NCBI GenBank assembly: GCA_024653575.1
Contig: JANLIJ010000109.1
Coordinates: 1 to 33,918, forward strand
Length of the DNA stretch: 33,918 bases
Reading direction: 5' to 3'
Source of the DNA: Candidatus Kaiserbacteria bacterium
GTDB taxonomy: Bacteria; Patescibacteriota; Minisyncoccia; Phycocordibacterales; UBA918
In this document: positions 1-33,918 of the stretch, piece by piece
Position numbering within the stretch: the stretch's first letter is position 1
Layout: each line of letters begins with the position of its first letter
Made by a program: the position numbers and the translations under genes
The notes under the pieces: generated by a model
Database searches by the model: none
Seen by the model: only the letters and a program-made list of their open reading frames with translations
What the model was told of the DNA's origin: nothing

Positions 1-36
1 GTAGCGGGTTTAATATTATTACTAGGTTTTAATACC

Positions 37-438
37 ATGAAAATAATCAACATCATCCTTAAAGTCGTTCTCTGTTTAATAATCGCAATCCCAGTTGTAG
101 GAGCGCTCGGTTTCTTTCCGAAACCGACGCCAGACCTCTATGGCTCACCAGAGGCATTTTCCTTTATAAATGCACTCTATAACTCAGGATACATCTTATA
201 CATCAATGCAATTGTGTTTGCGGTAAGTATTGCACTCATCATTGCAAATCGCATTGCACTCGCATCAATCTTGATACTTCCTATTACGGTGAACATCGTC
301 GCATTCCATATGTTCCTCGACGGCGGACTTCTCACCGGAGGAGCAGTGATGGGCAACATCATGATGGCCATCAACGTATACTTCCTCTGGCAAAATCGTG
401 AACAATACAGGGCTCTCTGGGACAAAAGTACGATGTAG
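37..438 (+). CDS. Small integral membrane protein, DoxX-like
   Basis: 133-aa ORF with about four hydrophobic segments; overall resemblance to small DoxX-like proteins. Confidence 0.55.
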   Translation: MKIINIILKVVLCLIIAIPVVGALGFFPKPTPDLYGSPEAFSFINALYNSGYILYINAIVFAVSIALIIANRIALASILILPITVNIVAFHMFLDGGLLTGGAVMGNIMMAINVYFLWQNREQYRALWDKSTM

Positions 439-512
439 AAACTCAAGATTCATAAGCATTGGGATTCGGTTAATAACACCCGCGGATGTTTCGAGTCGTG
501 TATAATTGGTGG

Positions 513-1358
513 ATGATAAAGCCAATTCTTAAGTATGTAGTAATTACAATCCTCGCCGTAGTCGCAATGCTCACCGTCCTGTGGGCGGGGCTTCAGATGT
601 ACGACGAATGGAGTGGGTACAACGCAAGTCTGTCTATCAGTGACGGTTATTGCAATATCGCAGTTCTCCCCGTCTTTGGAGAGATTATTTCATACCCTGG
701 TGCGAACTGGGATGGAATGACGATGCCCGAGAATCTCCCTCCGACAGTAAACCCTGATGATGTAAACCGTTTTCTCACCTCTGCAGAAGCAGATGAAAAT
801 ATTTTAGGCGTCCTCACTGAAATAGACTCATACGGAGGCTCTGGTTCTGCAGGCACAATGATTGCAGACCGGCTCAAACGTTCACCACTCCCAATTGTCG
901 CGACAGTTAGAGACGGTGCCACTTCTGCAGGCTACCTCATAGCGACTGGTGCCGACAGTATCATCGCTTCCCCATTCTCTGATGTTGGTTCTATTGGTGT
1001 CACCATGTCCTATCTTGATAATTCAATTCAAAATGCAGACCAAGGGCTTGAGTTTGTCTCGCTCTCAACGGGTAAGTTTAAAGACTCTGGTACCCCCGAC
1101 AAACCACTTACCGAGGAAGAGCGCACACTTTTCGAGCGCGACCTCAATATTTGGCATGATGTGTTTGTAAAGAGTGTGTCCGAAAATAGAAACATTCCAC
1201 TCGAAGACGTGGCAAAACTTGCCGATGGCTCCTCTATGGCCGGCCCACTCGCCCTCGAACATAAACTCATTGATTCCCTCGGTGACACAGAGACTGCCCG
1301 CGCATGGTTTGCACAAGAACTAGGAATCACACTCGATGAAGTTATATTCTGCAAGTAG
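513..1358 (+). CDS. sppA: Signal peptide peptidase SppA-like serine protease (S49 family)
   Basis: ORF 486-1358; motif DGATSAGYLIATGADSIIASPFSDVGSIGV. ATG at 513 preferred because TATAAT (501-506) lies inside the longer ORF start. Confidence 0.8.
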   Translation: MIKPILKYVVITILAVVAMLTVLWAGLQMYDEWSGYNASLSISDGYCNIAVLPVFGEIISYPGANWDGMTMPENLPPTVNPDDVNRFLTSAEADENILGVLTEIDSYGGSGSAGTMIADRLKRSPLPIVATVRDGATSAGYLIATGADSIIASPFSDVGSIGVTMSYLDNSIQNADQGLEFVSLSTGKFKDSGTPDKPLTEEERTLFERDLNIWHDVFVKSVSENRNIPLEDVAKLADGSSMAGPLALEHKLIDSLGDTETARAWFAQELGITLDEVIFCK

Positions 1359-1443
1359 GCACTGAGTATCTTTTACATAAAACAGAATTGACCCTAATAT
1401 TTTCAAAATCAATCCATCAACTCTCACAACCAACAAATCCAGC

Positions 1444-2679
1444 TTATTCGTACCGAAGAGCCTCAATGGGGCTCTTTTTCGATGCCTCATTTGCAGGATA
1501 AATTCCAAAGATGAGCCCCACCGCTACAGAGACCCCCACACCGAGGACTGCACCGAGTATTGGAAAGGTGAATGTCCAATTCTCTGCGACGGTCTGTGCA
1601 AGCACGACCGCTGCAAGCGCTGAAACTGCCGTCCCTACCACAATTCCTATCACCCCCCCGATACCCGTCAAAATAATCGCCTCAGTGAGGAACTGGCGCA
1701 GGATATCCTTACTCCTCGCTCCAAGTGCCTTCCTGAGACCAATTTCCTTGGTGCGCTCAGAGACGGACACGAGCATAATATTCATGATGCCAATACCACC
1801 GACGACAAGCGAAATGGCAACGACAGCGACGAGGAACGCGGTGAAGACATTGATGATTGTTTCAATACGAGCAATAACGTCCTCCTGCGTTTGAACATTG
1901 AAATCATCGTCCTCGTCAAAGTCGATATCGTGTTGGTCGCGCATGGTGAGTGTGATGTCATACGCCATCTTTTCTACATTCTCGGGTGAATCTGCACGTA
2001 TCATCAGTTCGTTGTAGTAATTGGTGCCGGTGATGTACGTCTGTGCGCTCGTGTACGGAAGAAAGGCAATCTTATTTATCTCAAGAGCTCCCACTGTTGG
2101 AGAGTCTGCAAAGACACCGACAATCTTAAATTGATGACCCTTGATTTGGACAAATTCACCCACCGCTCGTTCATGACCAAATATATCTGTCTTGAGCGTA
2201 TCTCCAATCACGATCACGCGTGCCTGTTGTTCTATGTCTTCACGGGTGTATAGGTCACCATCAGCAACCACGATATTGAGTACCTCAGCGAAGAATTCAA
2301 CGTTGCCACCAATGACCATCGCCCGAAACGCATCACCACGATACTCAATAGGGTCGGACACAACGAGCGAGGGTGAGATGGAAGCGAGATTAGGAACATT
2401 TTGCTTTCGCTTCAGCGCCTCGACGTCATTCTTGGTAAGCGATTGTGCATAGAGCGCCGAGGTGATATCGGTGTCATCCTTTCCAGGACGAAGCGTCACC
2501 GTCTCAGGACCAAGACCACTCACCTGATCAATAATGAGCTTCTGTGCACCTTCGCCAAGTGACATGATGATGATAATGGCTGCAATACCAATCACAATAC
2601 CCAATATGGTCAACGCAGAACGTGTGAGCTGTGATTTTAGCCCTCGTATCGCGGTGAGTATGATATGTTTCAATTTCAT
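1444..2679 (-). CDS. ABC transporter permease, MacB/FtsX type
   Basis: N-terminal TM plus MacB periplasmic core plus C-terminal FtsX domain (GGIGIMNIMLVSVSERTKEIGLRKALGA). Confidence 0.92.
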   Translation of the reverse strand: MKLKHIILTAIRGLKSQLTRSALTILGIVIGIAAIIIIMSLGEGAQKLIIDQVSGLGPETVTLRPGKDDTDITSALYAQSLTKNDVEALKRKQNVPNLASISPSLVVSDPIEYRGDAFRAMVIGGNVEFFAEVLNIVVADGDLYTREDIEQQARVIVIGDTLKTDIFGHERAVGEFVQIKGHQFKIVGVFADSPTVGALEINKIAFLPYTSAQTYITGTNYYNELMIRADSPENVEKMAYDITLTMRDQHDIDFDEDDDFNVQTQEDVIARIETIINVFTAFLVAVVAISLVVGGIGIMNIMLVSVSERTKEIGLRKALGARSKDILRQFLTEAIILTGIGGVIGIVVGTAVSALAAVVLAQTVAENWTFTFPILGAVLGVGVSVAVGLIFGIYPANEASKKSPIEALRYE

Positions 2680-2681
2680 AT

Positions 2682-3407
2682 CTATTTTGTGAAGTTTACA
2701 TTTGCATTGCGCCGATTCCGTATTGGTTCGTCACTCTCAATCATTCCGTCGACAAGTTTAATCATCCTATCGGCATGCTCTGCCGTAAATGTCTCATGCG
2801 TAATGAGCACGATGGTATGACCCAATTCATCGTGAAGGCGTTGGAGCGTTTGCATGACTGCCTGCCCCGTCTTTGAATCGAGGTTCCCCGTTGGTTCATC
2901 GGCAAAGATAACACTTGGACCATTCACGAGAGCTCGGGCAATTGCCGTTCGCTGTTTTTCTCCGCCTGAGAGCTTACTGGTCTCATAGTTAATTCGATGG
3001 GTAAGTCCAACAATTTCTATGACATCCTCAACGCGCTTTTTCCACTCTGTCTCGGGGTGATTTGAATACAGAAGAGGCAATTCAACATTTTCATACACCG
3101 TCTGCCGTGAGAGAAGATTGAACGACTGGAACACAAATCCGATTTCATTGTTTCTAATGAGTGCGACCTCGTCATCCGTATGATCCTCAAAGCGTTTTCC
3201 ATTAAAACGATACACACCAGAAGTTGGTTCAGACAAAAAGCCCAAAATATGGAGGAGTGTCGATTTACCTGAGCCAGAAGGGCCCATGATCGAGACGAAC
3301 TCTCCCTTTTCTATAGTGAAACTTAATCCCTTAAGGACCGTCGTTGTAATTTCATCACCATAGAATGTCTTCCCCAAATCTTCTACGAGAAAAAGACTCA
3401 TATTCAA
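2682..3407 (-). CDS. ABC transporter ATP-binding protein (MacB/LolD type)
   Basis: Walker [10 protein letters not shown], signature LSGGEKQR, Walker [13 protein letters not shown]. Confidence 0.95.
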
Positions 3408-5008
3408 TTCTCTTTAATCTGTGCGATTGCCTCCTCGTCTGCAAAGGTAATAATACGAACACCTTCAGTGAGACCGCTCGTTATCTCAGTCATTCCATCT
3501 GAACCACGGAGTCCGGTGGTAACATCCTGCTCAACGACTTCACCACCGTCGGTAATAACGCGAACAAACTTCCCTTCATCATTTTCATAAATAGAACGTG
3601 TCGGTATTGCAATAACTCCTTCGCGCGTTGCCGTAGTGATGTCAATTTGAGCAGTGAGTCCATCTTTAATTAGATCACTCTCTTCGTCAAAGAGTAGCGT
3701 GACGGCAAACACCCGCACACCAGAGACGAGTGTTGCATTTGGCGCCACCTTCGAGACTTTTGCAGTAAATTCCCTATCATCGTATGCATCGAAGGTGATG
3801 ACTGCGTGGTCACCAACGGATATCTCAGCGATATCAACCTCCGAAATATCTACAGTCACCTCAAAACCGTTGTGCGCATTGAGCGACACTGCAGGTATTC
3901 CAGAAGATACTATCTGTCCAACTTCTGTAGCAACTGACGTAACGACACCTGCAAACGGCGCGGTGATGACTGTATTACTGTATGCAACATGTGCCTGTGC
4001 GACGAGCGCCTCCATTTGCCTGACCACAGCACGTTGTGCGACGAGCTGTTCCTCGCGAGCAGAACTCGATATCTGTGTGAGCTGTGAACGAGCTTGAATG
4101 AGGCCTGCTTCTGCTGTCTTCACTGCACTCTCAGCATTTGTGAGCGCAATATTGCGTGCTTCGAGCACTGCATTATATGTATTCAAGTTTGTGAGATAGG
4201 AACTCGAACGGATATTGGGGACAGGAATCTCCCACACCGTACGTTTTGCAAAATTGTCTGGAAACTGCACATAGAGTCCGCGCACGCCAATTGCAACTGG
4301 ATTTACCGTTGACACTGGGTGTGTATCGCTCTCTAAACCAGAAATTCTCACCGATGCTCCCGATGGGGAATTCGAATCATAGAGTTCGAGTCGATACAGA
4401 CCCTCTTCATCACTCTCATACACACCAGTAATTGTCGGCGCTGTGTACGAAAACGGAGAATTCTCATTTTCCTCACTTACCAAATACGCCTCAAGCGATG
4501 AAGACCGCAAAGTCTTCTCTGCATTTACGACAAGCTGATCTTGCTGTGCCGTTACATCCACAAGATTCCGCCTCGTATTCAAGAGAGTTGTTTCTGCAAG
4601 AGCGACGCTCGATTCGGTGACCGCGCGACTTGTGCTGTCTGCACCCGCAAGCATCTCCTCGAGTCGTATTCGCTCAGCATCGAGGCGTGCCTGTGCTGAG
4701 AAAAGGTCACTTCCCTGTCTTGAACCATCGAGTACAATGAGCACCGCGCCCGCATCAACAAAACTACCTTCATCGACAAGGATACTTTTCACCTGTCCCC
4801 CACTCTGAAATGCCAAATCAACAGTTTGCGAAACTTTTACAAATCCAGTCTCATTCACCACCTCCTCGACTCTACCTTTCTCAACCATACCGACTTCAAC
4901 CCCCTCAGGAAGACCCCCCTTTGTGCCCTGCACATACCACACAACAACCCCCGCAACGAGCACGATTATGAGAAACCAATATTTCTTTGGAAGAACAAAT
5001 TTTCTCAT
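3404..5008 (-). CDS. HlyD/MacA-family periplasmic adaptor subunit
   Basis: N-terminal TM, split biotinyl-lipoyl-like domain, coiled coil and beta-barrel; 4-bp overlap with the ABC ATPase gene. Confidence 0.88.
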   Translation of the reverse strand: MRKFVLPKKYWFLIIVLVAGVVVWYVQGTKGGLPEGVEVGMVEKGRVEEVVNETGFVKVSQTVDLAFQSGGQVKSILVDEGSFVDAGAVLIVLDGSRQGSDLFSAQARLDAERIRLEEMLAGADSTSRAVTESSVALAETTLLNTRRNLVDVTAQQDQLVVNAEKTLRSSSLEAYLVSEENENSPFSYTAPTITGVYESDEEGLYRLELYDSNSPSGASVRISGLESDTHPVSTVNPVAIGVRGLYVQFPDNFAKRTVWEIPVPNIRSSSYLTNLNTYNAVLEARNIALTNAESAVKTAEAGLIQARSQLTQISSSAREEQLVAQRAVVRQMEALVAQAHVAYSNTVITAPFAGVVTSVATEVGQIVSSGIPAVSLNAHNGFEVTVDISEVDIAEISVGDHAVITFDAYDDREFTAKVSKVAPNATLVSGVRVFAVTLLFDEESDLIKDGLTAQIDITTATREGVIAIPTRSIYENDEGKFVRVITDGGEVVEQDVTTGLRGSDGMTEITSGLTEGVRIITFADEEAIAQIKEN

Positions 5009-5110
5009 ACACTAATATGAATAGTATACAGGATGCTCAATCACAAATATATACACGCATGCGAAAAACATATCCGAAGAACTCAAAAGGAGATTAGGAA
5101 TGATGCTGAG

Positions 5111-5503
5111 TTATCCGCGCATCACGACACGTGTGTGATTTACAACCTCTCGCGGAGTCATGTTTGATTTGATGATGTACTCACTACTTCCGTGCTCGAC
5201 AGCATTGACGACATTTTCCGCATCAGTCATGTTGGTGAGATAAACAACTTTTGCATTCTTGCCCCACGAATCCCTTCGTATCGTGCTTACCGCTACGTGA
5301 CCATTCATCTCGGGCATCATAATATCCATGAGAATAGCATCGGGATGGTGCTTGAGAGCAAGCTCAATACCATCTTTACCATTTGAAGCTTGGAACACCT
5401 GAATTCCCGCCTGTGAAAACTCATGCGAATACATGTCACGGATATTTGGGTCATCCTCGACGATAAGTACGCTTACTTTGCTCATTGTGTATAAGAATAC
5501 CAT
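5111..5503 (-). CDS. Response regulator receiver domain protein
   Basis: CheY-like VLIVEDDPNIRDMY...ILMDIMMPEMNG...VVYLTNM; start may be the internal MSKVSVL. Confidence 0.9.
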   Translation of the reverse strand: MVFLYTMSKVSVLIVEDDPNIRDMYSHEFSQAGIQVFQASNGKDGIELALKHHPDAILMDIMMPEMNGHVAVSTIRRDSWGKNAKVVYLTNMTDAENVVNAVEHGSSEYIIKSNMTPREVVNHTRVVMRG

Positions 5504-5610
5504 GTATTTTGTACCTTCAATATAGGAAACAAAACATATCTCGCTAAAATGCCCGATTTCAGTGTGGAAATATTCAAAGAAATATGAACATAGAGTATAC
5601 TAGTGAGCAT

Positions 5611-6795
5611 ATGAATACACATTCAATCATTCAAAGGAACGCGCAAATACTCTATGTACTTTGCGCCCTCGGAGCATTATCAATTTTACCAGCAGTTGCA
5701 AGCGCGACGACGTGCACATTTGACCGCGACCTTGAAATGGGCTCAGTCGGTGAAGACGTGCGCTGTCTTCAAAAGTTTCTTAATAACGAAGGATACATCA
5801 TCACAACCACCGGCGGTGGTGCCGTGGGCAATGAGACCACTGAATTTAAATCCCTCACAAAATCAGCACTCATTAAGTGGCAGGAAGAAAATAGTATTTC
5901 ACCAGCAACAGGTTACTTTGGACCACGGTCACGACAACTCTATTTGGACACCGTTGGAAAAAACTCAACAGGAGACACCTCCTCATCCGACACCGCGCTT
6001 CTCCTTCGCGTCGCCGAGCTGAAGGCACAATTGGCATCATCACAGGGCACGAGCAACGTAAAAGATGGTGGGCGCACTGCGACAATACTCAGTGAACGTA
6101 TTCGCGATGTTATCGATGAGTTTAACGGAGCAGACGACGATGCCGACGGTGATGAAAACGCTTTAGACAGCCTTGATGATGCGCGAGATAATCTCTTCGA
6201 CGCAATACTTGCATACTTCGACGGGGACTATGCTGACGCAGATGACTATCTCGATGATAGCGAGAATGACATTGAGGATGCCCTTGATGCAGTCGGCAAG
6301 TCATCCGAAGATGACGAAGCAATGGACAGAATTGATGAGGTAAAGGACAGAATTGATGATGCAGAAGATGAAATCGATACAGCTGATGAAAATGGTGAAG
6401 CAACGAGCCGTGCGGAGGAATATCTCAACGATGCTGAGAGCCTTCTCGATGAAGCAGAGACAGCATTCGATGATGAAGATTACGACGAAGCACTTGATTT
6501 GGCCGATGAAGCTGACGACCTCGTCGACGATGCACTCGATTCAATCGGAAAGTCATCACAGGATGTAGAAGATTACCTCGATGAAATCAGAAATGACTAC
6601 GAGGATGCGCTCGATGAGGTTGATACAGCCATCGATGATGGCGACGATGTGGGCGATGCTGAGGACTTCCTCGATGAAGCAGACGAACTTCTTGATGATG
6701 CCGAAGACCTCATTGACGAAGGAGAGGGCAACGAAGCAGAGGATCTCATTGACGAGGCAAGCGACCTCATAGACGATGCACGTGGAGAGTTATAA
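5611..6795 (+). CDS. Secreted protein: signal peptide, peptidoglycan-binding_1 domain, Asp/Glu-rich repeats
   Basis: ORF 5584-6795; start moved to ATG 5611 because TATACT (5596-5601) lies upstream; GSVGEDVRCLQKFLNNEGYI...GYFGPRSRQLY typical of PG_binding_1. Confidence 0.8.
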   Translation: MNTHSIIQRNAQILYVLCALGALSILPAVASATTCTFDRDLEMGSVGEDVRCLQKFLNNEGYIITTTGGGAVGNETTEFKSLTKSALIKWQEENSISPATGYFGPRSRQLYLDTVGKNSTGDTSSSDTALLLRVAELKAQLASSQGTSNVKDGGRTATILSERIRDVIDEFNGADDDADGDENALDSLDDARDNLFDAILAYFDGDYADADDYLDDSENDIEDALDAVGKSSEDDEAMDRIDEVKDRIDDAEDEIDTADENGEATSRAEEYLNDAESLLDEAETAFDDEDYDEALDLADEADDLVDDALDSIGKSSQDVEDYLDEIRNDYEDALDEVDTAIDDGDDVGDAEDFLDEADELLDDAEDLIDEGEGNEAEDLIDEASDLIDDARGEL

Positions 6796-6814
6796 AACAG
6801 GCCTTCAAATCAGA

Positions 6815-6843
6815 CAAACCCCATCTCACAGAGATGGGGTTTG
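6815..6843 (+). terminator. Intrinsic-terminator-like hairpin
   Basis: CAAACCCCATCTC-ACA-GAGATGGGGTTTG, 13-bp perfect stem just after the stop codon. Confidence 0.75.
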
Positions 6844-6928
6844 TCGTATGTGCGAAGAGAGTATACTAGTCACTGAGAGTACATGATGCAACGTATTTCT
6901 CAACCATTACATGTCTTCACTATAGAAT

Positions 6929-8200
6929 ATGTTACCTAAAAAAGATTTTTTGCTCGCCTTTTTAAATGAATTATTCTTTCGCTCAGGTGCTTTTAGCATT
7001 TATTATCTGTCGATGAGCCTCTTTCAAGGTGGCTGGTCATTTTTTAGAAATACCGGGCACGTCTTCTTTCTCATTGCCACGATAGCTCAATTTCTTTTCA
7101 TTGTGCGATACCGGATACAAGGCATTCAACGTGTTTTGATTACACTTTTTGCGCCCACAATATACACTATTATAGAAATATCTGAAGGATGGGACTTTGT
7201 ATTAAATGCAGGCCATATATTTATCTGGTTCTTTGCACTCACCGCTTCTCTCGTAGTACTTTTTGAGGAAGGAAAAAATTCTGAATGGCATGAAAAGCTG
7301 TGTGGAAGCATTTTAATAATTCTTAACGTCTCAGCCTTCATGTTCTCGTATTTCTATGAGGAGGTGAAAATCGGTTTTTCTGAAAATGGAGTCTCCATTG
7401 CCACAAATCCTCTTACACTACGAATAGACACTGTATTCTCTGCCCTGCCACAGTTCATTACTGACCCTTCGCATATATACCTGCTCTTTGGTTCAATCGT
7501 GATGGCGTTTGCAATAATCATGGAAAAAAACCTCCTCATCAACCTCAAGAATAAAATAAAGACAATCTTTGGGAGCTACGTTGATGACAGTCTGAGCGAC
7601 CTCATCTTGGAGGGCTCAGCCTCAGTCTCAGAGCGTACGCAAATTGCAGTTCTCTTTGCGGACGTGAGAGGGTTCACTACACTTTCAGAGCACCATGACG
7701 CACAACAAGTGATGGATATGCTCAATGTGTACTATCAACACTGGTTTGACGTCTCAAGGAAGCACAACGGCATTATCGATAAATACATCGGGGACGGTAT
7801 CATGCTTTGGTGGAGACTTGATGCCGGACATGGAGCAGCAGAAGCGACGCAGTGTGCTCTCGAGATGCTCGCCCGAGTACCCACCATCACACAAGACCTC
7901 CATACGAAAGGTCTGCCCTGTATACAAAAAATTGGGATTGGGATTAGTGTAGGAGAAGCCATTGTCGGGAACATTGGACACGATAGACGACGAGACTACA
8001 CCTGTATCGGCGATACGGTAAACACAGCATCGAGACTTGAAAGTGCATCAAAAGAGCTCAAAACCGACCTCGTTATCGACAGCACCACATATAATCTCCT
8101 TTCAGCAGATTTGAAAAACTTATTTTCTGAGGAAAAGACTGTTTTTGTTAAGGGCCGTGAGCAAGGAGTACCAGTTTACTGTCTGCGGAACATCTCTTAA
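6929..8200 (+). CDS. Membrane-anchored class III adenylate/guanylate cyclase
   Basis: N-terminal multi-TM region, then cyclase domain IAVLFADVRGFTTLSE...DKYIGDGIML...DYTCIGDTVNTASRLE. Confidence 0.9.
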   Translation: MLPKKDFLLAFLNELFFRSGAFSIYYLSMSLFQGGWSFFRNTGHVFFLIATIAQFLFIVRYRIQGIQRVLITLFAPTIYTIIEISEGWDFVLNAGHIFIWFFALTASLVVLFEEGKNSEWHEKLCGSILIILNVSAFMFSYFYEEVKIGFSENGVSIATNPLTLRIDTVFSALPQFITDPSHIYLLFGSIVMAFAIIMEKNLLINLKNKIKTIFGSYVDDSLSDLILEGSASVSERTQIAVLFADVRGFTTLSEHHDAQQVMDMLNVYYQHWFDVSRKHNGIIDKYIGDGIMLWWRLDAGHGAAEATQCALEMLARVPTITQDLHTKGLPCIQKIGIGISVGEAIVGNIGHDRRRDYTCIGDTVNTASRLESASKELKTDLVIDSTTYNLLSADLKNLFSEEKTVFVKGREQGVPVYCLRNIS

Positions 8201-8307
8201 TTCACAGTATATTTGTTTGCTATAATTATCGTGCCCATCTCATGTAATGAACTCTGGGTACTGCCCAATTTTTTAGTAACACCATTTTAATTGCACATAC
8301 TATTTTT

Positions 8308-8829
8308 ATGCGAGAGATTACCGTACAAGAATTTAAAAATACACTAGAAAAAGAGTCTCAGAATAGCTCCTTTGATTTTATAAATGTTTGCACAACGACT
8401 GAGTACAATGAAAAGCATATCCGCGGAGTACGGAGTGTCCCCCTCAACACACTTCACGACCACCTCAACGAATTCAGAGGCAAGAAGGCGATCTACATAC
8501 ACTGCAGAAGCGGAAATAGAAGTAGACAGGCTATTGAAACCCTTGCCTCTTCAGGAATCACTGCAGAACTTATAAACATGAACGGTGGCCTCATGGCGTG
8601 GGACAAGGCCGGCTTTGAGACTGAAGCGCTCACCCATAGGATGCCAATCATGCGACAGGTGCTCCTTACGGCAGGATTACTTACAGTAGTAAGCGCCGTC
8701 CTTTCACTTTCTGTCCATGGCGCATTCGTCTATGTCGCCCTCTTTGTCGGAGGTGGACAGATGTTTGCCGGTCTTACCGGATGGTGTGGGCTCTCATACC
8801 TCCTCGAAAGAATGCCCTGGAATAAATAA
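8308..8829 (+). CDS. Rhodanese domain plus DUF2892-like membrane tail (YgaP-like)
   Basis: IYIHCRSGNRSRQAIETL rhodanese active-site loop; C-terminal two-TM YVALFVGGGQMFAGLTGWCGL. Confidence 0.88.
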   Translation: MREITVQEFKNTLEKESQNSSFDFINVCTTTEYNEKHIRGVRSVPLNTLHDHLNEFRGKKAIYIHCRSGNRSRQAIETLASSGITAELINMNGGLMAWDKAGFETEALTHRMPIMRQVLLTAGLLTVVSAVLSLSVHGAFVYVALFVGGGQMFAGLTGWCGLSYLLERMPWNK

Positions 8830-8838
8830 TTTTCTAGT

Positions 8839-9909
8839 TCACTTCCCTCGTCCGTAATATTCCTTAAGGAGCTTCACATGCTCATCATACGTTTCGGTAC
8901 AATGAAAGCCGGCTTTTCTGTCATGGAAGTAATACATACAGTTCGTTTCTTTAGGATTGAGTGCTGCGAGAATTGCCTCGAGTGAAGGGTTTGCAATCGG
9001 TGCAGGCGGAAGGCCGACGGTCTTGTATGTGTTGTATACAGAAGCGATGTACTTGTCAGAGGGTATTACTTTCGGCCACCACGGCTCATCGGGGTCACTT
9101 CCCTTTGCATACTGGAGTGTTGCATCAATTTGAAGTCGCATTCCCGAGAAAAGTCTGTTCCAAATGACTCCTGATATGTGTCGCATATCTTCAAAATCAT
9201 ACGCCTCGCGCTCGAGGAGTGAGGCAATGGTGAGCGCATCATTGAGTGGCACCACGGAAGAGACATCTTCGGTATAACGCAAGAGAACCTCCTTCGTGAA
9301 GCGCTCAGTGACAAGGCTGGCAACCTCACTCGGTGTTGCTTTTTTTGCCACTGTGTACGTGCCTGGGTACATTTTTCCATCCTCAATCATCGGCGATCCC
9401 GTCTCTATGAGATTTAGAAACTCCTCACGCTCTAATTTATTCCATGAAAGAATTTCCCCAAAGTGCTCCCCAACTTGCTCCTTTCGCTCTCCAGGCTCGA
9501 TGACAAGAATCCTACTCGAGAGTGAAGCAAGATTTTGATACCAACCAATGAGTGCGAGCCTCCCCATAATTTTACTCAAAAATCCCGCATGCGCGGTCTT
9601 CATTTCACCTCGTGTTGCTACATGTGCATCAAAATAGCTATCGACACCAGGGTTCTCTACAATTTCCTTCTGCTGTGGGTTTACTCCTACCGGAAACTGA
9701 TTTTCATTCCTCATCACCACACTACCCGCCTCATCCTTAATCTCAGTTTGCAACACAACAGCACCTCTCCCCTGCATGACGAAGAGTGCAATGCTCAGAA
9801 CGAGCATTGCAACGAAAGTTGCTCCAGAAATAATTGTTCCTCTTTTGAGGGTAGCGAAAATCAAAGCACCTCGGATTATACCCATTTGTTTTTTAGCATA
9901 TTTCTTCAT
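8839..9909 (-). CDS. mltG: Endolytic transglycosylase MltG (YceG-like)
   Basis: SLLEREAYDFEDMRHISGVIWNRL...LQIDATLQYAKG...YNTYKTVGLPPAPIANPSLEAILAALNP. Confidence 0.93.
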   Translation of the reverse strand: MKKYAKKQMGIIRGALIFATLKRGTIISGATFVAMLVLSIALFVMQGRGAVVLQTEIKDEAGSVVMRNENQFPVGVNPQQKEIVENPGVDSYFDAHVATRGEMKTAHAGFLSKIMGRLALIGWYQNLASLSSRILVIEPGERKEQVGEHFGEILSWNKLEREEFLNLIETGSPMIEDGKMYPGTYTVAKKATPSEVASLVTERFTKEVLLRYTEDVSSVVPLNDALTIASLLEREAYDFEDMRHISGVIWNRLFSGMRLQIDATLQYAKGSDPDEPWWPKVIPSDKYIASVYNTYKTVGLPPAPIANPSLEAILAALNPKETNCMYYFHDRKAGFHCTETYDEHVKLLKEYYGRGK

Positions 9910-9927
9910 TGTTCTGAATCTACTTGA

Positions 9928-10557
9928 TTATACCCCATCAACAAGTCTCCATGCACACACGTTGCCAGATGACCTTCCCAGAAATTCAACATGGACAATG
10001 CCAGTATTCTCCATCTTTTCAATATGGAGGAACGTGAGGAGTAAATCACGGATATCAAGCATCCTATTTTTGCACATATATGAAACCATAATGTTTATAA
10101 ATACCGTGTGAGAGACAACAACAACTGAATTGTATTCCTTTTCAAGGGATTCAATGTATGCAAGTGCACGCTGTGCCCTATCGCTAATATCTCCAAAATT
10201 CTCAGCATCCTTATATCGCCATGATGCATTATTCTTATGCAAAACTGAACCAATCACATACCAGAGTGTTTCAATATGAAAATGAGACTTCCCATAGAGC
10301 GATGAGGGTCGTTCAATTTCATAAAAGAGACCGTTCACCTGTGGCGTAAGCCCCACACACTGCCCAATCACTCCTGCCGTTTCGCGTGCACGGGTATACT
10401 CACTCGTGATAAGCAAGTCTGGATTTACTGCGCGAAGATACTCAGCAACCGTCGCTGATTGGTCTCTTCCTTTTGGTGAAAGCGATGTATTGGGTGATTG
10501 ATGAACGTTCTTTTTATTCAAAAGTGTCTCACCGTGTCGTACAAAGTATACGTGCAT
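9928..10557 (-). CDS. Histidine phosphatase family protein
   Basis: MHVYFVRHGETLLNKK; downstream SHTVFI. Confidence 0.88.
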   Translation of the reverse strand: MHVYFVRHGETLLNKKNVHQSPNTSLSPKGRDQSATVAEYLRAVNPDLLITSEYTRARETAGVIGQCVGLTPQVNGLFYEIERPSSLYGKSHFHIETLWYVIGSVLHKNNASWRYKDAENFGDISDRAQRALAYIESLEKEYNSVVVVSHTVFINIMVSYMCKNRMLDIRDLLLTFLHIEKMENTGIVHVEFLGRSSGNVCAWRLVDGV

Positions 10558-10562
10558 ATAAA

Positions 10563-11597
10563 TTATGAACAGTGATCAATGAGGAGCATCTCGAGTGGCA
10601 ATTCTGAGATGGAGCTCTTCCCAAGATATACCGAGGATTCAATAAGTTTCAGTACTAGGTGTGAATTAATGGGTGACCCCTGTGCTCCCGCAAAAGCAAT
10701 AAGTGACTGCCGATCTTCATCACCATATTGCGCAAGAAGCTCATCGGTGTTTTTTGGATTATAGCGAAGCATCATTACTGTCCGCACCCGCTCAAGGAGC
10801 AGTGTATAAAAAAGCTTCATATCCACGTGTGAATCTGATGCTGAACTGAGCGCAGAGAGTCCCATCTCTAAGTCTTTTTCTGCGAGCGCAGTAAGGAGTG
10901 CACGGAGCGTAACGTTCTTTGGAGCACCGACGATGGTGGACACTTCATCTGCGGTGAGTGTTTCATCACCAGAGGCCATCATGACCTTTTGTGTGATGCC
11001 AAGCGCATCACGATACGAACCATCTGCGGCGAGCGCAATAACATCCGCAGCATCCTTAAGGAGACTAAACTTCTCTTTCTTTGCAACTGCAATTACGGTG
11101 TCCCGAAGTTCCTCGCGCGTTGGTGCACGAAATTCAAACACCTGACAACGCGAGGTGATAGTATCGAGAAGCTTATCCCGCTCTGTCGTCGCAAGAATAA
11201 AAATGACATGCTGTGGTGGCTCTTCGAGTGTCTTCAAGAGTGCATTGAAAGCCTCCTTCGTAAGCATATGAACCTCATCGATGATGTACACCTTGTATGG
11301 TGACTCAAAAGGCATCGTATGCACTGCATCACGAAGTGAGCGGATATCGTCAATGCCTCTGTTTGAGGCAGCGTCTATTTCATAGATATCGACATCATGT
11401 GCTCCTACTGCATGCGCAAATATTCTCGCAACGGTGGTCTTCCCAGTTCCTCTTCCGCCTGTAAACAAGAGCGCATGGGGAATCATCTTCTTTGAAAGTG
11501 CGCCGGTGAGGACGGTAATGATATGCTCCTGATTTCTAACTTCATCGAAACTCGATGGGCGATATTTTCGATAGAGCGCAAGTGAAATGTCTGTCAT
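10563..11597 (-). CDS. dnaX: DNA polymerase III subunit gamma/tau (short form)
   Basis: KYRPSSFDEVRNQEHI, GGRGTGKTTVARIFA, IDEVHMLTKEAFNALLKTLEEPP. Confidence 0.92.
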   Translation of the reverse strand: MTDISLALYRKYRPSSFDEVRNQEHIITVLTGALSKKMIPHALLFTGGRGTGKTTVARIFAHAVGAHDVDIYEIDAASNRGIDDIRSLRDAVHTMPFESPYKVYIIDEVHMLTKEAFNALLKTLEEPPQHVIFILATTERDKLLDTITSRCQVFEFRAPTREELRDTVIAVAKKEKFSLLKDAADVIALAADGSYRDALGITQKVMMASGDETLTADEVSTIVGAPKNVTLRALLTALAEKDLEMGLSALSSASDSHVDMKLFYTLLLERVRTVMMLRYNPKNTDELLAQYGDEDRQSLIAFAGAQGSPINSHLVLKLIESSVYLGKSSISELPLEMLLIDHCS

Positions 11598-12469
11598 TGC
11601 GCCATTATATCAGAACTGTCTCGAATGCTCTCCCCAAAACGTTGGAGTTCTTGAATATCACTCCGCAAATCAGCACTGCCGAGTAATACAATACCAATTT
11701 CACCACGAGAAGAATCGTCTGTGAAGGAGCCAACGAACGTACGCTCTGCCTCGTCGGTAAATCCCTGCTTTCCTCCACTGAATGAGTTAAACGCTCTTCC
11801 GGGGTTATTATTCACGTACCCAGTGTTGTCAGTGATGAATGTGTCCACCTGCGTAATATCGAGGAGATGTGGCTCATCCAGTTTGAGGTGTGCGTAGTAT
11901 CGTGCAAGTTCACGGACTGTTGAAACATTTTGTGCACTGAGACCAGAACCATCATAAATCTTTGTGTTATTAAGACTGAGTGACTCAGTGATTGAAGAAA
12001 TTGTTGTCGCGTATTCAACACCAAGATATCGCTTAATCGCATAGGCAGCGTCATTTGATGATTCAAGAAGAAGTGGGTAGAGGAGTTCATATGGTGACAC
12101 CGACTCTCCATACACGAGCTTCCCTGCTCTCCCCTCGGTATCTATGTCAGCGCGAGTAATTTGAAAAACATCATTCTTGTGTGCACTCATGAGGACAACC
12201 TCTCCGGTAAATAATTTTGTGATGGAAGCGATAGGTTTAACGTGATCAATATTTTTTCCCTCCACAACCTCACCAGTGCCAACATCAAAGACTCCCCACG
12301 CATCAGCGGTTACCGAGGGAGCAAAATGGGCATCCTTTTTCTCTTTGGATATATATTGTTGAGACGGGAGTGTCATAAGAACAACTGAAGCTACTATCCC
12401 AAGAAGCAACGCTGAAAATATTCCGTAGGTAAGTACCCGTTTTGAAAACAACAGTAGGTATTTGGTCAT
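11594..12469 (-). CDS. D-alanyl-D-alanine carboxypeptidase-like serine hydrolase (S11)
   Basis: PIASITKLFTGEV (SxxK), SSNDAA (SxN), GGKQGFTDEAERT (KxG-like). Start set at MTKYLLLFSKRVL; the longer ORF runs into the upstream gene's intergenic region. Confidence 0.85.
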   Translation of the reverse strand: MTKYLLLFSKRVLTYGIFSALLLGIVASVVLMTLPSQQYISKEKKDAHFAPSVTADAWGVFDVGTGEVVEGKNIDHVKPIASITKLFTGEVVLMSAHKNDVFQITRADIDTEGRAGKLVYGESVSPYELLYPLLLESSNDAAYAIKRYLGVEYATTISSITESLSLNNTKIYDGSGLSAQNVSTVRELARYYAHLKLDEPHLLDITQVDTFITDNTGYVNNNPGRAFNSFSGGKQGFTDEAERTFVGSFTDDSSRGEIGIVLLGSADLRSDIQELQRFGESIRDSSDIMAQ

Positions 12470-12539
12470 GTCATAACAGCATACCGCGCCCCAGAGGAGC
12501 GCGGTAGTGCTTTCTTCTATTATCTCGGTGAGAAACGAC

Positions 12540-13016
12540 CTACTTCTTCTTTGGAGCAACTTTAGCTGGTGCCTTCTTCGGTGCAACCTTAGCTCCCGCC
12601 TTCTTGGCAACAGCTTTTTTTGTAACGGTCGCAACGGCAGTACCAACAACCTTCTTTATAGCCTTACTCTTTTGGAGCTTTGTCCAGTGCTCGTGCATTT
12701 CCTTTTGGAAATCTTTCACTTCGCCTGCAGTAGCACTCTTCACGGTTCCGTATGCCTTACTTGCAGTTTCTACAAGCGCTCGGTACTCATCTTCTGTTAT
12801 CTCCTCAGCCTTCTCGAGCGCTTCAAGCACTTCACCCTTCGCCTTGAGCATCCATCCTTTTACTTTCTTTCGATTCTGATTTGCATTCTTGCTTCCATAC
12901 AAGAAGTAAGCTCCCGCTGCGGTAACTGCCGCTGCGGTAAGTCCAAAACCTATTCCCATCTTTTCTGCTGAACTTAACCCCTTCTTAGATTTTTTCTCTG
13001 CCATATTATGCTTCAT
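12540..13016 (-). CDS. Histone-H1-like Lys/Ala/Pro-rich small protein
   Basis: C-terminal KKAVAKKAGAKVAPKKAPAKVAPKKK tail; N-terminal glycine-rich hydrophobic segment (YtxH-like). Confidence 0.7.
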   Translation of the reverse strand: MKHNMAEKKSKKGLSSAEKMGIGFGLTAAAVTAAGAYFLYGSKNANQNRKKVKGWMLKAKGEVLEALEKAEEITEDEYRALVETASKAYGTVKSATAGEVKDFQKEMHEHWTKLQKSKAIKKVVGTAVATVTKKAVAKKAGAKVAPKKAPAKVAPKKK

Positions 13017-13187
13017 CCCGTTAGAGTTAGGAAGTGTTTAAATATTTGATATCTACACCCCTAACAGATTCTTATAAATTGTCTTCACTTACAAACACTT
13101 CCGTTAAAGCATCTGACCCTCCTTACCATATATAAATATACATTATTTGATACTGGTGTGTTGGGAATGTCACAAACTCTAACGGGA
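13016..13187 (-). promoter_or_regulatory. Leader of the H1-like gene bracketed by a variant of the same inverted repeat
   Basis: Minus strand TCCCGTTAGAGTT (13187-13175) and AACTCTAACGGGA (13028-13016), perfect complement; nested IR GGAAGTGTTT/AAACACTTCC at 13030-13039/13093-13102. Confidence 0.75.
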
Positions 13188-13493
13188 TTCATCATTAATT
13201 TTTAATTCTGTATTCCGCCCCGCTGTCTTGGCCTTTGACGTAGTTCTCTTCGGGGAACCGGTGATTGCCCTAATGATATTACGAATGAAGCCTTCTTGTG
13301 CGAAAAAACTTCGTAGCTGTTGCATGTCCTCAGCAATAATCTCCGTACCCGCATCAATGCGATCGACAATACGACGCAGTGATATGAGAACTTTGATTGC
13401 ATGGAAGAGCACAACACAAAGAATCGCAGAGCAAACAATGACCGCTATTCCCGTTATGAAAAAGAATATGTCTGCATGTAGAACCTCACTCAT
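13179..13493 (-). CDS. Small single-TM protein (DUF948-like) with basic C-terminus
   Basis: 104-aa ORF, N-terminal TM then amphipathic helix; stop codon lies in a TCCCGTTAG arm. Confidence 0.6.
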   Translation of the reverse strand: MSEVLHADIFFFITGIAVIVCSAILCVVLFHAIKVLISLRRIVDRIDAGTEIIAEDMQQLRSFFAQEGFIRNIIRAITGSPKRTTSKAKTAGRNTELKINDESR

Positions 13494-13606
13494 CCCGTTA
13501 GAAGTAGGTTGCGATTGCTATTAATACACACGAGGTTGCGAAATGACTCTCAGCAAGGAATCGCCAGACAATGTGTGATGTCCCGTAACCGCAACTTCTA
13601 ACGGGA
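13493..13606 (-). promoter_or_regulatory. Leader of the 13179-13493 gene bracketed by the same inverted repeat
   Basis: Minus strand TCCCGTTAGAAGT (13606-13594) and ACTTCTAACGGGA (13505-13493), perfect complement. Confidence 0.75.
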
Positions 13607-13638
13607 CTCATGTCCTTACATTCTATCAGATTTCTGGA

Positions 13639-14703
13639 TTATGTGTGTATTCCCTCTTTTAAAAATCTGTTTACAACCACCTCAAGTCCGTCACTATTTT
13701 CAACTTCCATGAGCATTGCTCGCAATTCTCGTGCCCCATCAAAGTCGTGCACGTAAGATTTGAAATGTTTTTTCATAAGCGCAAAGTTCTTGTGGGGGAG
13801 AATCTCCTCAAAAAGCCGTGCGTGTTCAACCAAGACCTGCAGTTGCTCAGCAAGTGAGACGTGTTCTATCGGGTAAGAAGTTATTCGCCCATCCCGCGAC
13901 TTCTTTGGATTGAAGAGCCATGGATTTCCAAAAATAGCACGCCCAAGCATCACCCCATCGGCACCAGTCTCCTCAGCCTTTCTATACGCATCGTCGAGTG
14001 ACGTCACATCACCATTTCCAAAAATAAGCGTTCGTTCCTCATCAGGGTGTTCTTTTTGCCACTCTTCATTCTGGATCTCATTTCGCAAGGCGACCGCTTC
14101 AGCAACATGCTCCCAGCGTGCAGGAACTTTCGACATTTCCTTTCTCGTGCGTGCATGTATGGTAATGACCGCCGGATTTTCACTGAGAAGTGCAGGAAGC
14201 CATGTAGAAAGTTCGTTTTTAAGATATCCGATTCTCGTCTTTACAGAAACAGGAATCCCCTGAGCTCCGCGCTTCGCCGCACGAATTATTTCACGCGCTT
14301 TATCGGGCGTCTTTATCATTGCAGAGCCACATCCTTGTTTCTCGATCGAGCGATCAGGGCACCCCATATTGATATCAATTCCATCAAAGCCAAGTTCTCG
14401 ACAGAGTGCCGACGCTTGCTCCATATGTTCTGGATTTGATGAAAAAAGCTGTGCAACTATTGGTCGCTCTTCGTCAGAATATTGCAGGTCAGCCATAAGT
14501 TTCTTCTTCCCCTCCTCCGGCGCACGGACGAGACCATCGGCAGAAACAAACTCTGTCCACATGACGTCTGGCCCACCCTGCGTCCCGTCCTTACGCGTAT
14601 GCCGAGAATATTTGGCTATCATACGACGAAATGACGCATCGGTGACATCAGCCATCGGTGCGAGCACAATAATTGGTTTTGGTAATGTGTGCCAAAATGA
14701 CAT
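13639..14703 (-). CDS. dus: tRNA-dihydrouridine synthase
   Basis: LAPMADVTDASFRRM, DINMGCPDRSIEKQGCGSAM, ADGVMLGRAIFGNPWLF. Confidence 0.93.
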   Translation of the reverse strand: MSFWHTLPKPIIVLAPMADVTDASFRRMIAKYSRHTRKDGTQGGPDVMWTEFVSADGLVRAPEEGKKKLMADLQYSDEERPIVAQLFSSNPEHMEQASALCRELGFDGIDINMGCPDRSIEKQGCGSAMIKTPDKAREIIRAAKRGAQGIPVSVKTRIGYLKNELSTWLPALLSENPAVITIHARTRKEMSKVPARWEHVAEAVALRNEIQNEEWQKEHPDEERTLIFGNGDVTSLDDAYRKAEETGADGVMLGRAIFGNPWLFNPKKSRDGRITSYPIEHVSLAEQLQVLVEHARLFEEILPHKNFALMKKHFKSYVHDFDGARELRAMLMEVENSDGLEVVVNRFLKEGIHT

Positions 14704-14727
14704 AGGTAGTTGATACCACGTTTTATG

Positions 14728-15600
14728 CTATTCAGGAAGAGTCGTGGTACTGAGAGACTGTGTTGAGGTTGCAACGCTCATCTCCTCATTCACATACGCT
14801 TTATTACCAAAGCGTAAATCAATGTAGTTAAAATTCCCCGGTTGTATATCTCTAAACTCTGGTGATGCAAGTATTACCTTTAAGTTCTCAAATGCGGTGT
14901 CCATATCATTCCCGAGAGAAAGGAAAACCATTCCTCCTCCATGGAGACTAATTTCAATGTCACCATTTTTCTTGTGAAGCAGTGATGCCGTACGAAATCC
15001 AAACTCTTCTTCAATGTGCATAACAAACGCATCGATGCGCGCGAGTACATTTGCATCAATAATCGTCCCCTTCTCTATTTCGTCTCGTGCTTCCATATAG
15101 TGCCGAACAAGCGCCCCGCCGTTGAGTTCAGGTGCCTTAGTAAAGGCATACCCATTTTCAGTAATGAAAAGACATTCTTCTGGCGCATTTTGTGCGCACG
15201 AGAGTGCATGTGGGACGTACTCACTGAAGGTGACCGCAATAGCATTCCTCGATGTACGTTCAAGGTATATGTTATACAGTCGTTCATTCTTCTCGAGGAC
15301 TTCAACAATGCGATTGTGTGGATAGAGGTATATAAAATGTTTTGGAACAATGAGGAAATACGCACCGGTGAGCTCCTGTTCTATTTGCCCGCGAATCTCA
15401 TCATGGGAAATGGTCTCACCACCACTCACAGAAATCTCTGTAATGGTAAACATGTTGAGCCGAGTGGCATACCAAATAAGCGCAATGACTGCACCGAGTA
15501 CAAGGAGACTGAGAAAACCAAGAAAAAATTGCCAATAGAAACTCGTTCTATCTTCCTTTCGCACGCGCGTGCGTATTCCCTTTTCTATGATACGAGCCAC
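14728..15600 (-). CDS. FtsQ/DivIB-like POTRA-domain protein
   Basis: Single N-terminal TM followed by POTRA-like FTITEISVSGGETISHDEIRGQI; adjacent to serS. Confidence 0.65.
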   Translation of the reverse strand: MARIIEKGIRTRVRKEDRTSFYWQFFLGFLSLLVLGAVIALIWYATRLNMFTITEISVSGGETISHDEIRGQIEQELTGAYFLIVPKHFIYLYPHNRIVEVLEKNERLYNIYLERTSRNAIAVTFSEYVPHALSCAQNAPEECLFITENGYAFTKAPELNGGALVRHYMEARDEIEKGTIIDANVLARIDAFVMHIEEEFGFRTASLLHKKNGDIEISLHGGGMVFLSLGNDMDTAFENLKVILASPEFRDIQPGNFNYIDLRFGNKAYVNEEMSVATSTQSLSTTTLPE

Positions 15601-15605
15601 AACCT

Positions 15606-16868
15606 CTATTGTAGTACATCAGAACCAAAATATGGAGCTAGTGCCGGAGGAATTTTCACTGTTCCGTCTGCTTGTTGGAAATTCTCCACAAGAGAAACGA
15701 GGATGCGCGGTGTGGGTATTGCAGTACAGTTGAGCGAGTGTACATACCTTAGTTTTCCATTCTCATCCTTGTAGCGAATGTTAAATCGTCGTGCTTGGAA
15801 ATCATGGAAGTATGAAGCTGAACTGATTTCACGATACTTTTCTTCACCAGGGACCCAGAGCTCAATGTCATATTTCTTCACCTGCCCCTGACCGAGGTCA
15901 CCACCACAGTTGATAACGGTACGGTACGGAATGCCGAGAGACTCGATAAATTCTTCAGTATTCTTATTGAGCCACTCATGCCACTTCACCGATTCCTCAT
16001 GGCTTGCTTCACAGAGAAGTACCTGTTCGAGTTTATAGAATTCGTGCACACGGATGAGACCCTTCGTATCCTTTCCGTGACTTCCGGCTTCACGACGGAA
16101 ACATGGTGAGAATGAAAGCCATTTGATGGGGAGCTCACTTCGGTCGAGCACATCGTCTGCGTAGTACCCCATGGTAGAAACCTCTGCAGTTCCGACGAGA
16201 TAATCCTCATCCTGCGTTTTATAGACATCCTCCGCATCGTTGGGAAGATGCCCTGTCCCATAGAGATTACTCTTTCGTACAATTGCAGGAACGATGAGTG
16301 GATCAAAGCCTCGATCCAAGAAAAACTTCTGTGCGTAGTTCCAAATCGCCCATGAGAGGCGTGCTCCACCTTTCTGAAGGTAGTATCCACGAAAACCATG
16401 AACCTTCGTACCACGTTCAAAATCGACGATGCCAAGTGTCGTCATGATGTCCACATGACTCTTTGGAGTAAATGGGAATATCGTTTTCTCTCCCCAGGTC
16501 TTTATTTCCTTATTCTCTGAATCATCTTTCCCGTCTGGAACTGACATATCGGGAATGTTGGGCACCTGAAGCATGAGCTCTTGCCATTTTCGCATAACCT
16601 CCTTGAGCTCTTCCTCCTCTTTCTGGATTTCTTCTTTCAAAATCTTCATTTCAGCGATGAGCTGTGCACGAGCAGATTCATCCGTTGCGAGCGCAACTTC
16701 ACGAGAAACGGTATTTTGCTCTGCTTTCTTTGCTTCCACAGACAAAAGTATCTGCTTGCGTGAATCGTCGAGCGCAATAAGCCCGTCGAGATCGACAGTC
16801 ATGTTCTTTTTAGTTGCCCCCATCTTCACGAGGTCAAGGTTCTCCCGAATGAATTTGATATCTAACAT
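15606..16868 (-). CDS. serS: Serine--tRNA ligase
   Basis: MLDIKFIRENLDLVK coiled coil; class II motifs FSPCFRREAGSHGKDTKGLIRVHEFYKLE. Confidence 0.97.
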   Translation of the reverse strand: MLDIKFIRENLDLVKMGATKKNMTVDLDGLIALDDSRKQILLSVEAKKAEQNTVSREVALATDESARAQLIAEMKILKEEIQKEEEELKEVMRKWQELMLQVPNIPDMSVPDGKDDSENKEIKTWGEKTIFPFTPKSHVDIMTTLGIVDFERGTKVHGFRGYYLQKGGARLSWAIWNYAQKFFLDRGFDPLIVPAIVRKSNLYGTGHLPNDAEDVYKTQDEDYLVGTAEVSTMGYYADDVLDRSELPIKWLSFSPCFRREAGSHGKDTKGLIRVHEFYKLEQVLLCEASHEESVKWHEWLNKNTEEFIESLGIPYRTVINCGGDLGQGQVKKYDIELWVPGEEKYREISSASYFHDFQARRFNIRYKDENGKLRYVHSLNCTAIPTPRILVSLVENFQQADGTVKIPPALAPYFGSDVLQ

Positions 16869-16921
16869 AGTATTAAAACTAGACGCATATTATACGCATT
16901 TTTTCCAAATTACTCAAAAAT

Positions 16922-16952
16922 CAAAGGTCGGACATCCGATGTCCGACCTTTG
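16922..16952. repeat. Near-perfect palindrome, possible bidirectional terminator
   Basis: CAAAGGTCGGACATC-C-GATGTCCGACCTTTG, 15-bp arms around one central base. Confidence 0.85.
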
Positions 16953-16958
16953 AGTACA

Positions 16959-16985
16959 CATTACCGAGGTCCGACCTCGGTAATG
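16959..16985. repeat. Second palindrome adjacent to the first
   Basis: CATTACCGAGGT-CCG-ACCTCGGTAATG, 12-bp arms. Confidence 0.85.
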
Positions 16986-17012
16986 AACTAGATTTCCAGA
17001 AACAAATTTAGA

Positions 17013-18311
17013 TTAGTGAATCTCGACTCTGACCATAGCATGTGCCTTCTTTATGTAATAGATTCCGATCATCGCTATGAAAGCAAGAATTATTACGTTG
17101 GTCCTGTATCTAAACTCAGTTGGATACTCACTGAGAAGCCAAAATACCACTACCCAAAGAAGGGGGCCTGTAATCGTGGCTGCTCGTTCAAAAATGATAA
17201 AGGAACTGAAATATTCAGCCTGCGCTTCTTTAGGAATAATATCTGAATAGAGAGATCGTGCGAGAGGAAAGAATAGCCCATATGCAAACCCTGCGAATAT
17301 GAGACTGAGATAAGCATACAAAGGAGTGTTTGGTGCAAAGCCAAAGAGTAGAAAAGCAATAATGTATACCGATCCTCCTATCACGAGCATCTTATTTCTA
17401 TTGGTAATTTTATAGGCGAAAAAACCAAACACCATACAAGTAATAAAGAGCATGCCCAGACTTACCGCTCCACCAATACTTGACATCTTTTCTGTAAAAC
17501 CAAAGACATTTTTGAGATACAGGGTAAGGTATATCTGTAGAGTTGATACAGAGTCTGCTACGAGCATATACCCGAGTAGGTAATAAAATACTTTTTTATC
17601 CAAAAATACCTTCCTCAAAAATTCCTTCAAAGAAAATGTGGCTTCAGAAGATTTGGCTTGCACATGTCCCTCTTCTGATTTCTGTATGAGAAATGGAATG
17701 GCCAATACAATAAAAATAGTCCCTCCTAAAACCAAGGCAAGACTCTTACCACTCAAACTGTAAAGTACTAATGAACTCCCGACAACGAAAGCACCCATAA
17801 CCCCGATACTTACAGCGTTACCCAACTGCCCCAACCCCATCCCAAGGCCTGAAATCTTATCTTTGTTATAGCCAATTTCTTTGAAATGTTGCATGAACGA
17901 TGAGTAGAAGACATACGACCCCTGAAACGAAGTCTGAAAAAGGATATAGAGGAAGCAGAGAGTAAAGAGCATTGCATATGTATAGTTTTCTAAGAACGTA
18001 TTTGTGAGGAACCCTATAGCAAATAATGTGAATACCATAATCACAGATGACACGCGCATATATTTCATAAGCGTTCCTTGGCTTCTGTCTGCTTTATGAC
18101 CAAGAGCTGGATAAAATATAAGAAGGATAACGGTTGAAATAGCAGCAGAAATACCTATCCAAGTATCACTCGCTCCACCTTCTGATAAAAGAAGCGAGAA
18201 ATAAAAAATAATAACCGATGAGGCAAAAGAATTTGCAAAATCATAGAGGTACCAACGACGAATATTCAACATCTTGTTTGCAATTATACGCATCTTTTCA
18301 AAATTACTCAA
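17013..18311 (-). CDS. MFS transporter (UMF1/Atg22-like)
   Basis: 12-TM-like ORF beginning ...MLNIRRWYLYDFANSFASSVIIFYF; GHKADRSQG loop. Confidence 0.85.
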   Translation of the reverse strand: MSNFEKMRIIANKMLNIRRWYLYDFANSFASSVIIFYFSLLLSEGGASDTWIGISAAISTVILLIFYPALGHKADRSQGTLMKYMRVSSVIMVFTLFAIGFLTNTFLENYTYAMLFTLCFLYILFQTSFQGSYVFYSSFMQHFKEIGYNKDKISGLGMGLGQLGNAVSIGVMGAFVVGSSLVLYSLSGKSLALVLGGTIFIVLAIPFLIQKSEEGHVQAKSSEATFSLKEFLRKVFLDKKVFYYLLGYMLVADSVSTLQIYLTLYLKNVFGFTEKMSSIGGAVSLGMLFITCMVFGFFAYKITNRNKMLVIGGSVYIIAFLLFGFAPNTPLYAYLSLIFAGFAYGLFFPLARSLYSDIIPKEAQAEYFSSFIIFERAATITGPLLWVVVFWLLSEYPTEFRYRTNVIILAFIAMIGIYYIKKAHAMVRVEIH

Positions 18312-18512
18312 AATTACAAATTCTATTTCATACGAAATGCTACACTAGAGTAAAGAACCCCACCCCCCTTGGGGTGGGAACGGGGGTTCTTTGCTAGCAG
18401 AAGATACGGCTCCGCCGTACTATATATTTGTCCATTCATCCCTGGGACAAGCCACAGGGCATTCTGGACGAACTAGTAATACTCATACTGATACTTCATA
18501 CTTATACTACAT

Positions 18513-19373
18513 ATGGACTTCCCTATCCAAAAACTCTCCCTGAGCGAACACCCTCCGCTCCTCATGGAGATTCCCCAACCACCAAAGGAACTGTACCTGA
18601 GGGGTAACTTGCCACCAGCGGGCACAAAGTGCCTTGCGGTCGTGGGTTCTCGCAATTATACAAACTACGGCAAGCAAGTCGTTGAACACCTCATCGGCGG
18701 ACTCCGTGAATACCCCATTTCAATTATTTCTGGCCTTGCACTCGGCACCGACACCTTGGCACACGAATCCGCTCTCCATGCGGGACTTCATACAATCTCA
18801 GTCCCAGGTTCAGGAATCGACGACTCGGTCATCTACCCGCGCCGTAACCAAACTCTTGCTCGTAGGATACTCGAGAGCGGCGGAGGATTATTGAGTGAGT
18901 TCGAGCCGACATTTAGGGCAACTTTGTGGTCATTCCCCCAAAGGAACCGCATCATGGCAGGACTTGCGCATGCAGTACTCCTCATTGAGGCGAGTGAACG
19001 CTCGGGAACTCTCATCACCGCACGACTCACTGCAGAATATAACCGCGAACTCCTCGTCGTCCCCGGAAATATTTTTTCTGAAAACAGCAAAGGCGTTCAC
19101 CAATTTCTCAAGCTCGGCGCAACACCAGTTACTTCACCCGAAGACATTTTGATAGCCCTCAATATTGAAGAAAAATCTGAAGCACCCTCATCGCCCCAGC
19201 TCTTCACTGAGGAAGAGCTCTCCATCCTCACCCTCCTTAAGGAACCAAAAGACCATGACACCATCATCCGAGAACTCCCCTACCCCCACGAACAAACCCT
19301 CACCCTCCTCATGAAAATGGAACTTGCTGGTCTCATCACCGAACAAAATGGGGTGTTTTATAAAACAAGATAA
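18513..19373 (+). CDS. dprA: DNA processing protein DprA
   Basis: VVGSRNYTNYGKQVVEHL, ISGLALGTDTLAHESAL, LLSEFEPTFRATLWSFPQRNRIMAGL. Confidence 0.95.
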   Translation: MDFPIQKLSLSEHPPLLMEIPQPPKELYLRGNLPPAGTKCLAVVGSRNYTNYGKQVVEHLIGGLREYPISIISGLALGTDTLAHESALHAGLHTISVPGSGIDDSVIYPRRNQTLARRILESGGGLLSEFEPTFRATLWSFPQRNRIMAGLAHAVLLIEASERSGTLITARLTAEYNRELLVVPGNIFSENSKGVHQFLKLGATPVTSPEDILIALNIEEKSEAPSSPQLFTEEELSILTLLKEPKDHDTIIRELPYPHEQTLTLLMKMELAGLITEQNGVFYKTR

Positions 19374-19396
19374 TATCACTTTGCCATAGTTCTTAT

Positions 19397-19425
19397 TTGA
19401 CAGTCTTCCAGTTCCCTAGTATTTA
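19397..19425 (+). promoter_or_regulatory. Candidate topA promoter
   Basis: TTGACA (19397-19402), 17-nt spacer, weak -10 TATTTA (19420-19425). Confidence 0.45.
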
Positions 19426-19438
19426 TGGAAGGCACGTG

Positions 19439-19539
19439 TCCCGTTAGAAGTGCTGAACAAGCCATGACGGGAAACTACACCAATCTACGGAATCTGCAAT
19501 GAAACATTATCTTTTATTAATCAGTAACTTTTAACGGGA
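19439..19539 (+). promoter_or_regulatory. topA leader bracketed by 13-nt inverted repeat
   Basis: TCCCGTTAGAAGT (19439-19451) and ACTTTTAACGGGA (19527-19539); last A is the A of the topA ATG; pairs fully as RNA with one G-U. Confidence 0.75.
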
Positions 19540-21899
19540 TGTCACATACACTTGTCATCGTTGAGTCACCCGCTAAAGCAAAGACGATTGAAAAATATCT
19601 CGGAAAAGATTTTACTGTGCGCGCCTCGGTAGGCCACGTGCGCGACCTCCCCAAGAGCAATAAAGACGCCGTCGATATTGAAGGTGGTTTTATTCCGAAA
19701 TACATTATTTCTCCTGGAAAAGAAAAGGTTATCGCAGAACTTAAGAAGGAAGCAAAGAAGGCAGACAATGTCTTCCTTGCAACTGACCCCGACCGCGAGG
19801 GTGAAGCGATAGCATGGCACGTCGCTGAGCTCATCAAAGACTCCAACAAAAACCTACAGCGCGTCGTCTTTCATGAAATTACCGAGCCTGCAGTGAAAGA
19901 AGCTATCGAACATCCACGCGCAATCGATATTAATCTCAAAGAAGCTCAGGAAGCGCGTCGCGTGCTCGATAGACTCGTGGGGTATGACCTCTCAGGGCTC
20001 ATTTGGAAGAAGGTGCGCTACGGCCTTTCAGCAGGACGAGTACAATCTCCTGCGGTGCGTATCATTATGGAGCGTGAGCGAGAAATTCGTGCATTCATTC
20101 CTGAGGCATACTTCGTACTCACTGCACACACAGAGACTGAGAAAAAGACTGACCTTCCACTTACCTGTGCAGTAGAGCCGAGAGAAAAGGACGAGGCGGA
20201 GCGAATTCTCAAAATCGGAAAGACACACCCATGGGCAATTACGAGCATTGCAAAGACGGAGCAGAAGCGCACTCCACGACCACCGTATACCACCTCAACA
20301 TTGCAACAGTCAGCATCAACGCGACTCGGTTTTTCACCATCACGTACTATGGGTGCTGCACAGAAGCTCTACGAGGCCGGCTTTATTACATACATGCGTA
20401 CCGACTCGACGAACATGAGCGACATCGCACAGAAGCAGATCATCGCACTCCTCCACAGTGATTTCGGAAAGGAGTATGTAACGCCGAGAAAATATAAAAC
20501 AAAAAGCAAGTCAGCACAGGAAGCTCACGAGGCCGTGCGCCCAAGTAATTTTGGCAAGAGAACTGCAGGAAGCACTGACGACCAGAAAAAGCTCTATGCG
20601 CTCATTTGGGAGCGTGCGGTTGCCTCACAGATGAGTGATGCAGTTGTTGAACGAACCAAAATAATTGCAAATGTATCGGGAAGTTCTGAGGAGATTCCAG
20701 ACTTTGTGACACACGGTTCGCGTGTACTTTTTGACGGATGGCTTCGCGTCGACACCCGTGCGCGTGGTGAAGATGTAGAAATACCAAAGCTCGCTGAAGG
20801 TGATTCGCTCACACTCAAAGAACTCATTGCTGAAGGAAAAGAGACGCAACCGCCAAGCAGATACACTGAAGCCGGGCTCATTAAAGAACTCGAAAAGCGT
20901 GGCATTGGACGTCCATCGACATACGCTTCAATCATGAACACGATTGTACAGCGCGGGTATGTTGAAAAGGTGGGAAAGACACTCATACCGACCGACACTG
21001 GTGACCTCGTTTCATCATTCCTCGAAGAACATTTCACCGAATACATCGGGGATGATTTTACGAGTGAGATGGAAAATGAGCTCGATGAAATAGCTCTTGG
21101 AAAGCGCACCTACTTGAAGACACTCAGTGATTTCTATACACCTTTCTTGAAAATGGTGCAGTCAAAAGAAGATATTGAAAAAATCAATAATCTTGGCGAA
21201 GGACCAAAAGAATTCCCTTGCCCGCTCTGTGGGAGTGATATGGTTATCAAGCTTGGCCGAGGAGGAAAATTCCTCTCCTGCAATACATATCCCGCATGTA
21301 TGGGGGCACGCATGCTTGATGGCTCACAGATTAAGGAAGATGAGCCACTTGGCATTCATCCTGAAACAGGTGAAGAGATATATCTCCTCAATGGAAAGTT
21401 TGGGCCATATGTACAGATTGGTAAGACCCCCGAGAAAGTTCGTGGGAAAAAAGCGCCAACACCAAAACGTGCGAGTGTTCCGAAGGGCAAGAGTGTGAGC
21501 GATGTGACGCTCGAAGACGCTGTGCACTACCTCATCCTTCCCCGTGAACTTGGTACTCATCCCGAGACTGGAGAGCTCATCATCGCAAATACCGGACGTT
21601 TCGGACCGTACATTGGTCATGCTGGTGACTTCCGTTCACTCAAGGGTGTGGATAATCCATACGAGATTACGTTTGAACGTGCCCTCGAAATCTTTAAGGA
21701 ACCAAAGAAGATGCGTGCAGGCGAAAAGCTCGTCCGTGAAGTTGGTCTTCATCCCAAGACAAAGAAGATGATCAAAGTTTTCGAATCAAAATCTGGAAGA
21801 TACTTCAAGCGAGGTTTCTCACGAATTTGGATACCCGATAACACTGATATTAAAACACTTACTGTGGAAGAGGCCGTTGCACTCATGAGTATTAAATAG
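19539..21899 (+). CDS. topA: DNA topoisomerase I
   Basis: MSHTLVIVESPAKAKTIEKYLG, TOPRIM, FITYMRTDS active site, C4 zinc finger CPLCGSDMVIKLGRGGKFLSCNTYPAC. Confidence 0.98.
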   Translation: MSHTLVIVESPAKAKTIEKYLGKDFTVRASVGHVRDLPKSNKDAVDIEGGFIPKYIISPGKEKVIAELKKEAKKADNVFLATDPDREGEAIAWHVAELIKDSNKNLQRVVFHEITEPAVKEAIEHPRAIDINLKEAQEARRVLDRLVGYDLSGLIWKKVRYGLSAGRVQSPAVRIIMEREREIRAFIPEAYFVLTAHTETEKKTDLPLTCAVEPREKDEAERILKIGKTHPWAITSIAKTEQKRTPRPPYTTSTLQQSASTRLGFSPSRTMGAAQKLYEAGFITYMRTDSTNMSDIAQKQIIALLHSDFGKEYVTPRKYKTKSKSAQEAHEAVRPSNFGKRTAGSTDDQKKLYALIWERAVASQMSDAVVERTKIIANVSGSSEEIPDFVTHGSRVLFDGWLRVDTRARGEDVEIPKLAEGDSLTLKELIAEGKETQPPSRYTEAGLIKELEKRGIGRPSTYASIMNTIVQRGYVEKVGKTLIPTDTGDLVSSFLEEHFTEYIGDDFTSEMENELDEIALGKRTYLKTLSDFYTPFLKMVQSKEDIEKINNLGEGPKEFPCPLCGSDMVIKLGRGGKFLSCNTYPACMGARMLDGSQIKEDEPLGIHPETGEEIYLLNGKFGPYVQIGKTPEKVRGKKAPTPKRASVPKGKSVSDVTLEDAVHYLILPRELGTHPETGELIIANTGRFGPYIGHAGDFRSLKGVDNPYEITFERALEIFKEPKKMRAGEKLVREVGLHPKTKKMIKVFESKSGRYFKRGFSRIWIPDNTDIKTLTVEEAVALMSIK

Positions 21900-21965
21900 T
21901 ACTTGGTACTTAGTACTTAGAGCCGTGCTCTTTGTTATCTTAGAATAGCGATGTAAAATGACACT

Positions 21966-23534
21966 ATGACAAGTGCTCAGGACATCATAGACCATCTCAG
22001 TGTTCCTTCAGCAGAAAACATTGATCTCATTAATCGTGCATACGAGTTTGCAAAAAAGGCACACGAGGGACAATTTCGATACTCAGGTGACCCCTACCTC
22101 GAACATCTCGCAATAGTGGCGAAAATGCTCGCAGAAATCGGCATGGGAGCACACACCGTCGCCACAGGATTGCTTCATGACACGATAGAAGATACTGACG
22201 TTACCCCCGAGGAACTTAAGAATGAATTTGGTGATGAGATTTTTTTCCTCGTGCAGGGTGTAACCAAACTTGGTTCGGTTCGCTACTACGGCAGTGACCG
22301 ACACAATGAGAGTCTCAGGAAACTCTTTGTCGCAACGAGTCAGGATATTCGTGTACTCATCATCAAGCTCATTGACCGTCTCCACAACATGCAGACGCTG
22401 GAGTTCGTACCCAAAGAAAAGCAACTTCGTATTGCGCGTGAGACACTTGAAATCTATGTTCCTGTCACCCATCGTCTCGGAATGGGTAAGATTCGTAAAG
22501 AGCTCGAAGACCTTGCCTTTCCCTATGTCTACCCCGATGAGTTCAAACACGTAATAGATATCACCAAACAACTCGCAAAAAATAGTGAGGCTGATTTGGA
22601 AAAGGCGCGTAAGGCAATGCAGAAACGACTCGCAGAGAGTGGTATTAGAGATTTCCACACCTCATGCAGGTCCAAGGGTAAATATAGCCTCTACCAGAAA
22701 CTCAAGCGCCGTGAGTGGGATATGGACAAGGTGCACGACTACCTCGCAATCCGTGTTGTTGTTCCTAGTATTGAACAATGCTATCAAGTACTCGGTATCG
22801 TGCACGAAATATGGCGACCACTTCCTCAGCGCGTGAAAGATTATATTGCCTTTCCAAAGCCAAATGGTTACCAATCACTCCACACGACAGTCATTACCCC
22901 AAACCGCACCATCCTCGAAGTGCAAATTCGTACCGAATCAATGCACCGTGAAGCTGAGTATGGAATCGCGTCCCACATCATATACAAAAATAAGCAACTC
23001 GGTCAGAAGGAATCCGCATCCCAGACAAAATCATGGTTTGCGTCGCTCGTTCCAGCACTCTTTCGGCCTTTCATATGGAAAAATTCTCCGACACGAGAGC
23101 CTAAAAAGGAGGTGCTTCTCGGAAAGGATCATAAGTTAAAAATTCCAAAGTGGATACAGGAAATTGCTGATGCCCACAAGTCGGATGATGGCGACCTAGA
23201 ATTCTTTGACGGACGACGCGACGATTTCTTCTCGTATCGAATATTTGTCTTCACCCCCGAAGGAGACGTCATCGACCTCCCTGTGGGAGCTTCGCCTATT
23301 GATTTTGCCTACGCAATTCATTCAGACATTGGTGACCATACCGCAGGTGCAAAGGTGAACAATAAACTCGTTGAACTCAACACCGCACTCAAAAATGGCG
23401 ACATCGTTGAAATTATTATTGGAAAATCAAACCGACCGACTCGAAAGTGGCTCGATTACACAAAGACATCACTCGCACGCAGAAAAATCCGTGCAGTACT
23501 CACCTCACAGGAAGCTACAATGAGAAATTCTTAA
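21966..23534 (+). CDS. RelA/SpoT (p)ppGpp synthetase/hydrolase, lacking a C-terminal ACT domain
   Basis: HD motif LLHDTIEDT, synthetase KDYIAFPKPNGYQSLHTTVI, TGS domain; ends shortly after TGS. Confidence 0.93.
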   Translation: MTSAQDIIDHLSVPSAENIDLINRAYEFAKKAHEGQFRYSGDPYLEHLAIVAKMLAEIGMGAHTVATGLLHDTIEDTDVTPEELKNEFGDEIFFLVQGVTKLGSVRYYGSDRHNESLRKLFVATSQDIRVLIIKLIDRLHNMQTLEFVPKEKQLRIARETLEIYVPVTHRLGMGKIRKELEDLAFPYVYPDEFKHVIDITKQLAKNSEADLEKARKAMQKRLAESGIRDFHTSCRSKGKYSLYQKLKRREWDMDKVHDYLAIRVVVPSIEQCYQVLGIVHEIWRPLPQRVKDYIAFPKPNGYQSLHTTVITPNRTILEVQIRTESMHREAEYGIASHIIYKNKQLGQKESASQTKSWFASLVPALFRPFIWKNSPTREPKKEVLLGKDHKLKIPKWIQEIADAHKSDDGDLEFFDGRRDDFFSYRIFVFTPEGDVIDLPVGASPIDFAYAIHSDIGDHTAGAKVNNKLVELNTALKNGDIVEIIIGKSNRPTRKWLDYTKTSLARRKIRAVLTSQEATMRNS

Positions 23535-24714
23535 TTGAGTAAAGATCGGCTTCATCACTCTTCTCAGGCTCCGGTGCTGGAGCCACCACTGGTTCAACGA
23601 TTGGTTGTTCAGACTGCACCTGTGCAACTTTTTCTAACACATCCACGACTGTCTCATGTTCATCGTATTCTTCATGAACTTCCTGCTCAGTGAGGGTGAC
23701 CTCGGGCACATCGAGGGAATCATGCTTTGTAAAATGCTCTTCATCAGTAGGCGATACGAATTCGTCAACTACGACTGGAACTCCAATACTTTCAGCAACA
23801 ACATTTTGTTGTGGTACTTGCTCAAGCGGTATCGAGGCCTCAAGGTGGGCGAGGAGCTTTGTTGCAGTTCCACCGTATACAGAAGACTCAGCCTTATGAA
23901 TGATGTCGAGCACTTTGCGAAGGTCTTCTGATGCAAAGTAATCGATAGTGAGCTTCCCACCGAAATCAGTCTTTTGGATTTGTACCCTCGTGCCAAATGT
24001 CTCAGTGAACTGACGTTCAATTTCAATAAGTTCAGGGTCCGAATCTTGCCAATTCTTCTTTCGTACTTTATCCGTCGCAATCTTTCGTGAGATGCGCTCA
24101 ACTTCACGAACTGAAAGTTTCTTTATGAGAATTTCACGAAACACGACATCCTGCTCTGTCGGCCTGTCATTGAGCATGAGGAGTGTTCGTGCGTGCCCGT
24201 CAGAGATATCGCCACCGCGAAGTGCATTGAGGATTGCTTCAGGGAGTGCGAGCAAACGAATCGAGTTTGATACGTATTCACGACTCCTTCCAACCTTTTG
24301 AGCCACCTGCAAATGTGAGAGGCCGAATTGCTCTGCAAGCTGTTTGAATGCCTGTGCTCTATCGACAGCATTGAGATCCTCGCGTTGAAGGTTTTCGATG
24401 ATGGCAAGCTCAAGCTTCATGAGCTCTGTCTCCTCACCGGAACGGATGATAACGGGGACTTGTATGAGCCCAGCAAGTTTTGAAGCTCTGAGGCGCCGTT
24501 CACCTGCAATCAGTTCATACTCTGTGGTGAAAGCACCATTCTCACCAATAATCTCGCGTCGTGTCGCCACAAGTGGTTGCAGTACACCATACATGCGGAT
24601 TGATTCGGCAAGCTCTTGGAGCTTTGACTGGTCGAATTCACGCCGTGGTTGAAACGGATTCGGGACAATTTTTTCTGTCTCAATCCAAAAAATCGAGTTA
24701 CTTTCGTACGCCAT
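23515..24714 (-). CDS. parB: ParB/Spo0J-family partition protein
   Basis: PNPFQPRREFDQSKLQELAESI, LIAGERRLRASKLAGL, helix-turn-helix LSHLQVAQKVGRSREYVSNSIRLL. Confidence 0.92.
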   Translation of the reverse strand: MAYESNSIFWIETEKIVPNPFQPRREFDQSKLQELAESIRMYGVLQPLVATRREIIGENGAFTTEYELIAGERRLRASKLAGLIQVPVIIRSGEETELMKLELAIIENLQREDLNAVDRAQAFKQLAEQFGLSHLQVAQKVGRSREYVSNSIRLLALPEAILNALRGGDISDGHARTLLMLNDRPTEQDVVFREILIKKLSVREVERISRKIATDKVRKKNWQDSDPELIEIERQFTETFGTRVQIQKTDFGGKLTIDYFASEDLRKVLDIIHKAESSVYGGTATKLLAHLEASIPLEQVPQQNVVAESIGVPVVVDEFVSPTDEEHFTKHDSLDVPEVTLTEQEVHEEYDEHETVVDVLEKVAQVQSEQPIVEPVVAPAPEPEKSDEADLYSIKNFSL

Positions 24715-24860
24715 GGTGGATATTGTATCACATTGATTATTTCCTCCTTACAGGAGCTATACACCTTTCGCAAAAACTGCTCAAGGTCTTGCGAAGCTCC
24801 AAGTATTCGCTTCTCACCCCGTGTATAATTTGATACACTCACATAGTTCATTCCCAAAGT

Positions 24861-24942
24861 GCTGGGATGGCGGAATTGGTATACGCTCACGACTCAAAAT
24901 CGTGTGTCGCAAGACTTGAGGGTTCAAGTCCCTCTCCCAGCA
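24861..24942 (+). tRNA. tRNA-Leu (anticodon CAA)
   Basis: Acceptor GCTGGGA/TCCCAGC, anticodon loop CTCAAAA, class II variable arm, T-arm GGGTTCAAGTCCC; CCA not encoded. Confidence 0.93.
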
Positions 24943-24965
24943 CTTTGTGAAGGAAAATAAAAACA

Positions 24966-24993
24966 AAAAACCCGTCGTGAAGTACGGGTTTTT
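24966..24993. terminator. Intrinsic-terminator-like hairpin after tRNA-Leu
   Basis: AAAAACCCGT...ACGGGTTTTT. Confidence 0.75.
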
Positions 24994-25008
24994 CGTACTA
25001 CGACGGAT

Positions 25009-25707
25009 TCACCTCCTCGTGAACATGTTATACGCGAGTGCAGACTTCCTCTCCCTGAGCCATGCGCCGACTGACTCATCGCCGACCGCGATTTCAATCT
25101 TGGTCGCCCAATCGAGGTCGCCCCTCCTATAGCGAAACAGGTGGTTGCCGAGAAGAGAGATATCAAATTTACCCTCGTTCTGTTCAGCCATTTTCCCGAA
25201 TACAAAATGCGGGCGATTTACACCTCTGCGATACCGAGGCTTAAGGTTGTTCTCCCACAAGACCGGTGCAAGGACTTTGCTCGGAGTAATGAACGTGAAT
25301 TTACTACCCTGCGCATGCAGTGGATGGTGCTCTTCACGGATTTCTTCAATCGTGTCGCCAGTGAGACGCGCGACCGAGACCCAACGCACGGTCTCAGACC
25401 TCATCCCAGACCCGTGCGCAAAGCTATGAAAGCCATTCGGAACCGTCGTAAGAAATTCCTGGTACTTGAGGATGAGCTCACCCACGTGACCCTGTATTGC
25501 AGGCGCGAGTACGCTTCGTGTGAGCCTCCTTTGAAGCCCGTTGCCCAGCCCTTCGGTACGTTTTTCTGCAGAATCCCAGACATACTTCAACGCGAGTACA
25601 TCTGGGCTGTTTGCGGTTATGATCACAGTGCACCTCCGTATATTGGTTTGAGAACATGACCAAACTTCTTCCAAACAAAAGACTACTCTATCCAGATATA
25701 ATTGCAA
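25009..25707 (-). CDS. Hypothetical protein
   Basis: 232-aa ORF, no family recognised; start uncertain. Confidence 0.5.
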   Translation of the reverse strand: MQLYLDRVVFCLEEVWSCSQTNIRRCTVIITANSPDVLALKYVWDSAEKRTEGLGNGLQRRLTRSVLAPAIQGHVGELILKYQEFLTTVPNGFHSFAHGSGMRSETVRWVSVARLTGDTIEEIREEHHPLHAQGSKFTFITPSKVLAPVLWENNLKPRYRRGVNRPHFVFGKMAEQNEGKFDISLLGNHLFRYRRGDLDWATKIEIAVGDESVGAWLRERKSALAYNMFTRR

Positions 25708-25725
25708 ATATGCGCTAAGGTGATT

Positions 25726-25754
25726 TTGATTAGGTTCATATTCTGTGATATAAT
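25726..25754 (+). promoter_or_regulatory. Sigma70-like promoter for hicBA
   Basis: TTGATT (25726-25731), 17 nt, TATAAT (25749-25754). Confidence 0.75.
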
Positions 25755-25760
25755 ATTTAA

Positions 25761-25988
25761 ATGAAAAATATTATTCAGTTTCAAATCTCTAAAGGTGATG
25801 AATATTATGTTGCAGAAGGTGTTAATGTCGCTGTAGTTACACAAGGAAAAACACTTGATGAACTTACGGTAAATATTCGCGAGGCTGTACAGGCTCACCT
25901 TGAAGGTGAGAACCTAGAAGAGCTCGGCCTCGGTCAATCTCCATCGGTGTTGGTGAACTTCGAATTACCACAACTTGCTCATGCCTAG
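25761..25988 (+). CDS. HicB-like antitoxin
   Basis: YYVAEGVNVAVVTQGKTLDELTVNIREAVQAHLEG, typical of HicB/UPF0150. Confidence 0.8.
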   Translation: MKNIIQFQISKGDEYYVAEGVNVAVVTQGKTLDELTVNIREAVQAHLEGENLEELGLGQSPSVLVNFELPQLAHA

Positions 25989-26223
25989 ACTAAAAGTTCT
26001 CTCGGCAAAAGAAGTTATTGGTATCTTAGAAAATCAGGGTTTTAGTGTTGCTAGTCAAAAAGGAAGTCACATTAAATTAAGGAGAAATACTTCTTACGGC
26101 ACAGAAATACTCACAATACCAAACCACAAAGAAATTGATCGTGGTACCCTGAAAGCGATTTTTAATCAGACACTCAAATTCATACCAGAAGATGTACTGA
26201 GAAACTCTTTTTATACTGATTAG
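25981..26223 (+). CDS. HicA-like mRNA interferase toxin
   Basis: LSAKEVIGILENQGFSVASQKGSHIKLRR...TIPNHKEIDRGTLKAI; overlaps hicB by 8 nt. Confidence 0.88.
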   Translation: MPRLKVLSAKEVIGILENQGFSVASQKGSHIKLRRNTSYGTEILTIPNHKEIDRGTLKAIFNQTLKFIPEDVLRNSFYTD

Positions 26224-26232
26224 ATTCGTTCA

Positions 26233-27135
26233 ATGACTGGCACCCACAAATCAAAAGTCCTCGTCATTGTGGGACCAACTGCATCGGGAAAGACTTCCCT
26301 TTCTATTGAACTTGGGAAGAGATTTAATGGCGAGATTATTTCTGCTGATTCACGGCAAGTATATAGAGGACTTGATATTGGTACAGGAAAGGTGACGCGG
26401 GCAGAGATGCAAGGAATTCACCACCACCTCCTCGATGTCGCAGAGCCTCAAAATGTGTATACCGTCGCGGACTACGTCCGCGACGGTCGCATCGCTATTG
26501 ACAGCATCCTCTCACGAGAGAAGCTCCCCATTATCGTCGGTGGTACCTTTTTCTATATAAACGCACTTCTCGGAGCAGTCTCCACACCTGAAGTTCCACC
26601 AAATGTGAAATTGCGAGAGGAACTTGAAAAGTATTCAAACGAAGAGCTTTTTGAAATACTTAAAGAGAAGGATAATGCACGGGCAGAGACCATTGACCCA
26701 AGTAACCAGAGAAGGTTAATTCGAGCAATTGAAATCGCCTCTGCACTCGGAGCAGTTCCCAAGACACGTGCTGTAGAGCTCTATAATGCCCTTGCAATAG
26801 GCATTCATATCGAGAAGGAGGATTTACTTAAAAATATACATACGCGCCTTGTAGAACGAATTACGGCGGGAATGATTGATGAGGTTGTCACACTCCACAA
26901 GAATGGCCTTTCCTATGAACGGATGACTGAACTCGGAATTGAATACCAACACATCTCAAGATATCTTCAAAATAAAATTACCAAAGATGAGATGTGCTCA
27001 CTCATTGAAACAAAAAGTCGGCAGTACGCTAAGCGACAGATGACGTGGCTGAAGCGAGACAAGGTAATTCAATGGGTAAGGAAAGATGAGTCTGAGAAGA
27101 TTGAAGGGTTGGTGAATGGATTCCTAATCAATTAG
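26233..27135 (+). CDS. miaA: tRNA dimethylallyltransferase
   Basis: VIVGPTASGKTSLSIELGKRFNGEIISADSRQVYRGLDIGTGK. Confidence 0.96.
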   Translation: MTGTHKSKVLVIVGPTASGKTSLSIELGKRFNGEIISADSRQVYRGLDIGTGKVTRAEMQGIHHHLLDVAEPQNVYTVADYVRDGRIAIDSILSREKLPIIVGGTFFYINALLGAVSTPEVPPNVKLREELEKYSNEELFEILKEKDNARAETIDPSNQRRLIRAIEIASALGAVPKTRAVELYNALAIGIHIEKEDLLKNIHTRLVERITAGMIDEVVTLHKNGLSYERMTELGIEYQHISRYLQNKITKDEMCSLIETKSRQYAKRQMTWLKRDKVIQWVRKDESEKIEGLVNGFLIN

Positions 27136-27215
27136 CACAATGGTGGTTTAAAACCCATTTTGTTTCGAAATCTATATCATCCATGTGATAATAAAGCACC
27201 TCAATTTCCCATCTC

Positions 27216-28703
27216 ATGTATACCACCTTAAAACAATACTTTGGCTACGACGAATTTCGCCCGCTACAAAAGGAGATTATCGAGCGAGTGATGGATAAAA
27301 AGGATTGTTTAGTGCTTATGCCAACAGGCGGAGGTAAATCACTCTGTTTCCAATTGCCCGCGTTACTGCAATTGGGTACTACCATTGTCATTTCTCCGCT
27401 TATCTCGCTCATGAAAGATCAGGTAGATGCTCTGCTTGGAAATGGTATAAGCTCAGCCTTCATCAATAGCTCACTCCGCCAAGACGAAATCACTGAAGTG
27501 ATAGAAAAAGTAAAGAGTGGCTCACTCAAAATCCTATACATAACACCCGAACGACTTGCGCTTCCACAATTTGAAGCAATTCTACACACACTTCCGGTGA
27601 GCCTGTTCGCTATTGACGAAGCTCACTGTATCTCAGAATGGGGACATGACTTCCGACCCGACTACCGTAACCTCAAGTCACTTCGACAAAAATTTCCTTC
27701 TATCCCCATCATTGCACTGACCGCTACCGCTACCGAAAAAGTTCGAGCGGATATCGTCAACCAACTCGCACTTCCCTCTCCTCATATTTTCACTTCAAGT
27801 TTTAATCGACAAAACTTAAGCTATGAGGTTTTGCAAAAAAAGGATTCATTCTCCACAATTCTTTCGCTTGTGTCTTTGTATAAAGGAGAAAGTATTATCA
27901 TCTACTGTTTCTCACGCAAAGACACCGAAACGATTGCTGAGAAATTAAACAAACAAGGATACAAGGCTGGCACATACCACGCAGGCCTGAGTTCCGACAC
28001 ACGCAGAGACAATCAAGAACGTTTTATCCGTGATGATATCCAGATTATGGTAGCTACCATTGCCTTTGGCATGGGCATCGATAAACCTGATGTACGTTTG
28101 GTCATCCACCACAGTCTCCCCAAATCAATTGAAGGATACTATCAAGAAACGGGGCGCGCAGGACGAGACGGACTCCCCGCACGCTGTGTACTCCTGTTCT
28201 CTCTTGCAGACAAATTCAAGCATGACTATTTCAACAACCAAATTGCAGATCCGGAGGAAAAACAGCAGGTGCAATACAACCTGGAGCAATCGGTGCAGTA
28301 TGGGAAACTGAGCAGTTGTCGCAGAAAATTTTTGCTTAAGTATTTTAATGAAGAATACAAAGAACAAAATTGTGGAAACTGTGACCGCTGTGTTTTTCCT
28401 ACTCCACTCATAATTCAAAAACCTAAGAAGGTTATACAAAAATCAGTCGCGTCGTTCGTAACAGATACCAACTACGACGTTTCACTATTTGAGGCACTGC
28501 GGAAAATCCGGACAAGCGAAGCGACACGACTCAGAATCCCTCCGTACATCGTCTTTGGTGACAAAGCACTTCATGAGATGGCTCTTCATAAACCAAAAAC
28601 AGCTACGGCATTCCTCAACATCAACGGCGTTGGTGAGAAAAAATTAACACAATTTGGAGAGATTTTCATGGAGGCTATACGGAAGTTTGAGGGTGGGGAA
28701 TGA
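27216..28703 (+). CDS. recQ: ATP-dependent DNA helicase RecQ (short) with C-terminal HRDC-like region
   Basis: LMPTGGGKSLCFQLPALL, DEAHCISEWGHDFRPDYRNL, QETGRAGRDGLPA, Cys cluster CRRKFLLKYFNEEYKEQNCGNCDRC. Confidence 0.95.
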   Translation: MYTTLKQYFGYDEFRPLQKEIIERVMDKKDCLVLMPTGGGKSLCFQLPALLQLGTTIVISPLISLMKDQVDALLGNGISSAFINSSLRQDEITEVIEKVKSGSLKILYITPERLALPQFEAILHTLPVSLFAIDEAHCISEWGHDFRPDYRNLKSLRQKFPSIPIIALTATATEKVRADIVNQLALPSPHIFTSSFNRQNLSYEVLQKKDSFSTILSLVSLYKGESIIIYCFSRKDTETIAEKLNKQGYKAGTYHAGLSSDTRRDNQERFIRDDIQIMVATIAFGMGIDKPDVRLVIHHSLPKSIEGYYQETGRAGRDGLPARCVLLFSLADKFKHDYFNNQIADPEEKQQVQYNLEQSVQYGKLSSCRRKFLLKYFNEEYKEQNCGNCDRCVFPTPLIIQKPKKVIQKSVASFVTDTNYDVSLFEALRKIRTSEATRLRIPPYIVFGDKALHEMALHKPKTATAFLNINGVGEKKLTQFGEIFMEAIRKFEGGE

Positions 28704-28843
28704 TTATGGAGGCCGGACCTCAGGAAAGACGTGTTGGTGTTTTCATTTTGCGGGGTCAAGTTTCTAACTCGCTACGCTCGTAAGAACTTCCTCCCCGGAC
28801 TCGCCCTTTTTGCTCCTTGCGGTCGCAAAACATGGCTCCGTCT

Positions 28844-28932
28844 CTCGCAGAGGTACGCGAGCAAAGCAGTTTGCTCGCTACACGAAAAAGACCTGCATAT
28901 TCATGCAGGTCTTTTTCGTGTACCTCTGCGAG
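28844..28932. repeat. Three-way-junction palindrome abutting the tRNA-Trp 3' end
   Basis: Outer stem CTCGCAGAGGTAC/GTACCTCTGCGAG encloses GCGAGCAAA-GCAG-TTTGCTCGC and ACACGAAAAAGACCTGCAT-ATTC-ATGCAGGTCTTTTTCGTGT. Confidence 0.85.
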
Positions 28933-28999
28933 CCCACGAGGATTCGAACCTCGGTCGCTGGTTTTGGAGACCAGAATTCTACCACTGAACTATAGGCCC
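28929..28999 (-). tRNA. tRNA-Trp (anticodon CCA)
   Basis: GGGCCTATAGTTCAGTGGTAGAATTCTGGTCTCCAAAACCAGCGACCGAGGTTCGAATCCTCGTGGGCTC; anticodon loop CTCCAAA. Confidence 0.92.
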
Positions 29000-29039
29000 T
29001 TGTATGTACTATTGAACTTCTCTAGTTTACACCAGCTTT

Positions 29040-29151
29040 AGACCAGAATTCTCCTTCCAAACAACACGAGAGAAATGGAAGTTCACTTACATTTCCGAGC
29101 GAGTGCAGGAAGCAAGAAATCTCTGATTTCTTCCCACTGAACTATAGGCCC
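29040..29151 (-). pseudogene. Interrupted partial copy of tRNA-Trp (5' half split in the D-loop)
   Basis: Exact 18-nt repeat CCACTGAACTATAGGCCC (29134-29151 = 28982-28999) and 13-nt repeat AGACCAGAATTCT (29040-29052 = 28968-28980), separated by an 81-nt hairpin-rich insert. Confidence 0.75.
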
Positions 29152-29201
29152 AGTCAGATGATGTTACGGCATAGATAAGTCTGAGTCAAACAACAATAGT
29201 A

Positions 29202-30122
29202 TTAGATTTTACAAGAGCCTTTTGAAACGGTTATGTCCCAATGTGTTGATTCCAGAACATATTCGTTCCCGCAACTATCACGGTAGCGTGGGCCTCCATG
29301 GTCACCAGTTCTTTGTCCATCTGCCGTCAATTTCGTCTTTAAAAAATTATCAACGGCCTGGTTGTCATTGATGTCAATTTTGTATCCGGCACCATGAGAT
29401 TGTCCTGTTGTGCCACCTGAATGTGGTTCAACAGCACCTGTTATTTCAACATTACAAGCCGTGCATGATTCTTTAATATTTATGGCTTGCTGAAGCGTGT
29501 CCTGTCGTATACCAGTTAGTGTCGTACAACCAGCGGTAGTGGGGCATGTCTCCTTAACTCCTGACGCTCCACTCGTACTCGTGACTTTAACACCGGCCTT
29601 CCCGAGCTCACTCAGCGCTGCTGAATGTGAAAGTGTCCCCGGTGCAATAACACCCGCTGTTGGTGTGCCAATGACGGGAGGAGTGGCTGGGGCAGTGGGA
29701 CTTGGTGGAAGTACAGTACATTGTATTTCATACCATTTCCCTTTGTACTCGTCCTTCACAAGAAGATTAAGTATCGTATTCACGATGAGCCATGAGCCAA
29801 GGAGGATAACGAGCCCAATCACAGAATTCGTCATTATTGAACGCGCAGAGCTTACTGCCCCCGTATCGCCTCCCGACATCACCATCTTCATACCACCCCA
29901 TGCGAAAGTAAGAGCAATGACACTCGCTGAGATTTTAATAAACCAATTTATAATATTCTGTCCGAGTTGTATAAAATCACAAGCTCGACAATCTGGACCG
30001 TCACACGGCACAATTCTCTTTGGTTCTTCTCCATAGACCAAAACTGGTCCTGCAATAACCAAGAAGGCAAGTATCAAAAAAAAGCCAAAACGAAAATTTC
30101 TCATATAGATATATCCTATCAT
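29202..30122 (-). CDS. VirB2/TrbC-like two-TM domain fused to an M15/LAS D,D-peptidase-like domain
   Basis: Signal/TM plus IINWFIKISASVIALTFAWGGMKMVMSGGDTGAVSSARSIMTNSVIGLVILLGSW; C-terminal QSHGAGYKID and ESTHWD metal-ligand-like motifs. Confidence 0.7.
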   Translation of the reverse strand: MIGYIYMRNFRFGFFLILAFLVIAGPVLVYGEEPKRIVPCDGPDCRACDFIQLGQNIINWFIKISASVIALTFAWGGMKMVMSGGDTGAVSSARSIMTNSVIGLVILLGSWLIVNTILNLLVKDEYKGKWYEIQCTVLPPSPTAPATPPVIGTPTAGVIAPGTLSHSAALSELGKAGVKVTSTSGASGVKETCPTTAGCTTLTGIRQDTLQQAINIKESCTACNVEITGAVEPHSGGTTGQSHGAGYKIDINDNQAVDNFLKTKLTADGQRTGDHGGPRYRDSCGNEYVLESTHWDITVSKGSCKI

Positions 30123-30127
30123 AACCC

Positions 30128-30320
30128 AGAACCCCTCTCACATTGAATGACGAACTATCGTGTTCAAAACACGAGCGAGACTGGTCGGCGCAAAACGAAG
30201 CATATAGACATATGATGAGTTTGAGCCGTTACCGGTCGTAGCCGTTGTTTTGGGCACGAGAGGAGTCAAACATGTAATCTTTAAATTTGTATTTATGTGG
30301 TTCAATGTGAGATGGGTTCT
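30128..30320. repeat. 193-bp segment bounded by ~20-nt inverted repeats
   Basis: AGAACCCCTCTCACATTGAA at 30128-30147; reverse complement of 30301-30320 is AGAACCCATCTCACATTGAA (one mismatch). Confidence 0.7.
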
Positions 30321-30388
30321 ATAAACCACACTTCCACTCTGAGGTGAATTATGGTACTTTATAGCGGTCTTTAGAGAGACAAATATCT

Positions 30389-30510
30389 GCGTCGGTACTC
30401 AAGTGAGAAATGGGACGGGACCCATTTCGCAAGAGGTTGTCGATATTTTGTTAAAAATATCATACAACCTGAACAGTCCCTGTAAGGGAGTCAACGAGGG
30501 CAGACTGTAA
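30389..30510 (+). pseudogene. Interrupted tRNA-Tyr 5' half with D-loop insertion
   Basis: AAATATCTGCGTCGGTACTCAAG (30381-30403 = 30659-30681) and GTCAACGAGGGCAGACTGTAA (30490-30510 = 30684-30704), separated by an 86-nt hairpin-rich insert in place of CG. Confidence 0.8.
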
Positions 30511-30666
30511 GACTGGCGCTTCGCGCACCCGGCAGTCTTTCTGGCAAAAGCATCTCCCACCGGAGATACTGTTTAAAGTCGCTATACGCGACAAACCAGT
30601 AAATCTTTCAGATTTCCAGTCTAAAAGCTTGGCAGAAGTAGAACGGTACAATACAATCAAATATCT

Positions 30667-30749
30667 GCGTCGGTACTCAAGCGGTCAACGAGGGCAGACT
30701 GTAAATCTGCTGGCTCCGGCCTACGAAGGTTCGAATCCCTCCCGGCGCA
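30667..30749 (+). tRNA. tRNA-Tyr (anticodon GTA)
   Basis: Acceptor GCGTCGG/CCGGCGC, anticodon arm GCAGA-CTGTAAA-TCTGC, long variable arm, T-loop TTCGAAT; one A-C mismatch in the T stem; CCA not encoded. Confidence 0.88.
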
Positions 30750-30793
30750 CATTTTTAAGGCACCCTTATGGGTGCTTTTAAAATGTGCGCCGG
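30742..30793. terminator. Terminator-like palindrome that includes the tRNA-Tyr 3' acceptor strand
   Basis: CCGGCGCACATTTTTAAGGCACCC-TTAT-GGGTGCTTTTAAAATGTGCGCCGG. Confidence 0.8.
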
Positions 30794-30819
30794 AGTGAGT
30801 GACTAAATGTCACTCACGC

Positions 30820-30914
30820 GAGGGATTCGAAGCTGTTCAGAGATACCTTTTCGAGTGAAACGAAGAAAAGTATCCTGAACGGGTACTGGTCATGTAATGA
30901 CCGAAATTCCCTCC
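30820..30914. repeat. tRNA-Tyr-derived structured repeat R1
   Basis: GAGGGATTCGAA, stem GTTCAG.GATAC/GTATC.CTGAAC, hairpin GGTCATGTAATGACC, GAAATTCCCTCC. Confidence 0.75.
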
Positions 30915-30970
30915 AAGCACAAAATACCAAAACCCAAACATGCCTTGAGTTTTGTTATATTTTGCCGCCG

Positions 30971-31065
30971 GGAGGGATTCGAAAAGGTTGCCTGATATTT
31001 TATGACCGTAGGGAAATAAAATATCGACAACCTGTACTGGTCGTGTAACGACCGAAATTCCCTCC
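30971..31065. repeat. tRNA-Tyr-derived structured repeat R2
   Basis: GGAGGGATTCGAA, stem GGTTG.GATATTTTA/TAAAATATC.CAACC, hairpin GGTCGTGTAACGACC, GAAATTCCCTCC. Confidence 0.75.
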
Positions 31066-31113
31066 TGGGATTCGAAGCTGTTCAAGTAACGACCGAAACT
31101 TCTTACAGAAGCT
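31066..31113. repeat. Truncated structured repeat R3
   Basis: TGGGATTCGAAGCTGTTCAAGTAACGACCGAAACTTCTTACAGAAGCT; the middle of the unit is missing. Confidence 0.65.
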
Positions 31114-31194
31114 GTCCACTCATTGGGTTTTATTCCACTCCGTTACATAAACCCTCAATGAGTCTTGCGAAAGTTTCAAGTATTCACTTTCTCA

Positions 31195-31209
31195 CCCTCC
31201 CGGCGCACA
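31195..31209 (+). repeat. tRNA-Tyr 3'-end direct repeat
   Basis: CCCTCCCGGCGCACA identical to 30737-30751 of tRNA-Tyr. Confidence 0.85.
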
Positions 31210-31289
31210 AATGTTGACTTTACCAAAAAATAGTTATTTACTTCAGACATTCTCAGCAGGACTGAGTGTTCTTCTTCAGGAGAGATCTA

Positions 31290-31862
31290 ATGAGCACAGA
31301 CCATGTTTCACAATACCTTCAGTCTCGGCGAGAGCGTCTCACCTTGCTCGAAGCCATGTGGAATGATCCAAAGGTACAAATGTACAACGATGTGGAACTT
31401 CCGCCCAAGGACGGCTCACCATCAGTCTTCCTTAACGGTCCGACTTCCCGTCATCAGATCCTTGAACTAAACCACCGTTGTCTGTCCGTGTATCATCTGC
31501 GTACGGCAGGCTTTACGGGGTGGATTTTCGCACCCGAACCTCGCGGGCAAGAAGAGTCCGACGATTTCACGGAACGAGATTACATCCATAAGTGGGAGTC
31601 AAGTCGGCGCTTCTCTGCATCATGTAATTCATTCTGGATTCCACGAGATGGCAACGAGCTACTCGGACTCAACAGCAATCTCGAATTGGGTATTGATCTC
31701 GGCAAAGTGTTGTCGGGCATAGAAGGTCAGAAAGTGTTTGTTGGCTGGCCTGATGATGCCATGCGCATGGGACTGCCAAGTCACTACCGTCAGCTCGCAG
31801 ATCTTCCACTCTATCGGAATCTTTGGGTCATGTGCGAGCAAATTGCTCTGCAAATGAAGTGA
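31290..31862 (+). CDS. Nucleoside 2-deoxyribosyltransferase-like protein
   Basis: SVFLNGPTSRH...AGFTGWIFAPEPRG...WESSRRFSASCNSFWIPRD...GLNSNLELGIDLGK, pattern of the 2-deoxyribosyltransferase-like fold. Confidence 0.6.
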   Translation: MSTDHVSQYLQSRRERLTLLEAMWNDPKVQMYNDVELPPKDGSPSVFLNGPTSRHQILELNHRCLSVYHLRTAGFTGWIFAPEPRGQEESDDFTERDYIHKWESSRRFSASCNSFWIPRDGNELLGLNSNLELGIDLGKVLSGIEGQKVFVGWPDDAMRMGLPSHYRQLADLPLYRNLWVMCEQIALQMK

Positions 31863-31968
31863 CCCAGGAACACAATCAGCTCCATCAATGAAAGCAGTTC
31901 GCTTTCCCACGGAGCTGTTTTCATTTTATACAGACTGTTGAGATAAAACCGTTCGGATTTCGTCCCAT

Positions 31969-32023
31969 ACGGCGCACAAAAGCGTAAAAAAGCGAGACTT
32001 GTGTCTCGCTTTTTTACGCTTTT
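31969..32023. repeat. tRNA-Tyr 3'-end fragment plus terminator-like palindrome
   Basis: CGGCGCACAAA at 31969-31979; AAAAGCGTAAAAAAGCGAGAC-TTGT-GTCTCGCTTTTTTACGCTTTT at 31978-32023 (21-bp perfect stem). Confidence 0.8.
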
Positions 32024-32057
32024 GCGGGGGCCTGAGTGAAGTTCGACTCTCACCACT

Positions 32058-33560
32058 TTACTTGATAACAAACTCTTTGAGTAACGTATTTACCATTATA
32101 ACAAAATTATCCATATCTCCATAAATAACAAAGGAAATCACTTCGTTCACTCCTGGCATAGGAATGAGGATTTGTGTCCAATCCCAGTATCCATCGATAC
32201 CACCTTTCTTTATATATATTTCTTTATCTGCAATAGTAGTTGCTGAGAAACTATTAAAATCAGGAAAATCAACAATATTTAAAACCAAGCCTCCTTCTAT
32301 TTTATTTTCTCCTTTTCCAAACTGAGCTTTTTCAACTTTTGATTCTGGATAATTATATAATTGAATATAATTAGTGTGTCTTTCTAATCTCCATTCCATG
32401 GGGTATTCAAAGCTATATACATTATCTTTATCCGTAAACAAGACAGTGTTTTGGGTTGCGCTTTTGCTACTTCCAGTTGAAATTGAGCCAATATAAAACA
32501 AATCTAGTGCGTACTTGAAACGAGCTGTATTCAATGAACCAGCAACAGTTGGCATTGAGTCAATATACTCAGTAACATCTGTACCACACTTTGACTCCAA
32601 TCCTAAAATACTCTGGAAAAAATCCTTCAAAGTAAGCAATTTTGTTATATCAAAAATATGAAATCTGTAAGCTATCCAGCAATTTTGATTGGAGGAGTGC
32701 TTACTAATTTCCTGAATTGAATACTCTTCTTTTTTAACATACAGCACCATATCCATCATATCTGGACTTGTATCTAATTCAGCTTGCAAATCATTCATCC
32801 ATGGAATTGGTTCTCCAGACAAATATTTTTTTGCTATAGTTATTGAAGTGTCTTCATCATTTATGCTTACAGGAGAGGAAGAAATGGTTTTACTTACATC
32901 ATCCACCTCGGCTGCCTTTTCAGGGACAAATGTATACCAAATCCACCCACCAATAACCAACAGTGCGATAAAGAACGTGATAGTAAAATATTTTGATAAT
33001 TGAGGTCCTGGATTAGAATGATTTGATTGAACGGCTTCTTCAGGTTGAAGCCTTGATATAGAATTTCCCTGTTCAATTGCCATGACATATTCTGGTTTGT
33101 ATTTATAGAAAAATATCCCAAAGATAAACAAAAACCATGGCATAAAATATACAAAATATATAAAGTCTGCCTCATTAAAGAATCTAAAAAATGATACTTC
33201 ACGGTAAACCCAAAATATCCCTTGGAGACCAGTTAAAAATGGTGTGTGTGCAAGCAACCAACCAAGAGGGTGCAGGAGTAGTGTGGCACTGAAATACACT
33301 AATGTTGCTTGTAAACTAGCCAATATATAAAGAAACAATTTGTTCTCCCCTTCATCCTGACTCAACTTTTCAATAGCCAATGTAAAGGCGCTCAAAGATG
33401 CGAGTAGTGGCGCAATAAAAATAAATAGCGCTTGTCCATGGAAGAACAAAATAACACTAAGTGCTATTAAAAACACAGGTAGGACTGAAATGATTATATA
33501 GCGGAAAAATATTTTTTCTGTAATTAATGCAGACCAAAAAAACTGCTTAATAGATTTCAT
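32058..33560 (-). CDS. Hypothetical multi-TM protein with C-terminal extracytoplasmic domain
   Basis: 500-aa ORF, N-terminal TM helices, another TM near FFIALLVIGGWIWYTFV, soluble C-terminus. Confidence 0.7.
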   Translation of the reverse strand: MKSIKQFFWSALITEKIFFRYIIISVLPVFLIALSVILFFHGQALFIFIAPLLASLSAFTLAIEKLSQDEGENKLFLYILASLQATLVYFSATLLLHPLGWLLAHTPFLTGLQGIFWVYREVSFFRFFNEADFIYFVYFMPWFLFIFGIFFYKYKPEYVMAIEQGNSISRLQPEEAVQSNHSNPGPQLSKYFTITFFIALLVIGGWIWYTFVPEKAAEVDDVSKTISSSPVSINDEDTSITIAKKYLSGEPIPWMNDLQAELDTSPDMMDMVLYVKKEEYSIQEISKHSSNQNCWIAYRFHIFDITKLLTLKDFFQSILGLESKCGTDVTEYIDSMPTVAGSLNTARFKYALDLFYIGSISTGSSKSATQNTVLFTDKDNVYSFEYPMEWRLERHTNYIQLYNYPESKVEKAQFGKGENKIEGGLVLNIVDFPDFNSFSATTIADKEIYIKKGGIDGYWDWTQILIPMPGVNEVISFVIYGDMDNFVIMVNTLLKEFVIK

Positions 33561-33617
33561 ATAATATTACATTGATTTACCTATATTTTAACACACCGGT
33601 GCCGAACCTCCTCCAGT

Positions 33618-33670
33618 CCGGCGCACAAAATTATAAACGGCTTTTCGGCCGTTTTAATTTTGGGCGCCGG
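33618..33670. repeat. tRNA-Tyr 3'-end fragment plus terminator-like palindrome
   Basis: CCGGCGCACAAAATTATAAACGGC-TTTTC-GGCCGTTTTAATTTTGGGCGCCGG. Confidence 0.8.
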
Positions 33671-33695
33671 GGCAAGGCATCTGTTTACCTTGTGT

Positions 33696-33796
33696 GAGAA
33701 ATTCGAAAAGGTTGCCAGATATTTTGAGAATGAAATGAATCAAAATAACGACAACCTGTACTGGTCATGTAATGACCGAAACTTCTTACAGAAGCT
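33696..33796. repeat. tRNA-Tyr-derived structured repeat R4
   Basis: GAGAAATTCGAA, stem GGTTG.GATATTTT/AAAATA..CAACC, hairpin GGTCATGTAATGACC, GAAACTTCTTACAGAAGCT (last part shared with R3). Confidence 0.75.
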
Positions 33797-33918
33797 ACTA
33801 TGACCCCCACCCCCAACGTATCTTCGCCGTATTTTCACCACTCCCCCTCTCCCTATTTGATATTTCACCCTCTGCATACACTACGAAGTATGTCCTCGTC
33901 TAGAATGAGGTTGTGTAT

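Follow-up and report, generated by a model that had tools for sequence, protein, structure and literature searches.

The window, the whole stretch of 33,918 nucleotides of a Candidatus Kaiserbacteria genome analysed here, carries three pairs of complementary 13-base arms at gene starts, and raises the question of why the two arms of a pair change between copies and still match. The first-pass annotation had described arm bases that change together around a fixed core and had favoured pairing in RNA, with the caution that three copies give little statistical power. All three arm pairs were confirmed (13016-13028/13175-13187, 13493-13505/13594-13606 and 19439-19451/19527-19539; Table 1); their arms do differ from copy to copy while remaining complementary, and the topA pair does contain the single G-U-capable position ascribed to it, present as G-T. 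The sequence TCCCGTTAG has five exact occurrences against 0.10 expected, a number that no shuffle reached. In each of the three elements, one 13-base arm ends with the base that opens a start codon (13016, 13493 and 19539), and in most copies the same four to five bases found at the gene start also stand outside the opposite arm. A stable fold is predicted for each of the three, and an Rfam search of the window returned tRNAs only, with no described RNA family at the elements.

Table 1. Elements of the window with their ends, target duplications and host genes
Feature	Position	Strand	Remarks
Element 1, 172 bp	13016..13187	-	on start codon of 158-aa lysine-rich (H1-like) gene; minus-strand TCCCGTTAGAGTT ... 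AACTCTAACGGGA
Element 1 left (gene-upstream) inverted end TCCCGTTAGAGTT	13175..13187	-	
Element 1 right inverted end AACTCTAACGGGA	13016..13028	-	ends on the A of the start ATG
Element 1 target duplication TGAA, gene side	13012..13015	-	from sequence
Element 1 target duplication TGAA, far side	13188..13191	-	from sequence; with A13192, the displaced native ATG
Element 1 host gene, 158 aa, lysine/alanine-rich C-terminus	12540..13016	-	
Element 2, 114 bp	13493..13606	-	ends TCCCGTTAGAAGT / ACTTCTAACGGGA; on start codon of 104-aa gene
Element 2 target duplication TGAG, gene side	13489..13492	-	from sequence
Element 2 target duplication TGAG, far side	13607..13610	-	from sequence
Upstream frame, displaced native ATG through element 2 (MSPVRSCGYG...IATYF*)	13498..13611	-	stop TAA 4 bases before restored start
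Element 2 host gene, 104 aa, hydrophobic N-terminal segment	13179..13493	-	
Element 3, 101 bp	19439..19539	+	ends TCCCGTTAGAAGT / ACTTTTAACGGGA, one G-T; on topA start codon
topA, DNA topoisomerase I, host gene of element 3	19539..21899	+	
Promoter-like block TTGACA...TAGTATTTATG	19397..19427	+	upstream of topA, conserved in relatives without insert

The target duplication of element 3 is worn (CACGTG vs ATGTC), and the host genes of elements 1 and 2 had no match in a Pfam search. The 104-aa reading frame has its stop codon (13179-13181) inside the left end of element 1, so that its end reads ..GATGAATCCCGTTAG, or DESR*; with element 1 removed, positions 13179-13191 would read ..GATGAAGCATAA. 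Element 1 thus appears, from the sequence, to lie in the overlap of two genes and to break neither. Elsewhere in the window, direct repeats of 68-86 bp, CTGGTC[AG]TGTAA[TC]GACCGAAA..., stand near the right end (30848-31113 and 33696-33796), and a repetitive acidic coding stretch (6115-6776; GATGA.. repeats) falls within an ORF at 5584-6795 that matches DUF4398 and a peptidoglycan-binding domain.

The source genome (1.03 Mb in 220 contigs, 95% complete) holds about 18 elements, 77-189 bp long, with YTAACGGGATG occurring 13 times against once for the reversed pattern and CCCGTTAGA 37 times against twice. Their host genes include dnaJ, secF, atpB, tsaE, rplX, PrgI, a cytidylate-kinase-like gene and an O-antigen-ligase-like gene. 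The sequence TCTAACGGGAT has 12-29 matches in five other genomes of the order and none in the two genomes of the same genus, and a scan of GTDB genomes yielded at least 118 further loci, nearly all in CPR bacteria, the tiny-genome Patescibacteria to which the host also belongs. Among the matches listed are Kaiser-, Nomura-, Yanofsky-, Zambryski- and Saccharibacteria and others, together with single Omnitrophota, Planctomycetes/Phycisphaerae and Desulfobacterales bins, which could reflect transfer or contamination. Viral contigs gave no match to the exact element pattern.

Insertion at start codons with target duplication

Across copies, the ends TCCCGTTAGA+NNN and NNN+TCTAACGGGA sit exactly on the start codon, a second copy of which stands beyond the opposite end, giving the general structure ATGNN[TCCCG...CGGG]ATGNN. 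The repeat is exactly ATGNN on both sides in 91 of 139 copies, extends to six bases in 6 and is limited to four in 3; since its two variable bases differ between copies (AA, GA, AG, TA, CG and GG), it is a duplication and not a fixed motif. In copies with a C/G terminal pair (L319, L340 and L343), the displaced start is ATG and the present start GTG, and hence the element itself supplies the first base of the start and the duplication proper is TGNN. The supplied base is A, or G in the CCCCG..CGGGG form, and the targets are RTG starts.

Empty sites were found in relatives for rplX, topA, secF, atpB, cmk, tsaE and dnaJ. For rplX, the empty site in genome G001 reads ...TTTACAT directly followed by ATGAAGATT, against ...TATATATGAA[element]ATGAAGATT in the source genome; for secF, ...CACTAAGT runs directly into ATGAATATA where empty, against ...CGCTAATATGAA[element]ATGAATCTA where occupied, and atpB, cmk and tsaE behave likewise. 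At topA, several family members have the empty site and share the promoter-like block. When pairs were located by their arms alone in G043 (two complete contigs, 387 kb), all seven lay at an ATG; the repeat is limited to ATG plus one base in three copies of this genome, and some copies show no duplication at all. Tandem or repeated insertion at a single start is seen in dnaJ of the source genome and of G003 and at L185, L219 and L250, and dnaJ has also been struck in a third genus (G049, L449). These comparisons show the element inserted at start codons with duplication. Terminal inverted repeats, target-site duplications, empty sites and a longer coding partner with the same ends, which are among the marks of transposon copies, were all found, although the protein of the coding partner is not a known transposase, and the reading of the arms as the ends of mobile DNA insertions that leave the gene intact is well supported by such comparisons.

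Orientation relative to the gene is mostly single, with YCT inside the right arm in 127 of 237 copies and its mirror inside the left arm in 9 of 237. TG followed by two purines is preferred at targets relative to the background of starts. Targeting of Shine-Dalgarno-led starts was rejected (6% in targets vs 5% background), as was targeting of starts marked by a promoter (-10-like motif, 50% vs 40%). Since TG with two purines is plentiful elsewhere as well, two readings offer themselves: a coupling of insertion to transcription or translation, or the loss of insertions at other places. In the source genome, the copies at L074 and L077 and one in L078 lie away from an obvious start. L074, L077, L078, L131, L204, L244, L440 and L443 have a left flank of CTTG or CCTG and no matching right duplication, perhaps as the result of recombination between copies or of another target type.

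Relatives that encode a GIY-YIG domain

Relatives of about 280 bp (271-281 bp) with the same ends encode a GIY-YIG domain and nothing else (PF01541, E 4e-14 to 1e-16; 53-61 bits against a cut-off of 22.6), and a search of 286 genomes of the class found GIY-YIG relatives in 243. Among the best 30 loci, 27 are bounded by the same ends or by compensated variants (CCCGTTAGAGAT, CCCGTACGAACCA, CCCGTTAAAGAC and others), mostly at starts, and in at least 21 the stop of the GIY-YIG gene overlaps the restored start (ATGA). The host gene's own start codon can serve as the beginning of the GIY-YIG frame, whose C-terminus, ..KNRLKRFLSLTG*, is written by CGTTTCCTATCTCTAACGGGATGA, the last residues, SLTG, coming from the right end. 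Element 1 has the right end CTTCCTAACTCTAACGGGATG, the FLTLTG form also found in GIY-YIG copies of the same family (L413 and L455), and the CTTCCT directly inside this end matches the FL codons at the end of the GIY-YIG gene. Right ends of the short copies (TTCCT..) match this gene end generally, and the short copies are therefore read as derivatives.

In 47 of 108 copies, where 14.5 would be expected, the frame MNPVR... that begins at the displaced ATG runs open across the element; by length class the counts are 29 of 61 and 18 of 47 against 8.8 and 5.7 in dinucleotide shuffles, although the copies are partly related, so that the significance lies below this raw deviation. The two open-frame classes end at a TAA four bases before the restored start or at a TGA overlapping it; in the class that would fuse to the gene, the frame is open in 2 of 31 copies against 4.4 expected, and no excess appears in the other frames. 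The upstream frame of about half of the short copies is interrupted by stops.

GIY-YIG matches number 4.8 in genomes that have at least four end sequences and 2.4 in those that have none, and the two counts correlate over 59 genomes (Spearman 0.49, not tree-corrected). The source genome, at its 95% completeness, holds no end-bounded GIY-YIG copy, and its sole short GIY-YIG ORF lacks these ends. Because GIY-YIG is the only gene found between the ends and because copy numbers correlate, the GIY-YIG protein may be inferred to be the mobility enzyme.

The elements could instead be non-autonomous copies of a conventional transposon, DDE or other, with the GIY-YIG gene a passenger captured between its ends. 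A combination of inverted ends and a 4-bp duplication is what DDE transposition typically produces, and the assignment of the moving protein is indirect. The loci read, however, contain no longer transposase-bearing unit between these ends and no DDE, HUH or other known transposase that would assign them to a known insertion-sequence family, and GIY-YIG is the sole gene inside the ends in the 27 of 30 loci. A genome-wide transposase survey, which covered Y1, found no match in copy-rich G046 (16 end sequences) or G025 (7), and Y1/RAYT (IS200/IS605) was rejected as the mover, as it is not consistently present in copy-rich genomes. A conventional transposon is accordingly judged improbable, if the most serious of the alternatives.

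Covariation of the paired ends and the question of RNA

Over 237 copies the helix is exactly 13 bp, with pairing dropping towards chance from position 14 onwards. Position 1 is T-A or C-G, and pairs 2-10 are nearly fixed; at positions 11, 12 and 13, respectively, 96.2, 93.7 and 93.7% of the copies form a Watson-Crick pair, where independence would give 46-47%. All four kinds of pair occur there, and the inner triplets take 22 different forms. When each of the 117 loci contributes a single copy, 111 of them pair at each of positions 11-13; shuffles give means of 53-55, and none of 5000 attained this value. The co-changing bases around a fixed core that had been noted from three copies are thus borne out on a sample that answers the worry about power, and independent divergence of the two arms did not emerge from it.

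The step from complementarity to RNA fares differently. Among imperfect pairs at positions 2-13 there are 22 G.U and 25 C.A, with no wobble bias towards the sense strand, and at positions 11-13 there are 12 and 19, respectively; an early hint of sense-strand polarity from eight G.U cases was gone in the full counts. Helices within the element exceed those of shuffled interiors about 2.7-fold and likewise lack a bias (2 vs 2), on small numbers. Selection for pairing in the mRNA should leave more G.U than C.A; since G.U does not exceed C.A, the covariation does not show RNA pairing, and since the arms are ends of insertions with duplications and empty sites, symmetry of the DNA ends accounts for them and no RNA function is needed. 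The simplest and likelier reading is that the two ends must match one another as DNA, though the element may play an RNA role once transcribed.

These counts also bear on a cis-regulatory mRNA leader, a riboswitch or translational switch in which ribosome access would be governed by pairing of the start-codon arm with the left arm. The pairing partner does cover the start codon, and the three copies of the window are predicted to fold stably, but a leader leaves the 4-bp target duplications and empty sites unexplained, interiors are unrelated between copies of one genome, the host genes are functionally mixed, the GIY-YIG copies have the same ends and G.U is not in excess, so that this reading is very unlikely. 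An RNA switch with an alternative partner inside the leader was likewise rejected, as the interior is not common to the copies. Less probable again is ribosome bypassing, in which the initiating ribosome would jump from the native AUG over the hairpin to the restored AUG: the start codon is duplicated on either side of the hairpin, formally as in mitochondrial byp elements, but the stem lacks a wobble bias and an upstream frame kept open to a stop at the restored start would be needless for a jump from the first AUG. A DNA operator with two half-sites for a looping regulator, suggested by nine nearly fixed arm positions, can practically be set aside, as the inner bases covary without conserved sequence, arm spacing runs from 60 to 280 bp, and target duplications and empty sites contradict it. 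Integron attC sites were also compared; GTTAGA/TCTAAC resembles the attC core site, but the order is opposite.

Proposed mechanism and related systems

On balance it is likely that a GIY-YIG mobile element and its short non-autonomous copies borrow host start codons, with stop-start coupling keeping the host genes alive. The GIY-YIG protein would read the fixed bases and the 13-bp duplex formed by both ends, as a DNA hairpin or cruciform, in which case pairs 11-13 may be anything provided that they match. Such structure-specific reading of the paired ends is suggested by the covariation and by what is known of GIY-YIG proteins such as SLX1, which prefer branched DNA. The target would be cut with a stagger at (A)TGRR, repair yielding the duplication, and copies of 60-190 bp, the three of the window included, would lack the gene and be moved in trans. 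As the displaced native start stays beside the promoter, translation would begin there and cross the element, producing the nuclease in the long form and a short peptide in many short ones; it would then stop at or just before the restored start, and the host gene would be translated by termination-reinitiation. It is the frame statistics that point to translation through the element and restart.

Stand-alone GIY-YIG homing endonucleases of the phage Seg type are single small self-spreading genes, as the present element appears to be, but in homing, recombination places a copy of the gene at a single cognate site and leaves no duplication, whereas the present element has inverted ends, enters many unrelated genes and leaves TGNN duplications, and assignment to that class was rejected on these grounds. 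MITEs with an autonomous partner are alike in having short non-coding and longer coding forms with common inverted ends and duplications; the present elements differ in lacking a transposase, in targeting the start codon and in having inner arm bases that are free but matching. Rickettsia palindromic elements are likewise palindromic insertions tolerated in genes, but they lie inside the coding sequence, whereas the present elements leave the reading frame untouched and rebuild the start codon. The closest solved sequences are UPF0213/YhbQ-type GIY-YIG proteins (PDB 1zg2 and 1ywl; E 7e-10 and 1e-4), which are not known to be mobile or to occur between inverted ends.

In CPR rRNA genes, GIY-YIG genes have been reported in compact insertions that are neither group I nor group II introns and were judged to lie outside homing, beside ORF-less insertions of less than 200 bp (PMC11270868). 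These resemble the present elements in protein, compact non-intron form, short ORF-less insertions and CPR hosts; conversely, their description is confined to rRNA genes and mentions neither ends nor duplications, neither a targeting of start codons nor a connection of the long with the short forms. A search of open papers found no described element that combines GIY-YIG, inverted ends and start-codon targeting, and no start-codon MITEs, and to call the present elements categorically new is a judgement within the scope of open papers. There is about an even chance that they represent a class of transposable element, among the smallest, that encodes no protein other than a GIY-YIG nuclease of some 90 residues, self-sufficient at about 280 bp, which finds starts, is expressed from the host start, recognizes its ends as a hairpin or cruciform and has sibling families in rRNA and possibly RNase P RNA genes.

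If this is true, GIY-YIG would be a further enzyme class behind movement that involves inverted ends and duplication of the target, and the parasite's strategy would be to take over and rebuild the start codon, such that even housekeeping genes (rplX, topA, atpB) survive. The GIY-YIG genes and short inserts recorded earlier in the rRNA genes of CPR would find an explanation in these elements, and for many CPR genomes the start sites and short upstream peptides would have to be reconsidered.

Other GIY-YIG insertions were seen beside these. At L456 (G024:C4:95800-97000, minus strand), a GIY-YIG ORF lies inside 20-bp inverted repeats, CCCCCCACCACTTTTATGCA, followed by AGGAAAGTCCGGACA, which looks RNase P RNA-like by eye and has no hit in Rfam; downstream stands another short palindromic insert, likewise bounded by CCCCCCACCACTTTT ends, and the locus is possibly a sibling family in an RNA gene. 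At L463 (G013:C9:5700-6849), a 23S rRNA gene (Rfam RF02541) contains two GIY-YIG ORFs; inverted repeats of 12 bp, CCGAGCACCTTC, enclose one of them. Different ends bound the GIY-YIG elements seen at L410 and L450 (G025:C8) and at L449 (G049:C3), namely TCACGTTAATGAT/ATCATTAACGTGA at an ATGAA start and the TCACGTTAGA type twice in a row before dnaJ.

Follow-up and report, generated by a model that had tools for sequence, protein, structure and literature searches.

What are the small folded repeats that surround the tRNA-Tyr gene of this Candidatus Kaiserbacteria contig, and how did they come to lie there? In the 33,918 nucleotides that were analysed (the window), a sequence-only reading had described four copies (R0, R1, R2 and R4) of a long stem followed by a short hairpin, and had taken them for a tRNA-Tyr-mimicking RNA or a DNA-hairpin family. 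The four modules are real and lie where they had been placed: their fold z-scores against shuffled sequences were −4.1 (R1), −6.7 (R2), −4.3 (R4) and −4.7 (R0), and for each of them 0 of 200 shuffles equalled the native fold. Both arms are present, but R1, R2 and R4 are three-way junctions, composed of an outer stem, the long arm A and the short arm B with its TGTAA loop; R0 has no outer stem. The segment GAGGGATTCGAA, which had been noted as an inverted T-arm in R1, R2 and R4, is indeed there and pairs with GAAATTCCCTC 3' of the short hairpin, which places the outer stem within the structure, but its sequence is that of the neighbouring tRNA in inverted form, whichever tRNA that is, and it is not a feature of tRNA-Tyr. 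Copies outside tRNA T-loops, R0 included, have a third hairpin upstream (GTGAG..TGGGA..CGCAAGA), and the core is about 100 bases with three hairpins: GTGAG-hpI-CGCAAGA, arm A, and then TGNACNG and arm B with a GTA loop. The TGTAA loop, described as invariant, is constant in the four named copies but occurs in 76 of 91 copies of the wider family, the variants including TGTAG, GGTAC and CGTAG, and the basal stems of arm A differ freely between copies (GGTTG, CCTTG, CTGTTC and others, by eye in alignments A1-A3). The Rfam 15 covariance models, run over positions 24000-33918, returned tRNAs and chance matches only and no family for the module. The window also holds two further copies on the opposite strand and a relic, beyond those described before (Table 1).

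Table 1. Features of the tRNA-Tyr array and related module copies in the window
Positions	Strand	Feature	Basis
24743-24818	-	further copy upstream of tRNA-Leu(caa)	29.4 bits; fold
30380-30403	+	partial tRNA-Tyr 5' end, first copy; exact repeat at 30658-30681	repeat D8
30402-30490	+	R0, complete three-hairpin copy in the D-loop of the partial tRNA-Tyr copy	59.7 bits; A3
30490-30515	+	partial tRNA-Tyr copy resumes after R0	repeat D7, 92%
30667-30750	+	intact tRNA-Tyr(GTA) gene, the target of the array	ARAGORN, Rfam RF00005
30730-30751	+	X1, copied segment, tRNA-Tyr T-loop to 3' end; inverted copies at 30817-30834 and 30966-30983; last 15 bases copied directly at 31195, 31964 and 33613	repeat scan
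30742-30793	+	terminator palindrome reaching into the tRNA acceptor end	inverted repeat I1, 24-bp arms, 92% complementary
30795-30817	+	small hairpin breaking the 5' strand of the outer stem	fold
30820-30831	+	X' of R1, inverted T-arm copy, outer stem 5' strand	fold; 13/14 to own tRNA
30831-30903	+	R1 module, arm A and arm B	covariance model, 74.6 bits
30903-30914	+	second X of R1 (GAAATTCCCTCC), outer stem 3' strand	fold; direct-repeat scan
30966-30983	+	X' of R2, exact inverted copy of the tRNA-Tyr 3' part	inverted repeat I5, 100%
30983-31054	+	R2 module	84.1 bits
31067-31113	+	R3, deletion relic: R1-like 5' part and R4-like 3' part, arms deleted	repeats D2, D10
31098-31196	-	complete three-hairpin copy	55 bits; alignment A3
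31195-31209	+	direct copy of tRNA 3' end, 15/15	repeat D4
31266-31862	+	198-aa ORF between two tRNA-end copies; no relative in Pfam, NCBIfam or PDB	ORF list
31964-31978	+	direct copy of tRNA 3' end (80%), then perfect terminator-like palindrome 31977-32024	D4, I2
32058-33560	-	500-aa ORF between tRNA-end copies; weak cytochrome-b5-like match	protein search
33613-33627	+	direct copy of tRNA 3' end (80%), palindrome to ~33671	D4
33696-33707	+	X' of R4, diverged	repeat D3; fold
33707-33778	+	R4 module	83 bits

The modules are not restricted to this locus and form a family of many copies spread through one Patescibacteria order. Searched with the covariance model, the genome of origin gave 49 copies (E ≤ 1), and 35 of its 41 relatives, from 19 of 25 genera, gave matches too, with up to 52 copies per relative genome, all within a single order that includes Candidatus Kaiserbacteria and Taylorbacteria. 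Across 1.23 Mb of 80 other loci there were only three matches, all of them in Kaiserbacteria or Taylorbacteria. In IMG/VR, no match was found to three consensus patterns (exact patterns only, a weak test of viral carriage), and we found no account of such repeats in Patescibacteria in the open-access literature.

Many of the modules lie downstream of tRNA genes and on the same strand, where a recurring order is tRNA-X-terminator palindrome-X'-module-X, in which X stands for the part of the host tRNA that runs from its T-loop to its 3' end, X' for the inverted copy of that part and the second X for a direct copy. Within 400 nt downstream of a tRNA on the same strand lay 17 of 37, 12 of 26 and 10 of 41 modules, against 0.35-0.55 expected, and among the downstream modules 39 were on the same strand and 4 on the opposite one. 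The neighbouring tRNAs include those for Lys, Met, Thr, Phe, Gly, Glu, Cys, Arg, Ser, Val, Leu, Trp, His and Ile. X' and the second X are both similar to the local tRNA and in the best cases identical with it: the second X agrees with it at 17-21 of 21 positions at about 20 tRNAs, and among 32 tRNAs the best or tied match was the module's own tRNA for X' in 25 of 40 cases and for X in 17 of 40. Because X' extends into the terminator palindrome and has no complement of the added CCA, it was copied from the gene and not from the mature tRNA.

Extra copies of target sequence also flank modules elsewhere. The duplicated 5' ends of rnhB, msrA, tRNA-Tyr and tRNA-Thr are interrupted by module copies. 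Taken with the copied tRNA ends described above, the target duplications measure about 22 bp for tRNA ends, about 38 bp for rnhB and about 64 bp for msrA, which is longer and more complex than is usual for miniature palindromic elements. Modules also stand in frame inside the LepA gene (lepA), on both strands. Gain and loss at an orthologous tRNA are evident at tRNA-Arg(tcg) beside the CCA-adding enzyme, where G016, G024, G020, G001 and G009 carry units, G014 and G021 carry relics, and G005, G013 and G018 carry nothing. The copied ends follow the tRNA variant of each species, at least four structural module types occur at this one locus, and the sequence comparison indicates that units come and go there. 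G016 and G024 inherited the unit at their tRNA-Gly locus, and the changes in its stems are fully compensated, which suggests that some copies may be under selection.

That the structure is kept while the stems change was borne out with more sequences, as had been proposed from the few copies seen at first. In the model-fitted alignment, which is biased towards the model, double changes occurred at 17 of 17 modelled pairs, 97.4% of cells paired (44-52% in slid controls) and compensatory cells numbered 414 against 99.6 in shuffles; a MAFFT alignment of 13 copies, made without model fitting, already supported 13 of the 17 pairs. An unbiased count of the stems gave 2,444 Watson-Crick pairs and 17 internal mismatches, with a G-T:A-C ratio of 2:6, and the model-aligned module count gave 31:9. 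For tRNAs of the same genomes the same stem finder yielded too few internal mismatches for a control; the control was therefore a count of acceptor and T stems, stem ends included, which gave 32:3. The lack of an internal G-T excess in the module stems is suggestive of pairing at the DNA level. The structured, covarying family of the sequence-only reading thus stands, and of its two alternatives DNA hairpins may fit the modules better than RNA.

No mobilising enzyme was found in a search that covered Y1 transposases, reverse transcriptases and Xer recombinases. Among these, neither a Y1 transposase nor a reverse transcriptase nor a dedicated integrase follows the modules from genome to genome, and the surroundings of the Y1, reverse transcriptase and Xer genes are free of modules to a distance of about 1.5 kb. 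The Xer of most genomes is one ordinary XerC/D-like protein; as only such proteins were found, a dedicated tyrosine integrase was rejected, and against the integron IntI model they score 115-124 of the 265-bit cut-off, on catalytic-domain fragments. Reverse transcriptase, present in 14 of 41 genomes and missing from the module-rich G001, G003, G008 and G009, was rejected as the driver, as was an IS200/IS605 or RAYT enzyme, Y1 being present in 18 of 41 genomes and missing from the module-rich G008 (28 modules) and G009 (45 modules). Y1 is also absent from all nine genomes with 0-1 modules, which is a weak hint only. A GIY-YIG homing nuclease was hinted at by an ORF between tRNA-Trp copies at one locus (L120); this nuclease occurs in 15 of 15 genomes tested, module-free ones included, without linkage to modules, and was rejected too. 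Near the modules, no passenger ORF recurs except conserved neighbours and a small HTH family.

We lean towards the interpretation that the modules are a non-autonomous mobile palindromic DNA element of this order and consider it somewhat probable that their stems act as DNA. A nuclease or recombinase, which may be a host function or be supplied in trans, would recognise the folded strand and insert it where the target resembles a hairpin, with the tRNA T-loop as the main such target. Insertion would copy the target and so leave the gene intact, the product being the tRNA-X-terminator-X'-module-X order at tRNAs and, at gene 5' ends, an incomplete copy of the gene with the module in it, after which the complete gene comes. 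The stems would do their work as DNA, either extruded or in single-stranded form, and no RNA product would be involved. That the modules are instead functional RNAs, such as a 3' trailer or a small RNA that regulates tRNAs or helps to process them, seems improbable to us. Such a role would agree with the strong conservation of structure, the same-strand position behind tRNAs and the compensatory change at the inherited tRNA-Gly locus, but a terminator usually separates tRNA and module, 12 of 26, 15 of 37 and 30 of 41 modules lie far from tRNAs, some lie inside coding genes on either strand, and units are absent at orthologous tRNAs; the missing G-T excess and the lack of an Rfam family also speak against it. 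The more specific proposal of an RNA charged by TyrRS, which drew on the resemblance of the UGUAA loop to U33-GUA-A37 of tRNA-Tyr, can hardly be right, as the same GTA loop is found next to tRNAs for about 15 different amino acids and within protein genes, the loop varies, and ARAGORN calls no tRNA on the modules.

An integron-like cassette is a rather unlikely explanation. A circle X-body-X'-armA-armB would fold single-stranded, X' and X would rebuild a double-stranded T-arm site, and a recombinase would join the circle to the tRNA T-loop, giving tRNA5'-X-body-X'-module-X with a body that is sometimes a gene. The observed order is exactly what such an insertion would leave, the edges of the direct repeats coincide with the T-loop and with the 3' end of the tRNA, modules stand in tandem arrays at tRNA-Lys and tRNA-Ser, and copies of tRNA ends enclose ORFs in the window and next to tRNA-Met. 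Like integron cassettes, the modules are repeated units behind a fixed anchor, occasionally with ORFs between them, and as in attC sites, the sequence is variable and the folded structure fixed (PMC2727003). A folded-strand mechanism of this kind is possible. However, there is no IntI, only the XerC/D-like protein of most genomes; there are no R boxes (GTTRRRY/RYYYAAC, by eye); the anchor is a tRNA T-loop; most units have no gene; the ORF segments of the window have no detectable module at their ends; and each cassette would need the exact tRNA end of its host, species-specific variants included. In a further reading of this kind, which we doubt, Patescibacteria would have a new cassette system of interchangeable folded modules for which the T-loops of almost all tRNAs serve universally as attachment sites, in which the outer stem is rebuilt from host tRNA sequence, the folded strand is a perfect partner for the target, and genes are occasionally carried. 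Very unlikely, in our opinion, is tRNA-primed or self-primed reverse transcription, in which X' would resemble a primer-binding site and X would be the strand copied up to the T-loop. Both X' and X span the tRNA 3' end to the T-loop, the stretch used by retroelements, and the duplicated flanks vary in length, but reverse transcriptase is absent from module-rich genomes and X' is gene-derived; the missing CCA complement led us to reject priming by mature tRNA.

As a mobile DNA element, the modules are best read as akin to YPAL and RPE, with which they were compared by description. The copies are dispersed, about 100 bp each and below 200 bp, and have no protein gene of their own, and both target duplication and presence or absence at the same locus, as in the miniature palindromic class (MITE, YPAL, RPE), were found. 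YPAL/RU-2 is about 100-170 bp long with internal inverted repeats and without TA ends, makes target duplications of variable length, inserts next to or across dyad symmetry and has no known transposase (PMC2229807), traits that, by description, the modules share. RPE are palindromic repeats of about 100-150 bp that are intergenic and in frame in conserved genes and RNA genes (PMC2229807, PMC10969869), a placement likewise common, by description, to the modules. The modules differ from YPAL in phylum, in their three hairpins with a GTA loop, in their strong preference for tRNA T-loops and in having inverted as well as direct target copies, and from RPE in lying mainly behind tRNAs with copied tRNA ends. 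To our knowledge, no transposase is known for RPE. REP/REPIN, which are mobilised by RAYT, an IS200/IS605-like Y1, are likewise palindromes in dispersed positions and are probably recognised as single strands in folded form, but the modules are longer and have no GTAG or CGTC foot, and Y1 genes are not flanked by modules and are absent from module-rich genomes. Integrative elements whose attP carries a tRNA 3' end likewise duplicate that end and restore the gene, whereas the modules are units of about 105-210 bp without an integrase, have an inverted copy too and use many different tRNAs per genome.

Genes for tRNAs are classic insertion points of mobile DNA, and the elements found at them as a rule have an integrase of their own and a single, fixed tRNA end. 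Here, in contrast, small folded repeats stand behind many different tRNAs of one genome, and each repeat is accompanied by copies of the local tRNA end in both orientations; the bacteria are minimal and host-dependent, and no dedicated enzyme is evident in them. For annotation, the family provides markers, since spurious ORFs, truncated tRNAs and extra LepA segments stem from it. Identification of the enzyme behind the repeats would explain how an insertion can copy its target, and it may uncover a route of gene gain in these bacteria.

The hairpin modules that the sequence-only reading had recognized in the window, which is the entire contig C39 of a 1.03-Mb genome in 220 contigs, were borne out by folding: R0, R1, R2 and R4 gave z-scores of -4.1 to -6.7, and no shuffle was equally good. 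In the predicted folds, R1, R2 and R4 are three-way junctions in which an outer stem, formed by 5' GAGGGATTCGAA and 3' GAAATTCCCTC, encloses a long arm A (GATATTTT/AAAATATC) and a short arm B with a TGTAA loop. The inverted T-arm described for these three copies is present, but not as a separate leading element; GAGGGATTCGAA pairs with GAAATTCCCTC, and the T-arm therefore belongs to the structure. Two minus-strand copies and one relic had been overlooked. Several further small hairpins lie at 30516-30657, between a partial tRNA-Tyr copy and the intact gene.

Modules and related features of the window, with alternative module types found behind tRNA-Arg(tcg)
Feature	Position	Strand	Sequence
tRNA-Tyr	30667-30750		
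Overlooked copy	31098-31196	minus	
Overlooked copy	24743-24818	minus	
Overlooked relic	31067-31113		
Alternative folded module			GGGTCGCGAG..GTGACC
Alternative folded module			GACCAAGAACGCGAG..GGGTC
Alternative folded module			GGGGAGGAAG..CTTGACCCC

A covariance model was built from 13 copies chosen by hand, in whose alignment 13 of 17 pairs showed compensatory change. The search with this model, a check named in the earlier reading, found copies well beyond the locus: 49 in the source genome, and matches in 35 of 41 relatives, which represent 19 of 25 genera, with a maximum of 52 in one genome. The E-values of this model are approximate. Among 80 outside loci (1.23 Mb; Patescibacteria, Firmicutes and others), only one Kaiserbacteria and one Taylorbacteria locus matched, and in 240 genomes of the phylum, with few candidates scored per genome, matches were confined to this one order. 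The proposal of a structured family with covarying stems held in 91 copies, which showed double changes at all 17 pairs, with 97.4% of cells paired versus 44-52% in slid controls. Arm B had at least 36 different stems, and its TGTAA loop, thought to be invariant, occurred in 76 of the 91. The complete element, seen in copies distant from tRNA T-loops, reads GTGAG, TGGGA-loop hairpin, CGCAAGA, arm A, TGNACNG, arm B.

When stems were scored without favoring G-U, the modules had 2,444 Watson-Crick pairs and 17 internal mismatches, with a G-T:A-C ratio of 2:6 versus 32:3 in the tRNA acceptor and T stems of the same loci; the model-aligned count was 31:9, from a model that itself favors G-U. The mismatch ratios therefore point to, without proving, pairing at the DNA level. 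The evidence also speaks against an RNA function, as terminators lie between tRNA and module, and copies occur within coding genes in either orientation as well as at a distance from tRNAs.

Across three relatives with good assemblies, the modules found on the same strand as a tRNA and no more than 400 nt downstream of it number 17 of 37, 12 of 26 and 10 of 41, compared with 0.35-0.55 expected; only 2, 1 and 1 lie downstream on the opposite strand. The neighboring tRNAs cover about 15 amino-acid identities, with tandem units at tRNA-Lys and tRNA-Ser. A unit begins with the tRNA, whose final part, from the T-loop to the 3' end, is X; a terminator palindrome follows, then X' (an inverted copy of X that a small hairpin often interrupts), the module and a second X. 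The second X starts at the T-loop within arm B, ends at the tRNA 3' end, and in the clearest cases is identical to the host tRNA at 20-21 of 21 positions. When X' and the second X were each compared with 32 different tRNA ends, that of the neighboring tRNA ranked first, alone or tied, in 25 of 40 units for X' and in 17 of 40 for the second X.

Turnover was compared across the family at the tRNA-Arg(tcg) gene next to the CCA-adding enzyme. Five species carry a TGTAA unit there. Its arms and terminators differ from species to species, and both X' and X match each species' own tRNA variant; other species have different folded modules at the same position, relics or no unit. At least three alternative types occupy this place behind tRNAs (L230-L250 at tRNA-Arg(tcg); L052, L053, L084 and the window), and the GGGGAGGAAG..CTTGACCCC type also occurs at about 28720-28796 of the window, minus strand, near tRNA-Trp. 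At tRNA-Gly(gcc), an identical altered second X identifies a unit inherited in two species, whose stems differ with full compensation. Although the genomes compared are, going by record titles, apparently all metagenome assemblies, assembly error is an unlikely source of the units because they recur within contigs of near-complete assemblies and at this inherited site.

Targets other than T-loops were also found. At rnhB, a module lies within an incomplete duplicate of the 5' end of the gene, which precedes the whole gene; similar arrangements occur at msrA (two species), tRNA-Tyr (R0) and tRNA-Thr. Compared with solved structures of EF4, the LepA (EF4) of the relative G009 (L079:4699-6750) has two additional in-frame segments, residues 207-239 and 487-531, whose positions match those of two module copies, one on each strand; this resembles the in-frame insertion into genes of palindromic mobile elements such as the Rickettsia palindromic elements (PMC2229807, PMC10969869).

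The tRNA-Tyr end recurs as direct copies at 31195, 31964 and 33613, which flank segments with a 198-aa ORF and a 500-aa ORF. No module of their own was detectable in these segments; it is the repeats that mark them as possible gene cassettes. The 198-aa ORF had no recognized relative in Pfam, NCBIfam or PDB. Elsewhere in the source genome, an ORF that by eye resembles a LAGLIDADG-type nuclease comes after a directly repeated tRNA-Met 3' end (L010:4081-4743), and another Patescibacterium has a small GIY-YIG-like ORF with tRNA-Trp on one side and a second copy of the tRNA-Trp 3' end on the other (L120, about 4150-4510, reverse strand). A tRNA-like gene with an apparent group I-type intron (L011, about 1860-2000) has modules and small ORFs arrayed beside it. 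A recurrent helix-turn-helix family encoded near modules (L075:5267-5935, L083:7540-8220, L055:2686-3072), and directly upstream of tRNA-Gly(gcc) in the relatives G016 and G024, is possibly a regulator or nuclease.

IS200/IS605-type (Y1) transposases, reverse transcriptases and tyrosine recombinases were rejected as drivers, as their distribution does not track the modules; no module lay beside a gene of these three kinds. GIY-YIG nucleases likewise had no link to the modules. That the copies stem from priming by mature tRNA is disfavored because X' continues into the terminator palindrome and no complement of CCA is present in it. An integron-like version of insertion would neatly account for the order of the parts, but it requires an integrase, none of which was found, and the exact host-tRNA matching would need explaining. 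The best reading is that the modules are a non-autonomous element whose folded strand would be inserted at hairpin-like targets, T-loops above all, with the target sequence copied during insertion. The closest description found is the Yersinia palindromic repeat YPAL/RU-2, which it resembles in its variable target duplications and targets adjoining dyad symmetry.
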